The position numbers and the translations under genes were made by a program. The notes under the pieces are model-generated. The model was not told where the DNA came from, did not search any database, and saw only the letters and a list, made by a program, of their open reading frames with translations. From Gillisia sp. (GTDB lineage: Bacteria > Bacteroidota > Bacteroidia > Flavobacteriales > Flavobacteriaceae), in contig JAGXIL010000039.1 of NCBI GenBank assembly GCA_024635655.1, forward strand, positions 86,849 through 150,848: a stretch of 64,000 nt of DNA, in the 5' to 3' direction. The number at the start of each line of letters is the position of its first letter. Position 1 is the stretch's first letter. Shown here piece by piece: positions 1 to 64,000 of the stretch.

Positions 1-217
1 AAGCCAATAATTCCGGAAACGGGGCGAACCACGAAAATAAATAATACCGCACATAACACCAGGGACCAGTTTCGAGGTTCAAAAAGTCAACTTGCAATGG
101 CAGCGCCAAACTAACCGGGATTGGGCAGGGGAAATTTATTATACTGGATTCTTCGGAAAGCTTTAACAACTGTACCCGCTTTAAATAACTATTTTTAAAA
201 AATTCTAAAAATTCTAT

Positions 218-1585
218 ATGTCAATTTTCGGAAAAGTAAAAAATACCATTAATCTGCTGAAGTCCGTCGATATGGACCAATTGGCAAAAATAAGTAAAAC
301 CATAGATCTTCCCGATGCCATGAATGCCTTGGGTTCACTGGATGAAAATCAGTTAAAAGGCCTTATGAAAATGCTGAAGACCAAACGCCGGAAAGGGCAA
401 CGCGATCTCCCTCCCATAGACGGAGACTTTTACAACCTCGATCTCAAACTCACTCCTGAACAACGAGACCTCCAGTTAAAAGTGCGAAATTTTATGGAAG
501 ATGAAGTGCGTCCCCTGGTGAATGATCACTGGAACCGCGCCAAATTTCCATTTGAGATCATTGAAAAATTTGCAAAACTGGGAATTACGGGAGTACCTTA
601 TGAAGGCTACGGCTGCCCGAATCTTTCTTTTTTAATGGAAGGAATTATTGCCCAGGAAATAGCCCGGGTTGATGTTTCCATTTCTACCTTTTTTGGAGTT
701 CACAGCGGCCTTGCAATGGGGTCAATTTACCTATGTGGAAGTGAAGCCCAAAAGCAGGAATGGCTTCCTCAAATGCAAAAGCTGGAAAAAATAGGTGCCT
801 TCGGCCTTACTGAACCCAATGTAGGTTCAGGAGTTGCAGGCGGAATGGAAACCACCTGCCGCTTTGACGGGGAGAACTGGGTACTTAACGGACAGAAGAA
901 ATGGATAGGAAATGCCACCTTTTCTGATGTCACTATTATTTGGGCCCGGGACGAAGAAACCAACCAGGTAAAAGGCTTTTTAGTTAGAGCTAAAGAGAAC
1001 CCGGGTTATAAAGCCGAAAAGATGGAGGATAAAATGGCGTTGCGAATTGTTCAGAACGCTATTGTGACCTTAACAGATTGTATAGTACCGGAAAGTGACC
1101 GCCTGAAACACGCTAATTCATTTGGAGACACCGCAAAGGTATTGCGAATGACCCGTGCAGGAGTTGCGTGGCAAGCCGTGGGATGCGCCAGGGGCGCCTA
1201 TGAAAGTGCATTGAAGTACACAAAGAAACGGGAACAGTTTGGAAGGCCAATTGCATCCTACCAGTTAATACAAAATCATCTTGTGGAAATGCTGTCAAAC
1301 CTTACCGCCATGCAAACCATGGTATTCAGGCTTTCTGAAATGCAGGACCAGGATATCCTTACAGATGAGCATGCATCCCTTGCCAAAGTGTATTGCAGTA
1401 TGCGAACCCGGGATGTGGTTGGCCGGGCAAGAGAAGTTATGGGTGGGAATGGGATTCTGCTGGAATATGATGTTGCCCGTTTTGTAGCCGATGCCGAAGC
1501 CATTTACAGTTATGAAGGAACCAAAGAAATAAATTCACTTATTGTAGGACGTGCCATTACAGGTTACAGCGCCTTTGTGAATTAA
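218..1585 (+). CDS. acyl-CoA dehydrogenase (glutaryl-CoA dehydrogenase-like) with ~60-aa N-terminal extension
   Basis: ORF with ACAD motifs (FGLTEPNVGSG, GQKKWIGNATF, REQFGRPIASYQLIQ, EVMGGNGILLEYDVARFVADAEAIYSYEGT). Confidence 0.93.
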   Translation: MSIFGKVKNTINLLKSVDMDQLAKISKTIDLPDAMNALGSLDENQLKGLMKMLKTKRRKGQRDLPPIDGDFYNLDLKLTPEQRDLQLKVRNFMEDEVRPLVNDHWNRAKFPFEIIEKFAKLGITGVPYEGYGCPNLSFLMEGIIAQEIARVDVSISTFFGVHSGLAMGSIYLCGSEAQKQEWLPQMQKLEKIGAFGLTEPNVGSGVAGGMETTCRFDGENWVLNGQKKWIGNATFSDVTIIWARDEETNQVKGFLVRAKENPGYKAEKMEDKMALRIVQNAIVTLTDCIVPESDRLKHANSFGDTAKVLRMTRAGVAWQAVGCARGAYESALKYTKKREQFGRPIASYQLIQNHLVEMLSNLTAMQTMVFRLSEMQDQDILTDEHASLAKVYCSMRTRDVVGRAREVMGGNGILLEYDVARFVADAEAIYSYEGTKEINSLIVGRAITGYSAFVN

Positions 1586-1605
1586 ATAAATATAAAAAGT
1601 ATAGC

Positions 1606-2523
1606 ATGTCTGTTTTAGTTATAAGTCCGGGAAGAGATCCGGAAGCCTGGGTAAGAGAATTGAAAAATCAGCATCCCGGGATGGATGTTCATGTATATCC
1701 GGAAGATCACGATAAAGAGGAGGTGGAGTATGCCATAAGCTGGAAGCACCCCCGCGGAATCTTTAAAAATTATCCAAACCTCAAGGTTATCGCTTCCATG
1801 GGAGCCGGGGTAGATCACATAACCAGTGATCCTGAACTTCCCGAGCACGTAAAGATTACCAGGATAGTAGATGAGCAGCTCACCATTGATATGAGCGATT
1901 TTGTCCTTGCACTTATCATGGATCACCTCCGGAATATCTCATACCACTATTGCTCAAGTGAGTGGGAACCCAAAAAGTATATGAGAATTCAGGATACCCA
2001 TGTTGGGATCATGGGCTTAGGGACCCTGGGAAGCGGGGTCGCGGGAAAACTGGTGAAAAATGGCTTTAAAGTATCCGGATGGGCAAATTCTGCCAAGGAA
2101 CAGGAAGGAGTAACCACATATAGTGGCGGAGATCTGGATGATTTTTTAGAAGAGTTGGATATACTAATATGCCTTTTACCACTTACCGGGGAAACTGAAA
2201 ATATACTGAGCCGAAATCTTTTTGAAAAACTGCCTAAGGGAGCATATTTGATCAATGTTGCCAGGGGAGAGCATTTGGTAGAACAGGACCTGCTGGATTG
2301 TGTCAATACCGGCCAGCTTAGTGGTGCCGGCCTTGATGTATTCCGCAAAGAACCTCTGCCGGAGGAACATCCTTTTTGGTCAAACCCCAGGATCCACGTT
2401 ACTCCGCATATAGCCAGTGTAACAGATCCCAAACATGTTGTTCCGCAACTGGTTGAAAACTATGAAAGAATGACAGAGGGGGAAGAACTAAAAAATGTAG
2501 TGGCAAGGGAAAAAGGATATTAA
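1606..2523 (+). CDS. D-2-hydroxyacid dehydrogenase (glyoxylate/hydroxypyruvate reductase A-like)
   Basis: NAD-binding GLGTLGSGVAGKL, INVARGEHLVEQDLL, GAGLDVFRKEPLPEEHPFW, HIASVT motifs. Confidence 0.92.
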   Translation: MSVLVISPGRDPEAWVRELKNQHPGMDVHVYPEDHDKEEVEYAISWKHPRGIFKNYPNLKVIASMGAGVDHITSDPELPEHVKITRIVDEQLTIDMSDFVLALIMDHLRNISYHYCSSEWEPKKYMRIQDTHVGIMGLGTLGSGVAGKLVKNGFKVSGWANSAKEQEGVTTYSGGDLDDFLEELDILICLLPLTGETENILSRNLFEKLPKGAYLINVARGEHLVEQDLLDCVNTGQLSGAGLDVFRKEPLPEEHPFWSNPRIHVTPHIASVTDPKHVVPQLVENYERMTEGEELKNVVAREKGY

Positions 2524-2540
2524 GGTAAAAATGAAGAATT

Positions 2541-2990
2541 ATGAGGGAGATTAAAAATATATTGGTTGCCATTGACTTTAATGACACCGTAGGAGAATTG
2601 CTGAGTTATGCTGAAGGAATGGCTATGAAATTTGAGGCGAAATTATGGGTTTTGCACGTAGCTGCACCCAATCCTGATTTTGTAGGTTACGAACCCGGCC
2701 CGCAATATGTAAGAGATATAAAAGCGGAGGAGCTACGGGAAGAACACCGAAACCTTCAAAGTATCTGCGGGACTTTCCTGGATCCGGAACTGGAATGCGA
2801 AGCGCTTTTGATCCAGGGTTCCACGGTTGAAAGTGTAATAGAGGAAGCCAAGAAATTAAATAGTGATATGCTGATTGTAGGCACTCACAAGCACAGTTTT
2901 TTTCATGATCTGTTTTCTGAAAATGTTTCTATGGAGCTTCTGAAAAAAGCAGAAATTCCGCTGCTGGCCATTCCTATTGATGAAGATTAA
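2541..2990 (+). CDS. universal stress protein (UspA family)
   Basis: N-term IKNILVAIDF, C-term DMLIVGTHKHSFFHDLFSENVSMELLKKAEIPLLAIP. Confidence 0.88.
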   Translation: MREIKNILVAIDFNDTVGELLSYAEGMAMKFEAKLWVLHVAAPNPDFVGYEPGPQYVRDIKAEELREEHRNLQSICGTFLDPELECEALLIQGSTVESVIEEAKKLNSDMLIVGTHKHSFFHDLFSENVSMELLKKAEIPLLAIPIDED

Positions 2991-2991
2991 G

Positions 2992-3522
2992 CTACTTTAA
3001 ACTTTCCCTTTCTTTTAGAATACTCACTGTGACCAGTAATTGGCCCACGTGTCTTTGCGCATGTTCGCCCGCATGAAAGAGCAATCCAATAACTGAAGAC
3101 GGGAGTTTTTTCCTGCCCACACTTCGAAGATCTGAAAGGGAGTCTACAGGAGTGTTTTTTAATATTTCAAATGCCTCATCTACTTTTCGATCAAAAGCCA
3201 AAACCAGCTTACCAACGCGCTCTCCTGTTCCTGAATCTCCTTCATTTTTTAAAGCTGAAAACTGGATATCAGAAAGTTCCTTTCCGGCGGCATAGGTTAG
3301 CATTCTGTCCACCACACCAGTGAGATGTTGCAAGTGAAATCCCACGGAAGCCCTTCCGGAAGGTTTCTCCCAAAGTAGATGCTCCGGAAAATTGTGCATA
3401 AAAAACTGCACATCCTCCCTCGCCTGCAGTAGGGCATGTGCCACAGGCTGAAGCAGATCCGAAATTTCCGGGACTTTTCCTCTAAGCCAGACTTCCGGCT
3501 GATTTAATTTTTCAGATTTCAT
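2992..3522 (-). CDS. DinB-family protein
   Basis: RASVGFHLQHLTGVVDRMLTYA ... LFHAGEHAQRHVGQL metal-binding His pattern. Confidence 0.85.
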   Translation of the reverse strand: MKSEKLNQPEVWLRGKVPEISDLLQPVAHALLQAREDVQFFMHNFPEHLLWEKPSGRASVGFHLQHLTGVVDRMLTYAAGKELSDIQFSALKNEGDSGTGERVGKLVLAFDRKVDEAFEILKNTPVDSLSDLRSVGRKKLPSSVIGLLFHAGEHAQRHVGQLLVTVSILKERESLK

Positions 3523-3696
3523 CCCTTATATATTACTAATCCAAAATGGAGTTGTGTGACAAAAATAGATCTATATTTTAGGATTATATCCTGTTTACAT
3601 TCCAAAATAAATTGGCAGATAAATTTATCATTTCAAAAGAAGGACACAGTTTTTGTTTTTATCTTGGCTCTTTCAATCATAAATTAGTTGCCGTAT

Positions 3697-4635
3697 ATGA
3701 TATCCAATATAGACCTACAGGAGGTACACGAACGAATATCTTCTTACATTCATCGTACCCCGATCATGACCTCTCAATATTTAAACGGAATTTCGGGAGC
3801 AGAGATCTATTTTAAATGTGAGAACTTTCAGCGAATGGGCGCTTTCAAAATGCGGGGAGCGGCTAATGCAGTCCTAAACCTTTCCGAAGAAAAACGTCAA
3901 AAAGGGGTAGTCACACATTCCTCCGGAAATTTTGCACAGGCACTTTCCCTGGCAGCAAAAAGTGCAGGAGTTCCTGCATATATTGTCATGCCTTCTTCTG
4001 CCCCCGAAGTCAAAAAAGAGGCCGTTAGAGGATATGGCGGAGAGGTAACTGAATGCCCGCCCACGCTTGAAGAAAGAGAAAAAGCGGCGCAAAAGATCAT
4101 TGATAAGACCGGCGCCACATTCATTCATCCTTCAAATGACCTGGATGTGATCTACGGGCAGGGAACAGCTGCATTGGAACTGATGCAGGACCAACCTGAA
4201 CTGGATTTTGTCATCACTCCTGTAGGAGGGGGCGGACTTATTGCCGGGACAGCGCTTGCGGTTCATCACGCATCAGAAAACTGTAAGACAATTGGGGCAG
4301 AACCCTTTGCCGTAGACGATGCTTACCGCTCTCTTCAAAGCGGAAAGATCGAAATGAATGAAACTGCCAACTCCGTTGCTGATGGGCTTAAAACTATGTT
4401 GGGAGACAAGAATTTTCCAATAATCCTGAAATATGTTTCCGAAATCATCCGGGTGAAAGAACCGGAGATCATTGCCGCTATGAAACTAATATGGGAACGG
4501 ATGAAAATTGTGGTGGAACCTTCAAGCGCCGTGGCACTGGCAGCAGTACTGAGGGAGAAAGAAAAATTTAAAGGAAAAAAATTAGGGATCATTATCTCCG
4601 GCGGGAATGTTGACCTTCAAAAATTACCCTTTTGA
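3697..4635 (+). CDS. PLP-dependent threonine/serine dehydratase family (serine racemase-like)
   Basis: KCENFQRMGAFKMRGAANA (PLP Lys), SSGNFAQALSLAAK, GGGGLIAGTALA; track ORF starts at TTG 3688, first ATG is 3697. Confidence 0.92.
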   Translation: MISNIDLQEVHERISSYIHRTPIMTSQYLNGISGAEIYFKCENFQRMGAFKMRGAANAVLNLSEEKRQKGVVTHSSGNFAQALSLAAKSAGVPAYIVMPSSAPEVKKEAVRGYGGEVTECPPTLEEREKAAQKIIDKTGATFIHPSNDLDVIYGQGTAALELMQDQPELDFVITPVGGGGLIAGTALAVHHASENCKTIGAEPFAVDDAYRSLQSGKIEMNETANSVADGLKTMLGDKNFPIILKYVSEIIRVKEPEIIAAMKLIWERMKIVVEPSSAVALAAVLREKEKFKGKKLGIIISGGNVDLQKLPF

Positions 4636-4647
4636 TAAACAAGTTTA

Positions 4648-4681
4648 ACTTCAGGCTTACTCCCCTGTTAAACCTGAAGTC
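4648..4681. terminator. hairpin between convergent genes (ACTTCAGG...CCTGAAGT)
   Basis: inverted repeat 4648-4655 / 4673-4680. Confidence 0.5.
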
Positions 4682-5595
4682 TTAGTAATGGCTGGTTGTG
4701 ATTGTTTAAATTCGCTTCTCAAGGCTTCCTCTATCCTGAAGGCATGACTGGAACCCATTACCACCATGACTTTCTTTCCCTTTTCAACCAGCTCCAGGAT
4801 AGCAGAACATTGGTGAAGATTCCTGATTTCATTAGAAAAAGAAGCCATTTCAGAAAGATAACCCTTTGGCCAGCCATACTGGTCACTGGATTCCCGCCAG
4901 TCTTTCTCAGCAGGAAAATCAGCTGCCCACATACTGTCTATTTGGGCGACAAATTTGATCTTTCCGCGGATACCATTTTCATCTGTACGGCTTTTGATAT
5001 AAGATTCCATGACTTCATCCGTGTTATCAGGCTTTCCAAACCTGAAATTGCTCAGGTAAGGTCTTAACGAATAAAATAAGGCAACTTTTTCCGGAGAAAA
5101 GTTTTTCAGCATAAGCTTTACCTCATCCTGCTTTTGCGGCTCCCAGGTATAGACTTCCACATCATCTTTTTTAGCAAGATAAACCGCTTTCCCACTCTCT
5201 CCATAGTTCTTTACCGGATCCTGTAACCAGCTGAAAAGAAATCCCAGCCTGCCCTCTACAAGGACCACGTCCGGTTGAAATTCATCCCATATGCGGCTGA
5301 TAGTGTCGATCTGAGGGTTGTTTGGATCTTTGGTATGATCTATACCCAATATATATACCTCGCCTTGTTCATTCTTTAAATAGTAATTATATGGCCTTTT
5401 ATGCCCGGCTGATTCCCGGTATTTTTCCATGCTCATTACAGGCTTTTCCAGTTCCTTAATTTCACCAACATGGTAGTATGCCGGAGATCTCCATATCACC
5501 CCGGTTCCCATTAAAACAAGGAAAGTGGCTATAAGGAGGAGTAGCACCATACCTGCAATTTTTGCAATCCTAAAGAATTTCAGTTTCATGATCAA
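4657..5595 (-). CDS. TraB/GumN (Tiki)-like membrane-anchored protein
   Basis: N-terminal TM; LGIDHTKDPNNPQIDTISRIWDEFQPDVVLVEGRLG and C-term VVMGSSHAFRIEEAL resemble TraB/GumN fold motifs. Confidence 0.6.
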   Translation of the reverse strand: MIMKLKFFRIAKIAGMVLLLLIATFLVLMGTGVIWRSPAYYHVGEIKELEKPVMSMEKYRESAGHKRPYNYYLKNEQGEVYILGIDHTKDPNNPQIDTISRIWDEFQPDVVLVEGRLGFLFSWLQDPVKNYGESGKAVYLAKKDDVEVYTWEPQKQDEVKLMLKNFSPEKVALFYSLRPYLSNFRFGKPDNTDEVMESYIKSRTDENGIRGKIKFVAQIDSMWAADFPAEKDWRESSDQYGWPKGYLSEMASFSNEIRNLHQCSAILELVEKGKKVMVVMGSSHAFRIEEALRSEFKQSQPAITKTSGLTGE

Positions 5596-5680
5596 AAGGA
5601 ATTAAAATTTTATATAAGACCAAATGAAAATTAAAATGTTACCACTTCGAAGGACAAATATTTAAAGCTTGCAAAATTTT

Positions 5681-5821
5681 TTACTTTTTGAATTGTTGAT
5701 CGGAAAGTACTTCCAGATGTTTTGTATTTGCTTCTACATCAGCATCGGTGAACCAGGCATCACGAAGTTGCTTTTTGGAGAATAATTCCAGCTGATCTCC
5801 ATTATTCATTACCAGAAACAT
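5681..5821 (-). CDS. small hypothetical protein (46 aa) MFLVMNNGDQLELFSKKQLRDAWFTDADVEANTKHLEVLSDQQFKK
   Basis: manual translation; below the size cut-off of the ORF track; protein-like composition. Confidence 0.5.
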   Translation of the reverse strand: MFLVMNNGDQLELFSKKQLRDAWFTDADVEANTKHLEVLSDQQFKK

Positions 5822-5846
5822 AGTCTCAAAATTTTACACCTATGCT

Positions 5847-6359
5847 TTATTCTGCTTTTTGCTTTTTCAAGCTTTCTGCAAAGCCGGAAAGGGAATTCAA
5901 AACTTCTATTTCAGGCTCCCCAACTAACCAGGTATGCAGGCTTCCCAAATAATCCATACCCAGATAGGCTGCACTTAATTTAAAAGGCTCAAAGAATCCG
6001 GGGGTTTGATTATTATCTGAGCCGCATGCGATCACAGCCAATGCTTTTCCCCTTAATTTCCTACCCGTTTCCTTCTCTATTTTTAAGCAATCGGTAAGCC
6101 GGTCAAGAAAATTTTTCATAAGCCCGCTCATACTATACCAGTATACCGGTGTCACAAGAATAATAAGATCATAGGTAACAATATTACGCATGGCAGGTAA
6201 AAAGTCATCACCCCTGTTTGCATTTTCATAATCATAGGGTGATATATTTATTGTCCTTAGATCCAGAAGATCAGCTTGTAAATGGGTTCTAAGTGCGCTG
6301 ATAATAACAGAAGTATTTCCTGTGCTGCGTGAACTTCCCTGAATAATAATTATCTTCAT
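5847..6359 (-). CDS. flavodoxin-like / NADPH-dependent FMN reductase family protein
   Basis: IIIQGSSRSTGNTSVII, ILVTPVYWYSMSGLMKNFLDRLTD, ACGSDNN. Confidence 0.9.
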   Translation of the reverse strand: MKIIIIQGSSRSTGNTSVIISALRTHLQADLLDLRTINISPYDYENANRGDDFLPAMRNIVTYDLIILVTPVYWYSMSGLMKNFLDRLTDCLKIEKETGRKLRGKALAVIACGSDNNQTPGFFEPFKLSAAYLGMDYLGSLHTWLVGEPEIEVLNSLSGFAESLKKQKAE

Positions 6360-6514
6360 AAGATATTGTGAATTTCGTACCTGAATGACAGGACGGAAAT
6401 TAATTTATGTTTTTGTAAAAATATAATTCCTGAATTAATTTTATCAGCAAATAATGATATGGATCCAAATTTGCTTTAGTATTATCGAACAAATATTTAT
6501 TTAAAACCAACAAA

Positions 6515-6931
6515 ATGATTAAAGCATATTTTACCGGATTCCTTTTCCTTATGGGAACTCTCTTCTTGATTGCACAAAACACTATAGATGTAGAGATCAA
6601 TAATTTTGATTCTAATAAAGGTGTAGCCTTCATAGGTCTCTATAATTCGGAATCTTCTTTTTTAGTAGAAGAATACCAGGGACTGGAAGCGGAGGTAAGG
6701 GATAAAAAAGTAACCTTGAGCTTTACTGACATCCCAGATGGTACTTATGCCATTTCTGTATTTCATGATGAAGATGAGAACGGGGAACTTACTACTAATT
6801 TTATCGGAATTCCCAAAGAAGCCTATGGCTCCTCCAACAATGCCCCTTCCAATTTTGGACCACCAAAATGGAAAGATGCTAAATTTGAAGTAAGAAACGG
6901 GCAAACGGTGAAGCAAAAAATAACCTTATAG
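6515..6931 (+). CDS. DUF2141-family secreted protein
   Basis: signal peptide; VEINNFDSNKGVAFIGLYNSESSF... YAISVFHDEDENGELTTNFIGIPKEAYGSSNNAP typical of DUF2141. Confidence 0.88.
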   Translation: MIKAYFTGFLFLMGTLFLIAQNTIDVEINNFDSNKGVAFIGLYNSESSFLVEEYQGLEAEVRDKKVTLSFTDIPDGTYAISVFHDEDENGELTTNFIGIPKEAYGSSNNAPSNFGPPKWKDAKFEVRNGQTVKQKITL

Positions 6932-6980
6932 ATCACTACTTATTCGATTTTTCATCTAAACGAATATTTTGGTCTAGATA

Positions 6981-7010
6981 AAAAAAAGCTTCCCTGAGGA
7001 AGCTTTTTTA
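6981..7010. terminator. bidirectional intrinsic terminator AAAAAAGCTTCC-CTGA-GGAAGCTTTTTT
   Basis: perfect hairpin with A/T tails between convergent genes. Confidence 0.85.
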
Positions 7011-7043
7011 GTATAAGATCATTATTAATTTTCTTCAGCAAAG

Positions 7044-10000
7044 TCAATTTCCTTTAGCAGGTGTTGGATACGGCGGCACCTTTATCTCCTTCGGTTCATC
7101 CTCCAATTGTTTAAGCAATTCCTCTACAGCTCTTTCCAGTTGCGGGTCCCTACCGTTTGAAAGAGATAACGCATCCTGTCTCACTTCAATATCAGGAGCT
7201 ATACCTACATTTTCTGCGATCCATTCTTGTTTTTCAGGGTCAAAAATGGCATTATCTGGTGCGGTAAGTGCTCCCCCGTCAATAAGAGGATAATGTACGC
7301 TTGATTTTACTAGGCCACCCCAGGTAGTGGTCCCAATGAGCAAGCCTGCATTTTGCTGGCGAAATACCCACGGGAAATAATCTCCCCCGGAGCCTGCCAT
7401 TTCATTGATGAGCAAAACTTTTGGCCCCAGGATCCCTGCCGGCATTACTCTGGCTTTTGAATTAGGCACTTCATTTGTATATGCCGCACGCGGGCTGCGG
7501 GTCATGAGATCAACCATGTAATCGTCCAGTAATCCGCCACCGTTGAACCGTTCATCTATCACGGCACCCCTTTTGTCCTGCTGGGCAAAAAAGTACCTGT
7601 TAAAGGAAACAAGGCCCTGGCCAGAGGTGTTCGGCACCCAAACATAGGCCAGCTGCCCGTTGGACAGGCTGTCAACATACCTCCTGTTATCTTCTACCCA
7701 TGCTCTTTGTCTTAAAGAAACTTCACTGCCCACAGGCTTCACAACTTCCTTCCATGCTCCCTCAAATTTTGGGCTGCTGTTTATGTGCAGCGTAGTTTGT
7801 TTATCAAGAGTTCCATTCAGCAGTTCATAAGGATTATCATCATCTTTTAATTCTTTGCCGTTCAAACCAACCAGGTAATGCCCTTCTTTAATATTAAGGC
7901 CGGGCTGGTCTAACGGACTCGTAAGTTCAGGATTCCAGTTCTCTGTTGTATAAATGCGTTGAATCTTCCAGCGCCCGTTATCCTGTACCAGGTCAGCACC
8001 CAACAGGCCGGTCTTAGATTTATCAACCTCGGGATAATCTCCTCCAAAGACAAAACTGTGCCCAACGGAAAGTTCCCCGTTAATTTGATCCAGCAAATAG
8101 GTGAGATCTGCTCTGTGTTTAACAAAAGGCAATAAAGGGGCATATCGTTCATAAACGTCATCCCAATCACGACCGTGCAAAGATGGGTCGTAAAAGAAAT
8201 CCTTTTCATATCGCCAGGCCTCGTGAAACATCTGGCTCCACTCAGCCTTACGGTCAAGATTCATTTGTAGGTCTATGTTAACATTCTTTCCGGCATCTGC
8301 CGGTTTTTCTGTCTCCAGCACCTGCCATGATCCATTTAATTTAGCCAGCATTTTCTTCCCGTCTGAAGAAACCGCCATATTAGAAGCACCCCCTGTATAT
8401 TCAGTTAGTTTTCTTTCAGAAAGTTTAAATTGCTGCAATGTAAGCCCATTAGAATTTGCAATTCTTTCAGCAATAAATATATGACCGGGGATGCCGGCAT
8501 GAATCTCCTGATAGTTCCTCACGGGGATAGGCAGGGGAATGATCCTTCGGTCCAAATTTTCAAGATCTATTTTCACCACAGGACTGTCATTTTTCTCATC
8601 GGCTTTTTTGTCTTTGCCGTTCATATTCTTCTCAGTTTCGTCTGCGGTAGCATCCTCAACCCCGTTTTCTTCATCACTTCTCAATACAAATGGAGAAGGA
8701 TCAGTATTGTCAAGATTGATCACATAGGCAGCATATTCCGGGGTATTGGACATAGAACTGGTATTGGTCCAGCCCGATTTAAGTGCAAGGTCTGTGCTGG
8801 CTAAAAAATATAAGTGTTTGCCACTGCGGTCCCAGGCAGGTGAAAAAGCATCGGCAAACACATTGGTTGCCGGATCTACATTGTCATTTTCCAAAGACCA
8901 GAGCATGATCCTGCGAAAATTATTTTCGCCGGTTTTGGAATAGGCGAGCCATTTAGAATCAGGCGACCAGGAAAGGCCCATACTCCCACGCTCTATATTT
9001 AATCCGCCGGTATCTATCGTTTTAATGGTTTCTGTTTTCAGGTCGAGAATCCTGACTCTAAGTTTGTTATCTACAAAGGCAATGTTTGAGGCATCAGGTG
9101 ACCAAACGGGTTCCCAGGCCATCTTTGATTCCCCTATACTTATGTCTTCTGCACTGCTTAATCCATCTGGAGAAGTGATCTTTATTACATACTCCCCATG
9201 GGTATCGTCTGAGAACCATGCCACCTTATCCCCTTTTGGGCTCCACAAGGGCCGGCGATCTGCAGTGCCGCTGCTTTGGGTTAAGTTCCTCGCCGATCCA
9301 TATTCCACAGGCACCGTAAAGATCTCCCCGCGGGCTTCCATCAGGATCCTTTTTCCAGTAGGGGAAAGTGAGGCAAAAGCAATATTCTCAGTCACATCTT
9401 CCCAACCTGTTTCTGCCCAGGGAAAGTCTCCTGAAAGTTCGATTTCCAGCCTCGTCTCTTTTTTTGTGGAAGGATCCAGCAGGTATAAATAACCATCCCT
9501 TTCAAAAGTAAGTTGGTCTTTTCCTGACAGCCACTTTATGGAAGATCCGGTATGATCTGTTATTTGCTCCAATGCTCCTCCATTAGGATCATAAGACCAG
9601 ATGTTGGTTACCCCTCCCCGATCTGAAAGAAAATAGATCATATCCCCTGACCATACGGGGTGAATATCTGTAGAACGTTCATTTGGGATAAGGACCTCTT
9701 CAAGATTTTCCAGGTCCAACACGATTAACGGGGTATTTTGACCCCCACGGTAGCCTTTCCATTCTACATCCCACCGGTCCATTGGGTCTATTACGATTTT
9801 AGAGGCATCGGGTGAAAAAGAGCCGCTGTGGCCTTTTTGTTTGGTAAGGATCTCCGGGTTTCCTCCGTCTGCAGGAATGGTCCACAGCCGGTTTTCAGGT
9901 TTTGGGGCCACCTCCCGGGAAGTAGCGTACAGTATTCTGTTGCCATCGGGCGTCCATCCCCTAACAAGTGCCGGCGATGGGTGCCAGGTGAGGCGTTTTG

Positions 10001-10331
10001 GTGTTCCCCCGGTTACAGGCACCACATAAACAGCGTGGTTTCCGGAGCGGTTTGATGTAAAGGCGATCTGCCCGCCGTCTGGCGAGAGCACAGGATTGCT
10101 TTCTTCAGCCGGGGTACTTGTGATCCTGAGCGCATTTGAGCCGTCAAGCTGGGAAATCCACACGTCTCCCCCATACGTGAATGTAATATGGTTATCACTT
10201 ACAGAAGGTTGCCGGAGTAGCCGGGTCTCCTGCCCGTGTATTGGAATTTGAAGCAGAACACTGAAAAAAATTAAAATTCCTGATCTTGCAGCATCAGAGA
10301 TCTTTGCCGGTAGAAAATTAATAGGATGCAT
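7044..10331 (-). CDS. Tricorn-like S41-family protease with PD40/TolB beta-propeller repeats and PDZ
   Basis: signal peptide at ATG 10331; repeated (LSPDGGQIAFTSNRSGNHAVYVV)-type blades; C-term AYVWVPNTSGQG...DERFNGGGLLDDYM, NEMAGSGGDYFPW S41 motifs. Confidence 0.93.
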   Translation of the reverse strand: MHPINFLPAKISDAARSGILIFFSVLLQIPIHGQETRLLRQPSVSDNHITFTYGGDVWISQLDGSNALRITSTPAEESNPVLSPDGGQIAFTSNRSGNHAVYVVPVTGGTPKRLTWHPSPALVRGWTPDGNRILYATSREVAPKPENRLWTIPADGGNPEILTKQKGHSGSFSPDASKIVIDPMDRWDVEWKGYRGGQNTPLIVLDLENLEEVLIPNERSTDIHPVWSGDMIYFLSDRGGVTNIWSYDPNGGALEQITDHTGSSIKWLSGKDQLTFERDGYLYLLDPSTKKETRLEIELSGDFPWAETGWEDVTENIAFASLSPTGKRILMEARGEIFTVPVEYGSARNLTQSSGTADRRPLWSPKGDKVAWFSDDTHGEYVIKITSPDGLSSAEDISIGESKMAWEPVWSPDASNIAFVDNKLRVRILDLKTETIKTIDTGGLNIERGSMGLSWSPDSKWLAYSKTGENNFRRIMLWSLENDNVDPATNVFADAFSPAWDRSGKHLYFLASTDLALKSGWTNTSSMSNTPEYAAYVINLDNTDPSPFVLRSDEENGVEDATADETEKNMNGKDKKADEKNDSPVVKIDLENLDRRIIPLPIPVRNYQEIHAGIPGHIFIAERIANSNGLTLQQFKLSERKLTEYTGGASNMAVSSDGKKMLAKLNGSWQVLETEKPADAGKNVNIDLQMNLDRKAEWSQMFHEAWRYEKDFFYDPSLHGRDWDDVYERYAPLLPFVKHRADLTYLLDQINGELSVGHSFVFGGDYPEVDKSKTGLLGADLVQDNGRWKIQRIYTTENWNPELTSPLDQPGLNIKEGHYLVGLNGKELKDDDNPYELLNGTLDKQTTLHINSSPKFEGAWKEVVKPVGSEVSLRQRAWVEDNRRYVDSLSNGQLAYVWVPNTSGQGLVSFNRYFFAQQDKRGAVIDERFNGGGLLDDYMVDLMTRSPRAAYTNEVPNSKARVMPAGILGPKVLLINEMAGSGGDYFPWVFRQQNAGLLIGTTTWGGLVKSSVHYPLIDGGALTAPDNAIFDPEKQEWIAENVGIAPDIEVRQDALSLSNGRDPQLERAVEELLKQLEDEPKEIKVPPYPTPAKGN

Positions 10332-10497
10332 AATAAAAATATTAGTTTGATGATTGATTTTAGCTAAAATAGGCAAAAACCTGTTTCAGCAAATATAATT
10401 CAGGTCTTACTACAGCATCGTCGGAACAGATTAAAATTTTTTTGACCTGCCTTTAAGGGTAAAGTAGCAGGAAAAATTAGAAAGGTTTCATGTATGG

Positions 10498-10962
10498 TCA
10501 CTCCTGCTCATTTTTTATCACCGTGGAATGCAGCAGTTGCAATTTCCATCCATCTGCAGAACGAATTGCCGAAGCGCTCTCCAGCCAATTTATCTCTCCC
10601 ACCACCTTGTCGCCCATTTTAAAAACAGCTTTATTGTGGTAGGCAGTCCAGGCCATATCTCCGGAAATTTTAATTTCAATATATTTAAAAGAATTTATCC
10701 TTTGCGGCATCGGGTCCATTTCTGCAGCTTTATCCATGTATCCTTTTATGATGTCAAGGTCCCACACCTCCCCGTCTTCCAGGAGTAAAAAATCATTAGT
10801 ATAATACTGGTAAAGTTTTTCTTTTTTATTTTCTGAAAGGATCTCCTGAAAAGAATCCTCAATAAGGTTCATGATCAATTGCTTATCAGCTTCTTCAGAA
10901 GATTGGCAGAAAGCTGAAGCAGTTATTAAGAATAGTGCCAGAAATTTTATTGTTGTTTTCAT
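10498..10962 (-). CDS. secreted DUF4440/SnoaL-like (NTF2 fold) protein
   Basis: signal peptide; ADKQLIMNLIEDSFQEILSENKKEKLYQYYTNDFLLLEDGEVWD. Confidence 0.7.
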   Translation of the reverse strand: MKTTIKFLALFLITASAFCQSSEEADKQLIMNLIEDSFQEILSENKKEKLYQYYTNDFLLLEDGEVWDLDIIKGYMDKAAEMDPMPQRINSFKYIEIKISGDMAWTAYHNKAVFKMGDKVVGEINWLESASAIRSADGWKLQLLHSTVIKNEQE

Positions 10963-11142
10963 GATCAGGTGTATTGTTGCACTGTAAATATAGTAAAAAC
11001 ACGTTTCTAACTCCTTTTGGTATTTGTAATTAACTGGTCCACAGGATAAAAGTTAGTGTGCCCTGATATTTTTTTTAGAATTATAAACGAGGAATTATAA
11101 TCAATGGCATTCCCCTTATTAAATTTCTACTACCGATTTTTT

Positions 11143-11829
11143 TCAGTCGTTGGTGTTCCTGCTGAGCATGGGTATGAAATCGAAATACACCCTGAATCCC
11201 AGTCCCAAACCTTCAGTGCTTCCTCCTGTAGAACGAAGTGAGCTATCCTGAAAACTGATCTCCCGGAGGATATCTTTGGAATTTAAAAAATTGTATTTAA
11301 GGTATAACCCAAAATGCAGCACATCTGAATCAAAGAACTGACCCTCTACCCCTGCAGCGAAACTCCAGAAGGAAAAGGATTGAGAATATTGTTGCCGGTC
11401 GTCCAGCACATATTGCCTTCCGGTATCTTTTAGGAGATCTCCACGCGAAGAGATCTTTCCGAAATTGTATTGCGGAATCAAGACCAGGGAAGCTTCACGG
11501 TTGCCAAAGATAAGTTTTGGTGCCAGAGAAAAGGTATTGGTAGAGAATCGAGTATTCAATTTTTCAGGGGGCCGGGCATTGGGATCTGCGGGGTTTAGCA
11601 GCTCTTTTTCTGCCGCGACCCCAAAATAATGTTCATAACCCACTTCCGGCGCTATGAATCTCCATTTGAACAACTGAGATCCCATGCTAAAACTTATATA
11701 AGACTGGTTTTCAAAACCCGTATCTCTGAAGTAATCAAATCCGCCGTATAGAACAGGTCTCACCTGGCTAAAACCGGCTGAACTAAGAAGCATAAAAATT
11801 GTAATAACCAATAGCCTTTTAAAGTTCAT
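11143..11829 (-). CDS. outer-membrane beta-barrel protein
   Basis: signal peptide at ATG 11829 (MNFKRLLVITIFMLLSSAGFSQ), alternating hydrophobic/aromatic strands; track ORF is over-extended upstream. Confidence 0.65.
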   Translation of the reverse strand: MNFKRLLVITIFMLLSSAGFSQVRPVLYGGFDYFRDTGFENQSYISFSMGSQLFKWRFIAPEVGYEHYFGVAAEKELLNPADPNARPPEKLNTRFSTNTFSLAPKLIFGNREASLVLIPQYNFGKISSRGDLLKDTGRQYVLDDRQQYSQSFSFWSFAAGVEGQFFDSDVLHFGLYLKYNFLNSKDILREISFQDSSLRSTGGSTEGLGLGFRVYFDFIPMLSRNTND

Positions 11830-12126
11830 CCTAAATATTAATTGTTCAACAGCTTTTAGATCCAGCTTGTTAAGCTGCTCTACCCAGTTGCTTTGGTTTG
11901 CCGGGATATCGCTGGTTTTAATGAGATACCTTCTGGTTGGAAAGCCTGCTTCGAAAAAACCCTTGAGCCTCATGTTTTGTACATCCTTGATATCCCCCAG
12001 AAGTTTAGTTTCAACTCACCTTTTCGCTTGCTTCTTATCTTATATCCAAATGGCTCCCGGTATGCTTATTTGTAATTAAACATTGCTAAGGCTTCAAAAT
12101 AAGGAAATTTGCAAACAGGTTTTTAA

Positions 12127-12855
12127 TTATGATTGTTTCAATATTAATTCAGCAGCTTCTGTATGCCCTTTTTCTTTAGCCAAATCATAAGCAGTTTTAT
12201 TTTCTTCATTTTTCAAAGAAAGGTCTGCACCATTTTCTATTAATAATTGCAAAATATTAATATGACCACCTTTAGCAGCTTCTCCTATTGGAAAATCACC
12301 TTCTATATCTATATTATTAATATCAGCACCCTCTTCGATAAAAAATTTCACTACTTCATAGTGGCCCATAGATGCTGCATGTTCTAAAGGTGTAGCTCCG
12401 TCCCTTGCTTTTGCATCAATTTCTGCACCTTTGCCGGCTAAATATTTTATTACATTTAAATTTCCATTTCTCGCTGCTATTCTTATTGGTGTAAAACTCA
12501 GATATCCCATATCATTCACATCTGCGCCATTCTCTACCAACAACTGAACTATTTGGAAATATCCTTCCTGACACGGAAGAACTAAAGGTGTAGAATTTCC
12601 GGGAGGAACCTTGTTTTCCTGATTTACATTAGCTCCATTTTTTATAAGTAGTTCTGAAATTTCATAATTATTGTCAGCCGTTGCTCTCCATAAAGGAAAT
12701 AGCCCATTCTTATAATATTCGTTGGGATCTTCACCTCTTTCCAATAATTTTTTTACTTTTTCAACATTCCCCTTTTCTACCGCCTTATAAAGTTTTTGGG
12801 AAAAGCCATTCAGAGTGAAAATTAAGAAAACAACTAAAAGTATTTTGTGTCTCAT
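12127..12855 (-). CDS. secreted ankyrin-repeat protein
   Basis: 5-6 ANK repeats (DGATPLEHAASMGHYEVVKFFIEEGADINN etc.) after signal peptide. Confidence 0.92.
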   Translation of the reverse strand: MRHKILLVVFLIFTLNGFSQKLYKAVEKGNVEKVKKLLERGEDPNEYYKNGLFPLWRATADNNYEISELLIKNGANVNQENKVPPGNSTPLVLPCQEGYFQIVQLLVENGADVNDMGYLSFTPIRIAARNGNLNVIKYLAGKGAEIDAKARDGATPLEHAASMGHYEVVKFFIEEGADINNIDIEGDFPIGEAAKGGHINILQLLIENGADLSLKNEENKTAYDLAKEKGHTEAAELILKQS

Positions 12856-13161
12856 TTTTATTAGGTTTTTATTTTATTGATACGAGTTAAATGAAGTACA
12901 TGCGACATTGCTATTTTTGAAACGTCAACGGACTGGAATTGAATAAGTGTAGGGAATTGTTAAAATTAAAAGAATTTATTACTTCAGAAAGGTTTAGGAG
13001 GAAAAATTTTAAATAGGTAATTTGTCGCAGACGGTGGCTTGTCCTTCTTTGGCAACTATTAGGAACATTAGCTGTAACTTTTTTCTTATTATTTATAATA
13101 GAATGAGTTGGAGATTTTCGGGATTCAGGCTTATGGCTAAAACTGAAATCGCTGTGATCAA

Positions 13162-13842
13162 TTATTTTTCCAGTCGGTTGGGGTAATGTTCGCGGTTAAA
13201 AATTATTGAAAAACCAATTATTATAAATATTATTCCACTGGCCAGAAATCCATAATTCCAGAGATCAGGGTTTTGAGAAAATTCTTTAACGTTGTGAAAT
13301 TTGAGAAGGTGGTGGTGAATTGTTCCTTCCACCAAATTAAATAAACCCCAACCTGCCAAAAATCCACCCCAAACCAGCTTTGGGGAAGGATTAAAATTTT
13401 TCTTTTTCAGCAGACGGGTTAGTGAAATTACCCCAATAATTACTGCAGTAAGGGTAAGGGAGTGAAAAATGCCGTCCCAAAACATATTCACAGATTTATT
13501 CACCACCGTGTCTGCAGGCAATATATTAGTAAACATTCCGTGCCATTGTAAGATCTGGTGGAACAGGATCCCATCTACAAACCCTCCCAATCCAATTCCC
13601 AATATGACTGATGTTATGGATAGAGGAACGGGATTAAGCAAATCATTTTCGGGAAATAATAAGGAGTGCTTTGTGTATTTTTTAAAAGAGAAATATGCCA
13701 GAACCAGAACTATAATGGTAAGAATAATAAAACCGGAAACCATTGTCAATAAGTTGGGCAAAAAATCGGTATTGTAAAGGGCTTCCTGAATTTCCCTGTT
13801 ACAGGTTATGCAGGCAGGTTTCACAGGTGTAATTGTTTCCAT
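13162..13842 (-). CDS. DUF2243-family membrane protein
   Basis: GIGLGGFVDGILFHQILQWHGM and LVEGTIHHHLLKFHNV motifs, 4+ TM. Confidence 0.85.
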   Translation of the reverse strand: METITPVKPACITCNREIQEALYNTDFLPNLLTMVSGFIILTIIVLVLAYFSFKKYTKHSLLFPENDLLNPVPLSITSVILGIGLGGFVDGILFHQILQWHGMFTNILPADTVVNKSVNMFWDGIFHSLTLTAVIIGVISLTRLLKKKNFNPSPKLVWGGFLAGWGLFNLVEGTIHHHLLKFHNVKEFSQNPDLWNYGFLASGIIFIIIGFSIIFNREHYPNRLEK

Positions 13843-14052
13843 TAAAACGATCTTTAGTAATTCCTTTCTCCTTTAATTCCCTTGCTGATATTTTTTTTAT
13901 TTTAAATCACGCATCACATATTTATAAAAGCCTCATGCCGCCAGGGAAGCAATTAAAATTTAGTTTTTAAATATATAGGAGATTTATAAAGTTAACTAAT
14001 TTCCTATCATAGAACATTTTTTGGTAGAAGAACACAGGAGGTAAAAAAACTT

Positions 14053-14859
14053 CTATTCATACTTAGCTAAAACTTCCCCAATTTCTCTCCTGTACTTTTC
14101 ACTGGTCAAAAAATTATTATGCCCGTATCCTTGAAGGGTAATGAGGGTATCTTTGGGTTTAAATTCTTGTTGTAGTTTTACTGAAGATCCATAGTAGATC
14201 ACCTCATCTTCATCCCCGTGGATCACTACCACAGGAACCTTTGTTTGCTGAAGGTATTTAAAGGTCTCCAGCCTGTACTTGAAGAGAATTTTCGGAAAAA
14301 TATTGAGCGGCGGAGTGTTCTCGGCAAGATCGGGAAGGGAGTAGTAAGGGGCCTGCAGGATCAATAGTTTAGGATCATTTTCAGCCGCCAGTTTCGCGGC
14401 CATTCCCGAGCCAATAGAATGGCCAAGGATGATGATCCGGTTTTCAGGATATGCCTCTTTTAAATGATCGTAGAGCGTTTGGATATCCCGGTGAAGCTGG
14501 GCTTCACTGCTTATGGTTCCTTCGCTTTTTCCATAACCCCTGTAATCGGGAATAAATATTTCGTAATTAAGATCAGTAAATGTATCGGCAACACTACCCC
14601 AGCCTTCCAGGGAACCGGCATTCCCGTGTAAGTAAAAAATAACCCCCTGGGCATCTTCGGCTTTAAATAACAGGGCATGCAAGATTTTACCGTCGGTCAT
14701 GCTAATATTCCGCTCTTCAAAATTTTCATATTGAAAAGTGTAATCTTCTGAAAGGGTTGTTGGCAGGAATATCATTTTTTCCTGAAAAAAGTATACCAGG
14801 GCCATCAGCAAAAGGTAGATCCCCAGGATCACCGTGATTAAAATGAGTAGTGTCTTCAT
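14053..14859 (-). CDS. alpha/beta hydrolase (BEM46/YhfR-like)
   Basis: YLHGNAGSLEGW, DYRGYGKSEG, GHSIGSGMA nucleophile elbow, GYGHNN. Confidence 0.9.
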   Translation of the reverse strand: MKTLLILITVILGIYLLLMALVYFFQEKMIFLPTTLSEDYTFQYENFEERNISMTDGKILHALLFKAEDAQGVIFYLHGNAGSLEGWGSVADTFTDLNYEIFIPDYRGYGKSEGTISSEAQLHRDIQTLYDHLKEAYPENRIIILGHSIGSGMAAKLAAENDPKLLILQAPYYSLPDLAENTPPLNIFPKILFKYRLETFKYLQQTKVPVVVIHGDEDEVIYYGSSVKLQQEFKPKDTLITLQGYGHNNFLTSEKYRREIGEVLAKYE

Positions 14860-15062
14860 ATAACTGTGATTTCAAATTCAAGGTATCAATTCTTCAGCAT
14901 ACCTCACTTATCCATTTTTATGGAAGATCACCTCAGCTGAATTTAATTTTAAGGCCTGTTTAAAGGCAAAATTTATTAGGGCTATAGTATTAAAATTCTT
15001 CTGCTTGATGAAAACTGAATTTCATTGTAGACGATTATTTTTTTTCGTAATTTCTTCGCTCA

Positions 15063-15097
15063 ATAGTTTTTCTCTAGTCACTATAGTTTTTTAGTAT
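15063..15097 (+). promoter_or_regulatory. direct-repeat, possible OxyR-type site upstream of katG
   Basis: ATAGTTTTTCTCTAG-N5-ATAGTTTTTTAGTAT, 20-bp period. Confidence 0.3.
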
Positions 15098-15146
15098 AAA
15101 AATTTAAAATCTATAAGTAAATATTATAGTAACTTTAAAGTGTTAA

Positions 15147-17432
<2,286 letters not shown>

Positions 17433-17458
17433 ATTTTTTCAGGCTTATATTTGTATAA

Positions 17459-17490
17459 AAGGTGGTCCCGGTGGGGCCACTTTTTTTTAT
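17459..17490 (+). terminator. intrinsic terminator after katG
   Basis: GTGGTCCC-GGT-GGGGCCAC followed by T8. Confidence 0.85.
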
Positions 17491-17668
17491 ACTAATCTAA
17501 AAATACAGGATCCTGACACGATGATAATAGAAATAAACAAGTAACGATAGTAATCAGATTTATCATTTGTTTGAATTTGTAGTTGCAAACTACTTCTTCA
17601 GCAGTTCTTCAAATCTATTAAAATTTTGTTAAAGGGTCGTGAGAAAATTTATTACCTTATCAAATCCC

Positions 17669-18269
17669 CTACCTATAAAGCTCATTCAAATAATTCCTGT
17701 CACCATCAACCCTCTGGTAAATGATCTCAAAATTAACCTCTTCATCCGTCGAGCCGGTTATTGAATTTTCATCTAAAGTTCCTTTGGCTAATTTAATTCC
17801 GCCGATTACCGAGTCTCTAAATCCAATTCTAAGACTGTCTTTGGCGGTATAATAAGATCCAAAATACAGGGAATCGTTTATGGATAAAACCGCCTGGTTA
17901 TTATACTCCAGGAACATCATGGGATGGTTGCCCAGAGTTCCTCTGGAAATCTCTATTGCTTCATTATTGACAAGTATACTTTTGATCTCATAAGTGCCCA
18001 CCACCTCATCATTGACAGTAGACCTAAGCGAATAAGCAAAGATGGAATAGGAAACAGATAACACCAGAACGAAAAGGAAAGGCAAATACACCTTGTAGCT
18101 CCTGAGTTTTTCAATGGGTGCAGCGCGGTTAAACTTCCCTCCCATTTTAATAAAAAACCTGTAAAGATCTTTATGATAACCGGAAAGCAGAACCAGCGTT
18201 ATGGCGAAATCTATCAGTACGTGATCCAGCGCAAAGTTATACCGTTCAAAAGCAAGGATTATTTGTTCT
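17669..18269 (-). pseudogene. C-terminal part of DoxX-like/membrane + lipocalin-like protein disrupted by IS110
   Basis: frame is open upstream of the track ATG (IEQIILAFERYNFALDHVLIDFAITLVLLSGYHKDLYRFFIKMGGKF...) up to the IS end at 18269. Confidence 0.85.
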
Positions 18270-18285
18270 ATTTTTTATATTTGTT

Positions 18286-19689
18286 TTAGGCAGGAGGTAA
18301 GCCCGTATTTTCTTTAATTAATAAAGATTGGGACGCTTCCTGTTTTTTTCTTTTTTGAGCTGCTATACGAGATATTGGTGCCTCGGTACCACCTTCACTA
18401 TATCTTTCTGCTCTTCGTTTTTTGGTCAGCTTTAGTTCCTGGATTTTTGCCTCGGTTTCTTCTCTTTTCTGGTTAGCAGTCTCTATGTTTTGAATGTCAA
18501 TTCTGGGATCATAGGTGGTTTGATTTTTTAGAACTCCGTAGATAATTCTTAGCCTTTTATGCATTACGACTCCCATGGCTTGATAATGATTCATTCCTTT
18601 AGCTCTAAACCTGACATATAGCTGTTTTGTATTCTCATCAGATCGTATGGCTGATAGGCAGGACATATAAAGTGCAGCCCTGATGTCCGGTCGTCCTTTT
18701 TTACTCATTCTGCTCCCCCAGGTACCGTCTCCGCTTTGTTTAAATGTAGGGTGCACACCGAAGAAAGAACATAGCTGTTTGGCTGAGTCGAACCTGTTAA
18801 TATCCTCTATTTCCAAAAGTATCCTAATAGCCGTACTGGGACCTATTCCTTTGACCGTACAGAGTAATTTCACTTGATCATGATGCTCGTATCGCTTGAT
18901 AAGAATACTGTCCTCCTTTTCGATCAGTTTCTTTTTGTGAATTATCTCTCTTGCGGTTTCACTGATGAGATGTTTTATTTGCTCACTAACAGCTTGATTG
19001 TTGTGCTGGACTTTTCTTAAGATTGCCTGTGCTTTATTCGAACCTATGCCCTGGATACGAACCAGCATTTTTTCTGATGCCCTGCTAACTTGCTTTGCAC
19101 TGGGATATTTCACAAGCATCTCCAAAAGCCAATTAGGCATTCCATTTCTACAATAGACTAAAGTTTCACTAAAATACTGATAGAGTAATTTCTCCAGCTG
19201 ATTATTAAGTTGTACTCTCTGCTTGGTGAGCATACGCTTAAAAGTAAGGGTCTGTCTGGCTTCTTTAAAGGTATTGTCTAGTTTAACTGATTTGTCTTTG
19301 TAAATTATTTTTTCAGGAAAGGCAATTAAATAAACTGCTATGTTTTCGGCGCTTACAGCATCAGTAATGGTTCTTTTTAGAGCCGCTTCACTTACAGATT
19401 TAACACCTTTGGGGTTTAACCTGGCAATCTTTATATTTTGTTCTACTGCCAAATCCTGGAGGTGACCAAACCAGTTGTTTTCATAACCTCCCGTACTTTC
19501 CACACCGCAGAACAACTCATTTAATCCTAAAGAGAACCAGTGGTCGATAATCTGTGAAAGTTTTAATCTTCCTGCTTTGTTATCGTTTAATTGAAAAGGA
19601 TCCTCAAGAACCTGTTTGTCCTGATCCAGTAAAAGAAAATCTGCATATCCTTTACTTACGTCAATACCTAAAAAAGCTTTGTTTTTCAT
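18286..19689 (-). CDS. IS110-family transposase (DEDD RuvC-like + Transposase_20)
   Basis: AFLGIDVSKGYADF, GVESTGGYENNW, ITDAVSAENIAVY; C-term LLCTVKGIGPSTAIRILLEI...LCSFFGVHPTFKQSGDGTWGSRMSKKGRPDIRAALY. Confidence 0.96.
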   Translation of the reverse strand: MKNKAFLGIDVSKGYADFLLLDQDKQVLEDPFQLNDNKAGRLKLSQIIDHWFSLGLNELFCGVESTGGYENNWFGHLQDLAVEQNIKIARLNPKGVKSVSEAALKRTITDAVSAENIAVYLIAFPEKIIYKDKSVKLDNTFKEARQTLTFKRMLTKQRVQLNNQLEKLLYQYFSETLVYCRNGMPNWLLEMLVKYPSAKQVSRASEKMLVRIQGIGSNKAQAILRKVQHNNQAVSEQIKHLISETAREIIHKKKLIEKEDSILIKRYEHHDQVKLLCTVKGIGPSTAIRILLEIEDINRFDSAKQLCSFFGVHPTFKQSGDGTWGSRMSKKGRPDIRAALYMSCLSAIRSDENTKQLYVRFRAKGMNHYQAMGVVMHKRLRIIYGVLKNQTTYDPRIDIQNIETANQKREETEAKIQELKLTKKRRAERYSEGGTEAPISRIAAQKRKKQEASQSLLIKENTGLPPA

Positions 19690-19869
19690 TGATCATTTAA
19701 AATTAATATTAATCAAGCCCCGTTCATGCTTATGGTAAAATACGTTATCGTGTAACAAGTTATACCTCGAACTCTACTTGATGGTGAGGTGACTTTGCGG
19801 CAGTATCCTGTACTATGCAAGATCAAACCCTCTTACCACCAAATTGAGCAATTTTTTGATTAATAAAAA
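19690..19869 (-). ncRNA. putative IS110 bridge (seek) RNA region in transposase 5' leader
   Basis: non-coding LE of length typical for IS110 bRNA; hairpins at 19791-19824 (GATCTTGC...GCAAAGTC) and 19764-19790 (ACCTC...GAGGT), possible internal-loop stem 19734-19766. Confidence 0.55.
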
Positions 19870-20228
19870 ATAGAAAAACAAACATATAAGAAGATATCAA
19901 ACTCTATGTTCAGGATAATGAGGTTTGCACAAACTCCCAGGGAGATCAGTAGGGCGATGAGCCGGGTTCGTTTGAAAACAACAATTGCCCCTATAAGAAA
20001 TTCGGCTAAACTTATGAAAATATTATAGTTGTAGGACCTTCCGAAAAAAGACCACATGTGCTGGTATTTTGAGATCTCTGCCAAAGGAAGATAGGATTCA
20101 TAATGCATCACCCTGAACTGCATATGGAGCAGCTTTGGTATGGCAAAGCATATCATCTTTGCAGACAAATAGTAGATCAGTAAATATTTGAAAACAACAA
20201 GAATGTTCTTAAGAGTGATATTTTTCAA
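19870..20228 (-). pseudogene. N-terminal part of the same DoxX-like membrane protein
   Basis: 119 aa of TM protein (LIYYLSAKMICFAIPKLLHMQF...EFLIGAIVVFKRTRLIALLISLGVCANLIILNIEFDIFLYVCFS) ending at IS junction. Confidence 0.85.
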
Positions 20229-20242
20229 TTCTCTACTAGCTC

Positions 20243-20407
20243 TTATTTATTTCCCATCTTATTTATTGCTTCCCGAAGTAAGTCATTTTGCTCCTGTCTC
20301 AAAGAGATAAATTTATTTACCCATTTGTTGATGAGGTAAAGGATTGCAATGAATACTGCAAAATAAACGAGAATGACTAAAATCGGTACTATCGCAAAAA
20401 AATCCAT
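20243..20407 (-). CDS. small single-TM protein (54 aa) MDFFAIVPILVILVYFAVFIAILYLINKWVNKFISLRQEQNDLLREAINKMGNK
   Basis: manual translation; TM helix plus amphipathic C-terminus; same strand directly upstream of the DoxX-like gene. Confidence 0.6.
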   Translation of the reverse strand: MDFFAIVPILVILVYFAVFIAILYLINKWVNKFISLRQEQNDLLREAINKMGNK

Positions 20408-20485
20408 AAGGTTGGTTTAAAGTTAATGTATCTCCCAAATCTATTAAAATTATGTTAAGAATAGGCACGGGAAACCATATATGAA

Positions 20486-21049
20486 TTAATTGGTACTCAG
20501 AGGAAACGACAATCCCACCGCAGCTGCCCCGGCGAATTGCTCCAGGCTGGGGTGAAAATAATAGGTAAACTCGAGGTTGACGTTATGCTTTGGTCCCAGT
20601 TCCAATCCCAGGGAGAAGGGTATATGGAAGAAAAATCCGCTCTTGTCTATGTTCGAATAGTAGGTTATGGTTTCAAAAGATCCTATGGAGCCTCCGATCC
20701 CAATTTCCACATAAGGCGCAACCCATGGAATGGGTGCGGTAATTCTGGTTTTTCCGCCTAAAATAAATGCGTTTGCCGTAGAGCTGGAGCCCGCCTCAAC
20801 CATTGGAGTTTCATCTTGATTCATCCTTGTGAAAATCAACCCCGCATAAGGTCTGATATCGATCCAGTTTGCAGGGCTCAGCACATATTCCCCCTGAGCG
20901 TAAAATCCCGTCCCGTAAAGATCTGTTTCCTGATAAGGGGCACTAACGCCCAGACCTATGGAAACATCAATTGATCTCTCCTTAACAAACTGGGCCTGAA
21001 CCAGGGTTGACATCAGGATGATCACCATAAATACGAGTTTCTTTTTCAT
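20486..21049 (-). CDS. outer-membrane beta-barrel protein
   Basis: signal peptide MKKKLVFMVIILMSTLVQA; LEFTYYFHPSLEQFAGAAAVGLSFPL barrel end; track ORF start over-extended. Confidence 0.65.
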   Translation of the reverse strand: MKKKLVFMVIILMSTLVQAQFVKERSIDVSIGLGVSAPYQETDLYGTGFYAQGEYVLSPANWIDIRPYAGLIFTRMNQDETPMVEAGSSSTANAFILGGKTRITAPIPWVAPYVEIGIGGSIGSFETITYYSNIDKSGFFFHIPFSLGLELGPKHNVNLEFTYYFHPSLEQFAGAAAVGLSFPLSTN

Positions 21050-21100
21050 TTTGACTTTGATGTATTTATTTCCGGGAGTTATGGTCAATAGCTTTTTTGG

Positions 21101-22528
21101 TTAAAAAAGAATTCTTTCGAATACAATTGTATCATCATTTTTTTGAGATCTGGAAACTATTATTCCGTCTTTGATGTAACTGCTTTTTATGGCAGTCTTC
21201 CCTTCACTATTAATTTCCTTCAAATAATTCATAATTTCAGGATAGTACAAAGCAGCATAAACCATTTTACTGTCTAAGATGAGGTTTTGTAAACCCTTAT
21301 CTTTTAAATTGTAGGGTGAATAAATGTTATTATACCTTTTTCCGTTTTTTTCAATATCATATTTCCTAAATTGATGACTGTTCTTTAATGCTCCGGTTAC
21401 CTTATCCACGGCATAGAAATCACAATAATTTGTGCCTTTTGTAGAATAAATATTAAACCCTATAAAATCATCTGAAACATCAAATGTAATATGTCTGTTA
21501 TAGCTATTTAGGTACTTCAAATTAGTATTCGGAAGGGTGTAATACTGTTTCCATTTTAAATTACCGGAATCATCATATTTGTAGACAAGCATACCTGAGT
21601 CCCCTTTTTTTGGCTTTACGGCTGCAAATAAATAGTAGCTGTTATCAAATGGGTCGTATTCCAGATATCCTTTGGCCAGGGATGTGGCAAATTGATAATT
21701 CACTATGTTCTTTTGAGTGACACTTCCATATTTCCCGGATGGCGTAGACATAAAGGCTCCAGCAGAATAATTTACTATAGCAAATTCATCATCCGGTTCC
21801 AAAACTTCTATTTTATTCTTATGAGTTGATAAAATTTTTCCGCTATAATCATATTTAGTATTTATATAAGTTCTCTCGGAATCACCTGTAGACTCTATAG
21901 CAGTTAAAATAAAATAAGAATTTGTGTGATATAATAATTTTGGCCATCGGGAATTGAAGTTTGCATTCTCAGGAATTTCCAGGGGGAAATACTCAGATTC
22001 TTCAGTTTTAAGATTTTTCCTGAAAAGGAAAATTTTAATCTTACTGTAATCACCATCCTCAAAATTCTCTTTCCCCTCCTTCCGGCTAATTGAAATAAAA
22101 TATTGATCTGTTAAAAATTCCCGGAGTACAACATCCACAAGAACGTCTGATCTATAATAAAACAGGTCGCTTATTTCTCCGTTTAAATTTTCATCACTTA
22201 GAAAAGATCGTTCCTTATTTATTAAATAATGATCTTTCTTCCTGGTTTTTTCAATAATATTTTTTCCGGTATGAGAAAGAAAATAAAGGTCCTCATAATC
22301 CAGTTTTTCGGAAATTTCCAATTGTTGATCCGGTTCTAAATTTTCATTGAACCAGGTAAATTTGTTTCCGTTTCTGGTTTTTTCCTGCACCAGAAAATTG
22401 CCATCAATAAAGGAAAGAACATTTTCAACTTTAGAAGTTACTTCATAAACATTTTGATCTACAGTTATTTGAGCAATAGCTGCAAATGGAATTAAAAATA
22501 AAATTACTGATTGCAAATAATTTTTCAT
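21101..22528 (-). CDS. secreted hypothetical protein (475 aa)
   Basis: signal peptide MKNYLQSVILFLIPFAAIAQ; long ORF with good coding character. Confidence 0.6.
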   Translation of the reverse strand: MKNYLQSVILFLIPFAAIAQITVDQNVYEVTSKVENVLSFIDGNFLVQEKTRNGNKFTWFNENLEPDQQLEISEKLDYEDLYFLSHTGKNIIEKTRKKDHYLINKERSFLSDENLNGEISDLFYYRSDVLVDVVLREFLTDQYFISISRKEGKENFEDGDYSKIKIFLFRKNLKTEESEYFPLEIPENANFNSRWPKLLYHTNSYFILTAIESTGDSERTYINTKYDYSGKILSTHKNKIEVLEPDDEFAIVNYSAGAFMSTPSGKYGSVTQKNIVNYQFATSLAKGYLEYDPFDNSYYLFAAVKPKKGDSGMLVYKYDDSGNLKWKQYYTLPNTNLKYLNSYNRHITFDVSDDFIGFNIYSTKGTNYCDFYAVDKVTGALKNSHQFRKYDIEKNGKRYNNIYSPYNLKDKGLQNLILDSKMVYAALYYPEIMNYLKEINSEGKTAIKSSYIKDGIIVSRSQKNDDTIVFERILF

Positions 22529-22903
22529 TGGATTGTGGGTTAGGTTGTTTTAAAAATTATTCAATACAAAATAAAATTTCATAAAAAGAAAAGATGTACT
22601 ATTTCAACGGTAAAGCACCATAATCCATAAATCTTTTACTAGTATGTTTTCTATAAATATATTCTATCCAGGGGATGGAGAGATCTAAGTCTCTCATACA
22701 AAAATAGCCATCCTGTTTGTAGGGAAGAAAATCAGCAGGCGAAGCCAAAGTAATAAATTTTCTTAAAGTTTTGACAAATCCTTTTAAAAATTACGTTTTA
22801 GCAGAAAAATCCTTAGCTGAACCACCCTTTGCTCTTAAATAAAAACCAAATAAAAACATCAAAACATTCCCTATATTTAGCCCACTTAAAAAATCCTTAC
22901 ACT

Positions 22904-25900
22904 ATGTTTCAACGAAGTTTGCTGGCATTACTGGTGGTAATGTCCTCCTCTGCCCTATTTGCACAGGAAAATGATATTATGCAAAAAGACGAAAAAGATA
23001 AAAAATGGGATATCAATGATCCCTATACAGATGACTGGAACATCAAAGAAGTTACGCTGGATACTGATGAAGGTACCTGGATGAACCTGGATGTGAGCCC
23101 TGATGGGTCACAGATCGTTTTTGACCTTTTAGGCGATATTTACATTATGCCCATCTCGGGCGGGAATGCCACGGCACTTACCGGCGGGATGGCTTATGAT
23201 GTGCAGCCAAGATTTAGCCCCGATGGGCGCAGGATCTCCTTTACCAGCGATGCGGGTGGAGGCGATAACATCTGGATCATGGACGCCAACGGAGAAAACG
23301 CAAAGCAACTTTCAAAAGAGAATTTCAGGCTGCTGAACAATGCAGTTTGGATGCCGGATGGAAATGCGCTGGTGGCACGGAAACATTTTACCTCCGGGCG
23401 CTCTTTGGGTGCCGGGGAAATGTGGATGTACCATCTGGGCGCGGGAGATACTGGAATTCAGCTCACCGAGCGCAGAAATGACCAGCAGGAAGTGAACGAA
23501 CCCAGCATTTCTCCCGATGGAAAATATCTTTACTATAGCGAAGATATGTATCCCGGCGGCGCCTTTCAATACAATAAAGATCCAAATAAACAGATCTACG
23601 TGATCAAACGTTATAGTTTTGAAGACGGGAAAATCGAGACCGTTACCGGCGGACCCGGTGGGGCTGCAAGGCCTCAGGTATCTCCCGATGGCACCAAAAT
23701 GGCTTTTGTAAAAAGGATCCGTACAAAATCTGTTCTTTTCATCCACGACCTGGAAACGGGCGAGGAATGGCCGGTGCACGACGAGCTGAGCAAAGACCAA
23801 CAGGAGGCCTGGGCGATCTTTGGTGTATATCCCGGTTTCAGCTGGATGCCAAACAATGAAGAACTGGTGTTCTGGGCAGAAGGTAAGATCAGAAAAGTGA
23901 ACATTGAAAGCACGGAAGCTTCAGAAATACCTTTTCAGGTAAGTACAACGATCCAGATCGCGGAATCCCATCATGTGGACCACCCGGTTTTTTCCGAAGA
24001 ATTTAATCCGAAGGTGATCCGCCATGCGATCACTTCTCCCGATGGAAAAATGCTGGTTTTCAATGCGGTGGGTCACCTGTGGAAAAAAGACCTACCGAAT
24101 GGAACCCCGGAACGCATAACCAATGCCGAAACCTTTGAATTTGAACCTTCCTTTTCTCCTGACGGTAAAAGCATTGTCTATGTCACCTGGAGTGATGACG
24201 AAATGGGCGCCGTAAGAACGGTAAGCCTTAACGGAAGAAATGGCAAAAAACTGACTTCAGAAAAAGGGATCTTCAGAAATCCTGCTTTTTCCGGAGACGG
24301 AAGTAAGATCGTTTTTAACAAGGAAGGTGGAAATTCCGATCTTGGCCGCACTTTCAGCAAAAATTCCGGGATCTACCTAATGGATGCTTCCGGAGAAAAT
24401 ATGAAAAGGATCCTCGATGAAGGGGAATTTGCGATGTTCAACACCAACAGCGACCGAATCCTTTATCAAACGGGAGGTTACCTTATGGGCAACCTTACCA
24501 AAGCGCTAAAAAGCGTTGACCTGAATGGAAAAGATGTACGTACGCACATAGAATCAAAATACGGGGGGCGCCTGGTGCCAAGCCCCGACAATAAATGGGT
24601 GGCCTTCAGCAACCTTCACAAAGCCTACGTAGCGCCGCTGGTAATGACCGGAAAGCCTGTGGACCTTGGCCCAAACAGCAAAACTGTTCCTGTAAGCCAG
24701 CTGGCTAAAGATGCCGGGATCAACCTTCACTGGAGCAACAACAGCCAAAACGTGCATTGGACGCTGGGGGATGAATATTTTACAAACAAGATCTCCGAGA
24801 GGTTTACCTTTTTGGAAAATTCTGTAGATTCCATACCCCCTGTTACCGAGACCGGAACCAAAATAGGGCTGCAGGTGAAAACGGATGTTCCCGCCGGTCA
24901 AATCGCTTTTACCAACGCACGCATCATCACGATGAACGGCGAGGAGGTGATCGAGAACGGAAGTATTATTGTGGAAAACAACAGGATAATTGAGATAGGA
25001 AATGCTTCGGAAGTAAACATACCCGGCAACGCGAAGGTGTATGATGTTTCCGGAAAAACGATCATGCCCGGGATGATAGATGCACACGCGCATATTGGTG
25101 CATTCCGTTACGGCCTTACCCCGCAGAAACACTGGCCGCTTTATGCCAACCTGGCTTTTGGGGTGACCACGGCCCACGATCCTTCCGCTTTAAGCGAGTC
25201 GGTCTTCGGAATGGCAGAACTTATCAAAAGTGGGGAAATGGTTGGGCCGCGTCTCTACTCTACCGGGATTATTCTTTACGGTGCCGAAGGGGATTTCAAA
25301 GCCGAGATCAACAGCCTGGAAGATGCGCGATCTGCATTGAGACGCACCAAAGCTTTCGGGGCGACTTCAGTTAAAAGTTACAATCAGCCACGCCGCGAGC
25401 AGCGCCAGCAGGTGATGCAAGCCGCAAAAGAGCTGGGCATGAACGTGGTGCCGGAAGGAGGAAGTACCTTCTTCCATAATATGAACATGATCGTGGACGG
25501 GCACACCGGGATAGAGCACAACATTCCCGTGGCACCTGTCTACAAAGATATTTTCACGCTGTGGGGCAATAGCAATACGGGCTACACCCCTACCCTTATC
25601 GTGAATTACGGCGGGATCAACGGGGAATATTATTTCTATGACAAGACCAACGTGTGGGAGAACGAAAAACTGCTGAATTTCACTCCGCGCCACATCATCG
25701 ATTCCCGTTCCAGGCACCGTACCAAACTTCCGGAGGAAGAATATAAACACGGACCCATCCTGGTTTCAGAGACCGCTAAAGAACTCGCCGATGTAGGCGT
25801 AAAAGTAAATATGGGTGCCCACGGACAATTACAGGGACTTGGCGCACATTGGGAACTTTGGCTGCTGCAAATGGGTGGCCTGAGCAATATGGAGGCCTTA

Positions 25901-26197
25901 AAAACCGCCACCGTCAATCCTGCAGAATACATAGGAATGGACAGCGAGATAGGTTCCCTGGAAGTAGGTAAATTAGCCGATCTTCTGGTTTTGGACAAAA
26001 ATCCGTTGGACGATATCCAAAACACCAATACGATCATCTACACTATGGTAAACGGAAGGCTTTATGATGCCGAAACCATGAACGAAATAGGAAACGAACC
26101 TAAGGAAAGAGGAGATTTCTACTGGGAGAACAACAGGTATAATCCCGGATTTGACTGGCACGAGGAGAGCGTGGGGCATGGATGTATGGCGCATTAA
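22904..26197 (+). CDS. secreted PD40/TolB propeller fused to amidohydrolase
   Basis: signal peptide at ATG 22904; PD40 blades (SPDGRRISFTSDAGGGDNIWIMD); VYDVSGKTIMPGMIDAHAHIG, NPAEYIGMDSEIGSLEVGKLADLLVLDKNPL. Confidence 0.93.
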   Translation: MFQRSLLALLVVMSSSALFAQENDIMQKDEKDKKWDINDPYTDDWNIKEVTLDTDEGTWMNLDVSPDGSQIVFDLLGDIYIMPISGGNATALTGGMAYDVQPRFSPDGRRISFTSDAGGGDNIWIMDANGENAKQLSKENFRLLNNAVWMPDGNALVARKHFTSGRSLGAGEMWMYHLGAGDTGIQLTERRNDQQEVNEPSISPDGKYLYYSEDMYPGGAFQYNKDPNKQIYVIKRYSFEDGKIETVTGGPGGAARPQVSPDGTKMAFVKRIRTKSVLFIHDLETGEEWPVHDELSKDQQEAWAIFGVYPGFSWMPNNEELVFWAEGKIRKVNIESTEASEIPFQVSTTIQIAESHHVDHPVFSEEFNPKVIRHAITSPDGKMLVFNAVGHLWKKDLPNGTPERITNAETFEFEPSFSPDGKSIVYVTWSDDEMGAVRTVSLNGRNGKKLTSEKGIFRNPAFSGDGSKIVFNKEGGNSDLGRTFSKNSGIYLMDASGENMKRILDEGEFAMFNTNSDRILYQTGGYLMGNLTKALKSVDLNGKDVRTHIESKYGGRLVPSPDNKWVAFSNLHKAYVAPLVMTGKPVDLGPNSKTVPVSQLAKDAGINLHWSNNSQNVHWTLGDEYFTNKISERFTFLENSVDSIPPVTETGTKIGLQVKTDVPAGQIAFTNARIITMNGEEVIENGSIIVENNRIIEIGNASEVNIPGNAKVYDVSGKTIMPGMIDAHAHIGAFRYGLTPQKHWPLYANLAFGVTTAHDPSALSESVFGMAELIKSGEMVGPRLYSTGIILYGAEGDFKAEINSLEDARSALRRTKAFGATSVKSYNQPRREQRQQVMQAAKELGMNVVPEGGSTFFHNMNMIVDGHTGIEHNIPVAPVYKDIFTLWGNSNTGYTPTLIVNYGGINGEYYFYDKTNVWENEKLLNFTPRHIIDSRSRHRTKLPEEEYKHGPILVSETAKELADVGVKVNMGAHGQLQGLGAHWELWLLQMGGLSNMEALKTATVNPAEYIGMDSEIGSLEVGKLADLLVLDKNPLDDIQNTNTIIYTMVNGRLYDAETMNEIGNEPKERGDFYWENNRYNPGFDWHEESVGHGCMAH

Positions 26198-26418
26198 GGT
26201 TAATCTTTAGTCTTTAGATTAGTGGAAAGTGGAGAGTGGAGAGTGGATAGTCTTAACGTGTTAAAAATTCTGCTGTAATCTGCGGTTTTAAAATCTGCGG
26301 GAACTGCGGGAACTTTAGGAGTGGAGAGAGGATAGGATGGACGTGTAAAGAATGCGTGGGCGCATTTTCAAAAAATCAGTGTAATCCGAATTAATCCGTG
26401 TAATCTTTTATGAATTTA

Positions 26419-26457
26419 GAGTGGTTGAAGGTTTTACTTCAGCCACTCCTTTTTTAT
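26419..26457 (+). terminator. intrinsic terminator GAGTGGTTGAAG...CTTCAGCCACTC-T6
   Basis: hairpin plus T run. Confidence 0.75.
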
Positions 26458-26491
26458 TGATACCTTTATGCAACTGAAAAAAATGGTGTAA

Positions 26492-26833
26492 ATGAGAAGA
26501 GTAAAATTTGGAACCTTGTTCACCTCGAGGACCATAGATGAAAAATTAATCAGGGAACATCTTGCATTGGAACGCACAAAACTCGCCAATGAACGCACCC
26601 TTCTATCCTATACACAAGCCGCCCTTTATTTTCTTTTAGGTGGTTTGGCCCTGGTCCAGTTAAAGGAATACGAGGAATTGATTTACATAGGATACCTTGC
26701 TTTAATTTTTTCAGTTTTATTTGTTACCGTTGGTATATGGAGATTTTTTGTACTTAGAAAAAAAATGAAAAAATTGCTTCGGGGAAATATAGAATCTTCA
26801 AAAGAGCAGGAGTCTTCCGGCGACGAAAAATAA
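26492..26833 (+). CDS. DUF202-family membrane protein
   Basis: IREHLALERTKLANERTLLSYTQAALYFLLGG. Confidence 0.88.
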   Translation: MRRVKFGTLFTSRTIDEKLIREHLALERTKLANERTLLSYTQAALYFLLGGLALVQLKEYEELIYIGYLALIFSVLFVTVGIWRFFVLRKKMKKLLRGNIESSKEQESSGDEK

Positions 26834-26842
26834 GCCTCAAAA

Positions 26843-27214
26843 ATGCTGCAGACGATTACCCATTACTTTCTCCACTTCATTGCCATTGGAGCCATTGCTT
26901 ATTGGTATGATCCCAAAACCTGGAAACGTAACTGGTTGATCTTACTGGCTACGATGCTGGTTGATCTGGATCACATTTTTGCAGATCCTGTTTTTGATCC
27001 GGAACGATGCGGAATTTTTTATCATCTGCTACATTCAGAATACGCCATTGGGATCTACCTCCTTGGAGCTTTATTTATAAAACACCCTATCCTGAAACTT
27101 ATATTTATAGGTCTTCTCTTTCACATGCTAACAGATTTTATAGACTGCCTCTGGATGTTTTCTAAATGTGAAGATTGTTACAGAAACTCAGAAATATACA
27201 GGCTTATATATTAG
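26843..27214 (+). CDS. DUF6122-like membrane protein
   Basis: LATMLVDLDHIFADPVFDPERCGIFYHLLHSEYAI; LLFHMLTDFIDCLWM. Confidence 0.75.
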   Translation: MLQTITHYFLHFIAIGAIAYWYDPKTWKRNWLILLATMLVDLDHIFADPVFDPERCGIFYHLLHSEYAIGIYLLGALFIKHPILKLIFIGLLFHMLTDFIDCLWMFSKCEDCYRNSEIYRLIY

Positions 27215-27392
27215 GGCGGCAAAAATTTAAAAAAAATGTCCATTGTACAACGTACGGCAAAGAAAACATTGTAAAGCCAATTTCAACATGGGGGAAAGAA
27301 TGGAATAAAAGGTAATCCGGGATCTTTAATACCGGTTATCCAAAAGCTTATTTCCCGGAAGAAGGAATAAAGCATATTTCTCCTTTCCGATT

Positions 27393-28346
27393 TTAGTTAT
27401 CGTCAAATTCCATCTCTGTATTTTCAGGAGCATCATAATCCATCTGGGTAGCGGCATAATCAACTATAGCCTTAAAAGCGGTAGAGGTTTCGGCCAGCTC
27501 AATACTGGTTCCGATCATTTGGTGACGGTCCTGCAAATAATTAGGATCATTATAAGAGATCCTTACTGCCCCTTCAGTATCTTCCCATATCAGGATTTTA
27601 TTGGGGTAATCAAGTGCTGCGGTAGGATTGTCTTTAAGCATAGCAGATTCAAGATATGGATTGGAGATCATAAATAGCCGGATAGGCCTTAGCTGAATTC
27701 CGGCTCCGGCCGCATTTTGCGCATGATCAATTTCTGAGGTGATCCTCCAACTTTCATTTTGGTTCAAGGCTCTTCTCAGATTCATATAAGTTTGTTCAAA
27801 GTCCCTTTCACTGGCCACTGTTACAATACCTTCATTTTGTGCTACCCCCTGCTCCCCTGCTTCCTGTAAAGGGGATTCCGTAGCGGTTCCCACCAGGTTC
27901 TCCAAAGCTACAGATATTTCATTGAGACCCGGAGCTCCCTGCAACCGGTATCGTGATTGCAGATAATTAACAGAATTATACATAACATATACCTTGTCCC
28001 TGTGCTCAAACAAAACCAAATGTTGCGGAAGGTCCAGGGCAACTAAAGGATTTTGCTGAATTAAAGGCGTTCCCATTTTCGGGTTTCCGAAGAAGATTGT
28101 TCTCACCCTATCTATTTCTATATCCACCTCTTCATTTTCGGAAATTTTCTGGAAATTAACGTCGTTCATCAACTTCATGCCCTCATTTTCTTTAAGGAAC
28201 TGCATCAGCGCCTGGTGGACTTCTTCCATGTTTTTATCACTCACGGAATAAATAGTCCCTGCCGGCTCCACGACAGTCTCTTCTCTATCGCTTTCGCATC
28301 CAATTGCTATCAGTACCAGGATCAGAAAGTAATTATAGATTTTCAT
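27393..28346 (-). CDS. lipoprotein with tandem DUF302 domains
   Basis: two copies of ...MSNP..(S)PLIQQNPLVALDLPQHLVLFE...YNSVNYLQSRYRL / NPYLESAMLKDNPTAALDYPNKILIWE...YNDPNYLQDRHQM; lipobox VLIAIGC. Confidence 0.85.
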   Translation of the reverse strand: MKIYNYFLILVLIAIGCESDREETVVEPAGTIYSVSDKNMEEVHQALMQFLKENEGMKLMNDVNFQKISENEEVDIEIDRVRTIFFGNPKMGTPLIQQNPLVALDLPQHLVLFEHRDKVYVMYNSVNYLQSRYRLQGAPGLNEISVALENLVGTATESPLQEAGEQGVAQNEGIVTVASERDFEQTYMNLRRALNQNESWRITSEIDHAQNAAGAGIQLRPIRLFMISNPYLESAMLKDNPTAALDYPNKILIWEDTEGAVRISYNDPNYLQDRHQMIGTSIELAETSTAFKAIVDYAATQMDYDAPENTEMEFDDN

Positions 28347-28905
28347 AACTATGGCTTTTATGGCTTTCTTTAAAATAATAGTTTAATGAATAAAAGATTT
28401 AGGGTTTAGTACTCTTTAACTAAAGACGTTAAGGATTGTGAAAGTTGTCTATGTTACGTGTTATTGATATTTAAGTAAACCTTCCCGAACCGAAAAAATC
28501 GGGTGCCTCATCAGGAAAATGGCAGAAGGGAATACTGCTCACAATATGACATTCCGGATAAAAATAAATCAAATTTACCTAATGTAAAAGGCTTCTGCAC
28601 CCTTGAGCATCCTCCCCGCTAATTCATCCGGCTTCAATTTTCAGGAAAAAAACACCCAAAAAGCTCCGGTAAGGTAAAGGCGAATGATTGTGAAGGTTCT
28701 GAAAAATAATGCTTGAGGTTCATAGGGAAGTCACAAAGACATCTTATTCTCTCCTGTCTGGTTTTAATTATTTTATTTCTTTTGCTCCCCTCCTGATCCT
28801 GAGCTAAAGAGAGAATAGGAAAAATTAAATTGAAAACTTGTATCTTTATAGCCATTCACTTAATTTCATCGGCTTCAAAACTAACCTCCGGAAAACGATC
28901 AACAA

Positions 28906-29520
28906 ATGCACGTAGCTATTGCAGGAAATATTGGTGCGGGTAAAACCACACTAACAAAATTATTGGCCAAACATTACAAATGGGAACCCCAATATGAAGA
29001 TGTACTTGAAAACCCCTATCTCGAAGATTTTTACAATAAAATGGAACGCTGGTCCTTCAACCTTCAAATTTATTTTTTAAACAACCGTTTTCGCCAGATA
29101 TTAGCTATTCGGGAGAGCGGAAAGAAGATCATCCAGGACCGTACCATCTATGAAGACGCCCATATTTTTGCACCCAACCTGCATTCCATGGGATTAATGG
29201 CCAACCGGGATTTTGAAAATTACCGCTCTTTGTTTGATCTTATGGAAAGTGTAGTACAGGGTCCGGACCTTCTTATCTACCTTCGCAGCAGCATTCCCAA
29301 TCTTGTTAAACAAATCCATAAACGCGGCCGGGAGTATGAAAATTCAATTTCTATTGATTATCTTAGTAGACTAAATGAACGTTACGAAGCTTGGGTTCAT
29401 GGGTACGACAAGGGAAATTTACTTGTCGTTGATGTAGATGATTTAAATTTTGTAGATAACCCGGAAGATTTAGGAAGTATAATCACTAAAATAGACGCTG
29501 AATTGCACGGGTTGTTTTAA
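28906..29520 (+). CDS. deoxynucleoside kinase
   Basis: IAGNIGAGKTTLTKLLAKHY P-loop; QDRTIYEDAHIFA; DLLIYLRSSIPNLVKQIHKRGREYE. Confidence 0.93.
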   Translation: MHVAIAGNIGAGKTTLTKLLAKHYKWEPQYEDVLENPYLEDFYNKMERWSFNLQIYFLNNRFRQILAIRESGKKIIQDRTIYEDAHIFAPNLHSMGLMANRDFENYRSLFDLMESVVQGPDLLIYLRSSIPNLVKQIHKRGREYENSISIDYLSRLNERYEAWVHGYDKGNLLVVDVDDLNFVDNPEDLGSIITKIDAELHGLF

Positions 29521-29577
29521 AACTTTTGCGGTATGGAAGGTTTAGGAAGGCCAAAACACAAGGGCTCGGCAACCCTT

Positions 29578-30165
29578 ATGAAGAACCCCTTTTTAGAAAG
29601 ATTAACCAGAACACACATTTCCCTCCCTCTGATCATATTCACTGTAATCTCTGCAGTTCTCCTGTATTACGGAATTGTGGAGAAAGGATTTGAGGTGCCT
29701 GTAATGATCCTGCTGTTCTTCGGTGGATTCTTCTTTTTCACCTTCATTGAATATCTAATGCACCGATATTTATACCACCTGCCAACTACCAGCCCTAAGC
29801 GGGAAAAATTTGTATATACCGTTCACGGGGTGCATCACGATTATCCCAAAGACAAATCCCGCCTGGCCATGCCGCCGGTGGTAAGCCTTATTCTGGCGAC
29901 CATTTTTTTCATAATCTACCGTAGCCTTATGGGTGATTATGCCTTCGGATTTTTAGCCGGATTCCTCATGGGCTACACGGTTTACCTGGGAGTACATTAT
30001 TCGGTTCATGCTTTTAAGGTGCCAAATAACAAGTTGAAAGTTTTATGGCATCATCACAGCATTCATCACTACCGCGAACCGGATAGGGCCTTTGGAGTTT
30101 CTTCTCCTTTTTGGGATATTGTTTTCGGGACTATGCCCAGGAAAGATTTTAAGGTTAGGAAGTAG
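29578..30165 (+). CDS. sterol desaturase/fatty acid hydroxylase family protein
   Basis: His clusters EYLMHRYLYHL, HGVHHDYP, WHHHSIHHY. Confidence 0.9.
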   Translation: MKNPFLERLTRTHISLPLIIFTVISAVLLYYGIVEKGFEVPVMILLFFGGFFFFTFIEYLMHRYLYHLPTTSPKREKFVYTVHGVHHDYPKDKSRLAMPPVVSLILATIFFIIYRSLMGDYAFGFLAGFLMGYTVYLGVHYSVHAFKVPNNKLKVLWHHHSIHHYREPDRAFGVSSPFWDIVFGTMPRKDFKVRK

Positions 30166-30398
30166 ATTAAATCAGAAAATAAATAGCCACGAATCCGCCT
30201 CCCGGCAAGGCAGGTGCACGAATGTTTTTTTGGTTTTCATTTTTCTGTTTTCGGTTATTTTTTTGTGGATCTTAGAGTCTTTCTGCCTTAGTGGCCCTTT
30301 TCTCTTTGCGAGATTATTTTCAAATTCTTTACTTTGCGTGAAACCAACTCTGGGGTAAACTAACCCCGAAAGACTCCCCCTTTGGGGGTTAGGGGGCT

Positions 30399-31433
30399 TT
30401 ACATAATAAATCCGTTTTCCCGCGCATGATCTTCAGCTTCAGAAGCCGAATCAACCATAAGTACAGGGATGGTTTCAAAATTATCTACAATACTTTGGAT
30501 TCGCCTCATCTGCCTTTTGTGGTTCACACTTAATAGGTAGATCGTTTTAATTCTGTCAGGATATTGTACCGCAATATCTGTATAGATGCTGGCATCGTGC
30601 TCCCCACTGTCCCCGATCAAAATAAATTTGAGGTCGGGGTAGGTTTTGAGGATGTTGATGATCTCTTTTTGTTTGTGCGGCTTTTCGGGTTTCAGGGTTC
30701 GGTCAAAAGGCCCGCGAAAATTCCGAAGCAAAATTGGTCCCTTCGGAAATTTGTTGAAATCCAGGAAAAGTTTCAGGTATTGATATAAATTCCAGGGACT
30801 GTTGCTGAGATAAAAAATAGGATTTTTGTTCTCTCCGTATTTCCCCAAATGTAGTTTCTGATAAAATTCCGGAGCACCTTTAAGAGGAATTCGACTATAG
30901 GCATTGGTTAGCAAGGAATTTTTCAGCAATCTTAATTTGAGGAAAGAAGTGACATCGGTATGCAGGATGGTATCGTCAATATCGCTTATTACCCCATATT
31001 CCGCTTCTTTTTCCGGAATTAAAAGCTCTCCCTGGAAATGTTTATCCTCAACGGTGATTCCCGGCCCCAGCTCCTCTTTAAAATAAATATGCACTTTCAC
31101 CCAACCTTCTTCATCGGCTTCCTTAGACAGATCTTCAGATACGGTCTCATCAAACAGAAAAAAACCTTCCCCGCCGGTTTTTGTACTAAGCCGGATCATA
31201 TCCGGAATATGAAGCTCGATTTCGGCATTCCTTATTTCAAAGCTATCGAACTGTTTGTATGTATTTTTGATAGTATGGAAAAGCGACTGATCTTCAACGA
31301 TCTTCAGCGGAATATCATCCAGTGCCCTTCCCAAAACATATAAATGAGATGCGGTCCCGTAACTTCGATAAGGTGTGATAAGGATATTGTCTATTGAATA
31401 TTTTCCAAAGATCTTCTTTATACGTTTGAGCAT
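30399..31433 (-). CDS. App1-like phosphatidate phosphatase (DUF2183)
   Basis: GVISDIDDTILHTDVTSF (DxDxT), YLSNSPWNLY, LIGDSGEHDASIY. Confidence 0.9.
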   Translation of the reverse strand: MLKRIKKIFGKYSIDNILITPYRSYGTASHLYVLGRALDDIPLKIVEDQSLFHTIKNTYKQFDSFEIRNAEIELHIPDMIRLSTKTGGEGFFLFDETVSEDLSKEADEEGWVKVHIYFKEELGPGITVEDKHFQGELLIPEKEAEYGVISDIDDTILHTDVTSFLKLRLLKNSLLTNAYSRIPLKGAPEFYQKLHLGKYGENKNPIFYLSNSPWNLYQYLKLFLDFNKFPKGPILLRNFRGPFDRTLKPEKPHKQKEIINILKTYPDLKFILIGDSGEHDASIYTDIAVQYPDRIKTIYLLSVNHKRQMRRIQSIVDNFETIPVLMVDSASEAEDHARENGFIM

Positions 31434-31547
31434 TTTAGGACGGGAATTTTATTTCACCACGTAAGGTCTGAAATTACAGCAGAAACAACCGATTAGATAT
31501 AAAAGTTTAAGAATTTTTTAAGAAGAGGAAAATTAAAAAGTAAGCCT

Positions 31548-34019
31548 TTATTCATTCAAGTTAATTAATGCAGCCTCCATATCCAGCCCCTCTCCCAAAA
31601 CACCTTTAAAGATGTCATTCATAGTTTCAATTCGCCCGGGCATGGTCTTGATCGTAAACTCCTTAAAATCTAATCCGCTCTTCACCTCCTTCCAGAGCAG
31701 GGGTGTAGAAACCGTGGCTCCCGGTTTTGGCCGGGCACAATAAGGAGCCGCCAGGGTTTGGCCTCTTCGGTTCTGAAGAAAATCTAGGTAGATCTTATCT
31801 TTCCTTTTTCTCACATTTCGTTCCATGCTCGTGGTTTCGGGAACCAGTTCGTGAATGAAATAACACAGCAGTTTTGTAAAATCCCTGGCTTCATCATAAG
31901 AATATTTTGCACCCAAAGGAAGATAAATGTGCATTCCGCTGGAACCGGAAGTTTTGCAATAGCCCGTTACATTTGCTTTGTCCAGCACCTCTTTTGCCGC
32001 AAGCGCCACCTCGATCACTTCCTCAAAAGTGTTTTTATCTGTAGGATCTATATCAATGACCGTAAAATCGGGATTTTCTAAATTCTGGATCCGGGAGCTC
32101 CAGGGATTGATCTCAATACAACCCAGGTTGGCCATATAAAGCAGCGTGGCCTCTTTTTGACACAGCATATACTCTATCTCTTTTTCTGAAGATTTTGAAT
32201 GAATCCTGGTGGTCTCGATCCAGTCGGGCAGGATACCCTCATTGTCTTTCTGATAAAATCCGGGTTTATCAATTCCATTGGGATGCCGGTGCAGATTCTG
32301 CGGACGATCAATAAGGTAAGGCAGAATTATTTCGGAAACATTTAAATAATAGTCGATCAGATCGTATTTCCGCAATCCTGATTCCGGCCAGTAGATCTTT
32401 TCCAGGTTGGTGAAGGGAACTTCAATTCCCCCTATCTGAAGGTGCCCTGCTTTTGAAGAACCGGAACCTGAAGCTGATGATCCGGATGAATCTGTTGTTG
32501 AATTTGCAGGTGCATTTTCAATTACTTTTTCGCCGGTAATTTCGGGCACCGCCTTGTCATTTCTAAGGCCTTTAAAAACAGGGTGCCGCAAGCTGCCGCT
32601 CTTGGTCATTTCTGTATAATGAACTTCACAAATAAGTTCAGGCCGCAACCAGGTAGGTTTCCTGCCTTTCAGGTTTGGCTTTTTAACAAAAGGGCATCCT
32701 TTTGTTTCCAGGCTAGAGAATTTTGCCAGCAACTCCTTTTGTTTTGCTGATGAAAAACCCGACCCGCAGTTACCAATATAGGTGAGTTTATCGTCCTTAA
32801 AATGACCCAGAATTAGGGATCCGAAAAGAGAGCCTCCGGTCTTAGAATCGGTATAGCCACAAATAATGGCCTCTGTACTTTGAACGGCTTTTATTTTTAG
32901 CCATTTGTCACTTCGGTTCCCGGGAGAGTATTTTGAATCGGGTTTTTTCGCTATTACCCCTTCCATGCCCGCATCAATGGCACGTTTAAAAAAAGTACTT
33001 CCCATGCCCTCTATGTGCTCACAATAATAAGTGTGATAGGTGCCTTCAATGACTTCTTCTATTAAGGATTTGCGCTGCAACAGCGGCAGATCGAGCATAC
33101 TCAGGTCGTTCAGGTACAACATATCAAATACGTAAAAGCGCAATTCTCCAAGGGTATTTTCATCGTAATTCTGCAGTTTCTGAAAATCGGGAACTCCTTT
33201 TTTATCTACAATGACCACTTCCCCGTCCAGGATCACATTATGGGAAATTTGTTCCAGATCCCGCACCAGGCGGGCAAATTTGGAATTAAAGGAAATGCCG
33301 TTACGGGAATACAATTCTACCTCCCCATCTTTAATGTTGGCAATCATTCGGTAGCCATCCCATTTATATTCATAGATCCAGTTGGGGTCGTTAAAGATCT
33401 CTTTGGTGGCCGTTGCCAGCATGGGTTGAATGGCATCTGTAGGCTGAAGGCTCTTCACCTTGGGTTCAGGCTTTTTCTTTTCGGAAGCTGAAGGGGCAAA
33501 ATTCTCCGCGTCGTAATCCAGATCTGTAGAAAAATCATCGGTTTTTTTAATCAGCAACCACTGATTTCCCTTTTCTCCCCTACCGGTTTTGACCAGGGCA
33601 AATGTGCCTTTGATCCTTTTTCCGAAAAATTCCAGTTTAAGGTCTCCTTTGACCAACTGGTCCAGCATTTCTTTTTTGCTTATTCCTCCTGTGCCCCTGT
33701 AGATGCCTTCATCCCAGATCTCCATGACCCCCGCGCCATAATTCCCTTTGGGAATAGTGCCCTGAAAGGTCAAATACTGAAGCGGATGATCCTCGGTTTG
33801 AATAGCAAGCCTTTTATCTTTAGGGTTCATAGAAGGACCCTTTGGCACTGCCCAGCTCTTAAGGGTTCCCTGCATCTCCAACCGCAGATCGTAATGCAAT
33901 CTTGTGGCCTGGTGACGCTGAATGACGAATCTAAGTTCCCCGTCCTTACTCGCAATAGTCCCCTTTGGCTCCGGGGTAGTGTCAAAATCCCTTTTTTTAA
34001 AATATTCCTCTAAGCTCAT
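31548..34019 (-). CDS. ligD: DNA ligase D (phosphoesterase-ligase-polymerase order)
   Basis: N-term PE domain (FVIQRHQATRLHYDLRLEM), ligase EYKWDGYR, C-term polymerase (TNLEKIYWPESGLRKYDLIDYY). Confidence 0.97.
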   Translation of the reverse strand: MSLEEYFKKRDFDTTPEPKGTIASKDGELRFVIQRHQATRLHYDLRLEMQGTLKSWAVPKGPSMNPKDKRLAIQTEDHPLQYLTFQGTIPKGNYGAGVMEIWDEGIYRGTGGISKKEMLDQLVKGDLKLEFFGKRIKGTFALVKTGRGEKGNQWLLIKKTDDFSTDLDYDAENFAPSASEKKKPEPKVKSLQPTDAIQPMLATATKEIFNDPNWIYEYKWDGYRMIANIKDGEVELYSRNGISFNSKFARLVRDLEQISHNVILDGEVVIVDKKGVPDFQKLQNYDENTLGELRFYVFDMLYLNDLSMLDLPLLQRKSLIEEVIEGTYHTYYCEHIEGMGSTFFKRAIDAGMEGVIAKKPDSKYSPGNRSDKWLKIKAVQSTEAIICGYTDSKTGGSLFGSLILGHFKDDKLTYIGNCGSGFSSAKQKELLAKFSSLETKGCPFVKKPNLKGRKPTWLRPELICEVHYTEMTKSGSLRHPVFKGLRNDKAVPEITGEKVIENAPANSTTDSSGSSASGSGSSKAGHLQIGGIEVPFTNLEKIYWPESGLRKYDLIDYYLNVSEIILPYLIDRPQNLHRHPNGIDKPGFYQKDNEGILPDWIETTRIHSKSSEKEIEYMLCQKEATLLYMANLGCIEINPWSSRIQNLENPDFTVIDIDPTDKNTFEEVIEVALAAKEVLDKANVTGYCKTSGSSGMHIYLPLGAKYSYDEARDFTKLLCYFIHELVPETTSMERNVRKRKDKIYLDFLQNRRGQTLAAPYCARPKPGATVSTPLLWKEVKSGLDFKEFTIKTMPGRIETMNDIFKGVLGEGLDMEAALINLNE

Positions 34020-34793
34020 TTAGGAAGCTTTTCCTTTCTTTTTCTCTAAACTGGCTTTTAATTGCGCCATAAGATCACTGGCCGGCGTAGGTTTACTCTC
34101 AAATTTTTCTGCCAGGGATTTTTTCCCTTTGGCTTTGGATTTAATGATCTTCATTAACTGATCATTATACACATCCTTAAATTTATCAAAGCTAAAATCT
34201 GTAGTATATTGTTCGATAAGGGAAATGGCCATATCCACCTCTTTCTTGGTCACCTTTGCCTCCGGAAGCTTAAGATCTGAAGGATCGCGGATCTCATCGG
34301 CAAACCTTATGACGTGTAAAACCAACGCATCTTTGTAAATGCCCACCAGGCTTAAATGTTCCTTTTGTCGCATAACAAAAGTAGCCACTCCCAGTTTTTT
34401 AGTCTTTTTCAGAGCATCCCTTAGAAGATTATAAGATTTCCCTCCTTCTTTTTGAGGCTCAAGAAAATAGGGTTTTTTAAACAGCACATCGGCAACTTCA
34501 GATTCTTTGATAAATTCTTCAATATCTATAGTCTTGCTTTTCTTCATATTGGCATTCTCAAAATCTTCTTTTTCGAGCACAATGTATTTATCATCCTGCT
34601 TAAAGCCTTTGACAATATCTTTCCATTCCACCTCTTCCCCGGTAACTTCATTTACACGCTTATATCGTATTCGGGCATTATCGTGCTTATCGAGCATATC
34701 AAGTTCCAGTTTCCGGTCTTCAGAACCTGAATACATTTTAATAGGTATAGACACTAAACCAAATTGAATTGAACCGTTCCAGATTGATCGCAT
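34020..34793 (-). CDS. ku: non-homologous end joining protein Ku
   Basis: MRSIWNGSIQFGLVSIPIKMY... start at ATG 34793; abuts ligD start. Confidence 0.97.
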   Translation of the reverse strand: MRSIWNGSIQFGLVSIPIKMYSGSEDRKLELDMLDKHDNARIRYKRVNEVTGEEVEWKDIVKGFKQDDKYIVLEKEDFENANMKKSKTIDIEEFIKESEVADVLFKKPYFLEPQKEGGKSYNLLRDALKKTKKLGVATFVMRQKEHLSLVGIYKDALVLHVIRFADEIRDPSDLKLPEAKVTKKEVDMAISLIEQYTTDFSFDKFKDVYNDQLMKIIKSKAKGKKSLAEKFESKPTPASDLMAQLKASLEKKKGKAS

Positions 34794-34941
34794 TACTTTG
34801 TTTTTTTTAGTTATTGTTCTCTCTTCAAAACCGAAAGCCCGGGACAGTAGCCCAACCATATATAAAGCTTCAAAAAGAAAGGGGAATTAAATTAGTAAAT
34901 TTAACTCCCCTCAAGGTGGATTTATTAAAACTTTAGCTTTA

Positions 34942-35190
34942 TCAGGAGTTTCGAAGCGCTTTAATGAGTTCATCTTTGCTCATTTTGCTTCTGCCTTCAA
35001 TGCCTACCTGCTTTGCTTTATCGTATATTTCCTGTTTACTTCGTTCTTCATATTTATCTGCTTTTCCGCCTTTTTTGCCGGAATTGGGAGTGTTGGCAAT
35101 CCGGGCGGCCTTGGTTTTGCTCACGCCCTTTTCCCGAAGCTTTTCGTATTGTTCATCGTTCTTTACCTGTGGTCCGGGATCTTTTGCCAT
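34942..35190 (-). CDS. small basic Rho_N/SAP-like protein (DUF7218-like)
   Basis: YEKLREKGVSKTKAARIANTP... KQEIYDKAKQVGIEGRSKMSKDELIKALRNS. Confidence 0.8.
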   Translation of the reverse strand: MAKDPGPQVKNDEQYEKLREKGVSKTKAARIANTPNSGKKGGKADKYEERSKQEIYDKAKQVGIEGRSKMSKDELIKALRNS

Positions 35191-35224
35191 ATCTGTTGAA
35201 TTTTAATTATAGGATAATTTACTG

Positions 35225-36079
35225 TTATTTGATTTCTGTAGAGCCGTCCCGCTCATGTTTTAGGTTCATATTTGTTTCCGGCTCCAGGATCCCTTCTTCC
35301 ACTTTTTTACCTATTGGCCCCTTGGCTATAGTTATGCCCCCGTCTACCTGGTATACGGACCCCGTCAGGTATGAAGCTTCATCTGATGCCAGAAAGAGAT
35401 AAACATTTGCTACTTCCTCAGTCTTACCCCTTCTGCCCATTAGCGTGGCGTTGACCATAGTTTTTTCCATTTCCTTGTCCATTCCACTGGTTTCTTTATG
35501 TGTCCAGGAAGTATCAATGGGACCGGGAGCTACTACATTTACCCTTATTCCGTTTTGGGCCTGCTCTGCTGCAACCCCTTTCATGAAAGCGTGCACGAAA
35601 CCTTTGGTGCCTCCGTATGCTGCCACCTGCGGAATTCCAAGAATAGCAGATTCAGATCCCGCGGAAACTATACAGCCTTTGGTCTTTTTCATTTCCGGGA
35701 TCGCCAGTTTGGTCATCAGGAACGTGGTTTGAACATTGTTTTTAAGCAAATTCACAAATGCTTCGCTTGAGAATTGTTCCAGGGTATTTACTTCCGGAAA
35801 TACGCCGGCGTTGTTGATGAGGATATCCAGTTTACCCCATTTATCAGTAGCGGTTTTTATTGCCTGTTGTGCATTTTCCTCACTTGAGATATCTCCTTTG
35901 AAGGCAAGGGCCTGTCCGTTGTTTTTCTCTATTTCCCTTACCACATCCTCCACGGGATCTTCAGGCATTCCCACAACCAAGACCTGTGCGCCTTCCATGG
36001 CAAATTTTAAGCAAATTGCCTCCCCAATTCCTGTTCCTCCTCCTGTTACAATCGCGGTCTTTCCTTGCAGTCTTTTCAT
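35225..36079 (-). CDS. SDR-family oxidoreductase
   Basis: VTGGGTGIGEAI, NNAGVF, YGGTKGFVHAF, DGGITIAKGPIG. Confidence 0.94.
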   Translation of the reverse strand: MKRLQGKTAIVTGGGTGIGEAICLKFAMEGAQVLVVGMPEDPVEDVVREIEKNNGQALAFKGDISSEENAQQAIKTATDKWGKLDILINNAGVFPEVNTLEQFSSEAFVNLLKNNVQTTFLMTKLAIPEMKKTKGCIVSAGSESAILGIPQVAAYGGTKGFVHAFMKGVAAEQAQNGIRVNVVAPGPIDTSWTHKETSGMDKEMEKTMVNATLMGRRGKTEEVANVYLFLASDEASYLTGSVYQVDGGITIAKGPIGKKVEEGILEPETNMNLKHERDGSTEIK

Positions 36080-36179
36080 ATTTTTTATTTTTAGCAGCTT
36101 TAAATTAAGGATTCTGCTTCTCAGTACCTCATTTCAAAAGTCTGATTATAACAAGTTTAATATTATTTAAGCCTATGTT

Positions 36180-36630
36180 AACGTAGTGGGGATTGGAGAG
36201 TGGAGAGTGGAGATTGGAGAGCGGATTCAAAATTTAATTTCTATGAGCTCTCTGCGGGTAAATTTTCACCGCAAAGTCGCAAAGATTTACGCAAAGTGCG
36301 CAGAGGTTTCTTTGAGTCCTCTTCGGATTTTACCTTTGTGTATTCTATGACTTAACCAAATTATTTTTTCATGTAATTTTAATTAAATCATGCTGCGTAT
36401 TTCTAAATTAACATAGGATGAATCCCTGTTTACCACGGCAATCTGCGGGAGAAAAGTCCCACCCCGCCCTGCGGGCACCCCTCCCTGGAGAGGATGGTTG
36501 AAATTAAAAATTTGGAGTATAAAGGTGGGGGCCCAAGGTTTCCCGCAGAATGCGCAGAATTGCGCAGAATGAGGACGGGAAAAGGCCCACTCCGCCCTGC
36601 GGGCACCTCTGCCCGGAGGGGATTGGTTTA
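36180..36630. repeat. intergenic mosaic repeats incl. two copies of CCGCCCTGCGGGCACC(C/T)CT module (36458-36495 and 36588-36621)
   Basis: direct visual repeat; GA-rich GGAGAGTGGAGA module also seen at 26220-26250. Confidence 0.6.
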
Positions 36631-36789
36631 AATAAATTTGTTGGTAAAATTGGAATTCCAGGACATTTTCTTTGCGATCTTATTTTTTTTCCTTTTTTGC
36701 TTTGCGTGAAATTTTCCTTCCTGTTTATAACCACAAAGACTCTAAGGCTCGAGGAAATCATTTTCCCCAAATTTCATTGTAAAAACAAA

Positions 36790-36828
36790 AAACCTGAAAA
36801 AGAAGTAAACTTCAATTTCAGGTTTTGA
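36790..36828 (-). terminator. hairpin downstream of hppA (AAAACCTGAAA...TTTCAGGTTTT)
   Basis: inverted repeat with A/T flanks. Confidence 0.6.
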
Positions 36829-36847
36829 GATTGTAAAGAATGATAAT

Positions 36848-39169
36848 TTATTCCTGTTCGGTTTCTTTATATATAGCGGTATTACTTGCAGATACTACTT
36901 CTGCTGCTTTTGTGTCTTCCATGATCACAGAAGTTGGCACCCTTTCTTCTTCAGGAAGATTGGGAATGTCTTCAACTGTATGTTCCCCCAAGATTGGAGC
37001 AAGTACCAATCCGATAAGGCAGGTAAGTTTTATGAGGATGTTCATGGATGGCCCTGAAGTATCTTTAAAAGGATCTCCCACAGTATCACCGGTTACGGCA
37101 GCTTTGTGAGCTTCAGAACCTTTATAGGTCATTTCTCCGTTGATCAATACTCCTGCCTCAAAAGATTTTTTGGCGTTGTCCCATGCCCCACCGGCATTGT
37201 TCTGGAAAATTGCCCAAAGCACACCACTTACGGTAACTCCGGCCATATAACCTCCCAGCATTTCAGCAATGATCAAATTATCTACTCCAAAGATCATAGG
37301 AATTAATGCTATGGCAATTGGAAAACCAATGGTAAGTGCTCCCGGAAGCATCATTTCTTTTAATGCAGCTTCTGTTGATATAGCCACACATTTATCGTAT
37401 TCGGGTTTTCCGGTCCCTTCCATGATCCCGGGAATTTCCCTGAACTGACGTCTTACTTCTTCCACCATTTTCATCGCCGCTTTCCCTACAGAATTCATCG
37501 CAAGGGCAGAAAATACTACCGGAACCATTCCTCCTATAAAAAGCATTGCAAGTACAGGGGCTTTAAAAATATTGATCCCGTCAATTCCTGTAAAAGTTAC
37601 ATAGGCCGCAAAAAGGGCAAGAGAAGTTAAAGCCGCTGAGGCGATGGCAAATCCTTTTCCGGTTGCTGCCGTAGTGTTACCAACAGAATCCAAAATATCC
37701 GTACGCTCCCTTACTTCTGCCGGAAGCTCGCTCATTTCAGCAATCCCCCCTGCATTATCTGAAATTGGCCCAAAGGCATCAATTGCCAGCTGCATTGCAG
37801 TTGTAGCCATCATGGCCGAAGCTGCAAGGGCAACTCCGTAAAATCCTGCCAGGGCATAAGAAGCCCAAATCGCTGCTGCAAATAAAAGTATAGATCCAAA
37901 TGTGGAGATCATTCCTGTTGCAAGGCCGGCGATAATATTTGTCCCTGCCCCTGTGCTTGATTTTTGTACGATAGAAAGGACAGGCTTTTTACCCACTCCT
38001 GTATAATATTCGGTTACTGCAGAGATCAATCCACCTACCGCAAGACCTACTAATGTGGCATAAAAAACCCGCATGGAAGAGATCACCTTATATTCAAAAC
38101 CTTCAGCTCCACCAATAAAGAAGCCCATAGTCATGGTCTGCTCTGGTAACATCCATTTTACAAGAAAGAAACAGGAAACAGCAACCAATCCAATAGAAAG
38201 CCAGTTTCCGTAGTTTAAAGCGCTTTGAACCTCATCTTCTTTAGCATCGTTATTTTTAATACTTACTACTAATGTTCCAATAATTGAGATAATAATACCT
38301 ACTCCGGCAATAGACATTGGCAGTAAAATTGGGCCAATCCCGCCAAATCCTTCATTGATAATATTTCCGCCCATGTCCTGGATCACGTAATTACCAAGTA
38401 CCATGGCAGCCAGGACGGTAGCAACATAACTGCCAAACAGGTCGGCACCCATTCCGGCGACATCCCCCACGTTATCCCCTACGTTGTCTGCAATAGTTGC
38501 AGGATTTCGCGGATCATCTTCAGGAATTCCGGCTTCTACTTTTCCTACCAGGTCGGCGCCAACATCGGCAGCTTTTGTATAGATCCCTCCACCCACACGG
38601 GCAAAAAGGGCTATGGATTCTGCCCCTAACGAAAATCCGGCAAGTGTTTCCAGAACTATAGTCATTTGATTAGTATCTGTCCAGATACCTCCCATAAAAT
38701 AATGGAAGAACAGGATAAAGAATCCGGTAAGGCCAAGCACTGCCAATCCGGCAACCCCCAGCCCCATCACGGTCCCTCCTGTAAATGACACTTTTAAGGC
38801 ATGCGGAAGACTGGTACGGGCAGCCTGGGTAGTACGTACGTTAGTCTTGGTTGCGATCTTCATTCCCATATTTCCGGCAAGCGCAGAAAATATTGCTCCA
38901 AAGATAAATGCAACTACAATTAACCAATGGGTAGTAGGAACTACTACAGAAACAGCTGCCAGGGCAAGACTGGCAATAACAACGAATATGGTAAGCAATT
39001 TATATTCCGCACTAAGGAAAGCAAGTGCACCTTCATAAATATGAGAGGCTATTTCTTTCATTTTTCCGTCTCCGTCATCTTGTTTCAAGACCCATGATCT
39101 CTTAAAGTACATGTAGATCAGGCCAATAACGGCCAGGACTAGAGGTGCATAAATTATCATTGATTCCAT
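36848..39169 (-). CDS. hppA: membrane-bound ion-pumping pyrophosphatase
   Basis: [69 protein letters not shown]. Confidence 0.97.
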
Positions 39170-39228
39170 AGTAGCTTGTTAAGGTTTAGTTAATGGTCGC
39201 TAATGTAGTAAATCAATGATAATTAAAA

Positions 39229-39258
39229 AAGCAATAACTTTTTAAGGTTATTGCTTTT
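39229..39258. terminator. bidirectional hairpin GCAATAAC...GTTATTGC
   Basis: inverted repeat with A and T tracts. Confidence 0.65.
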
Positions 39259-39288
39259 TATTATGTTCAGGCAAAGGAGAATTTCTTG

Positions 39289-39801
39289 TTATATTCCGAA
39301 TCTTCCTTTATCTCCTTCGTAGTTTTCGTATCTTTTAATGCACTGCTGGATGATCTCTTTAGCTTCTTTAGCATCCCCAAATCCACCTACATCAACTTTT
39401 TTCTTCTCAAGGTCTTTATACACTTTAAAGAAGTGTTCTATTTCCTTCAGCAAATGCCCGTTAAGCTCATCAAGGTCATTAATTCTATTCCAGATAGGAT
39501 CTGAAACAGGAACACAAATAATTTTTTCATCAGGCCCCTTTTCATCGGCCATATGAAATACCCCTATAGGTTTTACTTCCATTACTATTCCCGGAAAGGT
39601 AGGCTCTGCCACCAATACCAACACATCCAGCGGATCGCTATCCAATGCCAGGGTGTTTGGAATAAAGCCATAATCGGCAGGATACATCATCGAAGAAAAG
39701 ATCATCCGGTCATACCGAACCTTCTTCAATTCAAAATCATACTCATATTTGTTTCTACTTCCCTTTGGGATCTCTATTAATACATCAAAAGTTTCAGACA
39801 T
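39289..39801 (-). CDS. ppa: inorganic diphosphatase (family I)
   Basis: IEIPKGSRNKYEYD, DYGFIPNTLALDSDPLDVLVL. Confidence 0.96.
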   Translation of the reverse strand: MSETFDVLIEIPKGSRNKYEYDFELKKVRYDRMIFSSMMYPADYGFIPNTLALDSDPLDVLVLVAEPTFPGIVMEVKPIGVFHMADEKGPDEKIICVPVSDPIWNRINDLDELNGHLLKEIEHFFKVYKDLEKKKVDVGGFGDAKEAKEIIQQCIKRYENYEGDKGRFGI

Positions 39802-39867
39802 TTTCTTACCGTTTTGTTCAATTTTTCACGGCCGCAAATATAGGTAATTCAACCTTTTTATCCTTAT

Positions 39868-42348
39868 TTAAAAGTGAAATCCCATAGTTGCGGTAATACC
39901 AAATTTTCGGGCATCGGGATTATCAAAATAATTCCCTCGAAAATGCGCCTCTACCCTTAAAAATTTGAACATATTTCCTACACCGGCACTGTATTCCCAG
40001 TATGGCTCTGAAGAAGGCGCTATGAGCGGGAATCCTGAAGCATCCAATTGCCGGTTCTCTTCGGAAATTTCTCCCCAGGCCCCTTTTATTCCTACAATTT
40101 CTCTCAAATTAAGATTTCGAAGGCCGGGGATATAAGAAAATAATTTACCGTTGAAATTGTGCTCAAAATGTGCTGAAATATATGTGTCTGTAACAAATTC
40201 ATAGAAATTGAGCAGCGGAAAAGTATTGTATTGGGCAAAATAAGTCTGGTTTCCCGGAATAACGCTTAGCAATCCCAGGGGAACCGCTCCAAAGGTTTTC
40301 CCCGCTTCTAGGCTTGCATTTGCCAAGCCAATACCTCCAATCCACATGGGTTGATCGTAGAATACCTGGAGTTTTGTATAATTGAAATCGCTGTTGAGAA
40401 TGTCTTTTACACCTACAGTATAATTTAGGAAGAAGGTGGGAAAATTTTCTGCGTTTACTATAATTCGCTCCACCCCAAATCCGGATATTTTCCTGCCGGG
40501 GTAAAAACTAAAGATGGTAGAAATTTCGGTTTGGTCTATATTGGCAGCAATTTGAGTCCGTTCTTCATTTTTATACCAGGAGAGGCTAAAGGCAGGAGAT
40601 GCCGGTTCTAACCTGATATGGGAGGCACTAAGGCGAACAGAAAAATTTTTCAGCGGTTCCACTTCCAGAGCTACCGTGCTAAGGCTTATAGAACTCAATT
40701 TATCATTATCACCTACATTAAGTAGAGAGGAAGAGGCAAGGCTCCTTCCCAAGACATCGGTAGTATTGGTAAGACCGGCACCCAGTTGTTCAATATCTTT
40801 GCGGTGGCCCGCTGAGGCTATTAACCTTGATCTTTGGTCCAGCATGATCTTTCCAAGGATCCCATACTTTATTTTTTGATCCCGGAATCCGTATGCCGTA
40901 TAACCTTCGATCCTCCAGGGATCATTTTGTCCAAAATAGGTACGCGCGTTTAACCGTACACGCCATCCCTCTATTTCATTGAATCCTACCATAGGACCTA
41001 CATCATAACCATTAAATTCAATATATCCTGTGGCAAAGAAACCGGCAAGTGTAGATATTCTATTAAATGCCTTTAAAGTTTGCAAGGTATCGATCATCTT
41101 ATACACCCCCGATTCACTGCTGCTTAAAGGTTCCAGCCTGTTTTGCGACCAGAAGTCCTCTTTTTGGTCATAAACCTTTTCATCATACTCCAGAACTCTT
41201 TGATCATAGAATTTTTTATTTTGCTTTTTGTCAAATACATAATGATCATATAAAACTGTCTTTTTTCCGTAGATCCCTCTTGCACTTTCCTTTCTGTGAA
41301 AAGAAAAATCGGCCATTAGGAAATCCCGGGTGAGTAAAAAGACTGAATCGTTCAGCACTTCGTATTCCTGCTCCAAATAAACTCCGTTGATCCAGTTTAG
41401 GTTGGCGTTCTTTGCCATTTCCATATTTATTTCCCTTATCGCCCAGGTGGTATCATTGACCCAAAAATCTCCTTTAAAAGTGAGTTCATTCTCCCTTCTG
41501 GGATAATAAGCAATATTGTAATAATGTTTATTGGCTATGTAAGCACTATCTGCAAGTACATAATTATAAGTGTCAATTCCTGTGGTGGAAAGCGGACTAA
41601 TAAAGTTCTTATCAAATATCCTAAGGTAATTATCGTAAATATCAATTTCAAAGTACAGATCTTTAAGACTGGCGATAAGGATCTGGTTTTCATTAAAACC
41701 TGAGTTTTTATTTCCCAGAAGATCCTCCCGTTTCTTACCCCTGAGATTATCGCCGTAGACCTTGTTGACAGATTCATTTAAAAAAACAGGCAGGTAAGTT
41801 GTACCAGTAAGGGAATTGGTATCCAGGTTGTCAAATATAAATTCAAATCCTTTGAAGGCTCTGCTGTTTATTACTGAACTGTCAATTGTATTGAGGGAAA
41901 ATTCAAGTTTCTCATATTTCCGGAATTCGTACTGATCAAATTTTTTGATTCCGTTCTCCCGGCGGTTTTCCCATATCTTCCTCAAAATATCAATGGCCGG
42001 ATTATTCTTTTTAGAAGTTTTTCCACGGAAAAGGTAGATTTCTGCAAGGCCTTCCGTTTCCTCATTTAAAAAGATCTCAAGGTTTAAGTTATTTCCTTTT
42101 TTCAGCTGAAGAATTACAGGCTGATAGCCCACATAGGAAATTTCCAGGGCAGGGTGATCATTATCAGAAACAAGGTAAAATTTCCCTTCCGCAGTAGTTG
42201 TTGTGCCTTCTGAAGATTGCAGGAAGATCACATTGGCAAAGGGAACAGGTTTCCCGCTTTCATTCTTCACTATCCCGCTCACTCGTGTTTGCGAAAAGGC
42301 ATTAAAAGAGCAAATTATTAAAAAACACAGGGGGAGGAAGTTCTTCAT
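39868..42348 (-). CDS. DUF5686 / carboxypeptidase-like regulatory domain outer-membrane protein
   Basis: signal peptide, CarboxypepD_reg-like ISGIVKNESGKPVPFANVIFL, long beta-barrel C-terminus. Confidence 0.85.
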   Translation of the reverse strand: MKNFLPLCFLIICSFNAFSQTRVSGIVKNESGKPVPFANVIFLQSSEGTTTTAEGKFYLVSDNDHPALEISYVGYQPVILQLKKGNNLNLEIFLNEETEGLAEIYLFRGKTSKKNNPAIDILRKIWENRRENGIKKFDQYEFRKYEKLEFSLNTIDSSVINSRAFKGFEFIFDNLDTNSLTGTTYLPVFLNESVNKVYGDNLRGKKREDLLGNKNSGFNENQILIASLKDLYFEIDIYDNYLRIFDKNFISPLSTTGIDTYNYVLADSAYIANKHYYNIAYYPRRENELTFKGDFWVNDTTWAIREINMEMAKNANLNWINGVYLEQEYEVLNDSVFLLTRDFLMADFSFHRKESARGIYGKKTVLYDHYVFDKKQNKKFYDQRVLEYDEKVYDQKEDFWSQNRLEPLSSSESGVYKMIDTLQTLKAFNRISTLAGFFATGYIEFNGYDVGPMVGFNEIEGWRVRLNARTYFGQNDPWRIEGYTAYGFRDQKIKYGILGKIMLDQRSRLIASAGHRKDIEQLGAGLTNTTDVLGRSLASSSLLNVGDNDKLSSISLSTVALEVEPLKNFSVRLSASHIRLEPASPAFSLSWYKNEERTQIAANIDQTEISTIFSFYPGRKISGFGVERIIVNAENFPTFFLNYTVGVKDILNSDFNYTKLQVFYDQPMWIGGIGLANASLEAGKTFGAVPLGLLSVIPGNQTYFAQYNTFPLLNFYEFVTDTYISAHFEHNFNGKLFSYIPGLRNLNLREIVGIKGAWGEISEENRQLDASGFPLIAPSSEPYWEYSAGVGNMFKFLRVEAHFRGNYFDNPDARKFGITATMGFHF

Positions 42349-42361
42349 ATGGGGGCAAAAA

Positions 42362-42390
42362 AAAACTTCATCTAATTAAGATGAAGTTTC
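42362..42390. terminator. hairpin ACTTCATCT-AATTA-AGATGAAGT
   Basis: perfect inverted repeat with A/T tracts. Confidence 0.65.
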
Positions 42391-42410
42391 AAAGATAAGC
42401 GGTTTTCTGC

Positions 42411-43388
42411 TTACTTGTATAATACCTTTTTCACAGCCTTGATAACATCTTCACTATTAGGCAACCATTCCTTAAATAGTTCAGGAGAATATGGTGCCGG
42501 AGCATCTGCGGTGTTGATCCTCGCGATTGGCGCATCCAGGTAATCAAAAGCTTTTTCCTGTACCTGGTAAGATATCTCTGTTGAAATATTTCCAAACGGC
42601 CAGGATTCCTCAAGGATCACCAGTCGATTAGTCTTTTTCACAGATTTTATTATAGTGTCTATATCTAATGGACGGATAGTTCTAAGGTCAATGATCTCAC
42701 AGGAGATATCTTCTTTTTCCAGTTCTTCGGCAGCTTTATAAGCTTCTTTGATGATCTTTCCAAAGGAAACAATAGTAACGCTGGTTCCTTCACGCTTAAT
42801 ATCTGCAACTCCTATAGGAATAACATACTCTTCTTCAGGCACCTCGCCTTTGTCCCCGTACATTTGCTCACTTTCCATAAAAATCACGGGATCATCATCC
42901 CGAATTGCCGATTTCAGAAGTCCTTTTGCATCATAAGGATTTGAAGGAACTATAACTTTTAACCCGGGACAATTGGCATACCAGCTTTCAAAAGCCTGGG
43001 AATGTGTAGCCGCAAGTTGTCCTGCCGATGCCGTTGGCCCTCTGAAAACAATGGGTATATTGAATTGCCCACCGCTCATATGACGCATTTTGGCAGCATT
43101 ATTTATGATCTGGTCGATTCCCACCAAAGAGAAATTAAAGGTCATGAACTCAATAATAGGCCGGTTGCCGTTCATTGCACTTCCAATTCCAATTCCGGAA
43201 AAACCAAGTTCAGATATGGGGGTGTCTATTACTCTGTCTGGTCCAAATTCATCCAGCATTCCTTTTGAAGCTTTGTAGGCTCCATTGTATTCGGCAACCT
43301 CTTCTCCCATTAAATAAATGCTTTCATCTTTTCGCATTTCTTCGCTCATGGCCTGCTGAATAGCTTCTCTAAATTGGATTGTACTCAT
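42411..43388 (-). CDS. pdhB: pyruvate dehydrogenase E1 component subunit beta
   Basis: FREAIQQAMSEEMRKDESIYLMGEEVAEYNGAYKASKGMLDEFGPDRVIDTPISELGFSGIGIGSAMNG. Confidence 0.96.
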   Translation of the reverse strand: MSTIQFREAIQQAMSEEMRKDESIYLMGEEVAEYNGAYKASKGMLDEFGPDRVIDTPISELGFSGIGIGSAMNGNRPIIEFMTFNFSLVGIDQIINNAAKMRHMSGGQFNIPIVFRGPTASAGQLAATHSQAFESWYANCPGLKVIVPSNPYDAKGLLKSAIRDDDPVIFMESEQMYGDKGEVPEEEYVIPIGVADIKREGTSVTIVSFGKIIKEAYKAAEELEKEDISCEIIDLRTIRPLDIDTIIKSVKKTNRLVILEESWPFGNISTEISYQVQEKAFDYLDAPIARINTADAPAPYSPELFKEWLPNSEDVIKAVKKVLYK

Positions 43389-43470
43389 TCTTTATATTAT
43401 CTGTTAAGTCAAAAATAAAAAACAAAAATAGTAATTAAGGAAAGTTTAAACTACTACTTCCCAATAAAAT

Positions 43471-43494
43471 ATTTACTATGCGCGCATAGTAAAT
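43471..43494. promoter_or_regulatory. perfect 24-bp palindrome in divergent pdhB/etfB promoter
   Basis: ATTTACTATGCG|CGCATAGTAAAT. Confidence 0.75.
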
Positions 43495-43554
43495 TTCCAT
43501 ATAATTTCCTTATCTTCGTCTTTGAGAATATAAACCTATTTAAAGATTACATAG

Positions 43555-44301
43555 ATGAAGATATTAGTATGTATTAGCCATGTGCCCGATACTACCTCAA
43601 AGATCAATTTCACCAATGATAATACTCAATTTGATTCCAACGGGGTCCAGTTTGTCATTAATCCAAATGACGAATTTGGACTTACCCGGGCTATGTGGTT
43701 CAAGGAGAAGCAAGGTGCAAGTGTAGATGTAATAAACGTTGGTGGGCCCGAGACAGAACCCACCTTACGTAAAGCTCTTGCTATTGGTGCCGATTCTGCC
43801 ATTCGAGTCAATACCGCTGCTAAAGACGGATTTCAGGTTGCCAAACAACTTGCCAAAGTAGCAGGTGACGGGGGTTATGACCTTATTATAGCCGGAAGGG
43901 AATCGATTGACTATAACGGGGGAATGGTTCCGGGAATGCTTGCCGCATTGCTGGGTGCTAATTTTGTAAATACCTGTATAAGTCTTGAAGTTGAAGGTAA
44001 TGATGTTAAAGCCATTCGGGAGATCGATGGGGGTAAAGAAAGCGTTACCACTTCCCTGCCGCTTGTTATTGGAGCTCAAAAAGGGCTGGTAGAAGAGAGC
44101 GACCTGAAGATCCCAAATATGAGGGGAATTATGCAGGCCAGATCCAAACCTTTAAACGTGGTGGAGCCCGATGATGTTGAAGTGCGAACCGAAGCCCAAA
44201 AATTTGAAAAACCTGCTCCAAAAGGCGCGGTTAAACTCATAGATCCTGATAATCTGGACGAGTTGGTGAATTTACTTCACAATGAGGCGAAAGTGATTTA
44301 A
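43555..44301 (+). CDS. etfB: electron transfer flavoprotein subunit beta
   Basis: MKILVCISHVPDTTSKI; GRESIDYNGGMVPGMLAALLG. Confidence 0.96.
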   Translation: MKILVCISHVPDTTSKINFTNDNTQFDSNGVQFVINPNDEFGLTRAMWFKEKQGASVDVINVGGPETEPTLRKALAIGADSAIRVNTAAKDGFQVAKQLAKVAGDGGYDLIIAGRESIDYNGGMVPGMLAALLGANFVNTCISLEVEGNDVKAIREIDGGKESVTTSLPLVIGAQKGLVEESDLKIPNMRGIMQARSKPLNVVEPDDVEVRTEAQKFEKPAPKGAVKLIDPDNLDELVNLLHNEAKVI

Positions 44302-44369
44302 TAAAGAGTTTAAATATATAACAGGACTTAGGCTTATTCTGAAAGTCCGGAAATAAAAAAAATAGAAAT

Positions 44370-45338
44370 ATGTCAGTTTTAGTATATCCAGAATCCGAAG
44401 ACGGGAATTTCAAGACAGTATCTTTCGAAGTTGCCTCTTATGCAAGGGAAATAGCCCAGAATATGCAAACCACAGTTACCGCTGTTACTTTTAATAATTC
44501 AGAGGCTTCCGAACTTGGCAATTATGGAGTAGATAAGGTCCTTAATGTAAAAAACGATAAATTAAAGAATTTTAATGCTGAAGCTTATGCCGATGTTATA
44601 AAGCAAGCTGCAGAAAAAGAAGGCGCAAAAGTGGTTGTTATAAGCCAAAGCGCAAACAGCAAATATCTTGCACCGCTTTTGGCAGTGCATCTTAACGCAG
44701 GTTATGCATCTAATGTCGTTGCACTTCCTGAAAGTACTGAACCTTTTACTGTTAAGAGAACTGCATTTACCAACAAAGCCTTTAATTTCACCAGTATGAC
44801 TACTGATGTAAAGATCATAGGAATTTCTAAAAATGCTTTTGGGCTGAAGGAAAACCCCGCAGATGCTGTAGTTGAAGAATTTTCGCCAACTTTGACGGGA
44901 GAAGATTTCACCGTGGAGGTCACTAATGTAGATAAGGCCAGAGATAAAGTTACTATTGCCGATGCAGAAATTGTAGTTTCCGGAGGCCGGGGGCTTAAAG
45001 GCCCTGAAAATTGGGGAATTTTAGAAGATCTTGCCGATACTTTGGGAGCCGCAACTGCCTGTTCCAAACCTGTAAGCGATATGGGATGGCGGCCTCACCA
45101 TGAGCACGTAGGACAAACCGGAAAACCGGTAGCCTCCAACCTGTACATCGCTATTGGAATTTCAGGAGCCATTCAACATTTAGCAGGAATAAATGCTTCA
45201 AAAGTAAAAGTTGTAATCAATAATGATCCTGAAGCCCCATTTTTTAAGGCTGCAGACTACGGTGTGGTTGGAGATGCCTTTGAAATAGTACCTAAACTAA
45301 ATGAAAAACTAAAAGAATTTAAAGCTAAAAACGCATAA
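44370..45338 (+). CDS. etfA: electron transfer flavoprotein subunit alpha
   Basis: VVSGGRGLKGPENWGILEDLADTLGAATACSKPVSDMGW; QTGKPVASNLYIAIGISGAIQHLAG. Confidence 0.97.
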   Translation: MSVLVYPESEDGNFKTVSFEVASYAREIAQNMQTTVTAVTFNNSEASELGNYGVDKVLNVKNDKLKNFNAEAYADVIKQAAEKEGAKVVVISQSANSKYLAPLLAVHLNAGYASNVVALPESTEPFTVKRTAFTNKAFNFTSMTTDVKIIGISKNAFGLKENPADAVVEEFSPTLTGEDFTVEVTNVDKARDKVTIADAEIVVSGGRGLKGPENWGILEDLADTLGAATACSKPVSDMGWRPHHEHVGQTGKPVASNLYIAIGISGAIQHLAGINASKVKVVINNDPEAPFFKAADYGVVGDAFEIVPKLNEKLKEFKAKNA

Positions 45339-45355
45339 TTTTTTTAACTTGCGTG

Positions 45356-45412
45356 CTTTAAAAGGGCGGTCTAAATTTGGTAAAAGGTCCTTATTTAGAC
45401 GCCCTTTTTTAA
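45356..45412 (+). terminator. intrinsic terminator after etfA
   Basis: AAAGGGCGGTCTAAAT...ATTTAGACGCCCTTTTTT long stem with one bulge. Confidence 0.85.
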
Positions 45413-45422
45413 TTTATAATAT

Positions 45423-46049
45423 ATGAGCTTAGTGCGCCTTAATATTAAAGGAATTTCTTATAGTCAAACCCAAAATGGTGCGTATGCCCTCATTTTAAGT
45501 GAGGTGGATGGAGACAGAAAACTGCCAATAGTAATAGGAGCTTTTGAAGCGCAGTCTATTGCCATTGCACTTGAAAAAGAGATTAAACCCCCCAGACCTT
45601 TAACACACGATCTGTTCAAAAATTTTAGTGACCGCTTCGAGATCGTTGTAAAACAGGTGATCATTCACAAGCTGGTGGATGGGGTTTTTTACTCCAGCCT
45701 GATATGCGAACGCGATAAGATCGAAGAGATCATTGATGCTCGCACCAGTGATGCCATAGCATTAGCCCTTAGGTTCAATGCACCTATTTTTACTTATAAG
45801 AATATATTGGATAAAGCCGGAATCTACCTCAAAGGAGAGACTGGTTCAATGACATCTTCCACTCCTACCCCGCCCGGGGAAGAGATGAATGTGGATGATA
45901 TAGTTGCAGAAAAGTTAGAAACCACCGGTACCAATTACAAAAAAATGTCTTTGGACGAACTTGAAACTTTACTCTCTCAAGCTGTAAAAAATGAGGATTA
46001 CGAGAAAGCAGCAAGAATAAGAGATGAAATTTCAAAACGCAACAAGTAA
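45423..46049 (+). CDS. bifunctional nuclease (BFN) domain with C-terminal UVR motif
   Basis: LPIVIGAFEAQSIAIALE, DARTSDAIALALRFNAPIF; C-term LSQAVKNEDYEKAARIRDEISKRN. Confidence 0.93.
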   Translation: MSLVRLNIKGISYSQTQNGAYALILSEVDGDRKLPIVIGAFEAQSIAIALEKEIKPPRPLTHDLFKNFSDRFEIVVKQVIIHKLVDGVFYSSLICERDKIEEIIDARTSDAIALALRFNAPIFTYKNILDKAGIYLKGETGSMTSSTPTPPGEEMNVDDIVAEKLETTGTNYKKMSLDELETLLSQAVKNEDYEKAARIRDEISKRNK

Positions 46050-46057
46050 TTGGATAT

Positions 46058-47761
46058 ATGAATAAAGTCTGGGTAACCCTGATCTTTTTTTTATTCGGAA
46101 TTCTTAGTTTACAGGCCCAAAGCATCACCAAAGAGTGGAGCTTTGATTCTGCCGAAGACACCAGCACACTACAAAACGAATTTTCTTCACAATATCTTCT
46201 TATCGATGAAGATGGCAGGTTCAAAATGACATCTGAAGAGGAAGAAACTATTTCAGAAGGAGATTACCTATATCAAAATAATCTGTTGATCTTCTTTTTT
46301 GATACCACCCGCGACTCCATCAGGAGGTTTAGGGTACAGGAATTAACTGACGACGCCCTTATTCTATCAGACCCAAATAACACCTATACCTTTACCGAAG
46401 CACCTCAGCCATTAGAAGAAGTTATCCCTGTAGAGGCTGCAAAAGAGATCATTCCCAGCCAGGGAATGTCCTTCACCAGTGTCTGGCGGGGTGTACTGGG
46501 AATGATTTCCCTTCTGCTGCTGGCGATATTTTTCAGCAGCAAAAGAAGCGCCATTAACTGGAAGACAGTCTCTGTAGGCCTGGCTGCACAATTGTTGCTG
46601 GCCCTGGGAGTATTAAAAGTTACATTTATAAAGAATATTTTTGAATTTGTAGGTAAGATCTTTGTTCTCATCCTGGATTTTACACGGGCGGGCAGTGAGT
46701 TCTTACTGGGAGGATTAATGGAAGTTGACAGCTTTGGGTTCATCTTTCTTTTCCAGGTGTTACCTACTATTATATTCTTTTCGGCATTGACCTCGGTACT
46801 TTTTTATTTAGGAGTTGTACAGATCATTGTTAAAGGGATGGCATGGGTCCTTACAAAGCTAATGGGGATTTCCGGCGCAGAAAGCCTAAGCGTAGCGGGG
46901 AATATTTTTCTTGGACAAACAGAGGCTCCTCTCCTGATCAAGGCATACCTGGAAAGAATGACCCGCTCTGAGATCCTGCTGGTCATGATTGGTGGGATGG
47001 CCACCGTGGCAGGAGGAGTATTGGCAGCTTATATTGGATTTCTTGGAGGAGACGACCCTGAATTACGCCTGCAATTTGCGAAGCACCTTTTAGCAGCTTC
47101 TGTTATGGCAGCCCCGGGGGCAATTGTGATCTCCAAGATCTTATACCCTCAACAGGAACCTGTAAATAACAATGTAGAAATTTCTTCTGAAAAAATAGGT
47201 TCTAATTTCCTGGATGCCATTGCCAATGGAACTACAGAAGGATTAAAACTGGCTGCAAACGTGGCGGCAATGCTTTTGGTCTTTATCGCCTTTATTGCAA
47301 TGATCAATTACATCCTGGGATCAATAGGAGGGTACACCAATTTAAACGCTTTAATGGCAGAATACACTCCCTACTCCAAATTCTCGCTGGAAGCAATCCT
47401 GGGAACCATCTTCTCCCCTCTTATGTGGCTTATGGGAGTTGCAAAAGAAGATATGATGTTGATGGGCCAGCTGCTGGGAATAAAGCTTGTTGCCAGTGAA
47501 TTTGTAGGCTACATTCAGCTGGCAGATCTAAAAAATCCGGCTAATTTCTTAAGCCTCAACTATGAAAAATCCATTATTATGGCGACTTATATGCTTTGCG
47601 GATTTGCAAATTTTGCATCTATAGGAATACAAATTGGCGGGATAGGGTCCCTTGCCCCGGGTAAAAGAAAAATGCTATCAGAATTTGGGATGAAAGCCTT
47701 AATTGGTGGAACTCTTGCTTCTTTGCTTTCTGCTACTATTGCAGGAATGATCATTGGGTAA
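46058..47761 (+). CDS. concentrative nucleoside transporter (NupC-type) with N-terminal secreted domain
   Basis: GNIFLGQTEAPLLIKAYLERMTRSEILLVMIGGMATVAGGVLAAYIGFLGG; AGSLEFLLGGL-like; N-terminal signal peptide + ~110 aa soluble domain. Confidence 0.93.
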   Translation: MNKVWVTLIFFLFGILSLQAQSITKEWSFDSAEDTSTLQNEFSSQYLLIDEDGRFKMTSEEEETISEGDYLYQNNLLIFFFDTTRDSIRRFRVQELTDDALILSDPNNTYTFTEAPQPLEEVIPVEAAKEIIPSQGMSFTSVWRGVLGMISLLLLAIFFSSKRSAINWKTVSVGLAAQLLLALGVLKVTFIKNIFEFVGKIFVLILDFTRAGSEFLLGGLMEVDSFGFIFLFQVLPTIIFFSALTSVLFYLGVVQIIVKGMAWVLTKLMGISGAESLSVAGNIFLGQTEAPLLIKAYLERMTRSEILLVMIGGMATVAGGVLAAYIGFLGGDDPELRLQFAKHLLAASVMAAPGAIVISKILYPQQEPVNNNVEISSEKIGSNFLDAIANGTTEGLKLAANVAAMLLVFIAFIAMINYILGSIGGYTNLNALMAEYTPYSKFSLEAILGTIFSPLMWLMGVAKEDMMLMGQLLGIKLVASEFVGYIQLADLKNPANFLSLNYEKSIIMATYMLCGFANFASIGIQIGGIGSLAPGKRKMLSEFGMKALIGGTLASLLSATIAGMIIG

Positions 47762-47839
47762 ATGTATAAATTCCGGAATTTCTGAAAGAAACTTTAAATA
47801 CTACTTCTAAAGATTTCTTCAATTTCAATTACCATAAAT

Positions 47840-47875
47840 AAAAAACCCTTCTGAGCCATCAGAAGGGTTTTTTTA
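47840..47875. terminator. bidirectional terminator AAAAAACCCTTCTGA..TCAGAAGGGTTTTTTT
   Basis: perfect hairpin. Confidence 0.85.
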
Positions 47876-47894
47876 TTTTAATTTCATTATTGGT

Positions 47895-49685
47895 TTAACC
47901 AAGTGCAACCATACTACCACCAATGGCGGCACCTGCAGAAATTAATGCGCTTATCACCAGCCACCAAGCTGCTGCGGCTGCGTTTTTTCTGGTATTCTCA
48001 GCCTGAATAACAGCTTTTCGTTTAAGATTCTCCAGCCTGCGGTTTGCTTCATCTTCAATCTTTTGGATCCTGTCCAGCACATTGTTTTTCGCATCTTCAT
48101 AAGATTGCACCACTTTGTCTATATCCTTTTCATCAATTTTGGTGTTTGAGGTAACAACAGACACCAGAGAGTCCCGGTCCATATTCTGAAGTTTTCTTTT
48201 TACTGAAGACAGCTTATCACCTTGATCGTCCATTTTTCCCTGGAAATAACTGGTAAGCATGGCAAAATTAATATCAGGTTTTCCGGTATTATTTACCATT
48301 TTAGAAAGTTCTTTTTCCAGTTTCATCTTCATGTCTGAATGATCATCTTTATGCTGTACCCTAAGGGCGGAAGCATCAGTTATTTTACTTCCGTGATCTC
48401 TTCCATCTCCTGAACCTCCAATTTGCTGCTTTATCTTTTGGATGAGATCTTCAGCCTTATCGGCATATTTTTCAACCTGCTTTTTATCGAGAGCAGTGTT
48501 TGCAGTCAATACTTCTACAATGGTGTCCCTGTCAATATCCCCTAATTTAGATGCCAGTTTAGGTCCTTCCACAGTTGGATTTTTCACCACCTCCATAATC
48601 TTGTTCTGTAAATTGGAACCCTGATCCATATCTTTAGGAGAAGCCTTAGAGAGGATTCCTTTGATCTTTTCTATATAACCATGTACCTGCTCCTCTTCAG
48701 CAGGGGTGAATTTTGCTACAACTTTCTCCAGCTTCTCCTCTCCGTTATCACCTTCACCATAGGCTTCCTTTAATTCCCGCTGAAGTTGTTTCAGTTTCTC
48801 CATTTTTCCCTGGTTGTCAGAACCATCTCCGTCTGATGCCTGGGAAATGGCCTTGTCCATCACCTGTTGAATGGCCATCCATTTCTGGCCTCCACCACCT
48901 TGTTTTTTGCTCGTCTCTTTCTGGACTTGTTCATTCCTTTTATCAGACTCCTCAACGATTTCTTTGATATCTTTTTTTACCTGCTCATAATCGGGAACCG
49001 ATTTATCGACCCGGGTAAAAAATTCGTCAACAGATTCATTGATCACCTTGGGATCAAATGTTGAACTAAAGTCCTTTCTGATCTTATCTACAGTATCTTC
49101 AGCAACATTTTTCATCTGGGATTCCTTAGAGGTAGAAAACACTCCTTTTACTGCTTCTCCGGAGGCTCTTAACCCTGCGGTTGCTGTATTTATTAATCCG
49201 CCGACCAGGGAATTCACCACTTTACTTTCCAGATAGAACATCAGAATAAAAAATGTGGCCCAAATTACCAGCCCCAGAGTAATAGCAATAACTGTATTAG
49301 CTATAAGGCTTAGGTTTATAGCAAGAGCGGTTGCGCCAAATAAAGACAAACCTACCGTAATCGCACTCCAGAGTCCAAAGCCGGTAGTGATCATAGTTCC
49401 GGTATCCATACCATCATCATCGTCATCATCGTCGTTGTCTTTTACTTTATATTTGTTCTCCACATAACTCTCCTTGATATCCCCAATTGCCGTTATTCCC
49501 AAAGCTACTGAAAGGGCCGTAAGTATAAATTGAAAACCCATTGCCAACAAGACTCCGGCTATGATCGCGATTAGAAAGTTGGGTGTAATAACAGAATTGG
49601 TAAATGTATCCACTTCTGCCTCCTGCGCCATTAAAACCATAGGACTCAAAAATAAACTCATAATTAGTAAGACATGCTTTTTCAT
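47895..49685 (-). CDS. multi-TM protein with duplicated DRDxxVxVxTxNT module and C-terminal TM hairpin, unknown function
   Basis: signal/TMs at N-term, poly-Asp (DNDDDDDDDG), two related modules (KLGDIDRDTIVEVLTANTALDKKQVEKYADKAEDLIQKI / KLQNMDRDSLVSVVTSNTKIDEKDIDKVVQSYEDAKNNVLDRI). Confidence 0.75.
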   Translation of the reverse strand: MKKHVLLIMSLFLSPMVLMAQEAEVDTFTNSVITPNFLIAIIAGVLLAMGFQFILTALSVALGITAIGDIKESYVENKYKVKDNDDDDDDDGMDTGTMITTGFGLWSAITVGLSLFGATALAINLSLIANTVIAITLGLVIWATFFILMFYLESKVVNSLVGGLINTATAGLRASGEAVKGVFSTSKESQMKNVAEDTVDKIRKDFSSTFDPKVINESVDEFFTRVDKSVPDYEQVKKDIKEIVEESDKRNEQVQKETSKKQGGGGQKWMAIQQVMDKAISQASDGDGSDNQGKMEKLKQLQRELKEAYGEGDNGEEKLEKVVAKFTPAEEEQVHGYIEKIKGILSKASPKDMDQGSNLQNKIMEVVKNPTVEGPKLASKLGDIDRDTIVEVLTANTALDKKQVEKYADKAEDLIQKIKQQIGGSGDGRDHGSKITDASALRVQHKDDHSDMKMKLEKELSKMVNNTGKPDINFAMLTSYFQGKMDDQGDKLSSVKRKLQNMDRDSLVSVVTSNTKIDEKDIDKVVQSYEDAKNNVLDRIQKIEDEANRRLENLKRKAVIQAENTRKNAAAAAWWLVISALISAGAAIGGSMVALG

Positions 49686-49915
49686 TTTCGTTTTTGATTT
49701 AGTTAGAATTCGTTTTAGCTATTTTACATTTAAATTAATGAGACTATTCTTAATTAAAGTTAATTAACACCATTTTATTTTTATCATACTGCTGATCTTA
49801 AGCGTTTTAACAAGTTAATAACATTTGATAAATCTATAATTCGCAGGCAGTTTGGAACTTTATATTTCCTTAATTTTAGAGCTGGAAATCCTAGAGACAA
49901 GAGATAAGAATTAAA

Positions 49916-50764
49916 ATGAAGCAATACCACGATTTATTACGTCACGTGATGGAGCACGGAAATGAAAAGGGAGATCGCACAGGCACCGGGACCAAAAGCG
50001 TATTTGGATACCAAATGAGATTTGACCTTAGCAAAGGTTTTCCTATGGTAACCACCAAAAAACTCCATTTAAAATCTATTGTTTATGAACTTCTATGGTT
50101 TCTGAATGGGGATACCAATATCAAATATCTTCAAGAACATGGGGTGAAAATTTGGAATGAGTGGGCTGATGAGAACGGTGACCTGGGTCCGGTTTACGGC
50201 CATCAATGGCGCAACTGGAACAGCGAAGATATAGACCAGATAAAAGAGATAATCAAAACCTTAAAGAGCAATCCCAACAGCCGGAGAATGCTTGTATCGG
50301 CCTGGAACCCTTCCGTGCTTCCGGACACTTCGAAATCATTTTCAGAAAATGTGGCAAATGGTAAGGCGGCATTGCCTCCCTGTCACGCATTTTTCCAGTT
50401 CTACGTTACCCAGCCCGCAGCAGGTTCTAATGAGAAGCCCAAACTTTCCCTTCAGCTTTATCAACGCAGTGCCGATATTTTTCTTGGGGTGCCTTTCAAT
50501 ATAGCCTCCTACGCCTTATTTACTATGATGATGGCACAGGTATGTGATTATGATGCAGGAGATTTTATCCACACCTTCGGCGATGCCCATATATATTCTA
50601 ATCATTATGAACAGGTGGAGCTTCAGCTATCGCGCCAGCCTAAAAATTTGCCAACCATGAAGCTAAATCCTGAAGTTAAGGATATCTTTGGCTTCAAATT
50701 TGAAGACTTCAGCCTGGAGAATTATGATCCGCACCCCCATATCAAGGGTAAAGTTGCCATATAA
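49916..50764 (+). CDS. thyA: thymidylate synthase
   Basis: [68 protein letters not shown]. Confidence 0.98.
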
Positions 50765-50777
50765 GAAACACCTGCTT

Positions 50778-51194
50778 ATGAAAAAATGCCTTATAATATT
50801 TACATTAGCCCTCTTCACCAGCTTCAGCTACGCACAGGAGGGAGTCCGGGTTCAGAAGAATTCTGTTAGTACTAAAGAGATCGCACCGGTATGGCCGGGA
50901 TGTGAAACCAGCAAAGAAACTTCAAAAGACTGTTTTAATACCCAGTTGAACAGCCTCTTAAAGAAAAATTTCAAGTATCCAAAAGATGCTAATGGAAATA
51001 TTGTAAGAGGCAGAACCGTTCTTTCCTTTACTGTTGATGAAAAAGGAAAGGTTAAGGATGTTAAAGCAACAGGAGATCATAAGGCATTGAACGAGGAGGC
51101 CATGAGGATCGTGAGCCTTTTTCCGATAATGAAGCCCGGAATACGAGGAGGTAAAGCTATTCCTGTTTTCTACAAAATGCCCTTCAATTTATAG
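50778..51194 (+). CDS. secreted TonB C-terminal-like (energy transducer) protein
   Basis: signal peptide from ATG 50778; VWPGCETSKETSKDCFNTQLNSLLKKNFKYP; RGRTVLSFTVDEKGKVKDVKATG. Confidence 0.85.
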   Translation: MKKCLIIFTLALFTSFSYAQEGVRVQKNSVSTKEIAPVWPGCETSKETSKDCFNTQLNSLLKKNFKYPKDANGNIVRGRTVLSFTVDEKGKVKDVKATGDHKALNEEAMRIVSLFPIMKPGIRGGKAIPVFYKMPFNL

Positions 51195-51368
51195 ATCTGC
51201 CTTTGTTTTTCCTGATTTTTTCTACTTTAGAAAAAACACTCATGGCTGTCATAACCATTTGCTATTTACAATTGATCTTTCATAATTTCATGCCTGAACA
51301 AACCAAAGTGGTAGTACTTTTAACTTGTGCTTAACTCTCGTTAAATTCTGGCAATCATAAAAAAAGTG

Positions 51369-51376
51369 TAACTTTG
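51369..51376 (+). promoter_or_regulatory. Bacteroidetes-type -7 box TAACTTTG upstream of egtB
   Basis: matches TAnnTTTG; ~28 nt upstream of ATG 51404. Confidence 0.4.
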
Positions 51377-51403
51377 ATATCGTTCAAATTACGCCACTTT
51401 TTT

Positions 51404-52570
51404 ATGATTGCTCAGAAAGACCTATTCTCTCTTTTTATAGAAACCCGTGCCAAAACAGAATCTATTTGCTCCTTCCTGGAGATCGAGGATTATGTGGTGC
51501 AGCCGGTTGTTGACGTCTCTCCACCCAAATGGCATTTAGGACATACCACCTGGTTTTTTGAAGAATTTGTTCTAAAAAAATACGATCAGGGCTATAAACT
51601 TTTTGATGAAAATTCCGCTTATGTTTTCAACAGCTACTATGAAAGTGTAGGCGAAAAAGTAGTGCGGACAGATCGCGGAAATCTTTCGCGCCCCACAGTT
51701 TCCTGGGTGTACGAGTACAGGGAATATGTTACAACAGCATTAAAAGATCTTTTTGACGCCTCTCCAAATCTTCCTCCTGAAGTCCTTGAGGTTATAGAAA
51801 TTGGCTGTCACCACGAAAAACAGCACCAGGAACTACTCATAACAGACATCAAATATATCTTAGGCAATAACCCTTTGATGCCCGTTTATAATAATGAATT
51901 TGAAGAAAATAAGATTCAGGAGGGCGGGCAAAAATGGATAAAGATAGCCGAGGGAGTTTATGAAATTGGGCATCAAGAATTCAATTTTTCCTATGATAAT
52001 GAGCTGGGGGCACATAAAACTTATTTACGCGAGTTTGAAATATCAAACAAACTTGTCACCAATAAAGAATATACAGAATTCATAGATGCAGGCGGATACA
52101 AAGACGTGCTGCTTTGGCATGCCGAGGCCTGGGACTGGATCAACACCAATGGGATCAATGCGCCTTTTTACTGGCACGAGATTGACGGAAAATGGCATCA
52201 ATATACTTTACAGGGACTAAAAGAACTTTCTTTGGATGCCCCGTTATCCCATATTTCATACTATGAGGCATTTGCCTATGCTCAATGGAAAAAATTAAGG
52301 CTTCCTACAGAATTTGAATGGGAGATCGCCCAGGATCAATTTGATTGGGGAACCCGTTGGGAATGGACTGAAAGTGCCTATTCCCCTTATCCCGGATTTA
52401 AAACTGCTGAAGGTGCCCTGGGAGAGTACAACGGAAAATTCATGGTTAACCAAAAAGTCCTGAGAGGAGCATCTGTTGCAACATCAAATAACCATACCCG
52501 ACACACCTACCGAAATTTTTTCCATCCTCACCTTCGCTGGCAATTTACTGGTGTAAGACTGGCACGCTAA
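51404..52570 (+). CDS. egtB: ergothioneine biosynthesis protein EgtB (sulfoxide synthase)
   Basis: DinB-like HLGHTTWFFEEF and IGCHHEKQHQELL iron ligands, C-term FGE-sulfatase domain (LRGASVATSNNHTRHTYRNFFHPHLRWQFTGVRLAR). Confidence 0.93.
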   Translation: MIAQKDLFSLFIETRAKTESICSFLEIEDYVVQPVVDVSPPKWHLGHTTWFFEEFVLKKYDQGYKLFDENSAYVFNSYYESVGEKVVRTDRGNLSRPTVSWVYEYREYVTTALKDLFDASPNLPPEVLEVIEIGCHHEKQHQELLITDIKYILGNNPLMPVYNNEFEENKIQEGGQKWIKIAEGVYEIGHQEFNFSYDNELGAHKTYLREFEISNKLVTNKEYTEFIDAGGYKDVLLWHAEAWDWINTNGINAPFYWHEIDGKWHQYTLQGLKELSLDAPLSHISYYEAFAYAQWKKLRLPTEFEWEIAQDQFDWGTRWEWTESAYSPYPGFKTAEGALGEYNGKFMVNQKVLRGASVATSNNHTRHTYRNFFHPHLRWQFTGVRLAR

Positions 52571-52586
52571 TACCGACTTTTAAAAT

Positions 52587-53555
52587 ATGAAGAACTCAGT
52601 TAAAACCACTTTCGCCTCTGCTTTTGAGGAAGATGTTTCCAAGGGATTGACCACCTTTCCAAAATATCTTTATTCGAAATATATTTACGATAAGAAAGGA
52701 GATAAGTTATTCCAGGACATTATGGCCCTGCCTGAATACTACCTCACCAACTGTGAATATAATATTCTCGAAAAACACACTGCAGAGATTGCCGATGCAT
52801 TTCTTGGCCCGGACGGTTTTGATCTTATTGAACTGGGTGCAGGAGACGGAAAAAAAACCAAGGTTCTACTGAGGCATCTGGTGGCACAAAATACAAACTT
52901 CAGTTATTTACCGGTTGACATCAGCTTAAATGTACTCGAGGAACTGAACGCTTCTTTAAAAGAGGAACTGCCCGAATTACAGATAAAAATTCAGCAGGGA
53001 ACCTATTTAAAAACCCTTGAGAACCTTTCAAATTATGGCTTCAGGAAAAAAGTGATCATGATGCTGGGCTCAAATATTGGGAACCTGCTTCATAAGGATG
53101 CCATTATATTCCTCAAAAATATCGCCGGTGCAATGAATGCTGAGGATATGTTGTTCATGGGCTTTGATCAGAAAAAGAATCCGCAAACGATTTTGGATGC
53201 GTATAATGATCCTACCGGGGTTACAGAAGCTTTTAATAAAAACCTGCTCGTAAGGATCAATACCGAATTAAACGGTAATTTTGATATCGATAACTTTCTT
53301 CACTGGGAAACCTATGATCCCGAGACCGGAACAGCCAGAAGTTTTCTTGTGAGTAAGATTGACCAGAAGGTGATTATTGAAAACCTAAACCTGGAGGTGC
53401 ATTTTGAAGCCTGGGAAACCATCCATACAGAAATTTCTCAAAAATATGATGATTCTGTGGTTAACTGGCTTGCACAGGAAGCAGGTTTAAAAGTTGTCCG
53501 TACCTTTACTGATAGTAAAAAATACTATAAAAACTATATTTTTAAAGTACTGTAA
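52587..53555 (+). CDS. egtD: L-histidine N(alpha)-methyltransferase
   Basis: FPKYLYSKYIYDKKGDKLFQDIMALPEYYLTNCEYNIL; IELGAGDGKKT; MMLGSNIGNL. Confidence 0.95.
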   Translation: MKNSVKTTFASAFEEDVSKGLTTFPKYLYSKYIYDKKGDKLFQDIMALPEYYLTNCEYNILEKHTAEIADAFLGPDGFDLIELGAGDGKKTKVLLRHLVAQNTNFSYLPVDISLNVLEELNASLKEELPELQIKIQQGTYLKTLENLSNYGFRKKVIMMLGSNIGNLLHKDAIIFLKNIAGAMNAEDMLFMGFDQKKNPQTILDAYNDPTGVTEAFNKNLLVRINTELNGNFDIDNFLHWETYDPETGTARSFLVSKIDQKVIIENLNLEVHFEAWETIHTEISQKYDDSVVNWLAQEAGLKVVRTFTDSKKYYKNYIFKVL

Positions 53556-53601
53556 AATCAGGTGCTTTGAAATAAAAAAGAGACCTAGTAGGAGATAAAG
53601 T

Positions 53602-53883
53602 ATGAAAGCGATTTGGAATGACAAAGTAGTAGCAGAAAGCGAGGAGACCAAAGTGGTAGAAAACAATCATTACTTTCCTAAAGGATCTATTAAAGATCAA
53701 TATTTTAAACCCAGTGACCACAGTACCCGGTGCCCCTGGAAAGGCCTTGCTTCCTATTTCACTCTTGAAGTAGACAGCAAAGAGAATAAAAATGCAGCCT
53801 GGTACTATCCTGAAACCAGTCATGCCGCAAAACCAATTGAAGACTATGTGGCTTTTTGGAAAGGTGTTCAGGTAACCGAATGA
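53602..53883 (+). CDS. DUF427-domain protein
   Basis: KAIWNDKVVAESEETKVVENNHYFP; CPWKGLASYFTLEVDSKENKNAAWYYPE. Confidence 0.93.
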   Translation: MKAIWNDKVVAESEETKVVENNHYFPKGSIKDQYFKPSDHSTRCPWKGLASYFTLEVDSKENKNAAWYYPETSHAAKPIEDYVAFWKGVQVTE

Positions 53884-53886
53884 ATT

Positions 53887-54972
53887 TTACCCCTTATATG
53901 CTTTGAGTGTCTTAAACAAGAAATCCAGTTCCTCTTCAGTATTGAAATAGTGAAAACTAATCCTGATCCCTTGCCCCCGCTGAGAGCACAAAATATCCTT
54001 GCTTCTAAGGTGCTGAAATAATTTATCATCTCCTCGAATATTAAAAATAGGGGAATGTCCTGGTCTTTTTTCAACTAATTCCTCAAGTAAACTCAGCGCA
54101 GACAATTCCCGTTTCGCGATCCCGGTTAATTTTGCTACTCGTTCTTCGACTAACTCCATGCCCACATCTTCCAAAAATTCAAGGGCTATTTTTAAACTCC
54201 CAAAATTGAGGGTATCCTGATGGCCCGGCTCAAATTTTCCGATGAAATTTCCTTCATGGGCTTTGTACTTTCCCTGCAGGGAATTGAATCCGCTGCTTTT
54301 GGGAGCGACCTTTTCCGCCGCTTTTTCATGGAACAGCATAAAGGCATTTCCGTAACCTGCATTCAGCCACTTGTAACAACTGGTAATGACCACATCTATT
54401 CCGGAATCATCAAAATCAAATCGCTCAGTACCACAATATTGAGTACCATCTGCCACAAAGAGGGTTTCCGGGTACCTGGCCTTTAAATTCTTCAAAAAAT
54501 CTATACTCAATTGAACTCCATTGATATATTGTACGATACTAAAAGCAAAAAGACCCGGGGGTTCCTTTTGAAAAGCTTCCTCAATATTTCTTTCCAGGTT
54601 TTCATCAATAACAGCATATGAAACAGGAAAATCTCTTGAAGAGACTGCCCAATTAATAGAAGGATAATCGCTTTCCAGAAGAAGTGCCCTTTTTGATTTT
54701 TCTATTCCTTCCAGAAGCGTATTAAATCCATAAGAGAAATTGGGGACCAGTGCCACCCGGTTGGGAGCACATTTAAAAAAGGCACCCACAGCCTCCCTCA
54801 CCGCTGTTAACATCTCTCCCTGTTTCTCTTTTAGTAAACTTCCCGAAATAAGGAAATCCAGATCGTGTTCCTGCCTGAATTCAAAGACTTTTTCAGGTAA
54901 AAGTCCTGAGGCGGCAGTATTGAAATATTTATATTGTTGCAGGATAGGGAAAGGTTTTCTTAAATTCTTCAT
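53887..54972 (-). CDS. aminotransferase class V-fold PLP-dependent enzyme
   Basis: FVADGTQYCGTERFDFDDSGIDVVITSCYKWLNAGYGNAFM (PLP Lys). Confidence 0.9.
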   Translation of the reverse strand: MKNLRKPFPILQQYKYFNTAASGLLPEKVFEFRQEHDLDFLISGSLLKEKQGEMLTAVREAVGAFFKCAPNRVALVPNFSYGFNTLLEGIEKSKRALLLESDYPSINWAVSSRDFPVSYAVIDENLERNIEEAFQKEPPGLFAFSIVQYINGVQLSIDFLKNLKARYPETLFVADGTQYCGTERFDFDDSGIDVVITSCYKWLNAGYGNAFMLFHEKAAEKVAPKSSGFNSLQGKYKAHEGNFIGKFEPGHQDTLNFGSLKIALEFLEDVGMELVEERVAKLTGIAKRELSALSLLEELVEKRPGHSPIFNIRGDDKLFQHLRSKDILCSQRGQGIRISFHYFNTEEELDFLFKTLKAYKG

Positions 54973-55035
54973 AAGCGTTTAACAATGGTATAAAAAATCT
55001 TTAAATTTGAATTCAGATTAAAAGTACTTCATATT

Positions 55036-55488
55036 ATGTTTTCTAAAAAGAAAAACACTTCCAAACTAGATGCAGATCAACGGGAACTTTATGAAAATGC
55101 AAGGCGAAGGACACTTCAGAAGAAGAGGTTATTTCTACATTTTGTCATTTTTCTCGTAGGAGCGGTACTTCTTATCATCTTAAACGTAGTTATAGGTTTT
55201 CGCGAAGAATTTATGCCCCTGGGCTACAATTGGTTCGTCTGGGCAATACTCCTCTGGACTTTTTTCTTCCTGATCCATGCAGTGAATGTGTTTATAACCA
55301 GCAGTTTTATGGGAAAAGAATGGGAGCAACGGCAAATGGAGAAACTTGTTAGAAAACAGAAAGAAAGGATCGCAGAGCTTGAAAAGAAAGCAGAACGGGA
55401 ATACCCCATCCCTCAGGAAAGACGTACAGACAGGAAGGACCCCGGAACCCCGCCAATAAATAATCCTAATAAACCCCTAAATCACTAG
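55036..55488 (+). CDS. 2TM-domain protein
   Basis: ARRRTLQKKRLFLHFVIFLVGAVLLIILN...FLIHAVNVFITSSFMGKEWEQRQMEKLV. Confidence 0.85.
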   Translation: MFSKKKNTSKLDADQRELYENARRRTLQKKRLFLHFVIFLVGAVLLIILNVVIGFREEFMPLGYNWFVWAILLWTFFFLIHAVNVFITSSFMGKEWEQRQMEKLVRKQKERIAELEKKAEREYPIPQERRTDRKDPGTPPINNPNKPLNH

Positions 55489-55491
55489 ATC

Positions 55492-55974
55492 ATGCTCACA
55501 TTAATAGCTGCTGCCGGAGAAAATAATGAGCTTGGAAAAGACAATGATCTCGTATGGCATCTGCCTGATGATTTTAAACGTTTTAAAAAACTTACCACCG
55601 GCCACTATATTATCATGGGCCGTAAAACTTTTGAATCTTTCCAGGAACCATTACCTAACCGAACTCACGTGGTAATTACCCGAAGAGAAAATTATAAAAA
55701 GGAAGGATTGGTCATAGTTCATTCCCTGGAAAGGGCAATTGAACTCACAGAGGATGATCCTCAACCCTTTGTAATTGGGGGAGGTGAAATTTATGATCAG
55801 GCAATTGATATTGCCGATAAGATTGAACTTACGCGCGTTCATGCTACCTTTGATGCAGATACTTTCTTTCCTGAAATTGATGAAAACCAATGGAAACTGG
55901 TTGCCGAGGAATTCCATGAAAAAGATGAAAGACATAACTTTGCATTTACCTATTTAACTTATGAACGCAGATAA
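55492..55974 (+). CDS. folA: dihydrofolate reductase
   Basis: LTLIAAAGENNELGKDNDLVWHLPDDFKRFKKLTTGHYIIMGRKTFES; FVIGGGEIYDQAI. Confidence 0.97.
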   Translation: MLTLIAAAGENNELGKDNDLVWHLPDDFKRFKKLTTGHYIIMGRKTFESFQEPLPNRTHVVITRRENYKKEGLVIVHSLERAIELTEDDPQPFVIGGGEIYDQAIDIADKIELTRVHATFDADTFFPEIDENQWKLVAEEFHEKDERHNFAFTYLTYERR

Positions 55975-56827
55975 AGATCCCGGAGAGGATTTTAAATTTA
56001 TAGCCGAAACAAATGCTATTGAAATAACAGATGTAAAGGAACTTGGAGGAGGAGACATTAACGAGGTTTTTTTGATCACGACCTCTGCCGGACAGGAACT
56101 GGTGGTTAAATTAAATGACTCTAAAAAATATCCGAATATGTACCGGGCAGAAAAGAATGGTTTGGAAACCCTTGCCGGCACCAATACCATCCAGATCCCC
56201 AAGGTCATAAATTATGGAGAGACCGGAGATCAATCCTATATCTTAATGGAATATATAGCCACAGGAAAACCTGGAGGTGATTTTTGGGAAACCTTTGCTA
56301 CACAACTTGCAGATCTTCACAGGAACACCTCCGCTCAATTCGGCTTTTCAGAAGATAATTATATCGGAAGCCTTCCACAGCAAAACAACCCAATTACTGA
56401 TGCTGCTGAATTTTACGTCACCCAACGACTGGAACCTCAGTTGGAGCTTGCAAAGAAACAGGATTTTGATCTGGGAATCAGCAAATATTTTCTTCGGAAT
56501 ATTTCTGAGAACATACCTGATGAGCCGCCGGCCCTGATCCATGGTGACCTTTGGAACGGAAACCTTTTGATTACTGCGGAAGGTTCTGCATGTTTAATTG
56601 ACCCTGCGGTAGCTTATGCACCCCGGGAGATGGATCTGGCGATGATGAAACTTTTTGGAGGTTTTGATCCCAGGTTATTCAGGACCTATGCTGAAGAATT
56701 TCCATTAGAAAGAGGCTTTGAGGAAAGGCTTCCACTCTGGCAATTGTACTACCTGCTTGTTCATCTCAATATTTTTGGAAAAGGATATTTAAATCAGGTA
56801 AACAACATCATTAAAAAGTACAACTAA
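55961..56827 (+). CDS. fructosamine kinase family protein
   Basis: GGGDINEVFLITT, ALIHGDLWNGNLLITAEGSACLIDPAVAYAPREMDLAMMKLFGGF; overlaps folA by 14 nt. Confidence 0.93.
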   Translation: MNADKDPGEDFKFIAETNAIEITDVKELGGGDINEVFLITTSAGQELVVKLNDSKKYPNMYRAEKNGLETLAGTNTIQIPKVINYGETGDQSYILMEYIATGKPGGDFWETFATQLADLHRNTSAQFGFSEDNYIGSLPQQNNPITDAAEFYVTQRLEPQLELAKKQDFDLGISKYFLRNISENIPDEPPALIHGDLWNGNLLITAEGSACLIDPAVAYAPREMDLAMMKLFGGFDPRLFRTYAEEFPLERGFEERLPLWQLYYLLVHLNIFGKGYLNQVNNIIKKYN

Positions 56828-56923
56828 CTTCACAAAGCATTAACAAAACCAATCCGATTTTTAGGAATTTATTAGGTCAAATCTGTTCTGATGCTTGGTA
56901 TCTTGTAGCTAAAAATAAACGCT

Positions 56924-57424
56924 ATGAGTATTGAAAATTTGACAAGTAAAGAGGCACTGGAAAAAATGACCAATTTGGTAAATGACATTAAATTTGCCAT
57001 GCTTCTTTCTGATCTAAAATCCCAACCTATTAGCGCTGTACCCATGACTACTAAAAAAGTTGATGAACGCGGAGACATCTGGTTCCTTAGCGGGCTAAAC
57101 AGCGATCACAATGCTAACATACTTAAAAGCCCCGAAGTGCAGTTGCTTTACAGTGATCCTTCAGATATGGAATTTATCAGCATCTATGGAAGAGCTACTG
57201 TGGTCACAGAAAAGAATATTCTTGAAGATCTATATGACAAAAAGGATGACGCCTGGTTCACAGGAAGTGATGACCCAAATTTAACGGCCATTAAAATTGT
57301 TCCTGAAGAAGCCTACTACTGGGATACCAAGGACAGTAAATATATAAGTTTGTTTAAAATGGGAATAGCCGCAGTAACCGGAGATAAACAAGATACTTCC
57401 GAAAAAGGAAGACTCGATTTGTAA
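56924..57424 (+). CDS. pyridoxamine 5'-phosphate oxidase family (general stress) protein
   Basis: DIWFLSGLNSDHNANILKSPEVQLLYSDPSDMEFISIYGRATV. Confidence 0.9.
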   Translation: MSIENLTSKEALEKMTNLVNDIKFAMLLSDLKSQPISAVPMTTKKVDERGDIWFLSGLNSDHNANILKSPEVQLLYSDPSDMEFISIYGRATVVTEKNILEDLYDKKDDAWFTGSDDPNLTAIKIVPEEAYYWDTKDSKYISLFKMGIAAVTGDKQDTSEKGRLDL

Positions 57425-57443
57425 AATATATTGTTTAGTGAGT

Positions 57444-57481
57444 AGGCCTTATAACAAGCAATTGTTATGAGGTCTTTTTTT
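57444..57481 (+). terminator. intrinsic terminator AGGCCTTATAACAA..TTGTTATGAGGTCT-T8
   Basis: hairpin with G-U pairs and T run. Confidence 0.75.
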
Positions 57482-57512
57482 TATTTCTAATTTAGCAGAA
57501 ACAACCAATACT

Positions 57513-58394
57513 ATGAAGGCTTATATTTTTCCCGGACAGGGAGCACAGTTTGCAGGAATGGGTAAGGATCTCTACGATAATTATCCTGAAGCCCGCAAAC
57601 TTTTCGAAAATGCCAATGAAATCCTGAATTTTGAGATCACAAGAACCATGTTTGAAGGCACAGCTGAAGACCTGAAACAAACAAAGATTACTCAGCCGGC
57701 GGTTTTTCTGCATTCGGTCATATTAAGTAAAGTCATGGGGTCATCTTTTAAACCCGATATGGTTGCAGGCCATTCCCTGGGAGAGATCTCTGCTTTAGTG
57801 GCAAACAAAACTTTAGAATTTGAACCTGCCTTAAAACTTGTATATAAAAGAGCACTTGCAATGCAACATGCTTGTGAAATCCAGCCTTCTACGATGGCCG
57901 CCGTATTGGGACTGGAAGATGAAATGGTAGAATCAGTTTGTGCCGCTGTTGATGGAATTGTAGTTGCAGCAAATTATAATTGTCCCGGCCAGCTGGTCAT
58001 TTCAGGCAGCATTGATGCGGTTGAGAAAGCCTGTGAAATGATGAAGGAAAAAGGAGCAAAACGAGCCATGGTCTTACCTGTAGGAGGCGCTTTTCACTCC
58101 CCTCTCATGGAGCCTGCAAGAAAAGAACTTGCTGAAGCCATTGAAGCCACCACCTTCAATACTCCCATTTGCCCGATATATCAAAATGTTACCACCTTTG
58201 CAGTTACAAATCCTCAGGAAATTCAACAGAACCTGGTATTTCAGTTAACCGCTCCGGTAAAATGGACGCAGTCTGTTCAGAAAATGATCGAAGGTGGAGC
58301 CAGCCATTTCATTGAAGTTGGCCCCGGTAAAGTACTACAGGGGCTGGTAAAAAAAATAGACAGGAATGCAGAGGTGTCTTCTGCTGAAATTTAA
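57513..58394 (+). CDS. fabD: ACP S-malonyltransferase
   Basis: MKAYIFPGQGAQFAGMGKDLY; VAGHSLGEISAL; GGAFHSPLM. Confidence 0.97.
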   Translation: MKAYIFPGQGAQFAGMGKDLYDNYPEARKLFENANEILNFEITRTMFEGTAEDLKQTKITQPAVFLHSVILSKVMGSSFKPDMVAGHSLGEISALVANKTLEFEPALKLVYKRALAMQHACEIQPSTMAAVLGLEDEMVESVCAAVDGIVVAANYNCPGQLVISGSIDAVEKACEMMKEKGAKRAMVLPVGGAFHSPLMEPARKELAEAIEATTFNTPICPIYQNVTTFAVTNPQEIQQNLVFQLTAPVKWTQSVQKMIEGGASHFIEVGPGKVLQGLVKKIDRNAEVSSAEI

Positions 58395-58416
58395 TTCCCT
58401 GTTCCTTATAATAATA

Positions 58417-58447
58417 AAATCCTGATCATATTGATCAGGATTTTTTA
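58417..58447. terminator. intrinsic terminator AAATCCTGATCA-TAT-TGATCAGGATTTTTT
   Basis: perfect hairpin with T run. Confidence 0.85.
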
Positions 58448-58467
58448 TTTAGTCCTTTGCCGAATTC

Positions 58468-59754
58468 TTACAATGCTTCTTTAAAAATTTTCCCGTCCTT
58501 CATCACAAATATTACCTCTTCCAGGGTTTTAATGTTTTGAGTAGGATCCTCTTTTACGGCAATAATATCTGCAAAAAATCCTTCCGCGATTTGCCCTGTT
58601 TCATTTTCTGTATTTAAGATTTTCGCAGGGGTTATTGTAGCGCTCTGGATAGCCTCCATTGCAGGCATTCCCGCTTCTACCATATATCCAAATTCCTTTG
58701 CATTTTTTCCGTGTTCAAAAACCCCTGCATCTGTTCCAAAGGCGATCATTACTCCACGCTTGTATGCTTTTTCAAAAGTATTTTGAATTTTTGGACCAAT
58801 TTCAATAGCCTTGGGAACCACAAGGTCAGGATAGTAGCCTTCGATCTCGGCTTTTTCACTCACCTCTTTACCCGCAGTAATTGTAGGCACCAGGTAAGCA
58901 CCGTATTCTTTCATAAGGTCCATCGTTTCCTCACTCATCAAGGTTCCATGTTCAATGGTGGTAACACCACCTCTAACCGCGCGTTGCATTCCCTCATCCC
59001 CGTGAGCATGAGCGGCAACGTGAAAACCATAATCTTTTGCAGTATTGGTAATAGCTCTTATCTCTTCTTCAGTAAACTGCGGATTTGAACTGCTCTTTGC
59101 CACACTTAATACACCTCCTGTAGCGGTGATCTTTATTAGGTCACTTCCGTTCTTATAGTTTTGTCGTACCGCTTTCGCCGCATCATCAACACTATTTACC
59201 ACCCCGTCTTTTGGCCCGGGGTCTCCTACAAGGTTCCTGTTAAAGCTGTTGGTAGGATCGGCATGCCCGCCGGTAGTTGCAAGGGATTTTCCTGCAGTAT
59301 AAATCCGTGGGCCCTCAATATTTCCGGAATTGATGGCGTTGCGAAGTGCAATATTGACACCACTACCCCCAAGTTCCCGCACTGTAGTAAATCCGGCTAA
59401 TAAGGTGGTCTTGGCAAATCCTACTGAGTTGAAAGCAAAATCGGCTTCATTAAAAGTAAAGGATTCCAGGTATTTCTGCGGATTTGTTTCGCTTTCCAGG
59501 TGCACGTGCATATCTGTTAAGCCAGGAAGCACAGTCATAGTTTTAAGATCAATAATATCTTCATCAGGATTTTCAGGCTGAACATAGCCATTTTCAACAC
59601 GCTTAATTTTATTGTCTGAAACTACAATAGTCCTTTCGATGAGGACTTTTCCGTTTTTGGTATCAACCAATTTTCCTGCATGGATATAAGTATCCTGTGC
59701 AGAAGCTGCAGAAGCAAATAAAATTCCGCAGAAAATAAATAATAATTTTTTCAT
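58468..59754 (-). CDS. secreted amidohydrolase (Xaa-Pro dipeptidase-like)
   Basis: signal peptide at ATG 59754; TVLPGLTDMHVHLES; HAHGDEGMQRAVRGGVTTIEHG; GTDAGVFEHG. Confidence 0.94.
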   Translation of the reverse strand: MKKLLFIFCGILFASAASAQDTYIHAGKLVDTKNGKVLIERTIVVSDNKIKRVENGYVQPENPDEDIIDLKTMTVLPGLTDMHVHLESETNPQKYLESFTFNEADFAFNSVGFAKTTLLAGFTTVRELGGSGVNIALRNAINSGNIEGPRIYTAGKSLATTGGHADPTNSFNRNLVGDPGPKDGVVNSVDDAAKAVRQNYKNGSDLIKITATGGVLSVAKSSSNPQFTEEEIRAITNTAKDYGFHVAAHAHGDEGMQRAVRGGVTTIEHGTLMSEETMDLMKEYGAYLVPTITAGKEVSEKAEIEGYYPDLVVPKAIEIGPKIQNTFEKAYKRGVMIAFGTDAGVFEHGKNAKEFGYMVEAGMPAMEAIQSATITPAKILNTENETGQIAEGFFADIIAVKEDPTQNIKTLEEVIFVMKDGKIFKEAL

Positions 59755-59764
59755 TGTATAGGGT

Positions 59765-60898
59765 TTAGTTATTGACAAATTCAATTACCGTACTGGTAAT
59801 TAAATCTATTTGGTCATCGGTAAGTTCGGTATGCATAGGAAGGGAAATTACTTCTTTTACCAGCTGGTTGGTCACCGGGAAATCTGATTCGACATAGCGT
59901 TCATCCTGATAGGCTTTTTGTTTGTGTAGCGGAATTGGATAGTAAACTCCGCAGGGAATACCTTTTTCGCCCAGATGCTTTACAAGGGCATCCCTTTTTC
60001 CGTTGGTGATCTTCAGGGTGTACTGGTGATATACATGAGTATCGCATTTGCCTTCCCGATAAGGGATCTCTATATGTTCCTGACCTGCAAAAGCCTGATC
60101 ATATTTTTTAGCCGAAGCTTTTCGGGATTCATTATACATATCAAGATTGGGAAGTTTTGCCCTTAAGACTGCGGCCTGAAAACTATCCAGCCTCGAATTC
60201 ACCCCCACCACGTCGTGGTGATAACGCTCGTACATTCCGTGGTTGACAATGCCACGAAGCACGTGTGCCAGTTCATCATCATTGGTAAAGATAGCGCCAC
60301 CATCTCCAAAGCATCCTAAATTTTTAGAAGGGAAAAATGAGGTAGAGGCTACATGGCCTATAGTTCCGGTTTTATATGTTTTTGCTTCCCTGGAGTGGAA
60401 ATTTGCACCAATGGCCTGGGCATTATCTTCAATGACATAAAGATCGTGCTTTCGGGCTATCTCCATGATCGCATCCATGTTTGCGGTTTGACCAAACAGG
60501 TGCACCGGTACAATTGCTTTGGTTTTGGAGGTAATGACTTTTTCTATAGCTTTGGGATCAATATTAAAAGTGTTAGCTTCAACATCAACCAATACAGGAG
60601 TAAGCTGTAAAAGCGCTATTACCTCAACCGTAGCGGCAAAAGTGAAATCGGCAGTAATGATTTCATCCCCAGGCTTGAGGCCCAATCCCATCATTGCGAT
60701 TTGCAGCGCATCTGTACCATTGGCACAGGGAATTACGTGTTTTACATTTAAATATTCTTCCAGTTCTTTTTGAAAATGCTGTACTTCAGGCCCGTTGATG
60801 AAGGCAGAAGTTTCCATTATTTCCTGTAATGAGTGATTAATTTTATGCTTTATGAATTCATATTGGCCCTGCAGATCGACCATTTGTATCTTTTTCAT
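59765..60898 (-). CDS. DegT/DnrJ/EryC1/StrS sugar aminotransferase
   Basis: CANGTDALQIAMMGLGLKPGDEIITADFTFAAT; EDNAQAIGA; STSFFPSKNLGCFGDGGAIFTND. Confidence 0.96.
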   Translation of the reverse strand: MKKIQMVDLQGQYEFIKHKINHSLQEIMETSAFINGPEVQHFQKELEEYLNVKHVIPCANGTDALQIAMMGLGLKPGDEIITADFTFAATVEVIALLQLTPVLVDVEANTFNIDPKAIEKVITSKTKAIVPVHLFGQTANMDAIMEIARKHDLYVIEDNAQAIGANFHSREAKTYKTGTIGHVASTSFFPSKNLGCFGDGGAIFTNDDELAHVLRGIVNHGMYERYHHDVVGVNSRLDSFQAAVLRAKLPNLDMYNESRKASAKKYDQAFAGQEHIEIPYREGKCDTHVYHQYTLKITNGKRDALVKHLGEKGIPCGVYYPIPLHKQKAYQDERYVESDFPVTNQLVKEVISLPMHTELTDDQIDLITSTVIEFVNN

Positions 60899-60995
60899 GT
60901 AGTTTTTATTGTATTACAACGAAAATACAAAATATAGCCCCTATCCCCAATGCTATTTTTAGGAAAGAGCTATTTTAGCAAAATAAAAATATAGC

Positions 60996-62243
60996 TTGCA
61001 CGCATTATACAACATAACTGTCTCTCTTACCAAAGCCGTACTTCCAATTACCGGCGCTTTTAGCCCAAAAATGAAACTTTTTGTAGAAGGAAGGAAGGAA
61101 ACTTTTCCCATTTTACACCAAAAATTAAACAAAACCGACAAAGTGATTTGGTTTCACATGGCTTCCCTGGGAGAATTTGAGCAGGGACTTCCTATTATTG
61201 AAACTGTAAAAACCCTTTTTCCGGAACACAGGATCGTGGTAAGCTTTTTTTCCCCTTCAGGATATGAAAACAAAAAAGACACTCCCGTTGCCGATGCGGT
61301 AGTTTATCTTCCCCTGGACACCCCGAAGAATTCTAAGCGGTTTATAGATGTCATGAAGCCGGAAATAGTTTTCTTTATCAAGTACGAATTCTGGCCCAAT
61401 TATCTCAGGGAATTAAAGAACAGAAATATACCTACTCTTCTAATATCGGGAGGTTTTCGAAAAGATCAGCTGTTCTTTAGATCCTATGGGGGCTGGATGA
61501 GAAGATCTCTGGAAACCTTTGAGCATTTTTTTGTGCAGAATCCCGAATCTGCGGAATTGCTGCAATCTATTGGTTTTAAAAATGTAACGGTAAATGGTGA
61601 TACAAGATTTGACCGGGTTTCCCGGCAACTGGAACAGGATAACAAACTGGAATATATTGAGAAATTCAAAAAAGAACAATTGTGTATAGTAGCAGGCAGT
61701 ACCTGGCCCGAGGATGAAGCTCTTCTTGAAGATCACATAAATTCGGCACCCGAAGAAATCAAATTTATTGTGGCCCCGCACCAGATACATGAAGAGAAAA
61801 TTGAAAATTTCAGAAGAAGACTAAATAAAACATCAGTACTTTATTCTGAGAAAGAAAGTAAAGACCTGGCAGATTTTCAAATTCTTGTCATTGACAATAT
61901 TGGTCTTCTTGGGCGTATCTACAGCTATGCCGATATCGCGTATGTTGGTGGTGCTGCGGGAAAGACCGGGCTTCATAATATTCTGGAACCTGCAACCTTT
62001 GGGGTGCCTATAGTAATAGGAAAGAATTTCGAACATTTTCCCGAAGCTAAGAAACTTCAAAACCTGGCAGGTTTGTATTCAGTAGCCACCAAAGAAGAAC
62101 TTTCGGAAATTCTTACCCGACTTACTGAAGATGAAAAATTCAGAAAAAGAATAGGTATGATTGCGGGACACTTTATAAACAGCAACACAGGTGCCACTAA
62201 TTCAGTCAACGATTATTTGCTAGGAAATCACAAAATTTCTTAA
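60996..62243 (+). CDS. waaA: 3-deoxy-D-manno-octulosonic acid transferase
   Basis: WFHMASLGEFEQGLPIIE; YLPLDTPKNSKRFIDVMKPEIVFFIKYEFWPN; AYVGGAAGKTGLHNILEPATFGVPIVIG. Confidence 0.95.
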   Translation: MHALYNITVSLTKAVLPITGAFSPKMKLFVEGRKETFPILHQKLNKTDKVIWFHMASLGEFEQGLPIIETVKTLFPEHRIVVSFFSPSGYENKKDTPVADAVVYLPLDTPKNSKRFIDVMKPEIVFFIKYEFWPNYLRELKNRNIPTLLISGGFRKDQLFFRSYGGWMRRSLETFEHFFVQNPESAELLQSIGFKNVTVNGDTRFDRVSRQLEQDNKLEYIEKFKKEQLCIVAGSTWPEDEALLEDHINSAPEEIKFIVAPHQIHEEKIENFRRRLNKTSVLYSEKESKDLADFQILVIDNIGLLGRIYSYADIAYVGGAAGKTGLHNILEPATFGVPIVIGKNFEHFPEAKKLQNLAGLYSVATKEELSEILTRLTEDEKFRKRIGMIAGHFINSNTGATNSVNDYLLGNHKIS

Positions 62244-62360
62244 ATTTAACCTTGAAAATTAAGTTTTAACTCAATTTTTATTAAAAAAATCAAAAAAATC
62301 TGCTCCTCAATTTTTTAAAATGGTAATTTCGACCCATAGAAATCAAATAATCTATTAATT

Positions 62361-62588
62361 ATGAAAAGAGTTATTTTAATAACTGCATTGTTATTAGCTT
62401 CGGCAACTACTTTTATTTCCTGTAGAGATACTGAAAAAGAAACTACGGTTATAAGAGAGGTAGAAGTTGAAAGAACAACCCCTGTTGAGAAGAGAGAGGG
62501 TATTCTTGAACGAAGTGCCAAAAAAGTGGATGAAAAGGTGAATAAGGAAATAGATGAGGAGATAGACCGTATAGGTGATGATAACTAG
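62361..62588 (+). CDS. small lipoprotein
   Basis: signal + lipobox ASATTFISC, charged C-terminus. Confidence 0.7.
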   Translation: MKRVILITALLLASATTFISCRDTEKETTVIREVEVERTTPVEKREGILERSAKKVDEKVNKEIDEEIDRIGDDN

Positions 62589-62689
62589 ATAAACTTTCTC
62601 ATTAGTAAGATTTTGTTATATTTATAATAGAATTTAAATGAGAGTTTAAATTCAATATCGAAAATTAAATAACCACTAAAACTAAAATT

Positions 62690-62833
62690 ATGAAAAAAGT
62701 AATGTTAATTCTGGCACTAACTTTTGCAACGAGCGTTGTTTTCACCTCTTGCAGAGATGACAGATCTGGTGTTGAACGCGCTGCAGATGATGTAGAAGAT
62801 GCAGTTGATGATATAGGTGACGAAATAGATTAG
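62690..62833 (+). CDS. tiny acidic lipoprotein (47 aa) MKKVMLILALTFATSVVFTSCRDDRSGVERAADDVEDAVDDIGDEID
   Basis: manual translation; lipobox VFTSC, below ORF-track cut-off. Confidence 0.7.
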   Translation: MKKVMLILALTFATSVVFTSCRDDRSGVERAADDVEDAVDDIGDEID

Positions 62834-62855
62834 TCACCACTGACCAACTAAATGC

Positions 62856-62890
62856 TAAAGTCCATTCCTCACCGGAATGGACTTTTTTAT
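62856..62890. terminator. intrinsic terminator AAAGTCCATTCC-TCAC-CGGAATGGACTTTTTT
   Basis: hairpin with T run; convergent location. Confidence 0.85.
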
Positions 62891-63654
62891 TGTTTTAAAG
62901 TTTTGAATTCGCTTTTTAATTCTTCCATAGATTGCTGAAGCTGCCTTAGTAAACCACTTTCTGAAGTGGCATCGACACTAAAAGTAAGCTTGCTGTTCAC
63001 CTGCCATAATTCCTGGATCTCGCTTACCAGCACCTGTACCGGTGCATATTCTTCGTTTATAGAAACCAGCAGGATCTTATAGGGGTCTTCCATTTTTTGG
63101 ATCCTTTTCACCAGGACCGAATCATAAAGAACAACCACATAGATCTTACTGTAACTCACTTCTTTGATACTGGGTACGGCCTTTCCAAGCACCCACTCCC
63201 CCGGCATTAAGTTGGGCATCATACTGTCCCCTTCTACCTGGAATCCTCTGTAGGTAGCATTCCTGTACTCAGGCAGGGGAATATCAAAAGCCGGCAATTG
63301 CTGGTACCACTCCACATCCTGGACGTTATGAGGATATCCCGCAGCCGCTTTTTGATTTACAAGGACGATGTTCTCTTCTTCCCCGCTATTTACGGTCACC
63401 ACTTTGGGGCTCACATCGCCTTTGTTTACCGGAAGGTATTTCTGACTGCTGTCGCCAAACAGCCACAAGGGATTCACCCCAAACTGCCTTAGCAGTTCTG
63501 CCACGATCTTACCTGATAGTTTAGTACGGCCACGTTCAATATCGGCTGTAGAATTTTTGATCCCCAATACTTCTGCAAATTCAGATTGGGTGAAGTTATG
63601 GTCGTCACGAATTTCCTTAAATCGCTTGACCTCAATAGTTACGTCTGTTCCCAT
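62887..63654 (-). CDS. XRE-HTH / S24 (LexA/CI-like) transcriptional regulator
   Basis: HTH FKEIRDDHNFTQSEFAEVLGIKNSTADIERGRTKLSG; S24 FQVEGDSMMPNLMPGEWVLGK...VYVVVLYDSVLVKRIQ. Confidence 0.9.
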   Translation of the reverse strand: MGTDVTIEVKRFKEIRDDHNFTQSEFAEVLGIKNSTADIERGRTKLSGKIVAELLRQFGVNPLWLFGDSSQKYLPVNKGDVSPKVVTVNSGEEENIVLVNQKAAAGYPHNVQDVEWYQQLPAFDIPLPEYRNATYRGFQVEGDSMMPNLMPGEWVLGKAVPSIKEVSYSKIYVVVLYDSVLVKRIQKMEDPYKILLVSINEEYAPVQVLVSEIQELWQVNSKLTFSVDATSESGLLRQLQQSMEELKSEFKTLKQ

Positions 63655-63672
63655 ACACAAATATAAATTATT

Positions 63673-63729
63673 TTGGAATTAATCCAACTTTAACATTGGA
63701 TTATTTCCTACTTCTTGGAATAATTCCAT
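63673..63729. promoter_or_regulatory. three operator-like boxes TTGGA-N5-TCC(A/T) upstream of S24 regulator
   Basis: TTGGAATTAATCCAA (63673-63687), TTGGATTATTTCCTA (63696-63710), TTGGAATAATTCCAT (63715-63729). Confidence 0.65.
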
Positions 63730-63799
63730 AATTTTGTAAAGTTTCCAAGTTCCTTCAGTTGTCGGTTCTCGGTTCTCGGTTGTCAGTTGAGGGCTCAAT

Positions 63800-63960
63800 A
63801 CGACGTCACACTGAACCTGCCTTTCCGGCAGACAGGTTTATTTCAGGGTCTAGCGTAGTTTGAGGGGGGACTGGCGAAAATGGTAGTACTGACCCAGAAG
63901 GTTAATGCTGAAACAAGCCTGTCCTGAGCTTGTCGAAGGGTTCAGCATGACGTGATGAGG
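63800..63960. repeat. dispersed intergenic repeat-like segment (CCTGAGCTTGTCGAAGGGTTCAGCATGACGTGATGAGG; hairpin CTGCC..GGCAG)
   Basis: non-coding, hairpin content, resembles repeats commonly seen in Bacteroidetes intergenic DNA. Confidence 0.45.
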
Positions 63961-64000
63961 ATGAATTAGTTTCCAATAGCCTCCTCGCCCACGTCACCCT

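What the first reader, a model, noticed from the sequence alone, without database searches (positions are those of the whole stretch)
19690..19871. Candidate bridge/seek RNA in the IS110 left end
Established: IS110-subgroup elements express a structured non-coding RNA from the non-coding end upstream of the transposase that specifies donor and target DNA. Seen: here the 5' leader is ~180 nt while the 3' flank is ~15 nt (IS110-type, not IS1111-type). On the transcribed strand it contains a 5' stem-loop GATCTTGC-ATAGTACAGGATACTGCC-GCAAAGTC, then ACCTC-(17 nt)-GAGGT, then a stem with an internal loop GGTA[TAACTT]GTTA-CACGA-TAAC[GTATTT]TACC. The order stem-loop followed by two loops is what a bridge RNA would show. 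The last two helices share 2-3 nt, and I could not assign target/donor guides convincingly.
Basis: partly seen in the sequence, partly recalled or inferred. Interest (0 to 1): 0.72.

Follow-up and report, generated by a model that had tools for sequence, protein, structure and literature searches.

The report
Bridge RNA of a flavobacterial IS110
A jumping gene in this flavobacterium carries, in the non-coding DNA before its recombinase gene, what is very probably a guide ("bridge") RNA that pairs both with the element's own joined ends and with the site it jumped into; a sister copy in another genus has changed its guide together with its insertion site.

Summary
A 92% identical copy in Salegentibacter sp. 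24 and an uninterrupted homolog of the split host gene place the ends: CT|18237..19888|CT on the - strand, LE 199 nt, RE 49 nt (not 15), one CT core kept. With correct ends the guides appear: RTG CGCAAAG pairs with CT-TTGCG in the window, and the sister's CCGCUGAG pairs with its own target CT-CAGTGG at the same RNA column; a joint scan reached this score in 0 of 20,000 random site pairs. LDG GGUAUAACU equals RE plus core (0 of 7,032 random CT sites). The RE-LE junction rebuilds a Bacteroidota promoter, TTG-N20-TATGTTTG (2 of 7,035). LTG pairing is gapped; RDG is short. Four other Bacteroidia IS110s show guide-like matches. A deviation: the fourth catalytic Asp of DEDD, essential in IS621, is Ser113 here; it is Ser, Cys or Ala in three other relatives, and the gene is under purifying selection. 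The RNA is a new member of a known kind; the recombinase is a variant.

The parts
18235..19890 (-). whole IS110-type element with both CT cores (1652 bp between cores)
   Evidence: homology to L002 stops at CT on both sides; removing the insert and one CT restores the host reading frame, and an intact homolog in G030 aligns without a gap across the junction
19889..19890 (-). left core dinucleotide CT
18235..18236 (-). right core dinucleotide CT
19690..19888 (-). left end (LE), 199 nt, encodes the bridge RNA
18237..18285 (-). right end (RE), 49 nt
18286..19689 (-). IS110 recombinase, 467 aa; D10, E64, D110, Ser113 in place of the fourth Asp, nucleophile Ser319; C-terminal extension of about 70 aa
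19879..19886 (-). -7 box TATGTTTG (TAnnTTTG) just inside the LE
   Evidence: consensus from PMC9723704
18253..18255 (-). TTG (-33 element) in the RE, 20 nt before the -7 box in the circular RE-LE junction
19829..19832 (-). target-binding loop, closing stem 5' side GAGG
   Evidence: pair probability 0.97-0.99 in window and L002
19786..19789 (-). target-binding loop, closing stem 3' side CCTC
19819..19828 (-). left target guide GTTTGATCTT (pairs, with a 2-nt bulge, to GTTTGATATCTT left of the core)
   Evidence: gapped match, p 0.006 in window and 0.008 in L002
19802..19814 (-). hairpin of the target-binding loop, AGTA-CAGGA-TACT
19793..19799 (-). right target guide CGCAAAG, pairs with CT-TTGCG
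19777..19782 (-). donor-binding loop, closing stem 5' side ATCAAG
   Evidence: fold of the loop alone
19712..19717 (-). donor-binding loop, closing stem 3' side CTTGAT
   Evidence: fold of the loop alone
19757..19766 (-). left donor guide GGTATAACTT, identical to RE terminus GGTATAA + core CT + T
19744..19756 (-). hairpin of the donor-binding loop, GTTA-CACGA-TAAC
19729..19733 (-). right donor guide ATAAG, complementary to core CT + LE start TAT
   Evidence: weak alone, p 0.05
18223..18234 (-). right half of the target (RT, TTGCG...)
19891..19905 (-). left half of the target (LT, ...GTTTGATATCTT)
19891..20228 (-). 5' part of the interrupted host gene
17669..18234 (-). 3' part of the interrupted host gene

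Best explanation
The 199-nt left end encodes a bridge RNA. The element leaves the chromosome as a circle, which joins RE to LE and builds a flavobacterial promoter (TTG in RE, TATGTTTG in LE) across the CT core; the RNA is transcribed from there into the leader. Its first loop (closed by GAGG/CCTC) carries a left guide (GUUUGAUCUU) and a right guide (CGCAAAG) for the chromosomal target; its second loop carries a left donor guide (GGUAUAACU) and a right donor guide (AUAAG) for the RE-CT-LE junction of the circle. The IS110 recombinase bound to this RNA recombines donor and target at CT, leaving one CT on each side. Shown here from sequence: ends, core, empty site, guide matches, RTG-target covariation, donor guides, promoter match. 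Inferred from IS621 and ISEc21: transcription, RNA binding, circle, catalysis.
For: Precise ends from a 92% identical copy at another site and from an intact homolog of the host gene (54% identity, no gap at the junction). RTG-target pairing in both copies at one homologous RNA column; the sister changed exactly the RNA bases (AA to TG) facing the changed target bases (TT to CA); fixed-column p 0.007 and 0.0006; whole-leader joint scan 0 of 20,000; swapped pairs score lower (11 against 14.5). LTG matches, gapped, p 0.006 and 0.008, swapped lower. LDG 9 nt ending exactly at the core, 0 of 7,032 random CT sites; RDG 5 nt, p 0.05. Junction promoter 2 of 7,035 random CT sites, matching the sigma-A -7 consensus of flavobacteria (PMC9723704). 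Guide changes exceed the leader's average: 4 of 10 substitutions in 20 of 195 aligned nt, p 0.011. Four other Bacteroidia IS110s gave guide-like matches, mostly at comparable leader positions. Closing stem and hairpins have high pair probability in both copies.
Against: Only two close copies turned up in about 1,500 genome searches (overlapping sets), so helix covariation could not be tested. Leader-wide RT matches taken singly are unremarkable (p 0.048 and 0.031); the strength lies in the shared column and the joint scan. The left target guide pairs only with a 2-nt bulge, in opposite directions in the two copies, its register to the core differs by one base, and its core positions do not pair. 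RDG is short. A separate 5' stem-loop as in IS621 is not clear: AAATT/AATTT has probability 0.0 in the full fold. The overall fold is only about 2 sd better than shuffles. No Rfam match. No expression data.
Confidence: 0.92

Rival explanations
1. The leader is a cis-acting structured 5' UTR of the recombinase mRNA (translation control or attenuation), not a guide RNA.
For: It lies directly upstream of the start codon and is structured; small RNAs have been proposed to modulate expression in ISPpu9 (cited in PMC11208160).
Against: It predicts no relation between leader bases and the insertion site, yet RTG and target change together, and a 9-nt copy of the distant right end lies in the second loop.
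Confidence: 0.04
2. Target matches are chance: the two insertions are random and the leader merely drifted.
For: Single-copy leader-wide RT scores are common (p 0.03-0.05); only two insertions are known.
Against: Joint scan 0 of 20,000; both best matches fall in the same RNA column, in the loop position expected from IS621; LTG and LDG agree independently.
Confidence: 0.03
3. The bridge RNA is present but the window copy is a dead or dying element (Ser113 replaces an essential Asp), so the RNA is a relic. This concerns activity and is compatible with the RNA being a bridge RNA.
For: D105 of IS621, aligned to Ser113, is essential there (PMC11208158); single copy in its genome.
Against: The sister copy and the 41% identical relative L004 also have Ser; Cys and Ala occur in other lineages, one with four near-identical copies; dN/dS 0.19 between the two copies; ORF intact in both; both copies sit at different, guide-matched sites.
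Confidence: 0.15

Closest known systems
IS621 bridge RNA system (IS110 group), Durrant et al. 2024 PMC11208160 and companion structure paper PMC11208158
   Same: Long LE with the RNA, short RE, CT core kept once, two internal loops in the order target then donor, left guides read as top strand and right guides as its complement, core included in LDG, RTG and RDG, promoter rebuilt at the RE-LE junction, first loop variable and second conserved
   Different: Flavobacterial sigma-A type promoter instead of sigma-70; left target guide pairs with a bulge and without the core; fourth DEDD Asp is Ser; recombinase 467 aa with a C-terminal extension (IS621 protein 326 aa); no clear separate 5' stem-loop; sequence similarity detected only in the Tnp domain
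ISEc21 seekRNA (IS110 family), PMC11187229
   Same: Upstream non-coding region holds the RNA, promoter made at the circle junction, short target matches suffice, natural reprogramming among relatives
   Different: Different host phylum and target; donor guides were not part of that description in the passages read here
IS1111-attC elements (ISKpn4, ISPst6)
   Same: Insertion into repeats of the integron cassette kind; the sister L002 sits in an attC-like palindromic repeat
   Different: Those carry the RNA downstream of the recombinase and have subterminal inverted repeats; this element carries it upstream

Membership tests
IS110 family recombinase | RuvC-like DEDD domain PF01548 and Tnp domain PF02371 above curated cut-offs | tested here: met
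   52.5 bits (cut-off 29) and 82.4 bits (cut-off 21.3); NF033542 173.9 bits against 140
IS110 family recombinase | all four acidic residues D-E-D-D | tested here: not met
   D10, E64, D110 present; fourth position Ser113, aligned to the Asp of ISCro4 and to Asp of most relatives; also Ser in L002 and L004, Cys in L064, Ala in L007. Homology to the family is nevertheless clear, so it is filed as a variant.
IS110 family recombinase | conserved nucleophilic Ser in the Tnp domain (S241 of IS621) | tested here: met
   KQSG, Ser319
IS110 group (not IS1111) | LE much longer than RE, guide RNA in LE | tested here: met
   LE 199 nt, RE 49 nt, guides in LE
bridge RNA | target-binding loop whose guides match the insertion site | tested here: met
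   RTG strong and covarying; LTG gapped
bridge RNA | donor-binding loop whose guides match the RE-core-LE junction | tested here: met
   LDG 9-10 nt, RDG 5 nt; RDG alone is weak
bridge RNA | structure conserved with compensatory changes among homologs | not testable with these tools
   only two close copies (92% identical) were found; no compensatory pair is possible to score
bridge RNA | promoter rebuilt at the circle junction | tested here: met
   sequence match TTG-N20-TATGTTTG, 2 of 7,035 random CT sites; activity not tested
bridge RNA | transcribed, bound by the recombinase, needed for recombination | not testable with these tools
   needs RNA-seq, binding and recombination assays

The most novel reading that the evidence does not exclude
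The element is a working bridge recombinase that has lost the fourth catalytic aspartate of the DEDD motif (Ser113), and such losses have arisen more than once in Bacteroidota IS110s, so the composite active site found essential in IS621 can be built with three acidic residues or with an unidentified substitute.
Probability: 0.5. Interest if true: 0.6.

Novelty: new variant of a known kind. Interest (0 to 1): 0.5.

Why it matters
It gives a flavobacterial bridge RNA with assigned guides, target, donor junction and predicted promoter, ready for an assay in Bacteroidota, a phylum not mentioned in the two main bridge/seek RNA papers. The pair of copies shows a guide and its target changing together in nature. 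The missing fourth Asp makes a defining claim about IS110 catalysis directly testable.

Tried and rejected
A local 5' hairpin AAATT-GCTC-AATTT that I first took for the IS621-like 5' stem-loop: probability 0.0 in the full fold, so left unassigned. Handshake guides (bases after RTG and RDG): only partly consistent with the IS621 scheme, not used as evidence. Searches for more close copies: family, order, class, genus, a second family draw, viral contigs and plasmids gave no third close copy. L004 is a 41% identical relative that lacks most of the Tnp domain. AlphaFold model from the two sequences: mean pLDDT 42.6, not usable. Rfam: no hit.

Full report
Where the element ends. The recombinase ORF is 18286-19689 on the - strand. 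A search found one copy in its own genome and one close relative elsewhere: L002 in Salegentibacter sp. 24, 90% identical in protein and 92% in DNA over the element. Read in the element's direction, similarity begins at CT-TATATGTTTG and stops at GGTATAA-CT; the flanks beyond differ. In the window the two flanks are two halves of one host gene. Joined on a single CT they give one open frame (...NIEFDI-FFALDHV...), and an intact homolog in genome G030 (54% identity over 300 residues) runs through the joint without a gap. So the insertion left one CT on each side; the element between cores is 18237-19888, LE 199 nt, RE 49 nt.

Guides. IS621 bridge RNAs have a target loop and a donor loop, each with a left guide that reads like the top strand and a right guide that is its complement, with the CT core included (PMC11208160, PMC11208158). 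With the right ends the same layout appears. Right target guide: CGCAAAG against CT-TTGCG in the window, CCGCUGAG against CT-CAGTGG in L002 (one G:U). Both are the best matches of each whole leader and fall in the same alignment column. Taken alone each has p of 0.03-0.05; taken jointly over all homologous columns none of 20,000 random pairs of CT sites reached the score, and swapping the two targets lowers it from 14.5 to 11. Left target guide: GTTTGATCTT against GTTTGATATCTT, and GTTCGAGCTTG against GTTCGCTTG; p 0.006 and 0.008, each needing a 2-nt bulge. This part is weaker: the register to the core differs by one base between copies and the core itself is not paired. Left donor guide: GGTATAACTT equals the RE end, core and next base; none of 7,032 random CT sites matched as well in that loop. 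Right donor guide: ATAAG against CT-TAT, p 0.05 alone. The donor guides and the donor ends are unchanged between the two copies, while 4 of 10 leader substitutions fall in 20 nt of target guides (p 0.011), as expected from the conserved second and variable first loop of IS621.

Structure. GAGG/CCTC closes the target loop (probability 0.97-0.99), AGTA-CAGGA-TACT and GTTA-CACGA-TAAC are the two central hairpins, and the donor loop folded alone closes with ATCAAG/CTTGAT and, inside it, a GTTC/GAAC helix. Energies are about 2 sd below shuffles. With two close copies there is no covariation test of the helices.

Promoter. In the circle, RE and LE join as TTG-CTTTTGAACGGTATAA-CT-TA-TATGTTTG. TAnnTTTG is the -7 box of the flavobacterial sigma-A (PMC9723704). 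The spacing range of 17-23 nt for TTG is from my own knowledge of Bacteroidota promoters. Two of 7,035 random CT sites have this arrangement. As a comparison, four other multi-copy Bacteroidia IS110s (G1230, G443, G1073, G796) were delimited from their copies. Three of them have TTG at 17-20 nt before an exact or one-off TAnnTTTG across the junction; G796 has the -7 box but no TTG at that spacing. Guide-like matches turn up in their leaders, mostly at comparable positions (left target guide near nt 70-95; left donor guide ending with the core in G1230 and G443), but not every guide was identified in every element. Those matches were read by eye and not scored against chance.

Recombinase. Three of the four DEDD acids are present (D10, E64, D110), the fourth is Ser113. 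In IS621 mutating this residue (D105) abolished recombination (PMC11208158). L002 and the truncated relative L004 also have Ser; L064 (four near-identical genomic copies) has Cys and L007 has Ala, on a separate branch of the tree. dN/dS between window and L002 is 0.049/0.255, so the gene was kept functional while the two copies diverged and moved. I read this as a variant active site, unproven.

Targets. L002 lies in one of about nine copies of a 75-bp palindromic repeat that separates single ORFs, an array like integron gene cassettes. Its RNA's implied right target CT-CAGCGG resembles the repeat. IS1111 elements that target attC sites are known (Post and Hall 2009, cited in PMC11208160; PMC11187229); this one is of the other group. 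The window copy instead sits in a protein gene.

Verdict. Bridge RNA: very likely. Class: IS110-group bridge RNA, with a recombinase that departs from the family's defining motif at one residue. No expression or activity has been shown.

Noticed in passing
window 18286-19689; L002 2501-3904; L004; L007; L064: Fourth Asp of the DEDD motif is Ser, Ser, Ser, Ala and Cys respectively in these IS110 recombinases.
   Followed up: partly
L073 (Salegentibacter sp. 24 contig C40) and L074 (C32): Array of single ORFs each followed by a 75-bp palindromic attC-like repeat, near an mnmE-like gene; L002's element is inserted in one repeat. No integron integrase was identified; a phage-type tyrosine recombinase lies nearby.
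   Followed up: partly
L004 (genome G963): A relative with RuvC domain and C-terminal extension (APISRI motif) but most of the Tnp domain missing: a decayed or internally deleted member, which shows that the extension belongs to the wider lineage.
   Followed up: partly
L063 (own genome, contig C51:47500-52000): A second, distant IS110-family ORF of 327 aa with a standard NDxxDA motif.
   Followed up: no
L073 7401-8455: Another IS110-family gene, split into two frames, lies beside one repeat of the same cassette array.
   Followed up: no
window 18232-18239: The right end-target joint happens to create a second TAnnTTTG box, TAACTTTG, reading outward into the 3' half of the split host gene.
   Followed up: no
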